From the NCBI GenBank assembly GCA_023150835.1, contig JAKLKB010000134.1:1-43068 (forward strand): a stretch of 43,068 nucleotides of DNA, read 5' to 3'. This DNA comes from Myxococcota bacterium. Lineage in GTDB: Bacteria > Myxococcota_C > UBA6777. A model generated the notes under the pieces. The model was not told where the DNA came from. It did no database searches and was given only the letters and a program-made list of their open reading frames with translations. The translations under genes and the position numbers were made by a program. How positions within the stretch are numbered: position 1 is the first letter of the stretch; every line of letters begins with the position of its first letter. This document shows, piece after piece, positions 1-43,068 of this stretch.

Positions 1-13
1 AAGCGGAGGAAAG

Positions 14-236
14 CCCCCCACCCCGCCCTCCCCCGTGAACAGGGGAGGGAGCGAAAGTCGGAAGCATCGGGGATTTTGTTTTTTCATGACGCACGCTGTA
101 TGCACGAAATGCAGACGCTGCCCGTTCCAACTTCCCCCCGCTCACGGGGGGATTGAGGGGGGTGGAGAAAAAAAGGCGATCAAGACCGACTCTACGAGGT
201 TTCCACCTTAACAAGGCGCGTATGGGGTGGAACCCC
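14..236 (+). repeat. Dispersed intergenic repeat R2, copy 1
   Basis: The first 95 or so bases (C-rich run, inverted CCCTCCCC/GGGGAGGG pair, then AGCGAAAGTCGGAAGCA) are nearly identical to bases from 24272. The tail, TTTCCACCTTAACAAGGCGC at about 201, is also shared. Between the blocks this copy carries about 70 extra bases, including a CCCCCCGCTCACGGGGGG hairpin that the second copy lacks. I see no gene before the V-ATPase operon; the stretch from 237 to 309 holds short degenerate direct repeats and the ribosome binding site of the next gene. Confidence 0.85.
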
Positions 237-309
237 ACGAAAGCGAGGGCGGAAACCCACGAAATTGAGGGCGGTGGTTGTGTAGGTTTTGGGCGATGGA
301 GTGGGAAAG

Positions 310-2091
310 ATGAGCATTGTGGCGTTGAAGAAGGTGACGCTGTTTGGGCCTGTTGCGGAGAAGGCATCGGTGTTGGGATGGTTGCAGGAGTATGGCAAGC
401 TACATTTGTTGCCGTTGGGGGCGAACCATTGGAAGGAACAGGCGAAGAGCAAGGAAGTGGAGCGGAGTCGTTGGGCGCTGAAGTATTTGGAGGATTGTCC
501 GCGCCATCGACGCCAAGCGGAGGGTACGAAGGAGACGGATATAAGGGGGATTGTGGAGGAGGTACTTGCGAACAAAGACAAGCGGGATGCGTTGACGGAT
601 CGTCTGGATTGGTTGAACAAGCATATCGAGGATCTGGAGCCGTGGGGAGATTTTGAATGGTCGGAAGAAGGGGCATTTGGTGAGTTGCGGCTGTGGTTTT
701 ATGTGGTGCCGCATTACATGGTGAAGCAGATCGATGCAGGGCTGATCTGGGAAGAAGTGCATCGAGATTATCAAGGCGCGTATGTGGTGGTGATCCATTC
801 CGAAGAGCCGAAGGTTGGGGCGGTTCCCGTTCCGCGTGCGCATACAGGTTCGATACCGTTATCGAAGTTGAAGGCAGAGCGGGAAGAGATCTGGACAGCA
901 CTTGAAGATCTGGAGGCAGAGCGGGAGTCAAAGACGCGATGGATCGAGCGTTTGCGTGTTGAACTTGTAAGGGAAGAAGATCAGGCGACGTATTTACGGG
1001 GGCTTGCGCAGGCGTGGGAGGGAGAAGGGATCTTTGCGGTGCAGGGATGGCTTCCCGCGTTGGAGTGCAGGCGGTTGGAAGAAGAAGCGGTATTGCGGGG
1101 GTTGGCGTGTTTGTGTGAAGAAGCGGCGGAAGGGGAAAAGCCGCCGACGTTGTTAGAGAATCCGAAGGCATTGTCGGGAGGAGAAGCTCTGATCCAGTTT
1201 TATCAGACGCCAGCGTACGATGGCTGGGATCCGTCGCGGGTGGTGTTCTTTTCGTTTACGTTGTTTTTTGCGATGATCTTGTCGGATGCGGGGTACGCGT
1301 TGGTGCTGGGCGGGTTGTTGTGGCTGTTTCGAGGGCGGTTGGGGAGAGATCAAGCAGGGTATCGGATGAGAACGTTGGGTTGGTGTTTGGTGGGGTGTTC
1401 GGTGGCGTATGGGGTGTTGGTGGGGAGCTATTTTGGTGTTTCGCCAAGCAGCCGTTGGCTACAGCGTTTGAATCTTTTGGATATGAATAATTTTGATCAG
1501 ATGATGGTGGTGTCGGTGGGCGTGGGTGTGGCGCATGTGGCGATCGGCTTGATGGTGAAGTTGTGGCAGAGGCGGGGGAAGCCGAGTATGTTTGTGTCGG
1601 TGGGATGGTTGTTGGGGATCGTGGGTGGATTTTTGGCATGGCGCGGGAGTGTGCCGTTGGGGAGTGGGATGATGGCGTCGGGAGGGGTGTTGATCGTGGG
1701 ATTGAGCGGTGAGCGGCCCGTGCGTTCTTTTTGGGACGGTTTGCGTCATCTGTTGGCGGGGCTGTTGGCATTGGCGGATGTATCGAAAGCGTTTGGGGAT
1801 ATCTTGAGTTATCTTCGGTTGTTTGCGTTGGGTTTGGCGAGTGCATCGTTGGCGGTGACGTTTAACAAGTTGGCGGCGGATGTGTGGGTCTCGATGCCGG
1901 GGGTGGGTTTGGTGATGGCGGCGTTGATCTTGTTGTTGGGGCATGCGTTGAATTTTGCGTTGTCGATTGTGAGTGGGGTGGTGCATGGTTTGCGTTTGAA
2001 TGTGATCGAGTTTTTTAATTGGAGCCTTTCGGACGAAGGTTATCCGTTTCAGGCGTATCGGAAGAAGGAGGAACAGACGTGGAGCAAGTGA
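310..2091 (+). CDS. ntpI: V-type ATP synthase subunit I (a-subunit family)
   Basis: Membrane stator subunit of a V/A-type ATPase: its C-terminal half forms the ion half-channels against the K ring and its N-terminal half ties to the peripheral stalk. The 593-residue product starts MSIVALKKVTLFGP, typical of the family, has a soluble coiled-coil half to about residue 300, then seven or eight hydrophobic helices. I chose ATG 310 because GGAG at 298-301 lies 8 bases upstream; a TTG at 289 is in frame but adds a non-conserved stretch. Its length is within the usual 590-660 residues. It is first in a + strand operon; the K gene begins inside its 3' end. No clear promoter is visible. Confidence 0.93.
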   Translation: MSIVALKKVTLFGPVAEKASVLGWLQEYGKLHLLPLGANHWKEQAKSKEVERSRWALKYLEDCPRHRRQAEGTKETDIRGIVEEVLANKDKRDALTDRLDWLNKHIEDLEPWGDFEWSEEGAFGELRLWFYVVPHYMVKQIDAGLIWEEVHRDYQGAYVVVIHSEEPKVGAVPVPRAHTGSIPLSKLKAEREEIWTALEDLEAERESKTRWIERLRVELVREEDQATYLRGLAQAWEGEGIFAVQGWLPALECRRLEEEAVLRGLACLCEEAAEGEKPPTLLENPKALSGGEALIQFYQTPAYDGWDPSRVVFFSFTLFFAMILSDAGYALVLGGLLWLFRGRLGRDQAGYRMRTLGWCLVGCSVAYGVLVGSYFGVSPSSRWLQRLNLLDMNNFDQMMVVSVGVGVAHVAIGLMVKLWQRRGKPSMFVSVGWLLGIVGGFLAWRGSVPLGSGMMASGGVLIVGLSGERPVRSFWDGLRHLLAGLLALADVSKAFGDILSYLRLFALGLASASLAVTFNKLAADVWVSMPGVGLVMAALILLLGHALNFALSIVSGVVHGLRLNVIEFFNWSLSDEGYPFQAYRKKEEQTWSK

Positions 2092-2525
2092 TGATCGCGC
2101 TTGGTTGGATCGGGATTTATGGGCCGATGGCGTTGGGAGCGATAGGGAGCATCGTGGGATGTTCGATCGCGGGGCAAGCGGCGTGTGGCGCGTTGTTGGA
2201 CACGGAGACGGGACATGGCCGATACATCGGCGTTTCAGCGATGCCGTCGTCGCAGACGATTTATGGGATCGTGGTGATGTTGTCATTGAATCGTGCGGTG
2301 ACGTTGGCGAACGCGCCCGGCTTGTTTGCGGTGGGCGTGTTGGCGGGTGTGGCGCTGTTTTTGAGCGCGTTGTACCAAGGGCGTTGTTGTGCGTCGGCGA
2401 TCCTCGTGTCGAAGGCGAAGCCTGAGATCTTTGGTTTGTCGGTGGCACCAGCGGCGATCGTAGAAGGTTTTGCGGTGTTTTCGTTTATTTTTGCGCTGGT
2501 GGTAAGCGCAGGGATACCGAAGTAG
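2079..2525 (+). CDS. ntpK: V-type ATP synthase subunit K (proteolipid c-ring)
   Basis: Rotor ring subunit. The 148-residue protein has four hydrophobic helices, that is two fused hairpins as in Enterococcus hirae NtpK. GTG 2079 is preferred because a full AAGGAGG (2065-2071) sits 7 bases upstream; an ATG at 2091 overlapping the stop of ntpI is possible but less well placed. Ion-site residues are visible: S-Q in PSSQTIYG, Q in LYQGRCC, and the essential Glu in IVEGFAVF. They line up with Thr64/Gln65, Gln110 and Glu139 of the Na+-binding E. hirae ring, so Na+ coupling is possible (inference). The gene overlaps ntpI by 13 bases. Confidence 0.93.
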   Translation: MEQVMIALGWIGIYGPMALGAIGSIVGCSIAGQAACGALLDTETGHGRYIGVSAMPSSQTIYGIVVMLSLNRAVTLANAPGLFAVGVLAGVALFLSALYQGRCCASAILVSKAKPEIFGLSVAPAAIVEGFAVFSFIFALVVSAGIPK

Positions 2526-2538
2526 GCGGGGGTGTGTG

Positions 2539-3237
2539 ATGGCGCAAGAGGAAAAGAAGGACAAAAGTGCGGCAGCTTCGGGAGTAGAGAAGCTGATCGA
2601 GCGATTAAAGAAAGAGGGCGTTGCGGCAGGGCAAAAGGAAGCAGAGCGTTTGGTGGAAGAGGCGCAACGACGGGCGGATTGGATCATCAACCAAGCGCGA
2701 GAAGAGATCGAGGCGATGCAAAAGCAAGCCGAGGAGAGCATGGCGCGGGAGCGAGCGGCGGCAGAAGAGGCGTTGCGGGTTGCGGCGCGGGATACGGTGT
2801 TGCAGATGCGGGAGGGGGTGGTGCGGCGTTTTCGGACGCGCCTGCATAGTCTTGTGGGGGCGCAGCTTGAAGACCCGTCTTTTTTGCATCAGTTGATCCT
2901 TGAGGTGGCGGGGCGAGCCCGTCAGGATGCAGGGATCGATACGCAGACGCGGCTGGAAGTGATCTTGCCGCGTGATGTCGTGGGCTTGAGCGAACTGCGC
3001 GAGCATCCCGAGAAGGTGACGCAAGGTGCGTTGGGCCAGTATGTGCAAGCCGTAGCGGGTGAGCTTTTCCGCGAAGGGTTGGCTTTTTCGGTCTCGGATG
3101 CTTTTCAAGAGGGGATCCGCATCCGTCTGTTGGAAAAAGAAGTGGAGATCGATCTTTCGGAACAAGCGGTGAGTCAGCTTCTCTTGCAACATCTCCAGCC
3201 GCGTTTTCGGGCTTTATTGGAAGGTGTGATCCGTTGA
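2539..3237 (+). CDS. ntpE: V-type ATP synthase subunit E (peripheral stalk)
   Basis: Peripheral stalk subunit joining the catalytic head to subunit I. The 232-residue product has a long charged coiled coil (about residues 15-110, rich in E, K, R, A and Q) followed by a globular C-terminal domain of the E family. The ATG at 2539 directly follows an in-frame GTG at 2536; either could start the protein, with only a weak G-rich Shine-Dalgarno upstream. It follows ntpK by 13 bases, and its TGA overlaps the ATG of the next gene, indicating translational coupling. Assignment rests on coiled-coil architecture, size and operon position. Confidence 0.88.
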   Translation: MAQEEKKDKSAAASGVEKLIERLKKEGVAAGQKEAERLVEEAQRRADWIINQAREEIEAMQKQAEESMARERAAAEEALRVAARDTVLQMREGVVRRFRTRLHSLVGAQLEDPSFLHQLILEVAGRARQDAGIDTQTRLEVILPRDVVGLSELREHPEKVTQGALGQYVQAVAGELFREGLAFSVSDAFQEGIRIRLLEKEVEIDLSEQAVSQLLLQHLQPRFRALLEGVIR

Positions 3238-3908
3238 TGGCAACTCCCTACTACACATTGATCACCAGTTTGCCGCGTATGCCAGCGTTGTTTGAAGCGC
3301 AGCGTTTGCCGATCTCGCCTGAGCGGTTGGCGAAACGTTTGGAGATGTTGGATGCTTTAGAAGTGGCGCTATTGGACAGGATCTTGGATCTGTTGTTGTG
3401 GGACAAGCAGATGCCGAGTCGAACGGATCGAGAGATGTTGGCGAAGGCAGAGATGTTGACGCTGACATCGTATCCGTCGATCATGGCGGTGGTGTCGTGG
3501 TTTACGGATGTGAGGACGATCCTGACTGCGTTGCGTCGACGCCATCGCGATCTGTCCCCACCCGCGAAAGGGGCTGTATGGTCTTTTGGGCGCTGGACAG
3601 AACATCTCTTGCGGCATTGGGAGCAGCCAGAATTTGGGCTGGAACGGCATCTGCCTTGGTTGTCCGAGATGCGATTGATGTGGGAGGCGGGTGAAAGTCT
3701 CGCGGTGGAGCGGATGTTGCTGGATCTGAAATGGAAACGCTTGTTGCAGGCGGCGGAACAACACAGCTTCGACTTTGAAGCGGTGGTGTACTATGTGCTG
3801 CGTTGGCACTTGTTGGGTCGGTGGTTGCGCTACAATGGAACGGCAGCGTTGGTGCGTTTCGATGATATGGTGGAGAGGGCGATGTCGGGTGTGGATATCA
3901 CGGGATGA
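3237..3908 (+). CDS. DUF2764 family V-ATPase operon protein, C-terminus altered by duplication
   Basis: Proteins of this family occur between E and A in V-ATPase operons of spirochaetes and chlamydiae, at the place where subunit C sits elsewhere; a central-stalk role is inferred, not proved. The N-terminus (TPYYTLITSLPRMP) is the family signature. The 223-residue product is helical, with many W and L residues. A 43-bp direct tandem duplication at 3861-3945 brings an early TGA into frame. Without it the protein would end VDITNGSMDRRKG and its TGA would overlap the atpA start codon (3972). The duplication has therefore changed the last residues and probably uncoupled translation of atpA. Confidence 0.85.
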   Translation: MATPYYTLITSLPRMPALFEAQRLPISPERLAKRLEMLDALEVALLDRILDLLLWDKQMPSRTDREMLAKAEMLTLTSYPSIMAVVSWFTDVRTILTALRRRHRDLSPPAKGAVWSFGRWTEHLLRHWEQPEFGLERHLPWLSEMRLMWEAGESLAVERMLLDLKWKRLLQAAEQHSFDFEAVVYYVLRWHLLGRWLRYNGTAALVRFDDMVERAMSGVDITG

Positions 3909-3945
3909 TATGGTGGAGAGGGCGATGTCGGGTGTGGATATCACG
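3861..3945 (+). repeat. 43-bp direct tandem duplication across the end of the DUF2764 gene
   Basis: The unit beginning GATGATATGGTGGAGAGGGC at 3861 recurs at 3904. The copies match for 42 of 43 bases. Because 43 is not a multiple of three, the duplication shifts frame: the first copy runs into TGA at 3906-3908 while the second carries the presumed ancestral reading to TGA 3973-3975. Near-perfect identity implies a recent event or an assembly artefact. Confidence 0.95.
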
Positions 3946-3971
3946 AATGGATCGATGGATCGGAGGAAGGG

Positions 3972-5765
3972 ATGACGCCAAGTGCGCGAGTGGTTGCGGT
4001 GCATGACGATGTGGTGACGATCGAGGTGTTGCGTTCGCAAGGAGAGCAGCCTTCGGGCCTAATGAAGAATGAGGTGGTGTACATCTTGCCGGAGCTAGGG
4101 GGAGAAAAAGAGATCAGGCTCAAGGCAGAGGTGTTGCGTGTGCGCGGGGATCGTGCGGATGCGCAAGTGTTTGAGGATACACGGGGCGTCGCGGTGGGAG
4201 CGTGGGTCGAACAGACGGGGCGGATGTTGTCAGCGGCGTTGGGACCGGGGCTTTTGGGTCAGGTGTACGATGGCTTGCAGAATCCGCTGGAATGGCTGGC
4301 CTCGGAGCATGGGCTATTTTTGCCGCGAGGGGTAGAAGGCGATAGCCTCAACGAAAAGAAGGCATGGGCGTTTTCGTCTCGCGTGCGTGCGGGAGATACG
4401 GTGAAAGCAGGCGATATCTTGGGTCATGTGCAAGAGTCGCGGTTTACGCACAAGGTGATGGTTCCGTTTGACTGGCCGGGTCGGTCAGAAGTGGTGTGGA
4501 TCCAAGAGGGCCAGTTTACGGTGACGCAGCCTGTGGCGGCGTTGCGAGATCGTTTTGGTCGAGAACAGACGGTGACGATGGCGCAGCGTTGGCCTGTACG
4601 CAAGACGCTGGCGAGCAAGCTATTGCAGCGCGGATACAGCGAGCGTTTGTATCCTGACGAGCCGTTGGTGACGACAACGCGGTTGATCGATACGCTATTT
4701 CCTGTGGCGCGTGGGGGGACGGCGTGTATCCCGGGGCCGTTTGGTGCTGGAAAAACGGTGTTGCAGCACTTGTTGTCGCGTTTTTCGGATGTGGATATCG
4801 TGTTGGTGGTGGCGTGTGGAGAGCGGGCAGGAGAAGTCGTCGAGACGATCACGGAGTTTCCGAGTCTTCGTGATCCAAGGGGCGGTGGCTCGCTGATGGA
4901 TCGAACGATCATCTTGTGCAATACTTCGTCGATGCCCGTTGCTGCGAGGGAATCATCGATCTATATGGGGGTGACGTTGGGGGAATACTACCGCCAGATG
5001 GGGCTACATGTGTTGATGTTGGCGGATTCTACGTCGCGATGGGCGCAGGCGATGCGCGAAACCTCGGGGCGTTTGGAAGAGATCCCGGGAGAAGAAGCTT
5101 TTCCTGCGTATCTGGATTCGGCGATCCGTGGTGTGTACGAGCGTGCAGGAGTGTTGCGCACAAATGACGGAAGCATCGGCAGTTTAACGATCATCGGAAC
5201 GGTATCGCCCGCAGGTGGGAACTTTGAAGAACCCGTCACCCAGTCGACCTTGCGCACCGTCAAGACTTTCCTTGGGCTGAGTGCTGAACGCGCCTACAAG
5301 CGGTCCTATCCTGCGATCGATCCGCTGTTGTCGTGGTCGCGTTATCTCGATCAGCTTGAAGCATGGTATACACGCGAACTAGGGCCCGAATGGGTGCCGC
5401 GTGTTAAGCAGCTTTTGGCCTTGATCAAACAAGGCGAGATCGTCCGTCAGATGATGCTCGTCACAGGCGAAGAAGGTATCTCCCTTCACGATGCTGTGGC
5501 CTATCACAAAGCCCTGTTTCTGGATCGCGTCTACCTCCAACAAGATGCTTTTGATGCGGTCGATGCTTCCGTCTCTTTGGAACGCCAAAAACGCACCTTG
5601 GCGCTGATCATGCGCTTTATCGACAAAGACTACCCCTTTGAAGAAAAGCAACAGATCGCTGATTTTTTTACTCGACTGACGGGGCTTTTCAAAAACTTGA
5701 ACTACGCCCGCGAAGGGAGTTCGGACGAACAAGAGATCACCGCGCAGATCCTTGCTCTGGCCTAA
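3972..5765 (+). CDS. ntpA: V-type ATP synthase catalytic subunit A
   Basis: Catalytic nucleotide-binding subunit of the V1 head, forming a hexamer with subunit B. The 597-residue length is normal for the family. The N-terminal barrel is followed by the A-specific insertion (about residues 115-190) and the Walker A loop GPFGAGKT (255-262). Downstream are GERAGEV, the Walker B-type segment LMLADSTSRWAQA, and PAGGNFEEPVTQ. A purine-rich AGGAGGAAGG lies just before ATG 3972. Codon style changes near 5200, from G-ending codons (GTG, GAG, TTG, GCG) to C/T/A-ending ones (GTC, GAA, CTC, GCC), within an intact frame. Its usual partner genes B and D do not follow; a tandem repeat begins 16 bases after the stop. 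Confidence 0.97.
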   Translation: MTPSARVVAVHDDVVTIEVLRSQGEQPSGLMKNEVVYILPELGGEKEIRLKAEVLRVRGDRADAQVFEDTRGVAVGAWVEQTGRMLSAALGPGLLGQVYDGLQNPLEWLASEHGLFLPRGVEGDSLNEKKAWAFSSRVRAGDTVKAGDILGHVQESRFTHKVMVPFDWPGRSEVVWIQEGQFTVTQPVAALRDRFGREQTVTMAQRWPVRKTLASKLLQRGYSERLYPDEPLVTTTRLIDTLFPVARGGTACIPGPFGAGKTVLQHLLSRFSDVDIVLVVACGERAGEVVETITEFPSLRDPRGGGSLMDRTIILCNTSSMPVAARESSIYMGVTLGEYYRQMGLHVLMLADSTSRWAQAMRETSGRLEEIPGEEAFPAYLDSAIRGVYERAGVLRTNDGSIGSLTIIGTVSPAGGNFEEPVTQSTLRTVKTFLGLSAERAYKRSYPAIDPLLSWSRYLDQLEAWYTRELGPEWVPRVKQLLALIKQGEIVRQMMLVTGEEGISLHDAVAYHKALFLDRVYLQQDAFDAVDASVSLERQKRTLALIMRFIDKDYPFEEKQQIADFFTRLTGLFKNLNYAREGSSDEQEITAQILALA

Positions 5766-5780
5766 GAAAAGTCCACGGAA

Positions 5781-5894
5781 TACACGGAAAGCACGGAAAG
5801 AAGGCAGAAAAAGAAAAGCACACGGAAAGCACGGAAAGAAGGCAGAAAAAGAAAAGCACACGGAAAGCACGGAAAGAAGGCAGAAAAAGAAAAG
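5781..5894 (+). repeat. 38-bp tandem repeat, three units
   Basis: Units start at 5781, 5819 and 5857. Each contains CACGGAAAGCACGGAAAG followed by AAGGCAGAAAAAGAAAAG, and the sequence is strongly purine-biased on the + strand. It lies between the V-ATPase operon and the SUMF1 gene and stays open in the frame of the latter, producing a Lys/Arg-rich leader in silico that I do not consider real. Confidence 0.95.
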
Positions 5895-5907
5895 TCGGGG
5901 AGTGTTG

Positions 5908-6966
5908 GTGAGAGGAGCATCAGGGGAGGGGTGGGTTGCGCTGTGCCATCTGTTGGAAGAGGCGGAGGGATGGGAGCGAGAGATGTGTGTGGATTATGTG
6001 GCGCACCACACAACGGGGTGGGACGCGGGGCTGCGTAAGCCGTTGTATGCGTGGTGGAAGCGTCGGAAGGCGGGAGAATCGACGGAGTACAACGGCTTGT
6101 GCGAGGAATGGAGCGGGTATGTGTGGGACGCGGGGACGTTTGCAGGAGAGGTGCGCGAGATGCCAGAGATGCCAGAGATGCGGATGATCTGGTGTCCGTC
6201 GGGGTCGTTTTGGATGGGAGCGACGGAGGCAGAAAGAGCGGAAGAAGCGGAGAGCAAAGAGTATCCACGACATGAGGTGACGTTGACGAGGGGATTTTGG
6301 ATTGGGCAAACCCCTGTGACACAGGCGCAATTTGTGGCGTTGATGGGTTATCAGCCGTCGCGTTTTGAGGGAGTGCGGCGTCCTGTGGAGCGGGTGTCGT
6401 GGCACGAAGCTGCGGCCTTTTGCAACGCATTGTCGCGCCATCTTGGCGATCCGTTGGTCTTTGTGGAGCAGGCACAAGAATGTGCGTGGGATGTGCGGTG
6501 TCGTATCGACAAGCGTTGGGTTGGTGGAACTTATGCTCAGGCATCAGGATTCCGCTTACCGACGGAGGCTGAGTGGGAGTATGCGTGTCGGGCGGGATCG
6601 TGTGCGCCAAGGTATGCAGAGCTAAAACGCTGCGGGTGGTACTGGAACAACGCATCACGGCAGACGCAAGATGTGGCCCAAAAACAGTCGAACAGATGGG
6701 GATTGTACGATACATTGGGCAACGTGTGGGAGTGGTGCTACGATGCGTCGGGTCGAAGCTACACGGCGGAAAGCGTCTGTGATCCGATCTGTGATGGGGA
6801 GGATCTGCGCGGTGGTTTAGATGAAAAAGAAGTGGTGCGTGTTGTGCGCGGTGGAAGTTGGTACAGTGGAAAAGAGATGTGCCGAGCAGCATACCGCTTT
6901 GACGATGTGATGTTTTTGCGCGACGATGCGATCGGTTTTCGTGTGGTGCGTGGTGTGGTTGGGTAG
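5908..6966 (+). CDS. SUMF1/formylglycine-generating-enzyme-fold protein, probably not a sulfatase activator
   Basis: The C-terminal domain (about residues 95-352) has the SUMF1 landmarks in order: MIWCPSGSFWMGA, HEVTLTRGFWIGQTPVT, FRLPTEAEWEYACRAG, GLYDTLGNVWEWC and VRVVRGGSWY. True formylglycine-generating enzymes carry a Cys pair in RGGSFLCHxSYCxR; here the text is RGGSWYSGKEMCR, so only the second Cys is present and oxidase activity is unlikely. The first 95 residues (Trp- and Glu-rich) match no domain I know. Start is uncertain: GTG 5908 follows GGGGAG by 5 bases, and GTG 5902 is an alternative. The frame is open back to 5752 through the tandem repeat. A structural or ligand-binding role is more likely than catalysis. 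Confidence 0.8.
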   Translation: MRGASGEGWVALCHLLEEAEGWEREMCVDYVAHHTTGWDAGLRKPLYAWWKRRKAGESTEYNGLCEEWSGYVWDAGTFAGEVREMPEMPEMRMIWCPSGSFWMGATEAERAEEAESKEYPRHEVTLTRGFWIGQTPVTQAQFVALMGYQPSRFEGVRRPVERVSWHEAAAFCNALSRHLGDPLVFVEQAQECAWDVRCRIDKRWVGGTYAQASGFRLPTEAEWEYACRAGSCAPRYAELKRCGWYWNNASRQTQDVAQKQSNRWGLYDTLGNVWEWCYDASGRSYTAESVCDPICDGEDLRGGLDEKEVVRVVRGGSWYSGKEMCRAAYRFDDVMFLRDDAIGFRVVRGVVG

Positions 6967-6985
6967 GTTCGGGAGGCGGTTGGCG

Positions 6986-8206
6986 ATGGCGATCTTGCAG
7001 TTCCGTGTTGTGGTTTTTCGTTTGGCTGTGGGTGTCTTGTTGATTGGCTTGGCCGTATGGTTTCTTTGGAACGCTTGGTTTTTGGACTGGGCAGGATGCA
7101 CGTATGGAAATCGTGAGTATTGCTATGCTTTGGGAGAGCGTTACAAGAAGGGAAGGGGATTAAAAAAGGACGTTCGTGCTGCTTTTGTATATTTTCAAAA
7201 AAGTTGCGCAGGTGGGGATGGGATAGGATGCACAGAACAAGCGTTTTTGCCGCTACCTTTTTCAAAAACAACAAGTACACCCGATTTGATGAAACGAAAG
7301 ATGGTGACGCTGACAGTGAGATTTTTTGGACATCGAACTTGCATTTTTGTTCAAAATAAAAAAGTGACGTGCGATATCTTCCGTCATTATACAAATCCGT
7401 CGATTAAGGCACCGACATACGACTCTTCTTTTGTAATCAAACCACTTTACGAAGAACTCAAAAAGCACTACAGTAAACCCAACATAGAGCCAGATCGCGT
7501 TGCGAGCCGCGTAGAAGCAAAGGCTGCCTTAAACAAGCAGAAAGGGTTGACGTCAGAAGAAAAAAAAACGATTTCGATAGAAAAATCGTCGCAAGAATTG
7601 CTGAAAGAGTTGCCAAAAAAATGGAGATTACTTCTTGGAGAAGAGGAACTGGGTTTTGTAAGCACTCGACCGATTCTATTTGTTATGGAGACGCAAACAC
7701 GAGGCCAATTGCTTTCAGAGATCCACGCTACAGCTAAAGAAGCGGGATTTTTTTCGCAATACCTGATGGTTTGCCATGGTCGTCAGGGCGTTTGTCAGAG
7801 ACGACTGTTGGAGATAAGTCACGGACGGCCGGATGGCTACTTCTTTCGCGGTTTCTATGAGTATGGTCGAAAGGTAAGGCCTCGTACGCCATCGTACTAC
7901 GTCGACGTTCTTGTGGAGGAGAATGGGATCGTCGTCGCCGAGCGGGAAAAGCCGTCATCGTTATCGGATGATCGTGCTGTACAAAGCACATACATCCCGA
8001 AGCGTGGAGGAGAATATGATATACACAAACTGTCTCGCTATTTAGAAGAGTCTCTTCAAAAGCAACCCAGATTGGCTGCGTGTCTTGTGAGAGCAACTTC
8101 GGACGTGACGATCCAATCCTTGGTATCGGCGTTGGAAGCAAACGTCTCGATATCGAGTAAGCAACCTATCTTTCGCTATATCTTATACAGCAACAATCGG
8201 TGGTGA
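6986..8206 (+). CDS. Membrane-anchored protein with a Sel1-like repeat and ExbD-like segments
   Basis: The 406-residue product has an uncleaved N-terminal membrane helix (about residues 7-30), then a Sel1-like repeat with Cys pairs (CYALGERYKKGRGLKKD to about residue 80). The rest is a long hydrophilic region. Two stretches near 230-270 and 340-400 resemble the periplasmic ExbD/TolR fold (for example LAACLVRATSDVTIQSLVSALE); this similarity is by eye and tentative. ATG 6986 is chosen because GGGAGG lies 9 bases upstream; an ATG at 6926 would overlap the preceding gene. Bases 7200-7640 are visibly richer in A and T than the neighbours, so foreign origin or relaxed constraint is possible. It follows the SUMF1 gene by 19 bases, probably cotranscribed. 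Confidence 0.7.
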   Translation: MAILQFRVVVFRLAVGVLLIGLAVWFLWNAWFLDWAGCTYGNREYCYALGERYKKGRGLKKDVRAAFVYFQKSCAGGDGIGCTEQAFLPLPFSKTTSTPDLMKRKMVTLTVRFFGHRTCIFVQNKKVTCDIFRHYTNPSIKAPTYDSSFVIKPLYEELKKHYSKPNIEPDRVASRVEAKAALNKQKGLTSEEKKTISIEKSSQELLKELPKKWRLLLGEEELGFVSTRPILFVMETQTRGQLLSEIHATAKEAGFFSQYLMVCHGRQGVCQRRLLEISHGRPDGYFFRGFYEYGRKVRPRTPSYYVDVLVEENGIVVAEREKPSSLSDDRAVQSTYIPKRGGEYDIHKLSRYLEESLQKQPRLAACLVRATSDVTIQSLVSALEANVSISSKQPIFRYILYSNNRW

Positions 8207-8218
8207 AAAAAGGAACGG

Positions 8219-8287
8219 ATGCGTGAGTGTCCGAGATGCGAGCAGATTGGAGAAGAGCGATGCTTTTGTCAAAATCGCGGTGTGTAG
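8219..8287 (+). pseudogene. 22-codon ORF resembling the first half of a zinc ribbon
   Basis: An ATG preceded by AGGA opens a short frame encoding MRECPRCEQIGEERCFCQNR and stopping at TAG 8285-8287. CPRC, then CFC and a following G, resemble an N-terminal bacterial zinc ribbon. The next gene's frame runs over the same bases, so a frameshift may have separated a zinc-ribbon leader from its body. A chance ORF is also possible. Confidence 0.35.
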
Positions 8288-8652
8288 AGTTGGTGGTGGT
8301 GACGTTGGCGACGTATTCGTATGCGTTGGAAAAAGCGTGGGGACTGCGGGATGCGCTCGAAAAGGCGGGACTTTGTGATCCTTTGCGGGTGTTGGGGATG
8401 GATGGGACAGGGCTGGGCAACGCTTTGAAAGCGGCGGGTTATGATCGCGGTGGCATCACCCACATCATCGCGCCGCGTTTGTTGGCGCTGATGGGTGCGA
8501 TCCAAGAGGGAAAGTTGGATGCGCTGGAGGTGCATCTGAAACAACGCAACGAAGGGGATTTTCGTAAGCTCTTGGAAGGCGTAAAGGGCTTTGGGCCGAC
8601 AGCCTCGAAACTAGCGTGGGCATTGATGTCGCCAGCAGAAGCGAAACGTTAG
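8260..8652 (+). CDS. Small protein with a helix-hairpin-helix-like C-terminus
   Basis: The 130-residue product is not recognised as a named family. The segment LLEGVKGFGPTASKLAWAL has the G-h-G core of a helix-hairpin-helix, a non-specific DNA-binding motif, so contact with nucleic acid is conceivable. The rest is helical and charged. ATG 8260 has GGAGAAG at about 8249, 7 bases upstream; an in-frame GTG at 8227 would add 11 residues. Codon use matches the neighbouring + strand genes, supporting a real gene. It lies between the Sel1/ExbD-like gene and the oxygenase gene, with a 77-base gap to the latter. Confidence 0.6.
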   Translation: MLLSKSRCVELVVVTLATYSYALEKAWGLRDALEKAGLCDPLRVLGMDGTGLGNALKAAGYDRGGITHIIAPRLLALMGAIQEGKLDALEVHLKQRNEGDFRKLLEGVKGFGPTASKLAWALMSPAEAKR

Positions 8653-8729
8653 CTCGCGGAAGATGTCGGTGGGATGTGGGTTCCAGACGTATGGCGTCGA
8701 GCGCAACAGGAAAGTTGGAGGGTCGAGGA

Positions 8730-11198
8730 ATGACGGAAAAATACGACGGGTTGGATGAGGAAACGAGCCAAGAGATCGGGCGAGAAGTGGATGAGATTTT
8801 TGAGAATATGCCCGATTCACCGCAGTTTTGCGTGTTCGGAGAGCGCGATGCGGTGTTGCCGGGCCTTGTGCTGGGGGATGGGACAGATTGTGCATTGCCG
8901 TTGGAAGAGGGCACCGTCAAGAAGATGATCGCGTACGCATCGGTGGCCCCGTACGGTCTTGGAACAGAAACGCTGGTGGATACGGAAGTTCGGCGAAGTT
9001 GGCAGATCGATGCTGAACAGTTTTCTTTTCGCAATCCTCGATGGGCGCGGTTTGTGGAGGATATCGTTGCGGAGGTTTGTGGCGGGCTAGGCGTGGCGCA
9101 CGAGGTGCGGGCAGAGCCGTACAAGTTGTTGATTTACGAGGCGGGTGGTTTCTTTAAGGGCCACCGCGACACAGAAAAGCAGAAGGGGATGTTTGCGACG
9201 CTGGTGATCAATCTGCCTTGTCCGCATGAAGGAGGGCAGTTGCGCGTGCAGCACGATGGCGAGACCGAAACGACCGAATTTGGGGGGAAAGACAGCGCAT
9301 TTTTGATTCGGTTTGCGGCTTTTTATGCGGATTGTGTGCATGAGGTCTTGCCTGTGGAGAGCGGGTATCGGGTGAATCTGGTCTATAATCTCTGTTTGTC
9401 GGGCCGCCAAAAGACTCCAAAAGCACCGAGTTATGATGAGCCTGTGCGTGCGTTGGCTGCGTTGCTCAAACCGCCTTTGCAAGAAGGGGTGGTGGAAAAG
9501 ATCGTCCTTCCGCTCAAGCATCAATACACCGAGGCAGGGCTTTCACCCCAAGAGCTAAAGGGCCAAGACCTCGTGCGTTTTGTTTGCTTATCGCGTTTGG
9601 CACAAGCGCACGGGATGCAGGCGTTTCTTGCGTTGCTGACCTTCCATCAAGTCGGGTTTCCCTCCTATGACAGTTTTGAGGCACCGCGTCGTCGCTGGAG
9701 AGGGTACGATGAGTCAGATGGATTCGGTTCGGACACCGAGTTTGAGGAGGTTCACGACGAGGACGGCGAGTTGGAGCACTGGTGGACTCCAACAGGGGAA
9801 TCGTTGCCTTTGGGGAGCCTGCCTTTTTCTCGTGAAGAATTCGTCTCGTCGCAACCGCTGGAAGAATTTGAGTACGAGCAAAGCATCGAAGGCCCGACAG
9901 GCAACGAGGGGGTGTCGATGGAGCGCTGGTATCGGATCGCAGCGGTGGTGTTGTGGGAGACCAAAAAACATTTTCACATTTTGGCGGACAACGGCCAACA
10001 GACGAGCATTATCGGGTTACGGCATTGGATGGCTTCGGTGAAAGATCCTTCTAAGGATGTATCTTGTCGGGAGTTTGCGGAAGACATCTTAGCGCGTTGG
10101 CGATTTTATCCTTCCTATTACAAGCCGAGCGTGGATGAGACGGGTGAGATGTTGTCGCTCTTGCGTGAACTGAACCATCTACCGTTGGTTCGGCGGTTTC
10201 TTGTGGAGATCTTACCTCGACAACAAAGTGGTGAAGAAGGGCGGAGATTGCGAGAGATTTGTGAGCATTGGGGATGGGAGTCTTTTGCGAAGGAGATCAA
10301 GGATCACGTTTTGGGTTCAGCAACGGGGCAAGGTGCTGTGCGGTTTGGTCGGATCACTCGGATATTGGAAGACCTTTGCACGGGCGCGGCTATCGGTTCG
10401 GAGCAACAGCGTGTGGGCCGAGGTTTCGCGGCGACCTTTTTTGAGACGCTGCGTGCGTGGGACAACGAGACCGAGAAGGAGATGCCGAAGATCGACGAGG
10501 CAGACAAACCCTATCATCGGGGATTTTGGCGCGAACATCCCGAACGCAGCGAGTTAAGGGAAAAGAAGATCGAAGCGGAAGTGGCTTTGCGCCGCTCGGT
10601 GTTTTTGCCCTTTTGTCGGGTGCTGGTGGCGTTGGAGATGCGGGACCTCTTGAATGAATGGGTTGCGCATACCTTTCAATACGAAGACTGGTACGAACTT
10701 CGTGATATCTTGCTGCCTGCTGCTCGATCGATGGTGCTTTTGCAGGAGTCCTCGACGTGTTGTAAGGAGCCGATACAAGGGCTTTTGCAACGTGTGATCG
10801 AGCGGCTAGAGCAGCGCACGTTGCGCCCGATCCCTGAACCCGAAGATTGGTCGCAGTCCGTGAAGTTGGGTTGCAAGTGTGAGGATTGTCGGGATCTACA
10901 GGTTTTTCTCAAACATCCGACAGAACAAACGCATCGCTTTGCGATCGCTGAAAAGCGCAGAGAACATCTCGCGCAAACGATCAAGACACATCGGTTGGAT
11001 ATCGAACACACCACCGAGCGCAAAGGCAGTCCCTACAAGTTGGTTTGCACCAAAACACGCACAAGCTACGAGCAAGCGTGCCGCGTCTTTGAAGAAGATG
11101 TCGCTGATCTCGCGGCTTGTCGTTTGTTGTTGGGTGACGCGCAGCAGGGAAAAGCTGCTGAAACGCCCAAAACACAGCGAAGAACACGCAAGAAGTAG
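8730..11198 (+). CDS. Large 2OG-Fe(II) oxygenase (prolyl 4-hydroxylase-like)
   Basis: The 822-residue protein carries an Fe(II)/2-oxoglutarate dioxygenase domain in its first 220 residues. The iron ligands are visible as HRD (His145, Asp147) in GGFFKGHRDTEK and His204 in CVHEVLPVESGYRVNLVYNL, with Arg214 as the 2-oxoglutarate anchor. The remaining 600 residues are helical and end with CKCEDCRDLQVFL and a basic tail, as in a family of long oxygenases shared by bacteria and fungi; the substrate is unknown. ATG 8730 is chosen because GGAGG (8717-8721) lies 8 bases upstream; the frame is open back to 8616. No signal peptide, so cytoplasmic. The gene looks intact. Confidence 0.88.
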   Translation: MTEKYDGLDEETSQEIGREVDEIFENMPDSPQFCVFGERDAVLPGLVLGDGTDCALPLEEGTVKKMIAYASVAPYGLGTETLVDTEVRRSWQIDAEQFSFRNPRWARFVEDIVAEVCGGLGVAHEVRAEPYKLLIYEAGGFFKGHRDTEKQKGMFATLVINLPCPHEGGQLRVQHDGETETTEFGGKDSAFLIRFAAFYADCVHEVLPVESGYRVNLVYNLCLSGRQKTPKAPSYDEPVRALAALLKPPLQEGVVEKIVLPLKHQYTEAGLSPQELKGQDLVRFVCLSRLAQAHGMQAFLALLTFHQVGFPSYDSFEAPRRRWRGYDESDGFGSDTEFEEVHDEDGELEHWWTPTGESLPLGSLPFSREEFVSSQPLEEFEYEQSIEGPTGNEGVSMERWYRIAAVVLWETKKHFHILADNGQQTSIIGLRHWMASVKDPSKDVSCREFAEDILARWRFYPSYYKPSVDETGEMLSLLRELNHLPLVRRFLVEILPRQQSGEEGRRLREICEHWGWESFAKEIKDHVLGSATGQGAVRFGRITRILEDLCTGAAIGSEQQRVGRGFAATFFETLRAWDNETEKEMPKIDEADKPYHRGFWREHPERSELREKKIEAEVALRRSVFLPFCRVLVALEMRDLLNEWVAHTFQYEDWYELRDILLPAARSMVLLQESSTCCKEPIQGLLQRVIERLEQRTLRPIPEPEDWSQSVKLGCKCEDCRDLQVFLKHPTEQTHRFAIAEKRREHLAQTIKTHRLDIEHTTERKGSPYKLVCTKTRTSYEQACRVFEEDVADLAACRLLLGDAQQGKAAETPKTQRRTRKK

Positions 11199-11618
11199 AC
11201 ACTCTGCCTACTTGTTTTTGTTGCGGCCCGTTTGGCCGTTCGGTGTGTCCGTGGTCAGGACAAAGCATCGAGGCATATCAGCCACTACCTACAGAACCTC
11301 TCACGCAGATCTACGCGGTCCCTTCGGAGATTCAGCGCCGTTTGGCGATCTCGGGCTAGGTCTGTGTTGTTTGGTAGCGAAATTTTTTGTTGTGCGATGT
11401 GAAGCTTTGTGGCATTTGTCCGTCAAAGGCGCTTTGCTCTGGTTGGATGGCTGTGTACGATACGGTACTATCGCGTTGTCTGATCGGCCGTGTACGACGA
11501 GTTACTGTCGCCTTGGGTGGGTTATTCTTGGATGAGTGGCCTATCCGTTCTGCACGTCACATGGGAACAAGTGGTTTGTTCTCAGAGACATTGTCCTGTG
11601 ATCCCAAAGGAGATGCGG
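11199..11618. other. Intergenic region before the I-V-[VL]-H-D repeat protein
   Basis: About 420 bases with no convincing ORF, RNA gene or strong terminator. Small frames here lack ribosome binding sites and coding character. The promoter of the next gene must lie here or further upstream, but I see no clear -35/-10 pair. Confidence 0.5.
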
Positions 11619-12206
11619 ATGAAACGAGTTCTCAGTACGTTGTTCGTGGGTTTTTTTGCTCTGGTCGGTTTGACCGACATTTCTTTGGCACAAGCGCCCC
11701 CCTTGAAGCGAAAAGGTGCCAAATCTGCTAAAGCCGCCCAAATTGCACAGCAACTTGCAAAAGCCAACATCGTCGTGCATGACAAAAAGCAAAAAGGGGC
11801 CAAGGCCGCACAGCAGCTTTCAAAAGCCAACATCGTCGTTCACGATAGAAAAGCCAAACAACAAGCTGCAAAGCAGGCATTGCGCAGCGGTGGCTCGTCG
11901 ATCGTGGTACACGATCGAAAATTGAGACAAGAGAAAGTGAAAAAAGCCGCACAAGAACTCCAGAAGGCCAAGATCGTTTTACATGACGCCAAAGCAAAAC
12001 AACAGTTCACCAAGTCCCAGATCGTGGTGCATGATAGAAAAGCGCGCCAATTGGTGTTGAAAAAGAACCAACAAGAAAACGACAAAGCCAAAAGAAACCA
12101 GCAAGAAAACGACAAAGCCAAAGCGCGCCAATTCGCGTCGAAAAAGAACCAGCAAGAAAACGACAAAGCCCGAGCCCGCCAATCCGCCGCCAAAAAGAAG
12201 CAGTAA
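11619..12206 (+). CDS. Exported basic protein with five I-V-[VL]-H-D repeats
   Basis: The 195-residue product starts with a clear signal peptide (MKRVLSTLFVGFFALVGLTD, cleavage expected near LAQA). ATG 11619 has AAGGAG 6 bases upstream; ATG 11613 directly abuts that site. The mature part is almost entirely repeats rich in K, A and Q. I-V-[VL]-H-D followed by R/K/A-K occurs at residues 51, 72, 95, 119 and 135, and NQQENDKA occurs three times in the last third (150, 160, 177). Net charge is strongly positive. I know no family with this motif. Binding a polyanion (LPS, DNA or polyphosphate) or a metal through the His-Asp pairs is inference. It stands alone between intergenic regions, so it is probably monocistronic. 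Confidence 0.85.
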   Translation: MKRVLSTLFVGFFALVGLTDISLAQAPPLKRKGAKSAKAAQIAQQLAKANIVVHDKKQKGAKAAQQLSKANIVVHDRKAKQQAAKQALRSGGSSIVVHDRKLRQEKVKKAAQELQKAKIVLHDAKAKQQFTKSQIVVHDRKARQLVLKKNQQENDKAKRNQQENDKAKARQFASKKNQQENDKARARQSAAKKKQ

Positions 12207-12250
12207 TAGAGTAAGACTTATGCGAAATTCGCAGAGTGTACGATCGTAAA

Positions 12251-12297
12251 GAGGTAGGGGTCCCCTGTGGCTGCCCAAGCACAGGGCGTCTACGCAC
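12251..12297 (-). repeat. Solitary copy of the REP-like hairpin R3
   Basis: On the minus strand this reads GTAGACGCCC, a spacer, GGGCAGCCACAGGGG and CCCCTAC. The same core forms the 67-bp array at the window end and a solitary copy at 36374. CCCTGTG and CACAGGG form a 7-bp stem here. In the downstream flank on the minus strand, CTCTTTACG also follows the 36374 copy. Confidence 0.85.
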
Positions 12298-12334
12298 TCT
12301 CCTACAATCACACATCATTCGGATATCGTATGAC

Positions 12335-12465
12335 GCAGTTGCCAAAAAAATCCCGTGTTCGCGCCGTGTCAAGCGAGAGCGTCGTCTGTGTGAAAAACAG
12401 TGATCTTTTCGCCAATACGGGGTCAAGGGGCGACAGTCCCTTGCGGGGCATGGGGCAGCGCCCCA
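12335..12465 (+). repeat. Dispersed repeat R1, copy A
   Basis: Begins GCAGTTGCCAAAAA, continues CGTGTTCGCGC and AAGCGAGAGCGTCG, then TTCGCCAATACGGGGTCAAG, and closes with the palindrome GGGGCAGCGCCCC. Matching copies lie at 22403, 24131, 32734 and, inverted, 39731. No long coding frame is shared among the copies. With the R3 hairpin it fills the 316-base gap between the repeat protein and the convergent LRR-PP2C gene. Confidence 0.88.
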
Positions 12466-12522
12466 TGAAACCAAACACAGGGTCATCATTGAGGGGCGAT
12501 GTGGGTGTGGAGCAGGGGGCTG

Positions 12523-14616
12523 TTAAAGGGGAGCGTTGTGTACGCGCACGCATTGAAACGCAAAGTTGTCTCGACAAGGTTCTTGGAGGATGCGTGCGAG
12601 GAAAGCGGGTGTGATCTGTTGTGGGCTTCCTTGGTGTGCGTTGAAGAAGTCCGATAGTGCTTGAGAAGAGAGTTCGCTGTGGACGCCATCAGAGCATAAG
12701 AAAAACAGGTCGTTGGGTTGGATGGGGAAACAAGCCAGTTGGATATCCAAGGATTCGGTGCATCCGATGGCGCGTAGAACAACGTTTTTGTGTGGAAATT
12801 CTTCGGTCTCTTGGGGTGAGCGCAAGAGTCCCATGCGGATACATTCGCGCAAAAGCGTGTGATCTTCGGTCAGTTGGAAGAGTTGGCCATCGCGGAACAG
12901 GTAAGCTCGGCAATCGCCTGCGTGGGCGACCCATGCTTGCTCGTCTTCGATGGCGAGAGCGGCAAAGGTCGCTGCACCGCCGCGAAGGTAAGGGATGCCT
13001 TCTGCGCCCGAAGAGAACCGATACAAGGCCAAGTTGGCTTCATGAAGCAACAACAACAGGGAGGCGGCTTTGGGGGTGGGGAGGTGAAAAGAGCGCTTGG
13101 TTTCAGCCGAGGGCAAGGCCCGTTCGAGTTCTCTCCAAGGCAAGGGGATATCTGCTTCTCCGAGTCCTCGCGCTAGAAAGCTCATCAGAAAACCAGAAGG
13201 GATGTAGCCCGACGATCCGCCGCCCATACCATCCGCTACGATGAAGACTTGCGCGTTGGGGAACGTTGCGACCGCGTCTTCGTTATGTTGTCGAAGATGC
13301 CCTACGTGTGTGCTGGAAGCGGACTCGATCACCCAAGGATTCCGATGTTCCGAACGAACTCCCAACAACATAGGGCGAAGGTACGGTAGTTCCGAAAGAT
13401 CCGGCGTTAGAGAAGAGGGTAGATCGTAGGTTGGTTCTTGATGCGTAAAGAAAGCGTCGGCTGGTTCTTGGTGCGTAAAGAAAGGCTCGGAGCGAAGGGC
13501 ATCTTGGTAGAATGTGAAACTGGCGGTGGTTGTAGGATAAGCGAGATCGAGATCGCGTTGGAGTTGTTGTGCAGTATCTTGCAAAGCCCGAAGGGCCGAA
13601 GCGCGGATGGGATTGAAGTGGAGTTGGAGCTGCTCCCATCGTGCTTTGGGCAGATGTTCTGCGATCCGTTGAATCGAGTCATCCGAAAGATCATTGAAGC
13701 GCAGATCGAGATCGCGAACGGAGGAGAGCAACGCCGAAGACAGCGCCTTTGTGAGACCACGATCGGTCAAGCCGTTGGTCGCAAGAGAAAGTCGCATAAG
13801 CTTGGAGGCCGATGCTTGGGCCAGTTGCAACAGTCCATCGTCAGCAAGGCGGTTGTATGAAAGATCGATAGAGCGAAGCGATCCCAATACAGGCGAGCGG
13901 GCGAGCGTCTTGGCTTCTTGGTTTGCGAGGCCAGCGTGGCGGATCTGGATCTCTTCTAACGAAGGCCAGTTTACACTCGACAGCCACACATGAAGCGTTT
14001 CGTCGGTGATGGGATAACCTGCCATCCGAAAGCTCCGTAGCTTCGGCATCTGCACCAAGCAGAGCTTTTGCAACAACTGCCCCACCGCGCTAGGGTCAAA
14101 GGTTCGCATCGGATAGGCCATCTCCAAACCGACCCATCCACCGAGATCACAGGCGTCAAAAAGTCGCAAATGTTCTTGGAGCGAGAAGGTCGAATAGCGG
14201 ATCTGGATATGTTGTACACGGTTGAGTACGCGCACAAAAGAAGGCGCATAGGTGATGGGTTCGTCTTCCTTCAGTTCGACGCGCACGCTTCGTACAGCGG
14301 GCAATTGGAGCAGGGTTTGTAAGGAGGCTTCTTGGAGGTGTTTGGGGGAAAGCAGATGTGCAAAGACAAAGATGCGAAACAACGGATGATCGGGCATCTT
14401 CTGTAGGTTGGACGACCAAAACTCCGAATACAGGGGGAAAGCCCGTAGTTCATCAGGCCAGCGCTCAAGGTGTTGGCACAGGTACTGCGAGACCAACGAC
14501 CAATCGCCTTCCCAAGACCACTCTTCGAGTCGTTTGAGCAACGCCGACCACGATCCTCGATCCACAGATTTGCTCAAAAAGGCCCGTATATCGGCCAAAT
14601 GGTGTTCTGGGTTCAT
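12523..14616 (-). CDS. Leucine-rich-repeat/PP2C serine-threonine phosphatase fusion
   Basis: The 697-residue cytoplasmic protein joins three parts: a helical N-terminus (1-105), leucine-rich repeats (about 130-345; for example LRSIDLSYNRLADDGLLQLA and VRDLDLRFNDLSDDSIQRIA), and a PP2C phosphatase (about 430-697). PP2C metal ligands are present: NED (445-447), VADGMGG (460-466), AGDCRAY, CSDGV (641-645) and RDN (682-684). FFTHQEP is tandemly duplicated in the linker. LRR plus PP2C recalls eukaryotic PHLPP phosphatases. GGGGAG lies 4 bases before the ATG. It follows the CHAT-protease gene by 19 bases and is third in that operon, suggesting it controls the system or its output by dephosphorylation (inference). 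Confidence 0.9.
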   Translation of the reverse strand: MNPEHHLADIRAFLSKSVDRGSWSALLKRLEEWSWEGDWSLVSQYLCQHLERWPDELRAFPLYSEFWSSNLQKMPDHPLFRIFVFAHLLSPKHLQEASLQTLLQLPAVRSVRVELKEDEPITYAPSFVRVLNRVQHIQIRYSTFSLQEHLRLFDACDLGGWVGLEMAYPMRTFDPSAVGQLLQKLCLVQMPKLRSFRMAGYPITDETLHVWLSSVNWPSLEEIQIRHAGLANQEAKTLARSPVLGSLRSIDLSYNRLADDGLLQLAQASASKLMRLSLATNGLTDRGLTKALSSALLSSVRDLDLRFNDLSDDSIQRIAEHLPKARWEQLQLHFNPIRASALRALQDTAQQLQRDLDLAYPTTTASFTFYQDALRSEPFFTHQEPADAFFTHQEPTYDLPSSLTPDLSELPYLRPMLLGVRSEHRNPWVIESASSTHVGHLRQHNEDAVATFPNAQVFIVADGMGGGSSGYIPSGFLMSFLARGLGEADIPLPWRELERALPSAETKRSFHLPTPKAASLLLLLHEANLALYRFSSGAEGIPYLRGGAATFAALAIEDEQAWVAHAGDCRAYLFRDGQLFQLTEDHTLLRECIRMGLLRSPQETEEFPHKNVVLRAIGCTESLDIQLACFPIQPNDLFFLCSDGVHSELSSQALSDFFNAHQGSPQQITPAFLARILQEPCRDNFAFQCVRVHNAPL

Positions 14617-14635
14617 GCGCTCCCCTGCTTGGACT

Positions 14636-15328
14636 TTAAATGCCTGACGTTTTCACAAACAGGCTTTTCCGTAGCTGTTGCAACAATACGGCAGCCCCCC
14701 AACCTTTTGCTTCGTGTTCTTCGCCATCGGGTGGGCATCGATCTGATGCGATGAACTCGTCCAAGGTTTCGAGCGCATCAAAGATCGCCAATCTTAGTTT
14801 TTTTTCGTCTTCCTCCCCATCCAAAAAGGCCAACATTGCGGCTTCTGTGCAATCTCGCAGCATGGCCACTTGCTCCTCGTTCCAGTTCGGGGGGATTCTC
14901 GGGACGCCGACTTCAACGGAGTGCCCTACAAAACACCTCACACCGTGCTGGACGGCGATAGCCCCAAACGATCGTATGCCCAGCCAGTCTGATCGGGCTG
15001 CGGGATCTTCTATCGTTTCGCAAGCAAAGACGTACACTGCTGCGTTTGAGAAGAGTTCTCCAAACATCGGAGCATCGCTCCAGATCGGTTCATCTTTGAT
15101 TTGTGCTCGCAGCGAGCAAGAGTTCTTTCCACAATGCCCAAAGACCAAGCCGCGTCGTTCTTGGTGTGGCAGCGCGTGGAGAGCGGCCTCTATCTCGTCA
15201 AAAGAGGGAGATGCTCCGAAAAATGTCTTTGCTGTGTTGCGTTTAATTGCGATGTCATGGGCGGTATCGAGCGTAAGTTTTGTTGCGTCGTCGCCTTCTC
15301 GGTGCAGGGCAACCAACACGTACGACAT
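14636..15328 (-). CDS. CHAT-like (caspase-related) cysteine protease
   Basis: The 230-residue protein shows a His-Cys dyad in CHAT-type settings: His65 in GLVFGHCG and Cys103 in AAVYVFACET, the latter matching the LSACET hallmark. RCFVGHSVEV further on matches the post-Cys strand usually ending in slWpv. It lacks a signal peptide, so it is cytoplasmic. Such proteases serve as effectors or processors in several bacterial immune systems, for example with CRISPR type III-E or bacterial gasdermins; no gasdermin is present here. Its ATG overlaps the TAA of the upstream ATPase gene by one base, so the two are translated together. Family assignment is by motif and should be tested structurally. Confidence 0.75.
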   Translation of the reverse strand: MSYVLVALHREGDDATKLTLDTAHDIAIKRNTAKTFFGASPSFDEIEAALHALPHQERRGLVFGHCGKNSCSLRAQIKDEPIWSDAPMFGELFSNAAVYVFACETIEDPAARSDWLGIRSFGAIAVQHGVRCFVGHSVEVGVPRIPPNWNEEQVAMLRDCTEAAMLAFLDGEEDEKKLRLAIFDALETLDEFIASDRCPPDGEEHEAKGWGAAVLLQQLRKSLFVKTSGI

Positions 15329-16842
15329 TACCTCGTCCCTTTCTTTGCGCCACGACGCATCGCCATGATCGCCATCTCAGTCATCGCGGAGGCATACTCG
15401 TTGGCCAAGGCTCGGTCGCCATCAATGGATTCTTTGAGCATCTTTGCGGTGACAGGGAGGCCTTTTGCGTCTTGGAACACGACATCCTCTTCGTCGATGG
15501 CTTCTGCTACAAGCTGACGCAGCGCGTCCCAAAAGGGACTCGGCTCGTAAAAATGCTCGATAGCGCGGGAACGTCGTTCGATTCGTACTTCGGTCCAACC
15601 CTCTTCGTTCATCGAGACATCAAGATAAAAAGCAGCCAAAGCGAAGGCGTGATGGTGCGTTTCGATCCAGAGTTGGTTGATCACGAACGTGTCGTTGGCA
15701 CCTTCTGGATTCATCTCTCGTTTGAAGAATTCAGCCAGATCGAGCACCATGTTGCGGTGAAGGTGTGCTTCGGGTTCTTCGATCATTACGATGGCAGCGC
15801 GGTTGATGTAAAGGTTGGTGAACATCCACACAAGCTGTTGTTTGCCTGTTCCGGACATACTCACGGCATGTTCTTGGCCGTTGGGCATCGTGGCGAGCAG
15901 CTCAAATCGCCCGACGGTGCTGTCCCAGATCGGAGCGAGCGCGCTTTGCTTGAATCCTGCTTGGTTAAGGACTTGTGACAAGCTGTTTGTGAGTTCTCGC
16001 CTCCACTTGGCTTTGGCAAGTTGCGAAGAAGCAAGGTAGGCGATCAGGTCTTTTTCTTGAACCAATCTGCCTTGTTGCATAGAGTTGGGATCATCGTTCG
16101 TGCTTTTTCCTGTTCGGTAAGCTCCGATATGCAAGAACAGATGGGGTATCAGGATGGTTTTGGCGCGTACTTTGAGCAGCGTTTCTTTTTGCGCGGATTG
16201 CTCGATTTTGTCTCTGGCTTTTTGAGCATCGTGTAGCTGTTTAGAATAGTTGTTGTGTATGTTTCTGACATCTTCGTTTTTTCCGATGTATTGGGCTGCA
16301 TCGATCTCGTACTTACGGATCTGGCTTTCGTAATGGGCGATTTGTTGGTAGATGCGTGTCAATTCGGGTGCTTCGTTGCCTTTGCTTGCGAGGCTTAATA
16401 AGTCTGACCCGTCCAGTCGGAACACTTCAAACCAGATGTGCAATTCTTGCCCGCGATCTTGCGCTACGACTTGAAGGTGAAGTGTCGAAAAGGTTGTCTC
16501 TCCTTCCATGAGATCTTTTTGGAAGTCACCGAGTTGTATTTCCGTTCGGATGTCGATTTGTTTTGAGCCAAAAGCGAAGTCTTCAGGGCGGAGTTTGATT
16601 TGTTGGTGGTAGTTTGGGTCGACCAAATTGGCGACGAGTGGTTGGGCTTGTGTTGGTAAGAACTGAAGCGTTGCCCAATGCATGATGCAGTCGATGGCGC
16701 GGAGGATATTGGATTTCCCGCAGCCGTTGGGGCCGTGTAGCACCACGATATCTCCCAAGTCATCAAGTTTTATATGTTTGAGGCTGCGATAGCCGCTTAC
16801 CTCAAGCGAACGGATCTTGGTGCGGCGGAAGGCTTGGGGCAT
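15328..16842 (-). CDS. OLD/AAA15-type ABC-fold ATPase
   Basis: The 504-residue ATPase starts with a RecF/SMC-like segment (IRSLEVSGYRSLKHIKL) and Walker A GPNGCGKS (37-44). A coiled coil follows at about 163-225, then a signature-like SMSGTGKQQL (328-337), Walker B VMIEEPEAHLH (352-362) and a switch segment WIETHHH (392-398). There is no TOPRIM domain after the ATPase, unlike true OLD nucleases. GAGGAG lies 6 bases before ATG 16842. It is the first gene of a unit with the CHAT-like protease and the LRR-PP2C protein. Related ATPases act as sensors or regulators in defence systems such as Septu, PARIS and Gabija, each with a different effector; a similar job is inferred here. Confidence 0.88.
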   Translation of the reverse strand: MPQAFRRTKIRSLEVSGYRSLKHIKLDDLGDIVVLHGPNGCGKSNILRAIDCIMHWATLQFLPTQAQPLVANLVDPNYHQQIKLRPEDFAFGSKQIDIRTEIQLGDFQKDLMEGETTFSTLHLQVVAQDRGQELHIWFEVFRLDGSDLLSLASKGNEAPELTRIYQQIAHYESQIRKYEIDAAQYIGKNEDVRNIHNNYSKQLHDAQKARDKIEQSAQKETLLKVRAKTILIPHLFLHIGAYRTGKSTNDDPNSMQQGRLVQEKDLIAYLASSQLAKAKWRRELTNSLSQVLNQAGFKQSALAPIWDSTVGRFELLATMPNGQEHAVSMSGTGKQQLVWMFTNLYINRAAIVMIEEPEAHLHRNMVLDLAEFFKREMNPEGANDTFVINQLWIETHHHAFALAAFYLDVSMNEEGWTEVRIERRSRAIEHFYEPSPFWDALRQLVAEAIDEEDVVFQDAKGLPVTAKMLKESIDGDRALANEYASAMTEMAIMAMRRGAKKGTR

Positions 16843-17134
16843 GGAAACTCCTCATGTTGTACCCCTGTAAGCATGGGTCGAATGAACAGGGGGAGCAAAC
16901 AAACGACTGTACCGCTCGAACGTCCGCGAATACAGCTTTTTTGTCAACGGCGTGTTGCGAGATCCCCAAGGTGGCTATGTTCTTGGGCGCGTTGGTGGCC
17001 GAACACGGGAGGTTTTGTCAACTGCGTGGGGTGAGGGCTTTTGGGTGGAAGGCTTTTGGTGTGGTGATGGTCAGAGTAGGTGTTGTTTAGAAAGGCTTTT
17101 GCGCGGTGGGGGCGTCAGAGCAAGGCGGGTTCGT

Positions 17135-18664
17135 TCACTCGCATCGTGCGGTACCGGGGTTGTACTTTGTGCTGGGTGGACAGACACAGGCGTTGATTTC
17201 GGCCTTGGTGAACCACTGATAGCGGAAGTATTGGAGTGAACCGTCGGTGAATCGGACAAAACCAACGAACTCGAACTGGTCGGAACCTTGGGTGTGTTGA
17301 TAGAACCCTTGTTCCCAGAAAAGCCGCGCAAGTAGGGGATTGGAGGCATACTGGTTGCTGCGGAGAAACTTGGAGAAGTTGCAGGTTCCACCGAGCGGGA
17401 AGGTGCGAGTCAGTCTGTGCGGATCGAAGACGGTGTCATGGCAGATCCCGCCGTCGCAGAGGGTTCCTTTGTTTTGCGTGGTGCAATCGGTGTTGGCGGT
17501 GCAAGTCGAACCTGTCACAGGCTTATAGCAAGATCCGCTTTTGCAAACCGCCGTCGTTCCGCCCACATCAGCGCAATCTTTGTCTGCTGTACAAGGGAGC
17601 AACGCAGGTTTGAAGTTTCCACCAAGACCCATCATCGTACAACGCGAAGGTTTGAGCGGAGTGTTGTTGTGCCAAGGGTAGTTGACGCACTCGCCGCCCG
17701 GCCCAAGGTAATCTCGAAGCTCTTTGCACTCGGCATATCGGGTTTCATCCGCAACCCATGTGTAGCACTTGCTGGCTTGGCAAAAGGCTTCGCCTTTGGC
17801 GGTGCAATCGTCGTCTTGGGTGCATGTGAGGGTGGCGTGGGGTTTGTAGCAACGCTTGTCCTTGCAGATCGCGGTGCTTCCGCCTTGAGCGGTGCAGTCC
17901 GCGTCGCTTGCGCAGGGGCTTGTCACTAGATCGAATGCTCCGTCTTTTCGCATCGTCGCGCAGTGCTCTCCAAAACACTCACCTACGCCGTTGCATCCGA
18001 CGTTGGAGAGTGCCGCAACCTCGATCTTGGAAGTTGCAGCACCAGCGTATTTGTGGAAGATCGTCATCCGATAGTTTTTGTTTACGTCGAGCTTGTCCCC
18101 CGGCACTTTGGCGTCGCCATTCTTGAGCGTCTTGACGATCTTTCCGCTGCTATCGAGTTCTTCAACGAGAAACTGAATGCACGTGTTGTTGCCGACCGTA
18201 TAGGTGTCTGTGCCGCAGGTGACCTTGACGAGGCCGCACTCAAAGGGGGCTGTTGTGCAGAGCTTGCCGTCCTCGAAGTTTTCGCCTTTTAACACCACCC
18301 AGCTCAGATCGCCGCATGTGATCTTGGCGGTGCTGCCGATCTTTCCTGCTTCGATGGTACACTTGACGGGATCTCCTTTGGGGCCGGGATCGCCTTTTTC
18401 GCCTTTCTCACCCGTCGCACCCGTCGCGCCAGCCGTACCAGCCGCACCGGTCGCACCGGTCGCACCAGCCGTCCCTTGCTCGCCTTTGGCCCCATCTTTC
18501 CCGTCTTTTCCATTTTTGACCGTGTAGGTTTTTCCGCCACACGTGAGGGTTGCGGTGCCGTCGGCATTCTCTTGGAGGGTGCAGGGCGCACCACAGCCGG
18601 GATTGAAGATCAAAAGCAAACACCCTGATAGTCCCAAAACGCATCGGAAAAGCAGATTTCTCAC
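17135..18664 (-). CDS. Collagen-like cysteine-rich lipoprotein or secreted protein
   Basis: The 509-residue protein begins at GTG 18664, five bases after AAGGAGG; the frame stays open upstream but without coding character. The N-terminus is a signal peptide with two possible lipobox Cys residues (LSGC at 15, or NPGC at 24). Residues 52-99 are 16 perfect collagen-type G-X-Y triplets (GKD, GEQ, GAT, GEK, GDP). The rest holds Cys-rich modules of the pattern C-x(3-4)-D-C (for example CASDADC, CTQDDDC, CTADKDC, CTANTDC), common in myxobacterial surface proteins, and a C-terminal domain ending CVCPPSTKY. It is probably a cell-surface protein. The 292 bases between it and the ATPase gene show no feature beyond an isolated TTGACA on the minus strand (16942-16947). 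Confidence 0.85.
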   Translation of the reverse strand: MRNLLFRCVLGLSGCLLLIFNPGCGAPCTLQENADGTATLTCGGKTYTVKNGKDGKDGAKGEQGTAGATGATGAAGTAGATGATGEKGEKGDPGPKGDPVKCTIEAGKIGSTAKITCGDLSWVVLKGENFEDGKLCTTAPFECGLVKVTCGTDTYTVGNNTCIQFLVEELDSSGKIVKTLKNGDAKVPGDKLDVNKNYRMTIFHKYAGAATSKIEVAALSNVGCNGVGECFGEHCATMRKDGAFDLVTSPCASDADCTAQGGSTAICKDKRCYKPHATLTCTQDDDCTAKGEAFCQASKCYTWVADETRYAECKELRDYLGPGGECVNYPWHNNTPLKPSRCTMMGLGGNFKPALLPCTADKDCADVGGTTAVCKSGSCYKPVTGSTCTANTDCTTQNKGTLCDGGICHDTVFDPHRLTRTFPLGGTCNFSKFLRSNQYASNPLLARLFWEQGFYQHTQGSDQFEFVGFVRFTDGSLQYFRYQWFTKAEINACVCPPSTKYNPGTARCE

Positions 18665-19100
18665 AGGATCCTCCTTGTGCGATCGTTGTTCAGAGGTGCA
18701 TGACAACCACGCCAATGACACTTCCGAAAGAGTCAGAGATCGAAGCGACAGCGACACAGCAAGTTCCCGATGGCGTGATATCCTGAGGTTGCGCGAGCAA
18801 AAAAGGGTGAAATGTTGGTCTGTAGAGGCCCTTGATTCGGGCGAGGACATCCACTCGCTGCTGCGTTTTCGTCACACATTCGTCGGATTTCGTGATCTTG
18901 TTTGGATCGATTCTGATCGACAAAGATCGCAATCGACTGCTTGTTCTGGCTTCTCTCTTAGAGAGAGTGTCAAAAAATCAAGAAAGGGGGCTTTTTCTTT
19001 TTGATGAAATAGCGAGGCAGATCCTCTGAACGGGAGGCTTGTGATGCAACCAGCGATGCGAGCGACTATCTCATCGCAATGATCGCGTTTTCTCTCCCGC
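18665..19100. other. Intergenic region between the collagen-like gene and the caspase gene
   Basis: About 436 bases. It holds the AAGGAGG of the collagen-like gene (18670-18676), a terminator-like hairpin near 18972-19005, and otherwise no ORF with coding character or RNA gene. The upstream extension of the collagen-like frame crosses part of it but is not believed to be translated. Confidence 0.5.
18972..19005 (-). terminator. Rho-independent-type terminator after the caspase gene
   Basis: On the minus strand an A-rich arm (ATCAAAAAGAAAAAG), a C-rich loop and CTTTCTTGAT form an imperfect stem followed by six Ts. It lies about 95 bases after the caspase stop. AGAGTGTCAAAAAATCAA at its + strand left side recurs at 22553-22570. 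Confidence 0.6.
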
Positions 19101-20756
19101 TCAAAAGCGGTGGCGTAAAGCGAACAGTGCGCTCCAACGGAGAGAGGCACGCCATTCTTCGCCCAAATAGCCGAAATCAACGCCCAGATCGCCTTGTAGC
19201 GCCATGCCCCAACGCGGATCCAGCCAAAGTCCCAACGAGGCCGTTGCCCCTGTTTGAAAAGCCGCGCTCGCCGCGAGTTCTCGATGGGTATCTTGCAGCA
19301 AAAGGCCCCCGCCCAGATAACCGCCCACGAAGAACGTCCACCGTTCCCAATGCCCGCTGTATCCGCCTTCTACACGCAGATCGAGATATATCTGTGGGGT
19401 CGGCAGTTTTTGAACATCGACCGATGTGGTCCACGCCCCCAAACGAAGGGCAAAGAAGGGGTATCTCAACCCGATCGCGCCACCCAAAAAAGCGCTCCCA
19501 CCTACAAAAGCAGCGCTATTCGCGCCAAGCAAGAGTTCGAGAGAACGCTCCGCGAGGGGAACTTCTTCCTTGAGGTGCTTCCAGTCCAAAGGCATCTCTT
19601 GGGAAGGCGTCTGTTGCCTAGAAGCCGTCGCCTTGCTGGGGTCTGTGTGTTCGGTCTTTGCACCCCGCCTCAAGTACTGGTTGGCATACGCAAGGTTTTT
19701 GTGTTGGAGGCCGAGGTGAAAGATCTGTTCGGGCTGTAATTGAAGTTGTACAAGAAAAGCGTTTTTTTTGTGCCGCCATTGGAGTTTGTACAATCCCGAT
19801 GTCATCGCAAGGCGCAAAGGCTCACCGTTTTGTTTATAAAAATCTGCGTAGAGGTTGCCTTTTGCGTCCCAAAGAAAGAAATGCCCAGCCAGCGAAGGGT
19901 GGAAATGCAGTTGGGTGTTGGTTTGTTTGGAGTGGCTCAGGATGATCTGGCCTGTGCCGCTGAGATTGGTGTGAAAGTGTGGGCTTTGTAGGCCAGCTTG
20001 TGCGAAGATCGTTCGGTTAATTGTTCGATGATAAGCATAAGAATAAAGTTCGTGTAAAGTGATCCGCTCGTCGTGATCGAGGTCGGCTGCGCCTCGCAGC
20101 CCTGTGGCGAGGTAGTGGGTGAAAATACCGCCGCGCAGCTTGAGATCTTCGTAGGCATTCTCTCGGCTTCCCGTAGATGTAAGAATTGCTTCCCCTTTGG
20201 TTGCATAGGTATTCAAGTGTGGGATACGGATTCCTTCTTTGCGGTGTGCAAGACCTTTTGTATGAAGAAATCGTCCTGCATCGCAAGTATCAAGAAACGC
20301 AAGGCGTAAGGTCGCGCCCGAAGAACGCAAAAAAGATCGCAGTGCTTCAAAAGACAGAGATGTTTCACCGAGATAGAACTCTCCATTGCGTGCGTGTCCA
20401 GAGTAGTAAACCCACAGCGTGATCGATGCCTTGGGTTGGTTGCGCTTGAGGGCGTGGATTCGGTGCTTGATTTGATCGAACACTTTCTGGACGTAGTCGG
20501 CTTCGCGCTCCAAAACAAGAAAGATATCACGGTCGCGATAGCCTGCGACTTGTATCAACACATCGCGCATCTTTCTCGCATCGGAAACTGCGTAGTACAG
20601 GCGTTTTGCGCGGCCTCCAGCGTCGTTATGCGCAAACAGGAACGCGATCCGATGCTCTTGCGGTGCCTTTTTTGGTGTTTGTGCGTGTGTGCTCGGCAGG
20701 TGACAGAAGATCAGGCCAAACATCCAAAGAAAAAGGCGCACGCGATAGCAGATCAT
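19101..20756 (-). CDS. Exported caspase-like protease with EF-hand loop and predicted outer-membrane barrel
   Basis: The 551-residue protein has a signal peptide (first 26 residues, ending THAQ) and a peptidase C14 domain. The catalytic His is in LWVYYSGHA (His121) and the Cys in LAFLDTCDAGR (Cys158). DLDHDERITLHE (227-238) fits a 12-residue EF-hand loop, suggesting calcium binding. After a linker with little order (about 370-410), alternating strands rich in G and aromatics to the C-terminal HRF look like an outer-membrane beta-barrel. The protease is therefore probably outside the cytoplasm. Its ATG overlaps the TGA of the DUF4384-like gene by 4 bases: third gene of the sigma/DUF4384/caspase operon. 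Confidence 0.9.
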   Translation of the reverse strand: MICYRVRLFLWMFGLIFCHLPSTHAQTPKKAPQEHRIAFLFAHNDAGGRAKRLYYAVSDARKMRDVLIQVAGYRDRDIFLVLEREADYVQKVFDQIKHRIHALKRNQPKASITLWVYYSGHARNGEFYLGETSLSFEALRSFLRSSGATLRLAFLDTCDAGRFLHTKGLAHRKEGIRIPHLNTYATKGEAILTSTGSRENAYEDLKLRGGIFTHYLATGLRGAADLDHDERITLHELYSYAYHRTINRTIFAQAGLQSPHFHTNLSGTGQIILSHSKQTNTQLHFHPSLAGHFFLWDAKGNLYADFYKQNGEPLRLAMTSGLYKLQWRHKKNAFLVQLQLQPEQIFHLGLQHKNLAYANQYLRRGAKTEHTDPSKATASRQQTPSQEMPLDWKHLKEEVPLAERSLELLLGANSAAFVGGSAFLGGAIGLRYPFFALRLGAWTTSVDVQKLPTPQIYLDLRVEGGYSGHWERWTFFVGGYLGGGLLLQDTHRELAASAAFQTGATASLGLWLDPRWGMALQGDLGVDFGYLGEEWRASLRWSALFALRHRF

Positions 20757-21664
20757 CTTTGCTCCTTAGGTCGGTGCAAGCGGAAGGCTTGCACCGTGTA
20801 GCAATGCTGCGGAGGCGTCTTGGATGTGTGGCTTGCCAGAGGTCTCGCAAGTGTGGCAAGCAACGTCTCTTTTGCTTGTGAAAAAGACAGTGCGTGCTTG
20901 GAAAAGCAAGCCCAGATCTCTTCGTCTCCGTCGGCTGAATCGATCACTTCCAAACTGCCTGAAAGCGGGAATTGTTTGCTTGCCTTGAGAGGGAAGCTTG
21001 GCTTTGTTTGCGCGTTCGGGTACAGCGGCGTGATCTGGCCTTTGGCGTCGCGGTGGACGATGTACCCAAAGCTATCGACTGGCGAATTCAGGACGAGTTG
21101 CAATCGATCACCTTGCACGAAGAGTTCTCCTGAACGAGCCAGTCGAGTCTTTCGGGCGCGTTGAACAAAGATCAGAAGATGGGGGCGATGGCTTCCTCGG
21201 CTTAATAGTTCCGTTTCATGAGGCAGTGATGTAGGTATATCACCGAGGGGCTTCTCTTGTAAATGAATTTTTTGGGGGCGAAAAAGAAAGACGAAACACA
21301 ACGAAACCATCGCGAAAGAGAGTCCTCCCCATCGGAGCCAACGACGCAACGAACCGATGGAACGGCCTACTGGAGCATCGCCTGTGCGCGTGGGTGTAGA
21401 AAGGGGGGGGGCGCTTGTGCGCGTGGTGGTAGAAAGGGGGGGGGCGCTTTGTGTGGGTGTAGAAAGGCGGCGGTCGCTTGTGTCGGGTGGCGTTTCAAAG
21501 CCATCAAGCGGGTATTGTGTGTGGGCTGTAAAAGAATCACGCGACTGGATGCGTGCGAGCAGATCAAGAGATGGAGGATCGGCGTCTTTTTTCTCTTCTT
21601 CAAAAAAAGCTTGTAAGAGTTGTTCAAAGGCTTCTTCTTGTGGGCCTGTGGGATATCGATTCAC
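20753..21664 (-). CDS. Single-pass membrane protein with DUF4384-like domain, possible anti-sigma factor
   Basis: The 303-residue protein starts at GTG 21664, 7 bases after GGGAGG. It has a cytoplasmic N-terminus, a linker with tandem copies of SAPPLSTPTRT, a membrane helix at about 112-130, and an extracytoplasmic domain with FGYIVHRDAKGQITPLYPN and QFPLSGSLEVI, matching the DUF4384 pattern found beside bacterial caspases. Its place between an ECF sigma gene and its target-like caspase suggests it may hold the sigma factor at the membrane; I see no standard anti-sigma zinc motif, so this is inference. The linker is encoded over two G9 tracts (+ strand) that could slip and switch the gene off. 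Confidence 0.8.
   Translation of the reverse strand: MNRYPTGPQEEAFEQLLQAFFEEEKKDADPPSLDLLARIQSRDSFTAHTQYPLDGFETPPDTSDRRLSTPTQSAPPLSTTTRTSAPPLSTPTRTGDAPVGRSIGSLRRWLRWGGLSFAMVSLCFVFLFRPQKIHLQEKPLGDIPTSLPHETELLSRGSHRPHLLIFVQRARKTRLARSGELFVQGDRLQLVLNSPVDSFGYIVHRDAKGQITPLYPNAQTKPSFPLKASKQFPLSGSLEVIDSADGDEEIWACFSKHALSFSQAKETLLATLARPLASHTSKTPPQHCYTVQAFRLHRPKEQR
21403..21444 (+). repeat. Two G9 tracts, 33 bp apart, inside a coding repeat
   Basis: Runs of nine G lie at 21403-21411 and 21436-21444 on the + strand (C9 in the coding strand) within a 33-bp repeat encoding SAPPLSTPTRT-like units. Such tracts are typical sites of slipped-strand mispairing. Confidence 0.9.
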
Positions 21665-21761
21665 TTTTCATCCTCCCAACCAAACGGCGAACAAAGCGCG
21701 ATTTGCTTGGTCATACGATCTCAGAGATTTTGTTCGCTAGTCGCTCTTGTCGGATCTCGTG

Positions 21762-22322
21762 TTATCCGCAATCCACGAAGTGACTTTGCCAAAGTTCTTT
21801 TAAGACTTTGCGAGCACGTTTCAGCCTTGATTTCGCGACTTCGTACGAAACTTCCAGCATTTGCGAGATCTCTTCGAGCGAAAGTTCTTCGAGGTAGCGT
21901 AGATAAAGGATCTCACGCGCATCAGGCTTTAATGTCTCAAACACCTGTCGCAACAAGGACACTTGCTCTTTGCTGCTCAGCAACGCTTCTGGGCTTGGGG
22001 CCTCGTCCGTCAGTTGCAGGAGGTCTTCGCTATCGTCCGTGTTCGTCGCTCGGCTCTTCGTTGGATGCGATTGATAGGACTTCCACGTGACTCGTCGGGC
22101 GATGGTCAAGATCCAAGCCTTGAAAGAGCCTCCGCGAAAACCGGAAAGAACGGGCCAAAGATCAGAAAAGATCTCTTGGGTAAGTTCTTCGGCTTCTTCG
22201 GTCGAAACGCGCCATGCCTTTCGCAAGTAACGATAAACGATCGGCAAGCAATACGCAGCCAGCGCGTCACGCGCCTCTTTTTCTCCCCCTACAGCTCGTA
22301 TGATCTGCGTTTGGATCTCCAT
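21762..22322 (-). CDS. ECF-type RNA polymerase sigma factor
   Basis: The 186-residue protein has the two sigma domains of an extracytoplasmic-function factor: region 2 with EEAEELTQEIFSDLWPVL and SFKAWILTIARRVT, and region 4 with LKPDAREILYLRYLEELSLEEISQMLEVSYEVAKSRLKRARKVL (helix-turn-helix), joined by an acidic linker. The start ATG at 22322 follows a purine-rich GAGAGAAGAGAG. It leads a unit with the DUF4384-like gene (97 bases downstream) and the caspase gene. ECF factors commonly drive their own operon; no matching promoter pair can be assigned from one copy. Confidence 0.93.
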   Translation of the reverse strand: MEIQTQIIRAVGGEKEARDALAAYCLPIVYRYLRKAWRVSTEEAEELTQEIFSDLWPVLSGFRGGSFKAWILTIARRVTWKSYQSHPTKSRATNTDDSEDLLQLTDEAPSPEALLSSKEQVSLLRQVFETLKPDAREILYLRYLEELSLEEISQMLEVSYEVAKSRLKRARKVLKELWQSHFVDCG

Positions 22323-22402
22323 CTCTCTTCTCTCGCCGTGTACTCTGCCAACGTCTCCGCTTCAAAGGTCTTTCGTCACAGGGGCGACGCAGACGACAAC
22401 AA

Positions 22403-22520
22403 CCCCCGTGTTTGCGGCACTTCAAGCGACAGAGCCACCTGTGTGAAAACAGTGACCTTTTCGCCAAACGCGGGGCCAAGAGGGCTTTGCCCCCTCGCGG
22501 GGTGGGGTGGAACTCCACCA
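22403..22520 (+). repeat. Dispersed repeat R1, copy B
   Basis: Starts CCCCCGTGTTTGCGGCACTTCAAG, continues CTTTTCGCCAAACGCGGGGCC, and closes GGGGTGGAACTCCACC, the variant of the terminal palindrome also seen in the 32734 copy. Confidence 0.85.
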
Positions 22521-22562
22521 TACCTATGCCGAATGCCTTACTCCTATTCCATAGAGTGTCGA

Positions 22563-22590
22563 AAAATCAAAAGAAGGGGCTTTTGATTTT
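22563..22590. other. Perfect 11-bp hairpin, orphan bidirectional terminator-like element
   Basis: AAAATCAAAAG and CTTTTGATTTT flank the loop AAGGGG. The T-rich arm makes it terminator-like on either strand, but no gene ends nearby. The bases before it (AGAGTGTCGAAAAATCAA) match those beside the terminator at 18972, so it may be a mobile or dispersed hairpin. Confidence 0.6.
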
Positions 22591-22759
22591 CGCAGGGCAT
22601 GAGATGAGGGAGCGGGTATCGGTGCAGCGGAGGGTTTGGTTAAAGACGGATGCAAAAGCCCAACCATCGCCCCGAGCGGATATCGGTGTGGTGGAGGGTT
22701 TGGAGGGAGATGACGAACTTCTTGAGGCGAGGGACGCACCATGGAGGGTGGGTAGAAAC

Positions 22760-22796
22760 AAAAAAAGCCCGAAGTGGAAAACCACAACGAGCTTTT
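22760..22796 (-). terminator. Terminator of the tRNA-Leu transcript
   Basis: On the minus strand GCTCG and CGGGC, extended by TTGTGG and CCACTT, form a stem followed by a T7 run, beginning just after the tRNA 3' end. Confidence 0.85.
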
Positions 22797-22801
22797 GACT
22801 G

Positions 22802-22885
22802 TGCCGAAGAAAGGACTTGAACCTTCACGGGGTTGCCCCCACTAGACCCTGAACCTAGCGTGTCTACCAATTCCACCACTCCGGC
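22802..22885 (-). tRNA. tRNA-Leu(CAG)
   Basis: An 84-base class II tRNA on the minus strand. Acceptor arm GCCGGAG pairs with CTTCGGC (one G-U), discriminator A. The anticodon loop TTCAGGG gives CAG, complementary to + bases 22849-22851. The variable arm TGGGGGCAACCCCG is typical of tRNA-Leu, and GGTTCAAGTCC forms the T loop. CCA is not encoded. It has its own promoter and terminator. Confidence 0.97.
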
Positions 22886-22900
22886 GCATACGAGGATGAG

Positions 22901-22929
22901 TGATTACACCAAGAGATCGGGGTTGTCAA
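22901..22929 (-). promoter_or_regulatory. Sigma-70-type promoter of tRNA-Leu
   Basis: On the minus strand TTGACA (22924-22929) and TAATCA (22901-22906) are 17 bases apart, with TG immediately before the -10. The tRNA 5' end is 15 bases beyond the -10. Confidence 0.8.
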
Positions 22930-22957
22930 GGAAAAATTGGCCCGAGCGGGGAAAGGG

Positions 22958-24076
22958 TTAGTTGCAAAAGGCCGCAACGAGCGATATCCAACCTGCGCGA
23001 AGGATGCCTGTCGAAGCACCGTTGGCGTCTTGTTGATAGATGGGAGGGGCTTTGCAGGTCTTGGTGAGGTGCGTGTAAGAAAGGGCGAAAGATCCGGGGG
23101 ATGCGTTGAAATACACAGCCAGACCGGCATTTGATGTGCTTGTCGAACTGGTGATCGGTGGATTGTTCGGATAATAGGGGCCATCACCGCTTGCGGGTGA
23201 CATGGAAACGGTGACACCTGCGAAGGGAACAGGGATATTGCCATAGACGCCATCAAAGACGTCGCTCACAAGGACTCCTTTGGCGGGATCGAGCGGTTTG
23301 CCCGAAAGGGCTAGGGAGAGCTGATTGAGTTCTGTGGCCGTCACCACTCCGACGAAAAACGGGCGAACCGATTGTCCGGGCGGTATGCGAAAAGGCAGCA
23401 AGATCGGGTACAAACCCAATGTTGCGCTGGTGAGCGTCAGGATCGCATCTTTTCCTACAGGAAAGTCAGTGATCTTGAATTCACCTGAACTACCCGAAGT
23501 GACGCACGATGTAGGGATGCCATCGACGCAAACATCGATCCCTTGGACAAAAGCGCCTGTGGAAAAAGAGCGAATGCTTCCCTCTACCAAGGTTGTGCTC
23601 GGATATTCGGGCGTGATCTCTGCGGATGTCTCGGGCGTGGGCTCTGATGTGTGTTCGTTTAACATCTCGTTTCCGCCGTCGATAGGGGCTTCTTGTGTGG
23701 CTTCTTGTGTGGCTTCATTTTCGGGCGAAGGCTCGGGATTTGTGTTTTCTGTGGGTTCGGGTGAAGGCTCGGGGTTTGTGTTTTCCGTGGGTTCGGGCGA
23801 AGGCTCGGGGGGGTTCGCCTCAGAGGTCGGTTCTGTTGTGGCTGCATCTTCGGGCGAGGCCGATTCTTGGGCGGGTTCTTGGAGCAGCTCTTTCGTGGGT
23901 TCGGTGAGCGCGTCAGCGGTTGTTTCGGCGGTTTGGGCTTCGGGTTCGATGGTGGATTCTTGGGCGTCCTTGGGGGTTTCCGAAGAGTTATTTTCTTGGG
24001 GCGGAGTGGTTTGACAGCCGACGTGTGTCACGAAAGAAAAGCCAAAAAAACAAAGCAGTAAAAAGATCCAACGCAT
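22958..24076 (-). CDS. Surface lipoprotein with Glu/Pro/Thr-rich stalk and carboxypeptidase-regulatory-like domain
   Basis: The 372-residue protein begins MRWIFLLLCFFGFSF and reaches a lipobox-like HVGC, so Cys21 is probably lipidated. Residues 22-165 form a low-complexity acidic stalk with repeats of PEPSPEPTENTN. The remaining 200 residues include VEGSIRSFSTGAFVQGIDVCV and GEFKITDFPVG, the pattern of a carboxypeptidase-regulatory-like (beta-sandwich) domain, and probably a second such fold. ATG 24076 lies 9 bases after GAGAGG; GTG 24082 is an alternative start. It is monocistronic as far as can be seen. A role as a cell-surface or outer-membrane anchored binding protein is inferred. Confidence 0.82.
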   Translation of the reverse strand: MRWIFLLLCFFGFSFVTHVGCQTTPPQENNSSETPKDAQESTIEPEAQTAETTADALTEPTKELLQEPAQESASPEDAATTEPTSEANPPEPSPEPTENTNPEPSPEPTENTNPEPSPENEATQEATQEAPIDGGNEMLNEHTSEPTPETSAEITPEYPSTTLVEGSIRSFSTGAFVQGIDVCVDGIPTSCVTSGSSGEFKITDFPVGKDAILTLTSATLGLYPILLPFRIPPGQSVRPFFVGVVTATELNQLSLALSGKPLDPAKGVLVSDVFDGVYGNIPVPFAGVTVSMSPASGDGPYYPNNPPITSSTSTSNAGLAVYFNASPGSFALSYTHLTKTCKAPPIYQQDANGASTGILRAGWISLVAAFCN

Positions 24077-24130
24077 CGACACAAACCTCTCGTGTGGAAA
24101 TGAAGAATTACGCAGCGGACTTAAAAAAAG

Positions 24131-24247
24131 CCACGTGTTCGCGCTGCTTCAAGCGAGAGCGTCGTTGGAGTGAACAGCGATGATCTCTTCGCCAACACGG
24201 GGTCAAGGGGGCAAAGCTCCCTTGCGGGGAACGGGGCAGCGCCCCAT
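24131..24247 (+). repeat. Dispersed repeat R1, copy C
   Basis: CACGTGTTCGCGCTGCTTCA, AAGCGAGAGCGTCG, TCTTCGCCAACACGGGGTCA and GGGGCAGCGCCCCA appear in the same order and spacing as copy A. Confidence 0.9.
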
Positions 24248-24271
24248 AGGCGTTAGGTTAAGCGCTTGTTG

Positions 24272-24437
24272 GCCCCCCACCCCAGCCCTCCCCCGTGAAC
24301 AGGGGAGGGAGCGAAAGTCGGAAGCAGCGGGGATGTTGTTTTTTCGTGACGCACGCTGTATGCACGAGACGCGATCAGGCTAGACTATCCGGTGTTTCCA
24401 CCTTAACAAGGCGCGTATGGGGCAGCGCCCCACAAAA
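24272..24437 (+). repeat. Dispersed repeat R2, copy 2
   Basis: Near-identical to bases 14-105 over its first 95 bases, then to 201-225 (TTTCCACCTTAACAAGGCGC). It lacks the roughly 70-base segment present in copy 1, leaving a clean indel. It directly follows R1 copy C and runs into the partial R1. Confidence 0.9.
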
Positions 24438-24505
24438 GGAGCAACTGCGCAAGTCTTATGAACATGGGAGTGATGCAGTTGCCAAAAACCCCCGTGTATG
24501 CGCAT
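24417..24505 (+). repeat. Partial R1 element
   Basis: GGGGCAGCGCCCCACAAAA is followed by CAACTGCGCAAGTC, which also flanks the 39731 copy, and by ATGCAGTTGCCAAAAA and CCCGTGT, which open copy A. The order suggests the tail of one unit joined to the head of another, the body being absent. The whole 24077-24513 gap (437 bases) is repeats apart from about 55 bases next to each gene. Confidence 0.7.
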
Positions 24506-24513
24506 CCGAAAGA

Positions 24514-26709
24514 TCAGCGAACGCAAAGCAGAGGAGCTTGGTATCCAGAGGAGCTGCAAGTTCCTGCCCCGGGGCAACAATTACTGCCGCAAGTGGGTAA
24601 ACAGGCGGTTCCTCTGGGCCAGCAATAGGAGGATGTATGGGTGCCTCCGCACGAGGAAGTTGCAGAGCTTCCACCTGTGTACATACAAACGCTGGTGCCG
24701 CTTTGGTATCGGGTGATATTGGCAGCTTGCGCCCATTGGCCGATCAACATCAAGGTGGCGACGGTAAATCCAGCCGGACAATCCGAGGCCAACGGGGAGG
24801 ATGTATAGCAACCGACCACACGGAATTCACGGGCTCCTGTGCAGGCGCTGAACCAGCCTGTACACGATGTACTCGCAACGATCGTAGTGATCGGGTAGTT
24901 GTAGCCGCCACACGAGACGCTTGCTGTCACGCATACGCCGTTTTGGCAGGTTTGGGTGCTTCCACAGACTCGACCACATCCGCCGCAGTGGTTGTTGTCG
25001 GTTTGTACGTTGACACAGGTGTTGTTGCAGTTGGTTTGACCGCTGCCGCAGACGATCCGACAAGCTCCTGTGATGCAGCTTTGTCCGCTTGGACAGGCGT
25101 TGTTGCAGGCTCCGCAGTTCTTGGGATCGGTTTGGTAGTTAATGCAGGCATTGTTGCACACCGACGCGCCTGTGGGGCAACTGCAGATCCCTGTAGCGCA
25201 AGAGCCGCCTGTTGGACAGGCGGTACTACAGCGGCCACAATGCCCCATGTTCGTTTGCAGATCCACACACTGCCCGCTGCAAGCCGTCTGTTTCGTCGGG
25301 CAGGCCAGAGTGCATTGCCCGTTTCCGCAAACTTCACCCGCTGCACAGGCTTTTGTACAGGAGCCACAGTATTTGTTGTCGCTGTTGAGGTCGACGCACT
25401 GTCCGTTGCAATTGGAGAGTCCTCTTGGGCACGAGCAAACGCCGCTGGTACAGGACTTTCCGCCCACGCAGATCGACCCGCAGCTTCCGCAGTTTCGGAG
25501 ATCCGTTTTCAAGTCGACGCAACTCCCGCTACAGTCGCTTTGTCCGCTTGGGCAAACCAGTGTGCATTGGCCGTTGAGACATTGCTCGGCGGTTTTGCAG
25601 GGTGTATTGCAGCCCCCGCAATGATCGACGTTTCCTTTGGTATCTACGCAAACGCCGTTGCATTCGGTTTGGTTGCTTGTGCATCCGCAGACCCCTGCGA
25701 CGCAGATCTTGCCGCTGGTACAAACCGTTCCGCAAGTGCCGCAATGGGCCGAGTCATTTTGTAGATTGACGCACGTTCCGTTGCATTCGCTTTGGCCCGA
25801 AGGACAGTTGAGTCCGCACTTTCCACCGACGCATAACTCGCCGTTGGCGCACACGGTTGCGCAAGCACCGCAATGGCTTCGATCGCTTTGCAAGTCGACG
25901 CAAGCGCCGTTGCAGTCGCTTTGCCCTACGATACAAGCACACGTTCCCAAACCACAGGTCTTTCCGCCAGAACAAGCTGCGTTGCAAGCCCCGCAATGGC
26001 TCGGATCGTTTTGTGTATCCACGCATCTGGCCGAACACTCGGTCTGTCCAGACGGGCAGCTTACCGAACACTTTCCTGCTGCACAGATCTCTCCTGCTTT
26101 GCAAGCAGTTCCGCAAGCGCCGCAGTGCGCGCTGGTGCTTTGCAGATCAAAACAGCCACCCGCACAAGCGCTTTGTCCTGTTGGGCAACTGACGACGCAT
26201 TTTCCTGCGTTGCACAGTTCGCCTGTTTTGCAAGCATTCCCGCAAGCGCCGCAGTGACGGTGGTCGGTCTGAAAATCCACGCAATTTCCTGCGCAGGCGC
26301 TTTGGGACTTCGGGCAGGAGATCTCGCATTTTCCGCTCTTACAGCGCTGGCCTTGCTCGCAGATCGTCCCACAAACGCCGCAATGATTGTCGTCCGTTTG
26401 AAGATCGCTGCATTTTCCGCTGCAATCGGTCTGTCCCGATGGGCAGGCACAAGAGCCGTCGATACAGTTTTTTCCCGTAGCACAGGCGTTTCCGCACTTT
26501 CCACAATGCTCGGTGTCTTTTTTGAGGTGGACACAGTTTCCATCGCAAAAAGTCTGGGTGCTACCACAGATCGAAACACACGAACCGGCTTTGCAGATCG
26601 TTCCTGCTGCGCACGTCACAGAAGCGCATGGATCGGGGGTTCCACAACCTCCCATCCACGCAAGCCACAACCACGCCACGCTCAACCAAAAGAGGCTTCG
26701 GTATGCCAT
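24514..26709 (-). CDS. Lipoprotein with 13 myxobacterial-type cysteine-rich repeats
   Basis: The 731-residue protein starts MAYRSLFWLSVAWLWLAW and has a lipobox-like MGGC (Cys22). About 13 repeats of some 43 residues follow, each with the pattern C-x3-Q-x2-C-x3-C-V-D-x-Q-x-D-x2-H-C-G-x-C and ending C-x2-G-x2-C-x2-G-x-C; HCG becomes NCG or YCG in some. The last 130 residues form a separate Cys/Ser-rich domain (SCGGYNYPI to the end). Spaced Cys suggest many disulfides in an exported, rigid surface protein. ATG 26709 follows AAGGAG by about 9 bases; the frame stays open upstream to 26763. Repeats of this kind are frequent in Myxococcota proteins of unknown function. Confidence 0.9.
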   Translation of the reverse strand: MAYRSLFWLSVAWLWLAWMGGCGTPDPCASVTCAAGTICKAGSCVSICGSTQTFCDGNCVHLKKDTEHCGKCGNACATGKNCIDGSCACPSGQTDCSGKCSDLQTDDNHCGVCGTICEQGQRCKSGKCEISCPKSQSACAGNCVDFQTDHRHCGACGNACKTGELCNAGKCVVSCPTGQSACAGGCFDLQSTSAHCGACGTACKAGEICAAGKCSVSCPSGQTECSARCVDTQNDPSHCGACNAACSGGKTCGLGTCACIVGQSDCNGACVDLQSDRSHCGACATVCANGELCVGGKCGLNCPSGQSECNGTCVNLQNDSAHCGTCGTVCTSGKICVAGVCGCTSNQTECNGVCVDTKGNVDHCGGCNTPCKTAEQCLNGQCTLVCPSGQSDCSGSCVDLKTDLRNCGSCGSICVGGKSCTSGVCSCPRGLSNCNGQCVDLNSDNKYCGSCTKACAAGEVCGNGQCTLACPTKQTACSGQCVDLQTNMGHCGRCSTACPTGGSCATGICSCPTGASVCNNACINYQTDPKNCGACNNACPSGQSCITGACRIVCGSGQTNCNNTCVNVQTDNNHCGGCGRVCGSTQTCQNGVCVTASVSCGGYNYPITTIVASTSCTGWFSACTGAREFRVVGCYTSSPLASDCPAGFTVATLMLIGQWAQAANITRYQSGTSVCMYTGGSSATSSCGGTHTSSYCWPRGTACLPTCGSNCCPGAGTCSSSGYQAPLLCVR

Positions 26710-26765
26710 GAAATCATCTCCTTTTTTTGGGATATCGGTGTTGTTTGTTGGAAAAAGATACATGG

Positions 26766-28547
26766 CTATTTCTTTTGGGGTGGGGGGAGGTGGGGGCGTG
26801 GAAAGGCGGTGGGTGGGGTCTGTGCGGGTGGGGTTTGGGTGGGGGGAGACTGTGGTGGAGGGAAGGTGGAGCGGTAAGCCTGTGAAGCAGGGGGCGCAGC
26901 AGGAGAAGAAGGAGCGGAAGAAGGGTAGGTTGCGAAATTGCCTGTGGTCGGTGCGGCTCCAAAAGGTCGGGTGGGCGGGAGTGTGGATGGGCGTGAGGGC
27001 GGGGCGGATTCCGACAAATTAGGGGAGGGGGCCGGAGAGGAAGGCGAGGCTAGAGAGGAGCGTGTGCGTGGGGTCAGTTGTAGCGAAGAGACGGAGGTTG
27101 TAGGGGGATCGAACGAAGCGGAGGCCGCAGAGAAGGTGGGGACGTTTTGGGAGGGTGTAGCTTGCAGGGGGGGACGGGCCATCGAAGCGACCCCAGCAGA
27201 AAAGGCGGGCAAGTTTTGCGTCGGTGTGGGTTGGAGGGGTGTGTTTTGCGAAGGGCGTGTCGGGACGGTCTCGCCGCGCATACGGCGAAGGGCGTCTTCG
27301 GCGTCTTCGTAACCCGGCAAGAGATCGGCGGCGGTATCGTAGGCTTGGATGGCTTCTTGTGTGCGACCTTGTCGTTCGTAGAGTTGACCCAAAACGTAAT
27401 AAGCGTCGTGGGCTTCGGGATCGTCTTGGAGGCTGCGCTGGATCACTTCGATGGCTTCGTCGTATCGGCGTTGGTTGATCAAAGAGATCCCGAGGTAGTA
27501 CATCGGTTCTGCGGGAGAGGGGGATATCTCAGCAGCTTTGCGTAAGTTTTCTTCGGCTTCTTTCCAGCGCTCTTGTTCGAGGACGGATACACCGAGCTGT
27601 TGGCGAAGGGTCGGGTGATTGGGGGCTTTTTGGAGGGCTTCTTTGACTAGAACTTCGGTTTCTTTCCAGCGGCGTTGTTCACCGAGAGCGGTGGCGAGGT
27701 TGTGGTAAGCGTCGGGATCGTTGGGATTTTGGCGTAAGACTTCGCGAAAAGTCTGTTCGGCTTCAGTCCATTTTTCTTGGCATAGCATGGTGACGCCGAG
27801 ATTGTAGCGAGCGGTGGGATGTTGTGGATCTTGGCGCAAGACTTCGGCGTATTCTTCTTCGACTTCGTCCCAGCGTTCTTGGTGGACTAAGGCGGAGGCG
27901 AGTTTTTCGCGGGCTTCGAGGTTGCGGGGGTGTTTTTGAACTTCTTCGCGCAGATCGCCTTCTTGGGTTTCGTAGAGGCCGGCGAGTGCGATGCGGGCTT
28001 CTTTGTGTTGGGGGTCGAGGCGAAGGGCTTCGCGGTAAAGGGCTTCGGCGTTAGGGAGATCGGCTTTTTGTTGGAGACATTGTCCGAGATTGTAGTGATA
28101 GTCGGCTTGATCGGGTTTGAGTTGGATGGCGGTGCGCAAGGAGGCTTCGGCGTCTTCGGTGCGGCCTTGTTCGAGGAGAGCTTGAGCGAGGCGTGCGTGG
28201 ACGACGGCATAATTGCTTTGAAAGCGTAGGTAGGTACGGAGGGAGGCTTCGGCTTCGGTCCATCGGTGTAGATCGAGCAAGGTTTGGCCGAGTTTGTAAT
28301 GCAAGACGGGGTCGGCGTATTGTGCGCGCAGAGCGCGTTGGTAAAGGGCGGCGGCTTCTTCGTTTCGGCCTTCGGTGCTGCGTATGCCGGCGAGTCGGTA
28401 GAGAGAGAAAGGTTCTTCGGGGTGGGCGGCGAGGACTTGGAGCAAGAGTTGTTCGGCTTCGGCGTAGCGTTGTTCGTCGAGGAAAGACATTGCGCGACGA
28501 AAGGAGACCATCGCGTTTGCAGAGATTTGCGGTTGCGGGTGGTTCAC
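26766..28547 (-). CDS. TPR protein with Pro/Ser/Thr-rich tail
   Basis: The 593-residue protein opens at a GTG preceded by AGGAG (7 bases). Residues 14-430 are about a dozen tetratricopeptide repeats (for example YHYNLGQCLQQKADLPNAEA, ARYNLGVTMLCQEKWTEAEQ, AYYVLGQLYERQGRTQEAIQ). The last 160 residues are low-complexity, rich in P, S, T and Q with repeats of PLQxTPxQNxPxFSA, and end PPPQKK. No signal peptide or membrane helix is seen, so it is a cytoplasmic scaffold for protein interactions. Its + strand complement is strongly G/T-rich. It lies 130 bases downstream of the thioredoxin-like gene, possibly in one transcript. Confidence 0.9.
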   Translation of the reverse strand: MNHPQPQISANAMVSFRRAMSFLDEQRYAEAEQLLLQVLAAHPEEPFSLYRLAGIRSTEGRNEEAAALYQRALRAQYADPVLHYKLGQTLLDLHRWTEAEASLRTYLRFQSNYAVVHARLAQALLEQGRTEDAEASLRTAIQLKPDQADYHYNLGQCLQQKADLPNAEALYREALRLDPQHKEARIALAGLYETQEGDLREEVQKHPRNLEAREKLASALVHQERWDEVEEEYAEVLRQDPQHPTARYNLGVTMLCQEKWTEAEQTFREVLRQNPNDPDAYHNLATALGEQRRWKETEVLVKEALQKAPNHPTLRQQLGVSVLEQERWKEAEENLRKAAEISPSPAEPMYYLGISLINQRRYDEAIEVIQRSLQDDPEAHDAYYVLGQLYERQGRTQEAIQAYDTAADLLPGYEDAEDALRRMRGETVPTRPSQNTPLQPTPTQNLPAFSAGVASMARPPLQATPSQNVPTFSAASASFDPPTTSVSSLQLTPRTRSSLASPSSPAPSPNLSESAPPSRPSTLPPTRPFGAAPTTGNFATYPSSAPSSPAAPPASQAYRSTFPPPQSPPTQTPPAQTPPTAFPRPHLPPPQKK

Positions 28548-28677
28548 GATCCGCTCCTATTCCGGTGTCCTGTTTGGGGGGGCGCACGCGGGAAACGCCG
28601 TATTGTTCGAGATCTGTGGGCTGCGAGGCGTTTGTGGTATGCAAAAGCCAAGGGCAGCGTGCAGGGAAAGCACCGAG

Positions 28678-29586
28678 TTAATCAAAAGTGATGGTAGCCT
28701 TTGGATAGCGTTTTTGGAAGAGTGTGAGATGTTTTTGGTATTTTTGATCGCGTTTGAGTTCTCGATAGCACGAGATCTCAAGGCGGTAGACGTCGATGCG
28801 AAGGGGGTTTTGAGGATACAGCGTGTGAAAGCGCGAGAGCAGCGGTAAGGCTTGGGTGTAGGCGTTGATTCGCGCCAAGGCACGGGCTTCTCCAAACAGC
28901 GCGGCAGCACCGATGCGTTGTTGATCTTGGCGATCGTGTTGTTGCAAGCGTTGGAAGAGCGTGCGTGCAGGTCCGATCTCTCGGCGCAACAGCAGGCGTT
29001 CTGCGTAGGCGAGTTGTTGCAGGAGATCGCGTGTGTATGCGGGGGTGCGTCGCAGATCTTCGTAGCGATGGCGTTTTTCGAGGGTTGCGTGCAGGGGCGG
29101 AGCAAAAAATCGTGCGGGGTAATAGCCGACGATGCGTTCGACTTCGCGGCCTTGGGGATCGAGGATCAGCGTGGTTGGAAAGCGTCCGATCTGATAGCGT
29201 TGTGTGATGGATTTGCCCGTAGGTTGGTCGATATCGAACTTGACGACAAGGAATCGATCGAGCAGCGTTGCGATCAAAGGGTGGGAAAAGGTCTCTGCTT
29301 CGAGCTTTTTGCAGGGCGCGCACCAGACGGCAAATAAATCAAGGAATATCGGTCGATTCAAGCGAGAGGCTTCGCGGATGGCGGCTGGCAGATCGGGAAA
29401 TGGGCGATATCTCGGGCGGCGATAACCTGCACGTAAGGGCGCAGAGGCAGGAGCGGCGGAGGGGGGTTTGTGAACGAGCAGCGAGGATCGTTCAAACAGC
29501 CCGCCTGATCGGGCCGCAAGGAAGAGGCTGATCAACAGCAATGACAGTGCAGCGAGGGGCGCACCGCGTGTTTGGAAAGGTGACAA
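28678..29586 (-). CDS. Membrane-anchored thioredoxin-like protein with helical C-terminal repeats
   Basis: The 302-residue protein has an N-terminal hydrophobic helix (about residues 9-26) and a thioredoxin fold with active site AVWCAPCKKLE and the cis-Pro segment GRFPTTLI. This resembles the DsbD gamma-domain/thioredoxin-7 group. The last 130 residues are helical and TPR-like. The start is TTG 29586, chosen because AGGAGG lies 7 bases upstream; no ATG fits as well. The stop of plsB (TAG) is embedded in that Shine-Dalgarno, so translation is probably coupled. It likely acts as a disulfide reductase or thiol-redox protein on the periplasmic side (inference from anchor and fold). Confidence 0.85.
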   Translation of the reverse strand: MSPFQTRGAPLAALSLLLISLFLAARSGGLFERSSLLVHKPPSAAPASAPLRAGYRRPRYRPFPDLPAAIREASRLNRPIFLDLFAVWCAPCKKLEAETFSHPLIATLLDRFLVVKFDIDQPTGKSITQRYQIGRFPTTLILDPQGREVERIVGYYPARFFAPPLHATLEKRHRYEDLRRTPAYTRDLLQQLAYAERLLLRREIGPARTLFQRLQQHDRQDQQRIGAAALFGEARALARINAYTQALPLLSRFHTLYPQNPLRIDVYRLEISCYRELKRDQKYQKHLTLFQKRYPKATITFD

Positions 29587-29596
29587 GAGCGGCCTC

Positions 29597-32500
29597 CTAC
29601 CGTTGTTTCATTCGTTCAACGATGCGCGTCGAATCAAATCGAGCCGTACTATAGGCCCCAAGGCGCAGCGCAAAAGCCTCGATGGTTTGGGCATCTGCTC
29701 CCAGTTTGATGAACTTTTGTCGGCGTTTGGAAGGGGCCTTGCCTTCTTGTGCGGCTTCGGCGATCAAGTCTTGATCGCGCAAAAGCAACAAGCCTTGATC
29801 CAAGGTATCCATCGAGACGCTATCGGAGTAGCGCAAAAATCCTTCATGAAAAAGCGACTCCGCAAGCTGTTGTGTAAACTTGATGAATGTTTTTTCTTCT
29901 TGCATCTCGTTGGGTTGTAGCGAGAGGAGCGCCAGCGCACTCACCCAGTAGCTATCCAAAAAGGGCGTAAACAGCGCACGTAAGAAGCGCAACATCTGAT
30001 GCCCTTGAGGGGCGGGATAGATCAGACCATCGCGTTCTTGGAGGATGGCACGTCGGATCATCAGTGCGAGTGTTTCTTCAAAGTTGTCTTGGATATCGGG
30101 GGTAGGTCGATAGACAAACTCGAACTTGAGGATCTGGCTCACCGAGCGAACATGCCCAAGCAGCGCATCTTTTGGGATGCCGGGGTCACCTGCGCGCAGA
30201 TTGGGATGGGCCTGCATCGCGCAGGCTACGACACCTTCGGACAAAAACAAGTGCATCAGTTGGTTGCGGTAGTAGCTCATCTCGACACGGCGGCTTTCAC
30301 GCGGTCGGATCAAGGGTTCGGGGATGCCTTTGGGCCGTTTCAACAGCTTCTGTAAGAATTGCACTGCGTCATCCACGATCTTCCCCGTGTCCTCGAAAGG
30401 TGTCACGCGGCCATTGCGCTCCAACACGGCTTGCTTCAACCAATCCGTTCGTTCGATCAGTTCGCTTCGCGAAAGTCCCCGTCGTTCGTGGGTCATCAAC
30501 ACGGTGGAAACCAGCGCTGTGGGGGTGGCGACGGACGCCATGTTGATATCGTAAACCACGCGATAAGCGAGCGTCATCACGAGGCGTTTGCGATCTTCCT
30601 TGTTGTTGTAAGGGTCGAAGCTACCGCGCTTTCGCTTTTCTTCGTTGATCTCTTCTTGGATGTAGCGTCGTAAAGAGATCGGCTGGGCGAAATGGATATT
30701 GACGTGTCCAAAGTTAAGCTTCAGCAGCTTGCGGGCTTTGAGCAGTCCACCGATGGATTCTTTTTCTTTCTTTCCACCAAGAAGTTCGTTGGAATAGCTT
30801 TCTCCCTCGATGATCTTGTCATAGCCGATCGAGGTGGGAGCAAGGTATGCGTCAGGAACGCGGTTTTCGAGGACGCTATCGACGACGATCGCCAGTACGC
30901 CCATCTTGGGTTGGCGAAGTTTTCCTGTGCGGCTGCGTCCGCCTTCAATGAAAAATTCGACGTTGTTTCCGTCGCGCAAAAGCAAGCTGACGTACTCGCT
31001 AAAGATGGCCTTATAAAGCTCATCATCCCCAAAGGATCGGCGGATAAAAAAGGCCCCGCTTTTTCGGAAGATCCAGCCGATCACAGGCATCAAGAGGTTG
31101 TCTCCTGCCGTGATATAGGGGATCTTGAGATCGTAGTTGTAAAAAACCTGCGACATGATCAGATAATCGACGTGGCTTTTGTGGCTTGGAAGCAGGACGA
31201 TCGGGCCTTTGAGTGCGGCTTCGCGGAGTTGTTCGATACCATGACGATCGATCACGATCCCTGCATACATCTGACGCCAGATCTTGTTGAGGATCCAGTC
31301 GAGAAAGCGGGCGACGCCCATGTGCAGATCCGACGCCATACGATCAAGGGCTTTTTGTGCGCGGCGTTGGATCGCTTCGGGGGGCTTTCCTTCTTTTTGA
31401 GCGACTTCTTGGATGACTTTTTGAACGCGGGCGGCTTTCAAGACAAGTGCGATGGTCTCTTTGGCGGGGCGTGTGCGTGGGCCAGTCACGATGTGATGTT
31501 CGCGATCAAGCCGTCGATTCAGGCGATCGCGTAGGTATCCTGCGATCTGTTTGTTGTCCCAGTGCGGATGGGTGCGCATCAGGGCTTGGATATTGATCGG
31601 ATCGCCGCCGCGCACTTGGCTTTGTCTGCGATCTCGAAAAAACAGATACAGTTCGCGCAAGGTGCCGGGGAATTCTTTTTCACCGAACAGCACATCCCAA
31701 AAGCTGCGGGTGGCTCGTGAGGGGGTACGATCCCACACCAAGATCTGCGGACAAAGAAAGATCGGGCGTTTTTGTTGGCGCTGGAGGATCACCAACTCTT
31801 CGATCAGATCGACATCTCGGCCTCCCGGGGCGGGAGCCAGTCGGATCAAGCCACGCATCTTGTCGCGCAGCCAGTAAAATCCGCTGCGCAGCGCCGTCAT
31901 CGCCGTGTGGGGCCTTGCCAAAAACAGCGCGGTCGCTTCGTGTTGGCGGAGCAATCCGCGAAACAGATCCGCTTCGTCTTTCCCACCCGATCCAAAGATC
32001 CGACCAAACCAGCCCGTAAAGAAGATCCACAGATTGCGCCAAAAAGGAGCCCACGGAACCCAATACAAGCCTTGCGCAAAACGCGCAAGCGGCAGGCGAT
32101 AGCGTAGGAAAAGCGCGTTGTAAATAAAGTAGGTCACGTAGCTTTGGCTACGCATGACATACACGATCGTTCCTTGGTTTGCGGCTTCGTTCAGCTTTTC
32201 TTCGCGCTCTTTGGCGATCGTCAGATCCGCCGTATAATGGCGTGCAAACCAGCCCCATACACCGCGCAATCGCTCTTGCATCCCCGTCCAAGCGCTGTGG
32301 ATCAATCGCCGACGTTCTACCTCATCGACTTCTTCGAACACATCGGCCTTTGCCTCGATCGGCTGCGGCGATTGAATGGCTTCTCGGCTCGGGGGAGATA
32401 ACTTCGATGCCCCATCTAATTCTTTCCAAGGCTCGGCTGTTCCGGGTTCACCAAGCAACGGAGATTCCAACACAAACGACGGCGTTTCGACGAAAAGCTT

Positions 32501-32614
32501 GGGGCTTGAAACTGGGGGGCTTGGCAACATCTCCGCCTCTGCGACGGGACGGGCTTCTTGAGGGGATGTCCATTCGCCAGAAGACGATGGATGGGGACTT
32601 TCAGGGCGGCCCAT
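29597..32614 (-). CDS. plsB: Glycerol-3-phosphate acyltransferase, PlsB family
   Basis: First acylation step of phospholipid synthesis (sn-1 of glycerol 3-phosphate) at the inner membrane. The acyltransferase core shows HKSHVD (His478, Asp483), GAFFIRR (520-526), FFIEGGRSRTGKL (554-566) and an APTSIGYDKI block, as in PlsB. At 1005 residues it is longer than the 807-residue E. coli enzyme, because of a Pro/Glu-rich N-terminal extension of about 100 residues. It begins at ATG 32614 with AGGA 8 bases upstream. Its stop lies in the ribosome binding site of the thioredoxin-like gene downstream. No promoter is apparent, but a hairpin and repeat R1 precede it. Confidence 0.93.
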   Translation of the reverse strand: MGRPESPHPSSSGEWTSPQEARPVAEAEMLPSPPVSSPKLFVETPSFVLESPLLGEPGTAEPWKELDGASKLSPPSREAIQSPQPIEAKADVFEEVDEVERRRLIHSAWTGMQERLRGVWGWFARHYTADLTIAKEREEKLNEAANQGTIVYVMRSQSYVTYFIYNALFLRYRLPLARFAQGLYWVPWAPFWRNLWIFFTGWFGRIFGSGGKDEADLFRGLLRQHEATALFLARPHTAMTALRSGFYWLRDKMRGLIRLAPAPGGRDVDLIEELVILQRQQKRPIFLCPQILVWDRTPSRATRSFWDVLFGEKEFPGTLRELYLFFRDRRQSQVRGGDPINIQALMRTHPHWDNKQIAGYLRDRLNRRLDREHHIVTGPRTRPAKETIALVLKAARVQKVIQEVAQKEGKPPEAIQRRAQKALDRMASDLHMGVARFLDWILNKIWRQMYAGIVIDRHGIEQLREAALKGPIVLLPSHKSHVDYLIMSQVFYNYDLKIPYITAGDNLLMPVIGWIFRKSGAFFIRRSFGDDELYKAIFSEYVSLLLRDGNNVEFFIEGGRSRTGKLRQPKMGVLAIVVDSVLENRVPDAYLAPTSIGYDKIIEGESYSNELLGGKKEKESIGGLLKARKLLKLNFGHVNIHFAQPISLRRYIQEEINEEKRKRGSFDPYNNKEDRKRLVMTLAYRVVYDINMASVATPTALVSTVLMTHERRGLSRSELIERTDWLKQAVLERNGRVTPFEDTGKIVDDAVQFLQKLLKRPKGIPEPLIRPRESRRVEMSYYRNQLMHLFLSEGVVACAMQAHPNLRAGDPGIPKDALLGHVRSVSQILKFEFVYRPTPDIQDNFEETLALMIRRAILQERDGLIYPAPQGHQMLRFLRALFTPFLDSYWVSALALLSLQPNEMQEEKTFIKFTQQLAESLFHEGFLRYSDSVSMDTLDQGLLLLRDQDLIAEAAQEGKAPSKRRQKFIKLGADAQTIEAFALRLGAYSTARFDSTRIVERMKQR

Positions 32615-32699
32615 AGTGGAATCCTATATGTTATCAAGAGCCAAGGCTCTTTGTTTTTTTCTCTTTTGCACGATGCAGCGGCGTCTCACAACGCAACAA

Positions 32700-32727
32700 G
32701 GGAAGTATGCAAGCACACTTCCCTTTT
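32700..32727. terminator. Hairpin with T tract between the CFI-box gene and plsB
   Basis: GGGAAGT and ACTTCCC form a 7-bp stem around a 10-base loop, followed by TTTT on the + strand; on the minus strand TTGTTG follows. Both flanking genes are on the minus strand, so the likely use is ending the upstream CFI-box transcript, though the T tract is better on the other strand. Confidence 0.5.
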
Positions 32728-32733
32728 CATGAA

Positions 32734-32846
32734 CCCCGCGTTTGCGGCACTTCAAGCGGCTGTGCTGTTTGACACACCACTCATCACCCCGCCAACACGG
32801 GGTCAAGGGGGCCGCGCTCCCTGCGGGGCGTGGGGTGGAACCCCAC
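32734..32846 (+). repeat. Dispersed repeat R1, copy D
   Basis: CCCCGCGTTTGCGGCACTTC matches copy B, GCCAACACGGGGTCAAGGGG matches copy C, and GGGGTGGAACCCCAC is the closing palindrome. The middle differs more than between other copies. Confidence 0.85.
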
Positions 32847-32872
32847 AAAACCATCCAACCGCGCCACTCCCG

Positions 32873-34930
32873 TTAGAATTGAAACATCAAGCCTGCGCGG
32901 ATCGAGTTATCGGACAGATTCATGCCGGGGGTCAAGACGCCAACCCATGAGATATTCCATTCGACAAACAAGTAGGTGTGGTTGACGCCGACTTCCATAT
33001 CAAAGGTGCGTGCGGTGACGGGATCGAGGACATCCAGAAGGAATTGTAGCCCCGCGCCAAAGTGAAAACCAAAACGCCCACCCAAGGCGGTCGCTGTTTT
33101 GCCGTCGCTGCCTGTTGAAGTGGCCAATGCCCCATTCGCGTCCGTCACAAACCAAAGATTGTAATCTATGCCGCCGCGCACATACGGCACCAAAGGAAAG
33201 CGGTTGCGATGCACAAAGTAATCCATGCGGTAGATCAACTCAAGGCGCATCGGCAACATCCAAAACGCCATCGTGTTGTTTTCGTCGGGTGTTCCGTCTT
33301 GTTTTAACGATTTTCCTTGCATCCAGCTTATGCCAAAGGTCGCTCCCAATCCCAATGAACCGAATTGCTTGAAGAACAACCACTCCAAGCCGATCTCCAG
33401 ATAGGGGAGGGTGGTTGTGCCAAACAACGTTTGAAAAGGTTTGCCTGAGATGCCCGTCTCTTGGTCGATTTGAGACAAGTACGGTCCGCCCCGTAGCTCT
33501 AAGCTAAAGTTGCGCGGCGAGACATCTGCACGCGCAGGCATCGAAAACAAGGCCCAAAGCAATAGAGCGATCCCTGCGATCCCAAGGGGGGTTGAAGCCG
33601 CAGAGGCCGATCGACGTAAGGCTTGTCCGAACGCTCGCAAGGCTCGCCAACACAGCCAGACCATCAACACACACATCATCAACAAGGCAAGGCCCCCGAT
33701 ACACGGGGACCATAGCCACAGCGCGGCCCATTGCACAACGGGCCACAGCGCGATCTGTGCTGTGCGTTTGGCCACAGGAGAAGAGGCGATCCATGCCGCG
33801 AGACGAGGGCTTTTCGCATAATACCACGCGATCATCGATCGCCCCCATGTATAGGGTTTGAGAGCGCGATCTCGAAACAAGCGCAAGCGTTGAACTTCGG
33901 AAGCATCGTAGGAGCCATACGCTGCGGTGGCGATAAAGCAGTAGCCACCGCCTCCAAAGCCATTGTCTTTGCCGCCAGATTGTTTGTAGGCTTCAAAAAA
34001 GTCAGTCAACGGTGTAGGTTGTGCCGAAACAACGGGAGATAGGGCGCTTGCGTTTCCCGCTTTGTCGTAGGCCACGATCCCGATGTAGTAGGTTTTGTTG
34101 TTGGAAAGATTGGAGAGCGCGTATGTGGCGCTGGTGATGGGGCTGCTGTTGTGCTTGAAGACATCTGCGTCGGTGGTGGAACTGAATGATTTTTCGCTAA
34201 AGTACACATCAAAGCGGTAGTAGTTTTCTTCGTCCGACTTGTCGAACTTGATCTCCAGCTTCGCGTCGCCCACGACCAACGAAGGGGCGGCAGGCGGCGG
34301 CGGTGGCGTGAGATCGAAGCGCACGTTGAGGGTGTTGCTGGGTTCTTCTTTGCTGCTTCCTGTGCCGATGATCACGGTGTAGGTGGCCTTCAAAAAGATA
34401 TCCATGCTCTCATCCCCCCCAAGAGCGGCAGGATTGGGAGTGCAGATCTGGTCGAAGGCTGTAAGCTTTTGATCGTCGAGGTAGCGGCGGTGGCCGATCA
34501 GATCGCGCAGCGTGAGGATCTGTTGTTTGTCCTCGTCGTTAAACATCCCGTCTTGGAGCTTTTTCGATTGGTTCAGCGTCCCGTCAAAAGCCACCTGAAA
34601 GAGCCCTAGATATTTGGGATCGTTGGGATCTTTGATCGGACTCGGTTGGACTTGGGTCATGTTGACGGCCCCATTGAACAGCCGAATCCCCGTTGTCCCG
34701 TTCCCTAAATAGATCTCAAGCGTCATGGTGGTGGGTAACGTCGAAGAGGACGGGCTTAAACCCCAATTAAACTTGATGATCTTGTTGCTGTCGCAATCTG
34801 CTTTGCCGTACACGGTGTCTTTGGCTTCGCCGCCAAAGTTGATGGTTTGCGCTTGCGTGAGGCTACCGCACACCAAACACCCAAAAAAGACCGAGAAAAA
34901 GGCCCACCATCGAACGTTCGTTCGCCGCAT
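32873..34930 (-). CDS. CFI-box protein fused to an outer-membrane beta-barrel
   Basis: The 685-residue protein combines what are usually two proteins. Part one has a signal peptide (first 28 residues), a fibronectin-III-like domain (about 212-305), a Gly-rich hinge and the CFI box GYCFIATAAYGS (329-340) with LRLFRDRAL and YYAKSPRLA following, then a hydrophobic helix (about 393-430). In CFI-box-CTERM proteins this is the end. Here an internal signal-peptide-like segment (LGIAGIALLLWALF, then MPARAD) at about 449-469 leads into a barrel-like domain (470-685) beginning FSLELRGGPYL, like the MXAN_2562 barrel family, and ending GLMFQF. ATG 34930 has GAGGAG upstream. The reading frame is continuous, so it is a fusion or two proteins matured from one. 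Confidence 0.85.
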   Translation of the reverse strand: MRRTNVRWWAFFSVFFGCLVCGSLTQAQTINFGGEAKDTVYGKADCDSNKIIKFNWGLSPSSSTLPTTMTLEIYLGNGTTGIRLFNGAVNMTQVQPSPIKDPNDPKYLGLFQVAFDGTLNQSKKLQDGMFNDEDKQQILTLRDLIGHRRYLDDQKLTAFDQICTPNPAALGGDESMDIFLKATYTVIIGTGSSKEEPSNTLNVRFDLTPPPPPAAPSLVVGDAKLEIKFDKSDEENYYRFDVYFSEKSFSSTTDADVFKHNSSPITSATYALSNLSNNKTYYIGIVAYDKAGNASALSPVVSAQPTPLTDFFEAYKQSGGKDNGFGGGGYCFIATAAYGSYDASEVQRLRLFRDRALKPYTWGRSMIAWYYAKSPRLAAWIASSPVAKRTAQIALWPVVQWAALWLWSPCIGGLALLMMCVLMVWLCWRALRAFGQALRRSASAASTPLGIAGIALLLWALFSMPARADVSPRNFSLELRGGPYLSQIDQETGISGKPFQTLFGTTTLPYLEIGLEWLFFKQFGSLGLGATFGISWMQGKSLKQDGTPDENNTMAFWMLPMRLELIYRMDYFVHRNRFPLVPYVRGGIDYNLWFVTDANGALATSTGSDGKTATALGGRFGFHFGAGLQFLLDVLDPVTARTFDMEVGVNHTYLFVEWNISWVGVLTPGMNLSDNSIRAGLMFQF

Positions 34931-35273
34931 AACACTCCTCGAAGAACTGCTTTCCTCAAAATCCCCGCAGCAGCGGAGGTTTGGGGATCATCATTGACGC
35001 AAGACAGATTGACCGTGCCGAAAAATCGATGGCGTGGTCAGGTTTTCGCTCGTCCAAGCAAGAATAGGGCCTTTGCCATAAAAAAGCGATAAACTGTGCA
35101 TCCTTCCCCAGAAAAAGCAAGCAGGACGCCGCTTTTTGAATCCCTCTCCCGCTCTCGTCAGATCGCGTCTCTCTGGCACGCTTGAACCCAAGCAAGAGGG
35201 GGGATGTGACAACTTGTCAACCTGCCGTAACTTGCTTTTGCTTTGATTCGGGCTTGGTGACACCGAGCACGAT
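34931..35273. other. Intergenic region between the CFI-box gene and asd
   Basis: About 343 bases with no ORF of coding character and no repeat shared with other gaps. A weak hairpin (TCCCC/GGGGA) lies near 34962-34986, and an isolated minus-strand TTGACA (complement of 35215-35220) lacks a matching -10. Confidence 0.5.
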
Positions 35274-36302
35274 TTAGGCGGGTGTTGGCAGGTAATCCGC
35301 GATCAGGTGTTCTGCGATCTGCACTGCGTTGAGAGCAGCTCCTTTGCGAAGGTTATCTGAAACGACCCAGAGATGCAGCGTGTTGGGCAAGTTGTTGTCT
35401 TTGCGGATGCGTCCGACGAAGACATCATCTTTTCCTGCGGCTTCGATCGGAAGGGGATAATGGTGCTTGCTTGGATCATCAAAGAGCGTGACACCCGGTG
35501 CGGACGCCAACAAACGCCGCGCCTCTTCGACAGACAGAGGCTTCGCAAAGTCCACCGTCACGGCTTCGGAGTGTCCTGTGATCACAGGAACACGAACACA
35601 CGTCGCAGAGACCGCTAGATCGGGAAGTCCCATAATCTTGCGGGTTTCGTAAAGCATCTTTTGCTCTTCGCGGGTGTATCCGTCTTCCAGAAAGATGTCG
35701 ATGTGTGGAAGCACATTAAAAGCGATCTGATGGGCGAATGTCTTGACCTCGATCGGTTTGAAGTTGAGCATTGAGACCGTCTGATGGCTCAACTCTTCGA
35801 TGCCTTTTTGCCCTGCGCCAGACGCTGCTTGATAGGTTGACACGATCACCCGCTGAAGCGTTGCGGCGTCATGCAAAGGTTTGAGGGCCACCACCATCTG
35901 AATGGTCGAGCAATTGGGGTTTCCGATGATGCCTTTTTTGGCGTATCCATCGAGTGCATGGGGGTTGACTTCGGGGACCACCAACGGACAAGCGGGGTCC
36001 ATCCGCCACGCAGAGGAGTTGTCTACCACCACGCAGCCTTGCGACCATGCGTGAGGGGCCAACTCTTTACTTGTCGCTCCACCCGCTGAAAACAATGCGA
36101 TCTGGCAGCCCGCAAAACGCTCTGGCGTGGCGATCTCGACCTTGTGCGGCTTGTCTTGAAACAACATCGTTTGACCCGCCGAACGAGGCGACGCCAACAA
36201 GCGCAACGAACGTACTGGAAAACGCCGTTGCTCTAGCGTATTCAACATCTCTCGACCCACCGCTCCCGTTGCACCGACTACCGCGATATCATAACCAGCC
36301 AT
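35274..36302 (-). CDS. asd: Aspartate-semialdehyde dehydrogenase
   Basis: Converts aspartyl phosphate to aspartate semialdehyde with NADPH, feeding lysine, diaminopimelate, threonine and methionine synthesis. The 342-residue product has normal length. Motifs: nucleotide-binding GATGAVG (10-16), SAGGATSKE, VPEVN, the nucleophile Cys131 in GNPNCSTIQ, SGAGQKG (161-167), and the catalytic His in VITGHSEAV. ATG 36302 opens MAGYDIAVVGATG; the frame is open to 36440 but the extra part has no family counterpart. A weak AAGGAAC lies about 10 bases upstream. It appears monocistronic, with a possible -10 at 36339. Confidence 0.96.
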   Translation of the reverse strand: MAGYDIAVVGATGAVGREMLNTLEQRRFPVRSLRLLASPRSAGQTMLFQDKPHKVEIATPERFAGCQIALFSAGGATSKELAPHAWSQGCVVVDNSSAWRMDPACPLVVPEVNPHALDGYAKKGIIGNPNCSTIQMVVALKPLHDAATLQRVIVSTYQAASGAGQKGIEELSHQTVSMLNFKPIEVKTFAHQIAFNVLPHIDIFLEDGYTREEQKMLYETRKIMGLPDLAVSATCVRVPVITGHSEAVTVDFAKPLSVEEARRLLASAPGVTLFDDPSKHHYPLPIEAAGKDDVFVGRIRKDNNLPNTLHLWVVSDNLRKGAALNAVQIAEHLIADYLPTPA

Positions 36303-36338
36303 CTGTTTCTTTGTTCCTTTTCTGTTTGGATTATTCGG

Positions 36339-36344
36339 ATTATA
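36339..36344 (-). promoter_or_regulatory. Possible -10 element of asd
   Basis: A perfect TATAAT on the minus strand lies 36 bases before the asd ATG. No convincing -35 sits 16-18 bases upstream, so this is a weak call. Confidence 0.35.
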
Positions 36345-36373
36345 CGATGTCCGAGTGATGTGCGTGCAGAGAA

Positions 36374-36430
36374 TAGTACGTAGACGCCCGATTATTGGGC
36401 AGCCACAGGGGGATGCCCCTATCTCTTTAC
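36374..36430 (+). repeat. Solitary copy of the REP-like hairpin R3
   Basis: Reads TAGTACGTAGACGCCC, a spacer, GGGCAGCCACAGGGGG, ATGCCCCTAT and CTCTTTACG. The first 16 bases match the unit of the terminal array; the last 9 match the flank of the 12251 copy. Confidence 0.88.
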
Positions 36431-36455
36431 GCTCACACAACGGGCGGATTTCGAA

Positions 36456-37022
36456 TTATTCGGCTTTTTTTTGTTGGGCTTCTTTGTGTGCGCGATAACG
36501 GCGGACTATCCGAAGAGTGAGCGGGTACATTGGGATGGATATCAGGGTGGCGATGATCAGACTGCCGATCCACATCGGCAACGCTAACTCCCCAAGGCCC
36601 GCCATCACAAAGCCTTTGATTTGATCCACCCATGTCATCTGGCTTGGATCGCGCTGAAGATATGTAGCAAATTGCTGCCGCCAGCCCTCTAAACTGAAGG
36701 GCGGCATCCAGCCCCGCCCCGTCAAGATCCAGCCCAACCACAGATAGCCGTAATACATCGGGAGCATGGTCACAGGATTGGAGACCCAACACATCGCCAC
36801 AGCAACGATACGATTCATGGTCCAACGCGTGTAGCGGTTGATCAACGTCCCGACCACCACAGACACGGTCATCTGGATGCCGATCGTCGGAGTCAGCGCG
36901 ATAAACATCCCGACTGCTGCGCCCAAGGCGATCGATTCGGGCGTTCCTTCGATCTCGATCAACGGCTTGATCACCTTCTCATAGAAAAATCCTTGCTTCA
37001 CCCCCGGTAACTCTTGGTTCAT
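36456..37022 (-). CDS. DUF2062 family membrane protein
   Basis: The 188-residue protein carries the DUF2062 pattern: ALGAAVGMFIALTPTIGIQM, then SNPVTMLPMYYGYLWLGW, with hydrophobic helices near 33-60, 80-105 and 145-175 and a basic C-terminus (RIVRRYRAHKEAQQKKAE). Function of the family is unknown; it is an inner-membrane protein often found near cell-envelope genes. ATG 37022 follows GAGAGGTGG by 6 bases; an earlier in-frame codon at 37037 is not needed. It lies 60 bases after the DUF3465 gene, on the same strand, and may be cotranscribed with it. Confidence 0.88.
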   Translation of the reverse strand: MNQELPGVKQGFFYEKVIKPLIEIEGTPESIALGAAVGMFIALTPTIGIQMTVSVVVGTLINRYTRWTMNRIVAVAMCWVSNPVTMLPMYYGYLWLGWILTGRGWMPPFSLEGWRQQFATYLQRDPSQMTWVDQIKGFVMAGLGELALPMWIGSLIIATLISIPMYPLTLRIVRRYRAHKEAQQKKAE

Positions 37023-37082
37023 CGATCCACCTCTCAAGTAAAATACGCTATTTTGCCGAATCGACCGGCAATCTTGGATGTT

Positions 37083-37541
37083 CTAACGTCTGCGTACGTA
37101 GCCCTTGCTTCCATGGGTATGGTGGATCTTTCCGCCTTTGTCGTTGAACAAGTATTCGCCTGCGATCTCGATGCGTTCGCCGCGCTCGATTTTCTTGAGT
37201 TCTTTGCCCGTGTAGAGGTTGTTTTCGATGCGCAACTCTAGATCCGAGCCTTCGAGCTGGACGTTGAAGATCTGATGGGGATAACGGTTCGTGTGATCGG
37301 GCGTCGAACCAAAGAGACGTTCTTTCAATGAACGCCAGAGATGCCGCCAAAAACGACGGCGGCGCTCGCTGCGTTCTTCATCCGTGACAGGCTTGACCCA
37401 CGTGACGGTTCCTGTCACATCCCACACCCAACCATCGCGCTTTTCGCGGTACAACTGCTTGACTTTCTCATTGTCTCGACCCGGCCCGCGACCACGCACA
37501 CCGATCAAACGCAGAAAAGCATCCCATAGACGACGAAACAT
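37083..37541 (-). CDS. DUF3465-like OB-fold protein
   Basis: The 152-residue protein has a basic N-terminus (RRLWDAFLRLIG, then RERRRRFWRHLWR-like stretches) and a domain with YPHQIFNVQLEG, LRIENNLYTG, GERIEIAGEYLFNDKGG and KIHHTHG. These match the DUF3465 pattern (HQ-F, GD-V-GEY, GG-IHWTH), a family of OB-fold proteins of unknown function, sometimes proposed to bind nucleic acid. No signal peptide. GGAGG lies 6 bases before ATG 37541. Its 5' region faces glgC across a 344-base divergent gap. Confidence 0.8.
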   Translation of the reverse strand: MFRRLWDAFLRLIGVRGRGPGRDNEKVKQLYREKRDGWVWDVTGTVTWVKPVTDEERSERRRRFWRHLWRSLKERLFGSTPDHTNRYPHQIFNVQLEGSDLELRIENNLYTGKELKKIERGERIEIAGEYLFNDKGGKIHHTHGSKGYVRRR

Positions 37542-37885
37542 CCGAACCTCCGTTCAATGGTCTTCTTGGAAGTGTTGAGAAACTGTGCTACAAGGGGGGC
37601 GCTTGGAATGGGGGAAGGTTGGATCGCGATCCGATCTTCCAATACGGCCCTGTGATGCGTGGTCTCAACGAAAGCCAAAGAAGCTCTCTCGAAAGACCCT
37701 GTATGCGCCGCGATCTCGGCGAATGAATTGTCTATCTGCCCAAGATTGTCAAGCGCAACAAAACATCCCTCCCATCCCATCGGCCTTTTGGCCACTCGCG
37801 ACGTGCTCTGTGACGCTGCATCGTGCGATAGAACAGACCGCTGCAAACAACGTCCGCAGCGGCGATACAAGGAGGTAATAGGTCG
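37542..37885. other. Divergent intergenic region between the DUF3465 gene and glgC
   Basis: This 344-base stretch must hold promoters in both directions, plus the glgC AAGGAGG near 37870. An isolated minus-strand TTGACA (complement of 37747-37752) has no good -10. Short frames across it are shadows. No repeat family copy is present. Confidence 0.5.
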
Positions 37886-39172
37886 ATGCTTGGCCAACCT
37901 ATCGTGGTGATCTTGGGTGGGGGCACAGGATCGGGGTTGTTTCCTTTGACGCGAAACCGCTCCAAAGCTGCGGTCCCGATCGCCGGAAAATACCGTCTGA
38001 TCGACATCCCTTTGTCCAATTGTTTGCTCTCTGAACTTTATCACATCTTTGTGCTGACCCAGTACAACTCTGGCTCTCTCAACCGCCACATCGCACAAGC
38101 CTTTCAGATCCCTCCCTTTTTGGATGGCTTTGTCGAAGTCCGCGCAGCCAGTCTGACCGATCAAAACCCCAACTGGTACCAAGGCACCGCAGACTCTGTT
38201 CGTCAAAACTTCCAAGTCGTCCAAAGTGCCGCTGAGATCAACGGTAGCGATACCGTGTTGATCTTAAGTGGCGATCACCTGTATCAGATGGATTACCGCG
38301 AGATATTGGCCTTTCATCGAAGCCAAGACGCGGATGTCACGATCTCGGTGGTTCCTGCAAGCGCAGATCGCGCAAAGTCCCTTGGGGTGGTGCGTTGCGA
38401 CGACTCGTTGCGCGTCCTTCAATTCATGGAAAAGCCGAATCTACCGAACGATCTCAACGCGATGATCGCACGCCCTGACGCTGAAAAACCCTACCTCGGC
38501 TCGATGGGCATCTATGTTTTCCGTCTGTCCGTCCTCGAAGAAGTCTTGCGCGATCCCACCCACAACGAGTTCGGGCGAGATATCATGCCCAAACTTTATG
38601 ATCGCTATCATGTCGCGGCGTATCCATTTGCCCATTATTGGGAAAATGTCGGCAGTATCCGCCTTTATTATGAGGCCATGCTCGAGTTGACTCGGCCCGA
38701 ACCCGGCTTCCGACTTTTTGAGCGCCCTGATCGCAATCGCTTCTTTACGCGTGGTCGTTCCCTTCCTTCCGCTAAAGTCAACGGGGCAACTGTCGAAGAT
38801 GCCGTACTTGCCGAAGGAGCCATCCTCGAAGAAGGTACGCAGATCACACGATCGATCATCGGAACGCGTGCATTTCTTGGCCAACGCGTCGAAGCTTGCG
38901 ATGCGGTGATCTTTGGCTCCGACTTTTACGAACCGATCGAAGAGCGTGTGCGCCGCCTCCACGTCGGCGAGATCCCCCTTGGTATCGGCGAAGGCTGCGT
39001 TTTGCGCGGCTGTATTATCGACAAAAATGTGCGCATCGGGCGCGACGTGATCTTGGAAAACACCCAAGGCATCTGGGAAGCTGATCACGACAAATTCTTT
39101 ATCCGCGAAGGCATCATCGTCGTTCCGAAAGACACCGTGATCGAAGACGGCTTTCGGATGCCGCGCTTTTGA
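37886..39172 (+). CDS. glgC: Glucose-1-phosphate adenylyltransferase (ADP-glucose pyrophosphorylase), altered catalytic loop
   Basis: Makes ADP-glucose from ATP and glucose 1-phosphate for glycogen synthesis. The 428-residue length and layout are normal: nucleotidyltransferase domain with KYRLIDIPLSNC, WYQGTADSVRQN, LSGDHLYQMDY (metal Asp), FMEKP and YLGSMGIYVF, then a left-handed beta-helix with many I-x-G hexads. The phosphate-binding loop reads GGGTGSGLFPLT; active enzymes have R where this has the second G of GSG (GxGTRL). In plant large subunits, loss of that Arg goes with loss of catalysis, so activity may be low. A single base (GGG for CGG) would restore it. AAGGAGG lies about 9 bases before the ATG. 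coaD follows 17 bases later. Confidence 0.93.
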   Translation: MLGQPIVVILGGGTGSGLFPLTRNRSKAAVPIAGKYRLIDIPLSNCLLSELYHIFVLTQYNSGSLNRHIAQAFQIPPFLDGFVEVRAASLTDQNPNWYQGTADSVRQNFQVVQSAAEINGSDTVLILSGDHLYQMDYREILAFHRSQDADVTISVVPASADRAKSLGVVRCDDSLRVLQFMEKPNLPNDLNAMIARPDAEKPYLGSMGIYVFRLSVLEEVLRDPTHNEFGRDIMPKLYDRYHVAAYPFAHYWENVGSIRLYYEAMLELTRPEPGFRLFERPDRNRFFTRGRSLPSAKVNGATVEDAVLAEGAILEEGTQITRSIIGTRAFLGQRVEACDAVIFGSDFYEPIEERVRRLHVGEIPLGIGEGCVLRGCIIDKNVRIGRDVILENTQGIWEADHDKFFIREGIIVVPKDTVIEDGFRMPRF

Positions 39173-39189
39173 TCTCGGGAGATAACGTC

Positions 39190-39726
39190 ATGGACAAACC
39201 CCTCAATGGGCGTGCTGTGTATGCAGGCAGTTTTGATCCCTTGACCTACGGGCATCTCAAACTCGTGCGCCGCGCTGCAAAACTTTTTGATGCCATCGTG
39301 ATCGGTGTCGGGCAAAATGCGAAAAAAAAGTATCTGTTCTCTCTCGAAGAGCGCGTTGCGATGGTGCGCACAGAGATCGCCGATCTGACCAACGTCGAAG
39401 TTCGTCCTTTTGAAGGACTCTTAATTAACTTTGCCCAAGAAGCCGGTGCGGAAGTGATCTTGCGTGGTCTGCGCGCTGCCACCGACTTTGATTACGAATT
39501 TCAGATGGGCCTGATCAACATGGATATGGATCCTCGCATCGAAACGCTGTTTTTGCTCTCCAACCCCGAAAACATCTTTATCTCTTCAAGCGCCGTCAAA
39601 GAGATCGCCTACTTTAGCGGAGAGATCGAGCGTTACGTCCCTCCCGCCGTCGCCATACGCCTGCGCGAAAAAATGGCGCAGCTCAAAGCCCAAGACGAAG
39701 CTCCCCAGATCGGCTCCAACTCATAA
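39190..39726 (+). CDS. coaD: Phosphopantetheine adenylyltransferase
   Basis: Penultimate step of coenzyme A synthesis: transfers AMP from ATP to 4'-phosphopantetheine. The 178-residue product has the family hallmarks: YAGSFDPLTYGHL (nucleotidyltransferase TxGH), LFSLEERVAM, FEGLLINFA, ILRGLRAATDFDYEFQM and ISSSAVKEIAYF near the end, with a charged tail a little longer than usual. ATG 39190 is selected because GGGAG lies about 9 bases upstream; in-frame codons before it overlap the end of glgC. It follows glgC by 17 bases, so the two are probably cotranscribed. Confidence 0.96.
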   Translation: MDKPLNGRAVYAGSFDPLTYGHLKLVRRAAKLFDAIVIGVGQNAKKKYLFSLEERVAMVRTEIADLTNVEVRPFEGLLINFAQEAGAEVILRGLRAATDFDYEFQMGLINMDMDPRIETLFLLSNPENIFISSSAVKEIAYFSGEIERYVPPAVAIRLREKMAQLKAQDEAPQIGSNS

Positions 39727-39730
39727 CAGG

Positions 39731-39884
39731 GCTTGCGCAGTTGGACTTCATCTTGTGGGGTGTCACCCCACGCCCCTCAAGGGTACTTTGTCCCCTTGAC
39801 CCCGTATTGGCGAAACGAGCAACGGTGCTTCAAACAAGCTGCGCTCTCGCTTGGACGCTCGCGAACACGGCGTTCTTGGCAACA
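39731..39884 (-). repeat. Dispersed repeat R1, copy E (inverted)
   Basis: On the minus strand: TTGCCAAGAACGCCGTGTTCGCG, AAGCGAGAGCG, TTTCGCCAATACGGGGTCAA, GGGGCGTGGGGTGACACCCCAC and CAACTGCGCAAG. It fills most of the 244-base gap between coaD and the next gene, and its flank CAACTGCGCAAG also follows the partial element at 24417. Confidence 0.85.
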
Positions 39885-39970
39885 ATTCACTCCAAACCAT
39901 CCATAAACAAATCATCCCCCTGTCAACGTTCGATGGATACACAACCAACCGTCCCTCTAAGGAGATCGCC

Positions 39971-40765
39971 ATGTCCCTTCGTGCCTGTTCTCGCCAGCGT
40001 GCGAGCCTCTCGCCCCGATTCTTCGATCGTTTTGCGCTATTGGGTGCCTTCCTTTTCTTGTCCATGACCGCACCTCTACCACACGCCGCAGCCAATCCTC
40101 CCAATCTACCGCCGAAAACGGAGCCTGCCCCCCTACAAAAGCGCATCCTGACGTACGATATCTTTTTTCGTGGCACCAAGGCCGGCGAGCTCATCCGCGA
40201 AGAATGGATGTATCCCGCAGGCCGTACCGTCGTCTTTAACCGTAGCTCCTTTCAGGCCAGCTATTTCTTTTTCAAGATGGACGGAAAAAACCACAGCCGC
40301 TGCGATTACCAAGGCGGCCAACTGGTCAAGTTCCGTGCGTACGCCAACGTCCGTGGCAAAGAGTCCACCGCTTGGGGGCACCTCAATGACAAAGAAGTCG
40401 TGATCCATCGACAGGAAGGGCAGTCCAAAAAGACCCTCACCAAAACCTTTCCCCGTAGTGGATTTCAAGCCACCAGTCTTGACTTCTTCACTCTCCCCCT
40501 CAAAGACGCCGAACCCGGACGCTCTCTGAATCGCAAGATGTTGCGCATCGATCAACAAAAGATCGTTGATCAAGAGATCCGCATCGTCGGTGCAGGCACC
40601 CGCAAGATCAACGGAAAAGAGGTCTCTCTTCTTCGCCTCGAACTCAAAGGCCCCAAGGGATCGGGATCTGTCTTGCTTGCAAAAGAGGGCTTTATGGTCG
40701 AAACCAACGTCAAAAGCCTGATGGCTTCCTTTGACATGAAACTTCGCAGCCTGCGTAGCTTGTGA
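39971..40765 (+). CDS. Exported DUF3108/DUF6134-like protein
   Basis: The 264-residue protein has a long signal peptide (basic stretch, then FALLGAFLFLSMTAPLPHAAA, trimmed here; cleavage near residue 41). The mature part begins with a Pro-rich segment and continues with beta strands such as LTYDIFFRGTKAGELIREEW and SSFQASYFFFKMDG, the layout of DUF3108 or DUF6134 periplasmic proteins; the family choice is tentative and function unknown. ATG 39971 has AAGGAG 6 bases upstream. It appears to be transcribed alone, downstream of repeat R1 copy E, and ends about 80 bases before the tRNA-Phe promoter. Confidence 0.8.
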   Translation: MSLRACSRQRASLSPRFFDRFALLGAFLFLSMTAPLPHAAANPPNLPPKTEPAPLQKRILTYDIFFRGTKAGELIREEWMYPAGRTVVFNRSSFQASYFFFKMDGKNHSRCDYQGGQLVKFRAYANVRGKESTAWGHLNDKEVVIHRQEGQSKKTLTKTFPRSGFQATSLDFFTLPLKDAEPGRSLNRKMLRIDQQKIVDQEIRIVGAGTRKINGKEVSLLRLELKGPKGSGSVLLAKEGFMVETNVKSLMASFDMKLRSLRSL

Positions 40766-40847
40766 CGAGATCCCTGCTTGACTCTTGGTTTTTTTCTTTT
40801 CTTTTGCTGCGTTAGACTCTAGACATCTGCTCTTTTTGAATTTACCC

Positions 40848-40876
40848 TTGACAATTTTCTACCCCCTGTGTATACA
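40848..40876 (+). promoter_or_regulatory. Near-consensus sigma-70 promoter of tRNA-Phe
   Basis: TTGACA (40848-40853) and TATACA (40871-40876) are exactly 17 bases apart, and the tRNA starts 28 bases after the -10, consistent with a short leader. Confidence 0.9.
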
Positions 40877-40904
40877 CAACACCACTTCGCTGACGCAGCA
40901 AGCC

Positions 40905-40977
40905 GCCCAGGTAGCTCAGTCGGTAGAGCAGTGGACTGAAAATCCACGTGTCGGTGGTTCGATTCCGCCCCTGGGCA
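40905..40977 (+). tRNA. tRNA-Phe(GAA)
   Basis: A 73-base class I tRNA. Acceptor arm GCCCAGG pairs with CCTGGGC; discriminator A at 40977; D arm has AGCTCAGTCGGTAGAGC; anticodon stem GTGGA/TCCAC encloses CTGAAAA, giving GAA at 40938-40940; T loop is GGTTCGATTCC. The 3' CCA is not encoded. Confidence 0.98.
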
Positions 40978-40982
40978 TACCC

Positions 40983-41019
40983 AAAAAGGTCGCCTCTCTT
41001 TACGAGATGCGGCCTTTTT
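40983..41019 (+). terminator. Terminator of tRNA-Phe
   Basis: AAAAAGGTCGC pairs with GCGGCCTTTTT (one T-G pair) around a 15-base loop, beginning five bases after the tRNA. Confidence 0.9.
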
Positions 41020-41353
41020 GCATTTCTCTCGCTCCTTCGCCTCTTTCCTCATCCAGACCGAAAAGTGCGAAGATCCCGAGCCTCCCAACCGAAGCCTTTG
41101 CAAACGGGTTACAGAACATACCTATGGCGCGATACACGCCGTAAGCGAAAAACGAGAGAGACCCCTACGGTTGATACAACATACCGGCGGCGCAACACGG
41201 CGGATCTTCGTGGTCCTTGCTACGATGTTTGTGCCGAGTATTGCGCAAGAGTTCATCGCAAAGTCCCCCCAAAGAGCCAAGTCATCCGCCCCAAGAAAAA
41301 GTGACGAGAGTGGTGTTTTTGGTAAACCCGCACCACAAGCTTTGCCGAATCCT
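41020..41353. other. Intergenic region after tRNA-Phe
   Basis: About 334 bases between the tRNA terminator and the 3' end of a minus-strand gene. An open + frame crosses it into the next gene but lacks a ribosome binding site and coding bias. No repeat family copy or hairpin is recognised. Confidence 0.5.
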
Positions 41354-42697
41354 TCAGCAAGAACAATCACAGAAGGAAACGGTAATCGAACAGGCAGGTT
41401 TGCCCGTTATAGAGCGGATGATCGAGCGTTTGGAATAAAAGCTGGAGAGCAACACTTCAAACTGACCATCGCTTTCCAAATCGAACAACCCTTCTATCTT
41501 TTGATCAGCCTCCAAGCCAAGCAATGGCTGTAGCTGCTTGAGTTGTCCTGAGGCGCTCTTTTCTGCCACGCCGTAGAGATCCATCCGAACATCTTCCGCA
41601 CCACAAAAGACGTTCCCCTCTTTGGTTTGCAAACGCACTTGAAACAAGAACAACGTACGCCCAAGTCCCGCAAAAGAACGAAAAGAGAAATGACGTCGCA
41701 ATGTTTCTTTTTTCTTTTCGGCGTCTTGCGTCGCTTTTGCCAGCGCTTTGTGGTAGCCATCGTCCTTCAAAAAGAGTTCTTGTAGCTGTGCGAGTTGTTG
41801 TGGTTGTGGTGTTGTGGGCTGTTCCAGATACATCGCGGGGGTCTTGTGTTCCACAGGCAATGCAAAATCAAAGCGTAGACCGCGAGGGAGTGTTTGTGGA
41901 GCGCATGACAATTGTGCAAACAACACAGGCTCTCCACAACCCGGTGCTTTGGGCTTGCGGCCTTGAGAATGGGTTTGCATCCAACCAAAATGAGGCTGCC
42001 CTCTTGTGAGAAAAACGAAGCGTTTGATCGCACAAGTCGCAACCGAATTGTTTTGCTTCAGACTAAAAATGTTGTACTTTTTTCCTATCTCATATCCACC
42101 CACCCGCCGACTTGCAGTCGGAGCGATCCACGTTGTAAGCGAACCTTTCCATTGTTTGGGGCGAACAGAGATCGGCTGCACACGTTGAGCCAGCGCATCC
42201 GCAAGCGGCAGATGCAAAAAAAGCGTCCCTTTGTGTTCCTCGACCCAACGCATCGCTCCACATTGAAACGAGGTTGGCTGCGCTTCTCCGCGACAATGAG
42301 CCTCCACATGACGCTGTATCCCGACATATTTACCAGCATTTTTCAAATAGTGATCGATCTTGAGTCTCTGAAGTTTCTTTGCAAATTGTACCGCTTTCTT
42401 CTTTGAAGAGAATGCCTGTGCCACCACAACTTCGTAGCAAGGCATCAGTCCCTTAAACTCCGAAGAAGAAAGCCTCGCGACCCGCGCACCCAACGATGGA
42501 TTCTGCTGCAAAAGCAACAAACCCGCTGGCACCACGCCTTGTTGTTTTGAGGAACTCAAGATAACCAACCACTGGTCGGCATAGGATGACGCTGACCTTC
42601 TCTGATGCTGTTGCGCGACCACATCCCATGATTCCAAAGCACACAAGCACAACATCAGCAGCGACACGCGCAACAATACACGCCGAAAAAAACGCAT
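41354..42697 (-). CDS. Exported protein with SPOR-like N-terminal domain
   Basis: The 447-residue protein begins MRFFRRVLLRVSLLMLCLCA, a signal peptide ending near VVAQ. Residues 40-125 (WLVILSSSK through KKAVQFAKKLQRLKIDHYLK) look like a SPOR-type fold, a peptidoglycan-binding domain also seen in myxobacterial exported proteins. The middle has Cys-containing beta-rich stretches, and LFDLESDGQFEVLLSS near the C-terminus resembles one FG-GAP/calcium-like blade. It ends with a Cys-rich tail (FCDCSC). ATG 42697 follows AGGAGG by 5 bases. A periplasmic or envelope role is inferred; catalysis is not evident. The 67-bp repeat array starts 14 bases upstream of the ATG. Confidence 0.78.
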   Translation of the reverse strand: MRFFRRVLLRVSLLMLCLCALESWDVVAQQHQRRSASSYADQWLVILSSSKQQGVVPAGLLLLQQNPSLGARVARLSSSEFKGLMPCYEVVVAQAFSSKKKAVQFAKKLQRLKIDHYLKNAGKYVGIQRHVEAHCRGEAQPTSFQCGAMRWVEEHKGTLFLHLPLADALAQRVQPISVRPKQWKGSLTTWIAPTASRRVGGYEIGKKYNIFSLKQNNSVATCAIKRFVFLTRGQPHFGWMQTHSQGRKPKAPGCGEPVLFAQLSCAPQTLPRGLRFDFALPVEHKTPAMYLEQPTTPQPQQLAQLQELFLKDDGYHKALAKATQDAEKKKETLRRHFSFRSFAGLGRTLFLFQVRLQTKEGNVFCGAEDVRMDLYGVAEKSASGQLKQLQPLLGLEADQKIEGLFDLESDGQFEVLLSSFYSKRSIIRSITGKPACSITVSFCDCSC

Positions 42698-42710
42698 TGA
42701 TCCTCCTCGC

Positions 42711-43068
42711 GATGAATCTAAGGATAGTACGTAGATGCCCTATTCTTGGGCAGCCACGCGGGGTTGCCCCTACATTCGACGAATCTAAAGACAGTACGTA
42801 GATGCCCTATGATTGGGCAGCCACGGGGGGCTGCCCCTACATTTGATGAATCTAAAGATAGTACGTAGATGCCCTATGATTGGGCAGAAACGGGGGGCTG
42901 CCCCTACATTTGATGAACCTAAGGACAGTACGTAGATGCCCTATAATCGGGCAGCCACGGGGGGCTGCCCCTACATTTGATGAACCTAAGGACAGTACGT
43001 AGATGCCCTATAATCGGGCAGCCACGGGGGGCTGCCCCTACATTTGATGAACCTAAGGACAGTACGTA
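42711..43068 (+). repeat. 67-bp tandem array of the R3 REP-like hairpin, open at the window end
   Basis: Units begin at 42711, 42778, 42845, 42912, 42979 and 43046: an exact 67-base period, five full units and a partial sixth. Each contains AGTACGTAGATGCCC, a spacer, GGGCAGCC-loop-GGCTGCCC (8-bp stem, imperfect in some units) and CCCCTACATT. The fourth and fifth units are almost identical; the first is the most diverged. The same core is found alone at 12251 and 36374. Confidence 0.97.

Follow-up and report, generated by a model that had tools for sequence, protein, structure and literature searches.

Three adjacent genes on the minus strand of the window, as we call the whole stretch of 43,068 nucleotides analysed here, raise the question of whether an ATPase, a small protein and a phosphatase form a defence system together or whether only some of them belong to a common unit. 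The window comes from a 7.6-Mb draft genome, whose phylum is represented by five genomes in our collection. OLD/AriA ATPases are a common sensor chassis, and their known partners are mostly nucleases. A preliminary description, made from the sequence alone, took the small protein for a CHAT-style protease and proposed a three-gene system in which the ATPase senses, the protease acts on a target and the phosphatase sets or reverses the state.

Gene arrangement and the ATPase

The genes of the ATPase (504 aa; 15328..16842, minus strand), of the small protein (230 aa; 14636..15328, minus strand) and of the LRR-PP2C fusion (697 aa; 12523..14616, minus strand) are placed exactly as first described. 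The ATPase stop codon overlaps the start codon (ATG) of the small-protein gene by a single base (TAATG). The start of the PP2C gene follows after a gap of 19 bases and is preceded by a Shine-Dalgarno-like AGGGGAG; a terminator was looked for between the 230-aa gene and the PP2C gene and none was found. Another open reading frame, of 242 aa, lies opposite the 230-aa gene. That the latter is read in the right frame is confirmed by another genome, G390, in which a homologue with 31% identity occupies the same position. Since the reading frames of ATPase and small protein overlap, the two products are probably co-translated and function together as a complex.

The identification of the first gene product as an OLD/AAA15-type ATPase devoid of TOPRIM proved correct. 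Over residues 9-398 it matches Pfam AAA_15 (3.6e-19) as well as the PADLOC model of AriA (5.1e-22). The second PADLOC match is MAD3 (1e-19), and AriA is also its nearest PDB match; the supposed kinship with ATPases of defence systems, of the sensor type, is supported. Walker A (GPNGCGKS, residues 37-44, 16711..16734, minus strand) reads GPNGSGKS in the G390 homologue, where Walker B (VMIEEPEAHLH, residues 352-362, 15757..15789, minus strand) is kept. An ABC-signature-like SGTGKQQ is found at residue 330 and WIETHHH at 392. No TOPRIM family or model of Pfam or PADLOC matched any part of the protein, including residues 400-504, and the C-terminal part carries a family signature of its own, EHFYEPxPFWDALR. 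Single-sequence AlphaFold prediction reached a pLDDT of 40, too low for a fold search.

Conservation of the pair and position of the PP2C gene

A genome belonging to a different phylum provided a second locus (G390:C348, L060). In a search of the 195 genomes of that phylum, the G390 ATPase was retrieved at E 4.7e-42, all other genomes giving matches weaker than 1e-8. It is a full-length homologue (BLASTP 31% over 518 columns, E 3e-65), and its best PADLOC match is MAD3 (2.3e-22). The gene downstream of it, a 204-aa open reading frame (203 aa from ATG), codes for a protein homologous to the 230-aa protein over its whole length (31% over 229 columns, E 9e-22; Smith-Waterman score 198 versus a maximum of 57 in 1000 shuffles). 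Gene order is the same as in the window and the two genes again overlap by one base, here as TGATG, but no PP2C gene is present at this locus.

Around the G390 pair lie genes of an RND-like pump and of an outer-membrane efflux protein, on the other strand, as well as of a thrombospondin-repeat protein and a porin. The 3´ end of the outer-membrane efflux gene is present twice, once on either side of the two genes, which stand there alone; the duplicated part consists of 39 nt at 95% identity followed by 19 nt at 100% that span the stop codon. Because this duplication brackets exactly two genes, it points to insertion of a two-gene cassette, and the G390 pair has probably arrived in this way. 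A 23-nt inverted repeat (91%; L060 6934-6956 and 9270-9292) links the small-protein gene (3´ end) with the thrombospondin-repeat gene (3´ part) and perhaps belongs to the insertion event.

Since the G390 locus has both genes with their overlap and no PP2C gene, the conserved unit consists of the ATPase and the small protein. Both genomes of the window's genus carry the pair; the family's three other genomes lack it, as does the remainder of the 386-genome sample. Two independent loci are known, one in this genus and one in G390. The whole trio occurs only in this genus, as two near-identical copies (in the window genome and in G001). The expected conservation of adjacency therefore holds for ATPase and small protein, across two phyla, and fails for the PP2C gene, and the proposal of a three-gene system is not sustained. 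Plasmids and viral contigs searched with the window proteins, and phages searched with the window ATPase only, gave generic OLD matches or none; the same applies to plasmids and viral contigs searched with the G390 copies or with profiles. When 398 genomes were searched with the profile A2, the result was negative among the 3 candidates scored, of 11-70, in each genome listed, which is weak evidence of absence. Two apparent relatives were discarded: a match in G013 (E 0.01) is due to chance, the protein looking like a deoxyribose-phosphate aldolase from its sequence and neighbours, and an ATPase on a Ruegeria plasmid is a different protein, an OLD reading into a TOPRIM-like C-terminal part.

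Comparison of the window with G001 revealed that the genes of the locus differ in their degree of divergence. Between the two genomes, identity is about 99.6% in the pair of ATPase and small protein (0.36% difference), 97.6% in the PP2C gene (2.4% difference) and about 93% in the flanks (6-7% difference). Near-identity holds for the stretch of 14.6-22.1 kb, and the change in identity falls close to the boundary between the PP2C and 230-aa genes. These data fit a recent exchange of a block comprising the pair together with the genes upstream of it as far as the sigma factor. They also suggest that the history of the PP2C gene is partly separate from that of the pair, a point to be taken as supporting evidence because both genomes are draft assemblies and the trio of G001 is split by a contig end inside the PP2C gene. 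Amino-acid changes (2/230 in the small protein, 1/504 in the ATPase) are too few for a selection test. Within this region, some 5.5 kb (16601-22100), holding genes of a collagen-like lipoprotein, a caspase-domain protein, a DUF4384 protein and an ECF sigma factor, contain about one base difference, indicating either very recent exchange or cross-assembly. An intergenic repeat of about 125 nt is dispersed over the window (12344, 22398, 24124, 32734 and 39756) and occurs also in G001, its copies being about 67-84% identical. The copies at 12344 and 24124 were considered as ends of an island and rejected as such, since the 43-kb window holds five copies or more.

The PP2C gene product itself is a genuine fusion, as previously described. 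LRRs (approximately residues 187-350) are followed by a PP2C domain of the Stp1/IreP type (436-689) that matches NF033484 at 2.3e-40, below the equivalog cut-off of that model, and the metal-site motifs RQHNED, DGMGG, GDCR, CSDG and RDN are intact. Genomes of the genus contain about 15 matches to the LRR-PP2C protein each, mostly PP2C domains, which makes a chance neighbour plausible. The gene adjoining the conserved unit most likely either just happens to lie beside it or was added in this lineage, and it is probably co-transcribed with the pair in the window lineage.

The small protein

The 230-aa protein has no significant match in Pfam, NCBIfam, PADLOC, PHROGs or PDB and, together with its G390 copy, forms a new family. 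Models of AriB, AbiLii, PtuB, DUF4435 and TOPRIM match neither of the two copies. Of its eight His residues, His65 and His136 are the only ones shared with the G390 copy, and of its six Cys residues only Cys103 is. His65 (VFGH-C-G; codon 15134..15136, minus strand) and Cys103 (YVFACET; codon 15020..15022, minus strand) thus form a pair that is invariant between copies 31% identical, embedded in the motifs LVFGHxG and VYxFACxT, and both candidate catalytic residues sit at the ends of hydrophobic runs.

As far as primary structure goes, the protein appears to resemble CHAT peptidases in motif order, in the hydrophobic runs and in the distance from Cys to the next motif. True CHAT domains of another phylum read LHLATHGFF, LVVLSACxT and AGAETVVMSLW. 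In the small protein, a segment G-V-x-x-F-x-GH lies 24-26 residues past Cys, while AGA-xx-VV-x-SLW of CHAT lies at 22. The spacing between His and Cys, however, is 35-38 residues against 47-102 in the CHAT set, and H-x-G takes the place of HG. Neither copy matches PF12770 at E 1, nor any CHAT or caspase profile. When a two-copy profile of the small protein was compared by hhalign with 30 CHAT domains, a wrong, off-register segment was aligned at 3.7% probability, and a three-block CHAT score did not rise above background. Single-sequence AlphaFold gave a pLDDT of 38, again too low for a fold search. Of the CHAT-style dyad originally claimed, the His/Cys pair is indeed present and invariant; the assignment to CHAT finds no profile match. 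A caspase-style protease fold seems likely nevertheless, and we regard a clan-CD-like fold as reasonably probable.

Possible function of the pair

Overlap of the genes, lack of a TOPRIM and a partner that is small and separate fit an AriA-like plan in which a putative cysteine peptidase stands in the place of AriB. In PARIS, the effector AriB is kept sequestered by a hexamer of AriA, the nearest characterised ATPase, and is freed when a phage trigger binds (PMC12409363). By analogy, the ATPase of the window would hold the small effector inactive until a trigger, e.g. a phage protein, is sensed, and would then free or activate it; the effector would cleave a host or self target by means of His65/Cys103 and growth would stop. 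LRR-PP2C would perhaps be co-expressed and exert a modulating influence in this genus, the unit elsewhere doing without it. Complex formation, peptidase activity, the trigger and the immune role of the pair are what we infer. That the two genes form a unit in which a PARIS-like sensor ATPase restrains or activates a caspase-like effector, with a presumed role in immunity, is in our opinion an evenly balanced proposition. The fuller version, an unnamed two-gene immune system whose AriA-like ATPase controls a stand-alone caspase-like protease acting as death effector, we advance only tentatively.

No known system corresponds to the pair in all respects. PARIS (AriA-AriB) shares with it a TOPRIM-less OLD/ABC ATPase, for which AriA is the best match, and a separate gene for a small effector, but the effector of the window fits no AriB model and carries the invariant His/Cys pair, and the window ATPase possesses the C-terminal signature given above. 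MADS is linked to the pair through MAD3, the best PADLOC match of the G390 ATPase and the second of the window ATPase, yet no other MADS genes were seen near the pair. With CHAT peptidases (PF12770; TPR-CHAT of type III-E CRISPR, Borvo) the small protein appears to have in common the order His then Cys, the ACxT motif and the G-V segment; it differs in having no TPR or other fused domain and no significant profile match. Gabija and OLD class 1-3 have an OLD-type ATPase core as well, whereas the window ATPase has no C-terminal TOPRIM and its locus neither helicase nor reverse transcriptase. The pair was not found as a named system in the literature and libraries searched, and the preliminary description had no named system for the trio; an earlier description may exist in the survey literature on ABC-ATPase conflict systems.

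Three other readings have to be weighed against a two-gene unit with a caspase-like effector. The trio might be a true three-gene system after all, with LRR-PP2C as a lineage-specific regulator or sensor arm that controls how far the ATPase, the protease or the target of the protease is phosphorylated. The PP2C gene lies on the same strand at short distance, with its own ribosome-binding-like motif and no terminator found in front of it, and G001 carries the same trio; moreover, a serine/threonine phosphatase does take part in phage defence within the compact kinase-kinase-phosphatase module KKP (PMC11341870). The window locus, unlike KKP, has no kinase, and its PP2C gene is outside the conserved unit. 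This, together with the G390 locus, the abundance of PP2C matches in the genus and the larger divergence of the PP2C gene, makes the three-gene reading improbable. A different objection concerns the nature of the effector. The usual partners of this ATPase's relatives are TOPRIM-type proteins about as large as the small protein (PMC12409363, PMC12839542), so the small protein could be e.g. a very divergent TOPRIM/RloB/DUF4435-like nuclease and the pair an ordinary PARIS- or AbiL-like system. The unsupportive hhalign and three-block tests of CHAT membership agree with this. Against it, the N-terminal acidic residue expected of TOPRIM is not conserved, E11 being lost in the G390 copy. Since nuclease models of the kinds searched do not match and the invariant residues include the His/Cys pair in clan-CD-like surroundings, we think such a nuclease rather unlikely.

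The remaining reading removes the pair from immunity altogether, assigning it to housekeeping or signalling in predatory or social bacteria, with no relation to phages, e.g. to developmental proteolysis. No recognisable defence genes occur near the window locus or the G390 locus, the neighbours being efflux, lipoprotein, sigma-factor and caspase-domain genes, and enrichment in defence islands, which a defence system might have been expected to display, was not observed at either of them. Set against this are the very patchy distribution and the probable insertion in G390, as for a mobile defence-like cassette, and the fact that the ATPases closest to that of the window are defence sensors; we consider a role of this kind doubtful.

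In the pair, it is the effector family that is new, the sensor chassis being known. If the partner is a caspase-like protease, AriA-type sensors would also drive proteolytic cell death, which would link PARIS-type sensing with CHAT or caspase execution and provide a minimal two-gene system for studying how one type of ATPase controls unrelated effectors. For experiments, the reduction of the unit to two genes shows what to clone.

Caspase-related domains were encountered elsewhere as well. In the window (19101-22322), genes of the caspase-domain protein (EACC1-like, with GHARNG and LDTCDAG), the DUF4384 protein and the ECF sigma factor stand in a row and possibly represent a separate caspase signalling operon adjoining the pair. 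All five genomes of the phylum (L040-L044; G003, G001, G000, G002, G004) contain one CHAT-domain (PF12770) match, and the sole match of the window genome lies away from the 230-aa gene. In 3/3 proteins read, this CHAT domain forms a fusion with a ClpC-like AAA+ unfoldase, and in 4/4 aligned it has apparently lost the HG and ACxT motifs, so to judge from the alignment it may be a pseudo-CHAT that serves a Clp machine as substrate or as signal module.

What the first reader, a model, noticed from the sequence alone, without database searches (positions are those of the whole stretch)
42711..43068. 67-bp tandem array amplifying a REP-like hairpin found singly elsewhere
Exact 67-base periodicity over at least five units, each with an 8-bp stem and the TACGTA palindrome. 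The same core occurs as single copies at 12251 and 36374 without tandem repetition. Neighbouring inner units are nearly identical, pointing to recent expansion or homogenisation. The array begins 14 bases before an ATG, so copy number could affect that gene's transcription.
Basis: seen in the sequence. Interest (0 to 1): 0.58.

Follow-up and report, generated by a model that had tools for sequence, protein, structure and literature searches.

The report
Tandemly amplified REP-containing mobile element fragment
A 67-base unit repeated at least five times just before a gene turns out to be a piece of a very abundant, roughly 115-base hairpin-bearing mobile repeat, copied in tandem together with nine bases of the gene's own leader; it is a good example of a known kind of bacterial repeat cluster rather than a new system.

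Summary
The array is real: 67-bp period, 5.3 copies, 93% matches, running off the contig end. It is not a stand-alone hairpin. Its repeated core is the inner half of a ~115-bp dispersed palindromic element with terminal inverted repeats (TACGAWATCCG...CGGATATCGTA) and a 3-bp TNA target duplication (middle base equal in 54 of 94 isolated copies, 23.8 expected). Density: 123 hits in 650,532 sampled bases, about 1,400 per genome if representative. The 'single copies' at 12221-12331 and 36342-36455 are full-length members. The inner half is a GTAG-tagged REP like those beside a RAYT-like gene of this genome. In the same-genus genome the orthologous gene has no array, but does have the leader sequence AGATTCATC; each 67-bp unit here ends in that host sequence or a one-base variant. 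So element fragment plus host leader were duplicated together, in this lineage, after insertion. At least 24 other tandem arrays of the family, periods 43-125 bp, lie in 1.10 Mb of this genome. Tandem REPIN clusters including flanking sequence, and REP dimers inside longer palindromes, are in print. Effect on the gene: untested.

The parts
42711..43068 (-). 67-bp tandem array, 5.3 copies, cut by the contig end
   Evidence: TRF; unit comparison
42711..42777 (-). unit 1, gene-proximal and most divergent (8 of 67 differences from every other unit)
42711..42719 (-). host leader segment AGATTCATC, present once in the same-genus genome without an array and repeated at the end of every unit (one copy reads AGATTCGTC, the outer copies AGGTTCATC)
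   Evidence: comparison of window with L078
42778..42844 (-). unit 2
42845..42911 (-). unit 3
42912..42978 (-). unit 4, identical to unit 5
42979..43045 (-). unit 5, followed by 23 bases of a sixth unit up to 43068
42702..42708 (-). GAGGAGG, probable ribosome-binding site of the adjacent gene, unchanged in the same-genus genome
   Evidence: sequence
41354..42697 (-). 447-aa ORF downstream of the array; conserved gene of unknown family (dN 0.039, dS 0.245 against the same-genus ORF)
12221..12331 (+). full-length dispersed element (single copy)
   Evidence: nhmmer, alignment
36342..36455 (-). full-length dispersed element (single copy), flanked by TAA on both sides
   Evidence: nhmmer, flanks, alignment

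Best explanation
The array is a local tandem amplification of part of a non-autonomous mobile element together with host leader DNA. Step 1 (shown for the family; inferred for this site): a ~115-bp MITE-like element with inverted ends inserted at a TNA site upstream of the 447-aa gene; its centre is a GTAG-tagged REP hairpin. Step 2 (inferred): its right end and a little host DNA were lost, leaving the element's inner part next to the host sequence AGATTCATC. Step 3 (shown by anatomy): the segment made of 58 element bases plus those 9 host bases was duplicated head to tail. Step 4 (inferred from unit divergence): further slippage or unequal recombination among 67-bp units added copies, most recently at the end away from the gene. 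The most likely trigger is strand slippage at the stable hairpin during replication; no transposase is needed for the tandem step. Any effect on the gene is an untested by-product.
For: Family and ends: 11-seed alignment and nhmmer, 123 hits in 650,532 bases of G000 against 0 in a block-shuffled control. TNA duplication: 54 of 94 isolated copies have the same middle base, 23.8 expected, maximum 40 in 10,000 shuffles; five neighbouring positions sit at 21-26 of 94. Empty site: the element at L035 6457-6569 (G000) is absent from the aligned G001 site in L154, where a single TAA stands. Host co-duplication: AGATTCATC next to GAGGAGG is single-copy in L078 and, with one-base variants, ends each unit here. 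Lineage-specific: no array in L078. General tendency: 25 arrays overlapping elements, this one included, periods 43-125, in 1,104,223 bases of G000, several with host DNA in the unit (some regions were chosen because they hold arrays); in the 650,532 bases not chosen that way, 10 of 48 arrays of period 40 or more overlap an element, 2.0 expected, maximum 8 in 1,000 placements.
Against: The distal array end is not in the assembly: the expected neighbour gene (mpl-like) is cut at its codon 76 at the end of another contig, so neither the left end of the ancestral element nor its target duplication can be seen. Units cover only model positions about 31-91, so a core-only REP insertion is not excluded here. 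No covariation supports the hairpin: 93.6% of hairpin cells pair, but the shuffles pair as well over the whole structure, so slippage at a hairpin is inferred. No autonomous partner with the same ends was found. Only one related genome was available for the site.
Confidence: 0.8

Rival explanations
1. A core-only REP or REPIN was put upstream of the gene by the genome's RAYT, and repeated RAYT action built the array.
For: A RAYT-like gene exists (NCBIfam REP_Tyr_transpos 58 bits, below its cut-off of 80; Pfam Y1_Tnp 28.9 bits, over the cut-off) with GTAGGGGCAGCC hairpin arrays next to it and related hairpins in its reading frame. The array units hold only the inner, REP-bearing half.
Against: Repeated insertion would not copy nine host leader bases into each unit; of 123 family hits only 18 lack both ends, and the 33 isolated partial copies in G000 are nearly all one-ended truncations rather than cores cut at GTAG.
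Confidence: 0.12
2. The array is a selected promoter or leader regulator whose copy number tunes expression of the 447-aa gene.
For: It abuts the ribosome-binding site and every unit carries a hairpin.
Against: The gene is conserved in the same-genus genome with no array; no sigma-70-like promoter or terminator found in the array; the family forms such arrays elsewhere.
Confidence: 0.06
3. The array is an assembly artefact at a contig end.
For: It is cut by the contig end and its last two full units are identical.
Against: Apart from that pair, units differ from each other at 4-8 of 67 positions, and the innermost junction is contiguous with a conserved gene; only the copy number is in doubt.
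Confidence: 0.02

Closest known systems
Ordered tandem REPIN clusters of Pseudomonas fluorescens SBW25 (PMC3116915; passages seen)
   Same: Tandem repeats of nearly identical REP doublets including the flanking sequences; 16 clusters in that genome, some next to RAYT genes.
   Different: Here the REP lies inside a longer inverted-repeat element with a 3-bp target duplication, the unit holds only part of it, and the co-duplicated flank is identified against an array-free same-genus site.
GTAG-tagged REPs and their clusters (PMC3733652; abstract, passages, sections 7 and 16 seen)
   Same: GTAG next to a G+C-rich hairpin; [quoted passage not shown] GTAG-15 dimers of A. variabilis sit inside long palindromes; RAYT association.
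   Different: Other phylum and sequence. A TNA duplication is not mentioned in what I read ('target site' occurs 0 times in its main text).
TnpA-REP subclass 2.4 (PMC6006769; passages, sections 13 and 23 seen)
   Different: Subclass not assigned here by a tree; resemblance only.
BrickBuilt, a MITE holding a minisatellite, Porphyromonas gingivalis (PMC4596501; passages seen)
   Same: Tandem repeats associated with a MITE.
   Different: There the 23-nt repeat is part of the element itself; here the tandem unit is an element fragment plus host DNA and differs at each site.
ERIC and other bacterial MITEs (PMC10969869; passages seen)
   Same: Short palindromic intergenic element; ERIC reaches 711 copies in Photorhabdus luminescens according to that review.
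   Different: Different ends and target; the estimate here is about twice as many copies.

Membership tests
MITE (non-autonomous inverted-repeat transposable element) | Terminal inverted repeats | tested here: met
   TACGAWATCCG / CGGATATCGTA; 95.8% of outer-helix cells pair in 50 copies; consensus folds with z -3.65
MITE (non-autonomous inverted-repeat transposable element) | Target site duplication and empty site in a relative | tested here: met
   3-bp TNA: 54 of 94 against 23.8 expected; one clear empty site, where one of the two TAA copies carries a substitution
MITE (non-autonomous inverted-repeat transposable element) | Autonomous partner with the same ends | tested here: inconclusive
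   Not found: 9 loci from the PF01609, PF13586 and PF13358 searches carry no such pair flanking the transposase; PF13340 and PF13359 gave no match. The partner may be lost or of a family not searched, so the filing is MITE-like, partner unknown
GTAG-tagged REP | GTAG directly 5' of a hairpin | tested here: met
   GTAG-GGGCAGCC...GGCTGCCC in the consensus; 93.6% of hairpin cells paired
GTAG-tagged REP | High copy number, mostly intergenic | tested here: met
   123 hits in 650,532 bases; 18 of 123 lie wholly inside an ORF of 250 aa or more, 93.9 expected at random
GTAG-tagged REP | RAYT in the genome with matching REPs | tested here: met
   L046:8267-9031(-) with GTAGGGGCAGCC hairpins beside it; the RAYT model score is below NCBI's cut-off
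REPIN | Two REPs in inverted orientation forming one hairpin that moves as a unit | tested here: inconclusive
   A second tag, CTAC after GGGCGT, is present in the consensus, but its own stem is short and movement of the core alone is not shown
Tandem REP/REPIN cluster with flanking DNA | Unit contains element plus host flank, head to tail | tested here: met
   AGATTCATC or a one-base variant in each unit, against the array-free genome

The most novel reading that the evidence does not exclude
The family is a composite with two possible routes of spread: a RAYT-recognisable REP captured inside a MITE with TNA target duplications, whose hairpin also drives frequent local amplification that copies host leader DNA into arrays and so rewrites gene leaders genome-wide.
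Probability: 0.25. Interest if true: 0.55.

Novelty: new member of a known kind. Interest (0 to 1): 0.3.

Why it matters
It gives a well-anchored case (array-free relative, identified host segment, polarised units) of how REP clusters with flanking DNA arise, and a myxobacterial genome with perhaps 1,400 copies of one small element in which such tandem events are common enough to study statistically. The dispersed family is more interesting than this one array.

Tried and rejected
Autonomous partner: searched the own genome with PF01797, PF13340, PF01609, PF13359, PF13586 and PF13358; no transposase flanked by the element's ends (the two PF01797 loci were scanned with looser matching, also without such a pair). 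The PF01609/PF13586 remnant in L057 (three in-frame stops) lies between 21-base ends GAGGGTGTTTGCGAAAAAGTG with TTA on both sides: a TNA duplication, but unrelated ends. That IS5-type transposases make TNA duplications is recalled, not from a call.

A 1,258-bp end pair in L036 looked like an autonomous copy; it encloses a gene that I read as a hydrolase by eye (no family search), not a recognisable transposase.

Distal array end: sought through the neighbouring gene; it lies at the end of contig C124, cut at codon 76, so the junction is missing.

Rfam: only two tRNAs in the window. Covariation: no signal. RNA folding of one unit: z -0.97, so RNA structure is not exceptional; as DNA, minus strand, z -2.04. 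Promoters and terminators: none. Literature searches were made; one search returned nothing useful. In-frame REPs in the RAYT-like genes looked new until PMC6006769 turned out to describe them. CRISPR was not considered further, because the units are contiguous and without spacers.

Full report
Observation. The array at 42711-43068 is real: period 67, 5.3 copies, 93% matches, no indels. The window is the complete contig C75 of a 7.56-Mb genome in 239 contigs, so the array is cut by the contig end and its copy number is a minimum. Unit 5 equals unit 4; units 2 to 5 differ from unit 1 at 8 of 67 positions each, and from each other at 0 to 7 (the script lists units from the contig end).

What the repeated core is. 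Copies from other contigs, read with their flanks and aligned, show that similarity runs well beyond the core: the family is about 115 bp long, begins ATACGAAATCCG and ends CGGATATCGTAT. A profile of it finds 228 hits in 1,104,223 bases of G000, 119 of them full-length. In the 36 stretches not chosen for hits (650,532 bases, mostly the first 20 kb of consecutively numbered contigs) there are 123, 56 of them full-length, and none in a block-shuffled control. At 0.189 per kb this extrapolates to about 1,430 in the genome; contig ends may be enriched in repeats, so this could be too high. G001, the only other genome of the genus searched, has 27 in 642,341 bases. In a search of 41 genomes, 7 have matches, but only G000 and G001 have full-length ones; the other five match only the inner core. 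The two 'single copies' in the window are full-length members.

It moved. Flanks of 94 isolated full-length copies show T-N-A on each side; the middle base is the same on both sides in 54 of 94, 23.8 expected, at most 40 in 10,000 shuffles, with five neighbouring positions at 21 to 26. One G000 copy (L035 6457-6569) is missing from the aligned G001 site, where TAA stands once; in G000 one of the two copies reads TAG. Two other G000 copies (L048 1699-1819 and 8328-8438) are shared with G001. Against a random mean of 93.9, only 18 of 123 hits lie inside mechanical ORFs of 250 aa or more.

Its centre is a REP. The inner part reads GTAG-GGGCAGCCCCCTGTGGCTGCCC. The genome has a RAYT-like gene (L046:8267-9031 minus) with hairpins of the same sequence in an array beside it. 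Outside the ~115-bp elements the 36 stretches hold 6 GTAGGGG hairpins by a simple rule, 5 of them with a different stem (GCGGTTCGCGAACCGC).

How this array formed. In L078 (MAG Myxococcota bacterium KLAP109; its contig length equals that of G001:C435, so I take it to be G001) the 447-aa gene is conserved: 38 of 447 residues differ; dN 0.039, dS 0.245. Its leader reads ...CACAAGATTCATCACGAGGAGGATCCATG, with no array. Here it reads ...CTATCCTTAGATTCATCGCGAGGAGGATCAATG, and each unit ends in that AGATTCATC or a one-base variant. A unit is thus 58 element bases plus 9 host bases. The host bases can only be in every unit if element and leader were duplicated together after the element had come to lie there. 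Units next to the gene keep AGATTC; outer ones have AGGTTC, and the two outermost full ones are identical, so the latest copying was at the far end.

It is not a lone event. TRF rows of period 30 or more that overlap the family number 25 in the G000 sample (this one included; some regions were picked because they hold arrays) and 2 in G001; unit lengths are 43, 51, 52, 56-58, 66-67, 69, 74, 76, 84, 110, 115-116, 122 and 125 in G000. In the stretches not chosen for hits, 10 of 48 merged arrays of period 40 or more overlap an element, 2.0 expected, at most 8 in 1,000 random placements; in G001, 2 of 31, 0.28 expected, at most 3. Many different breakpoints and host flanks argue for many independent local duplications. 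That the hairpin starts them by slippage is inference; covariation does not support the hairpin, though its columns are conserved.

What is not shown. The far end of the array is missing: the neighbouring gene in L078, which I read by eye as an mpl-type ligase, is at the end of contig C124, beginning at its codon 76, so the ancestral insertion cannot be read. No partner transposase with matching ends was found. No effect on the gene was tested.

Place among known things. Bertels and Rainey (PMC3116915, passages; authors' names recalled) report 16 tandem REPIN clusters that include flanking sequence; Di Nocera et al. (PMC3733652, abstract, passages, two sections) describe GTAG REP clusters repeated with flanking DNA, and REP dimers inside long palindromes. 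PMC6006769 (passages, two sections) describes RAYTs with in-frame REPs. The array is therefore a new member of a known kind; the TNA-duplicating element around the REP is the less usual part, and I found no account of it in the papers looked at, from searches.

Noticed in passing
L046:8267-9031 (minus), and L083, L185-L189, L195: RAYT-like ORFs carry GTAGGGG tags or their complement in frame after the MPNHxH motif: 8 of the 11 loci in which the motif was found (13 loci scanned). PMC6006769 describes this for its subclass 2.4.
   Followed up: yes
L065:4436-4672, L036:16244-16484, L075:13271-13461, L167:14415-14650: A second small element of 191-241 bp, with ends like TACGCGCCTTGTTAAGGTGG and CACCTAACGCCTA, is inserted in either orientation in the REP hairpin of the ~115-bp element, with about 12-14 bases of the hairpin duplicated.
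   Followed up: partly
L073:6021-6176, L064:15942-16355, L179:15885-16129, L181:15075-15364, L183:9835-10149: Sequences beginning CACTTGGACCAACTC recur at breaks inside the hairpin and take part in arrays of period 122; nature unknown.
   Followed up: no
L057:1463-1877: Remnant of an IS5-type transposase gene (PF13586) between inverted ends GAGGGTGTTTGCGAAAAAGTG, with TTA on both sides, directly next to a copy of the element.
   Followed up: partly
window 24514-26763: 749-aa protein with 13 Pfam Stig1 stretches, a family named after plant stigma proteins.
   Followed up: no
window 225-23810, 16 TRF rows: Many other tandem repeats in the window besides the array (16 further TRF rows), with periods of 9-51 bp.
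   Followed up: no
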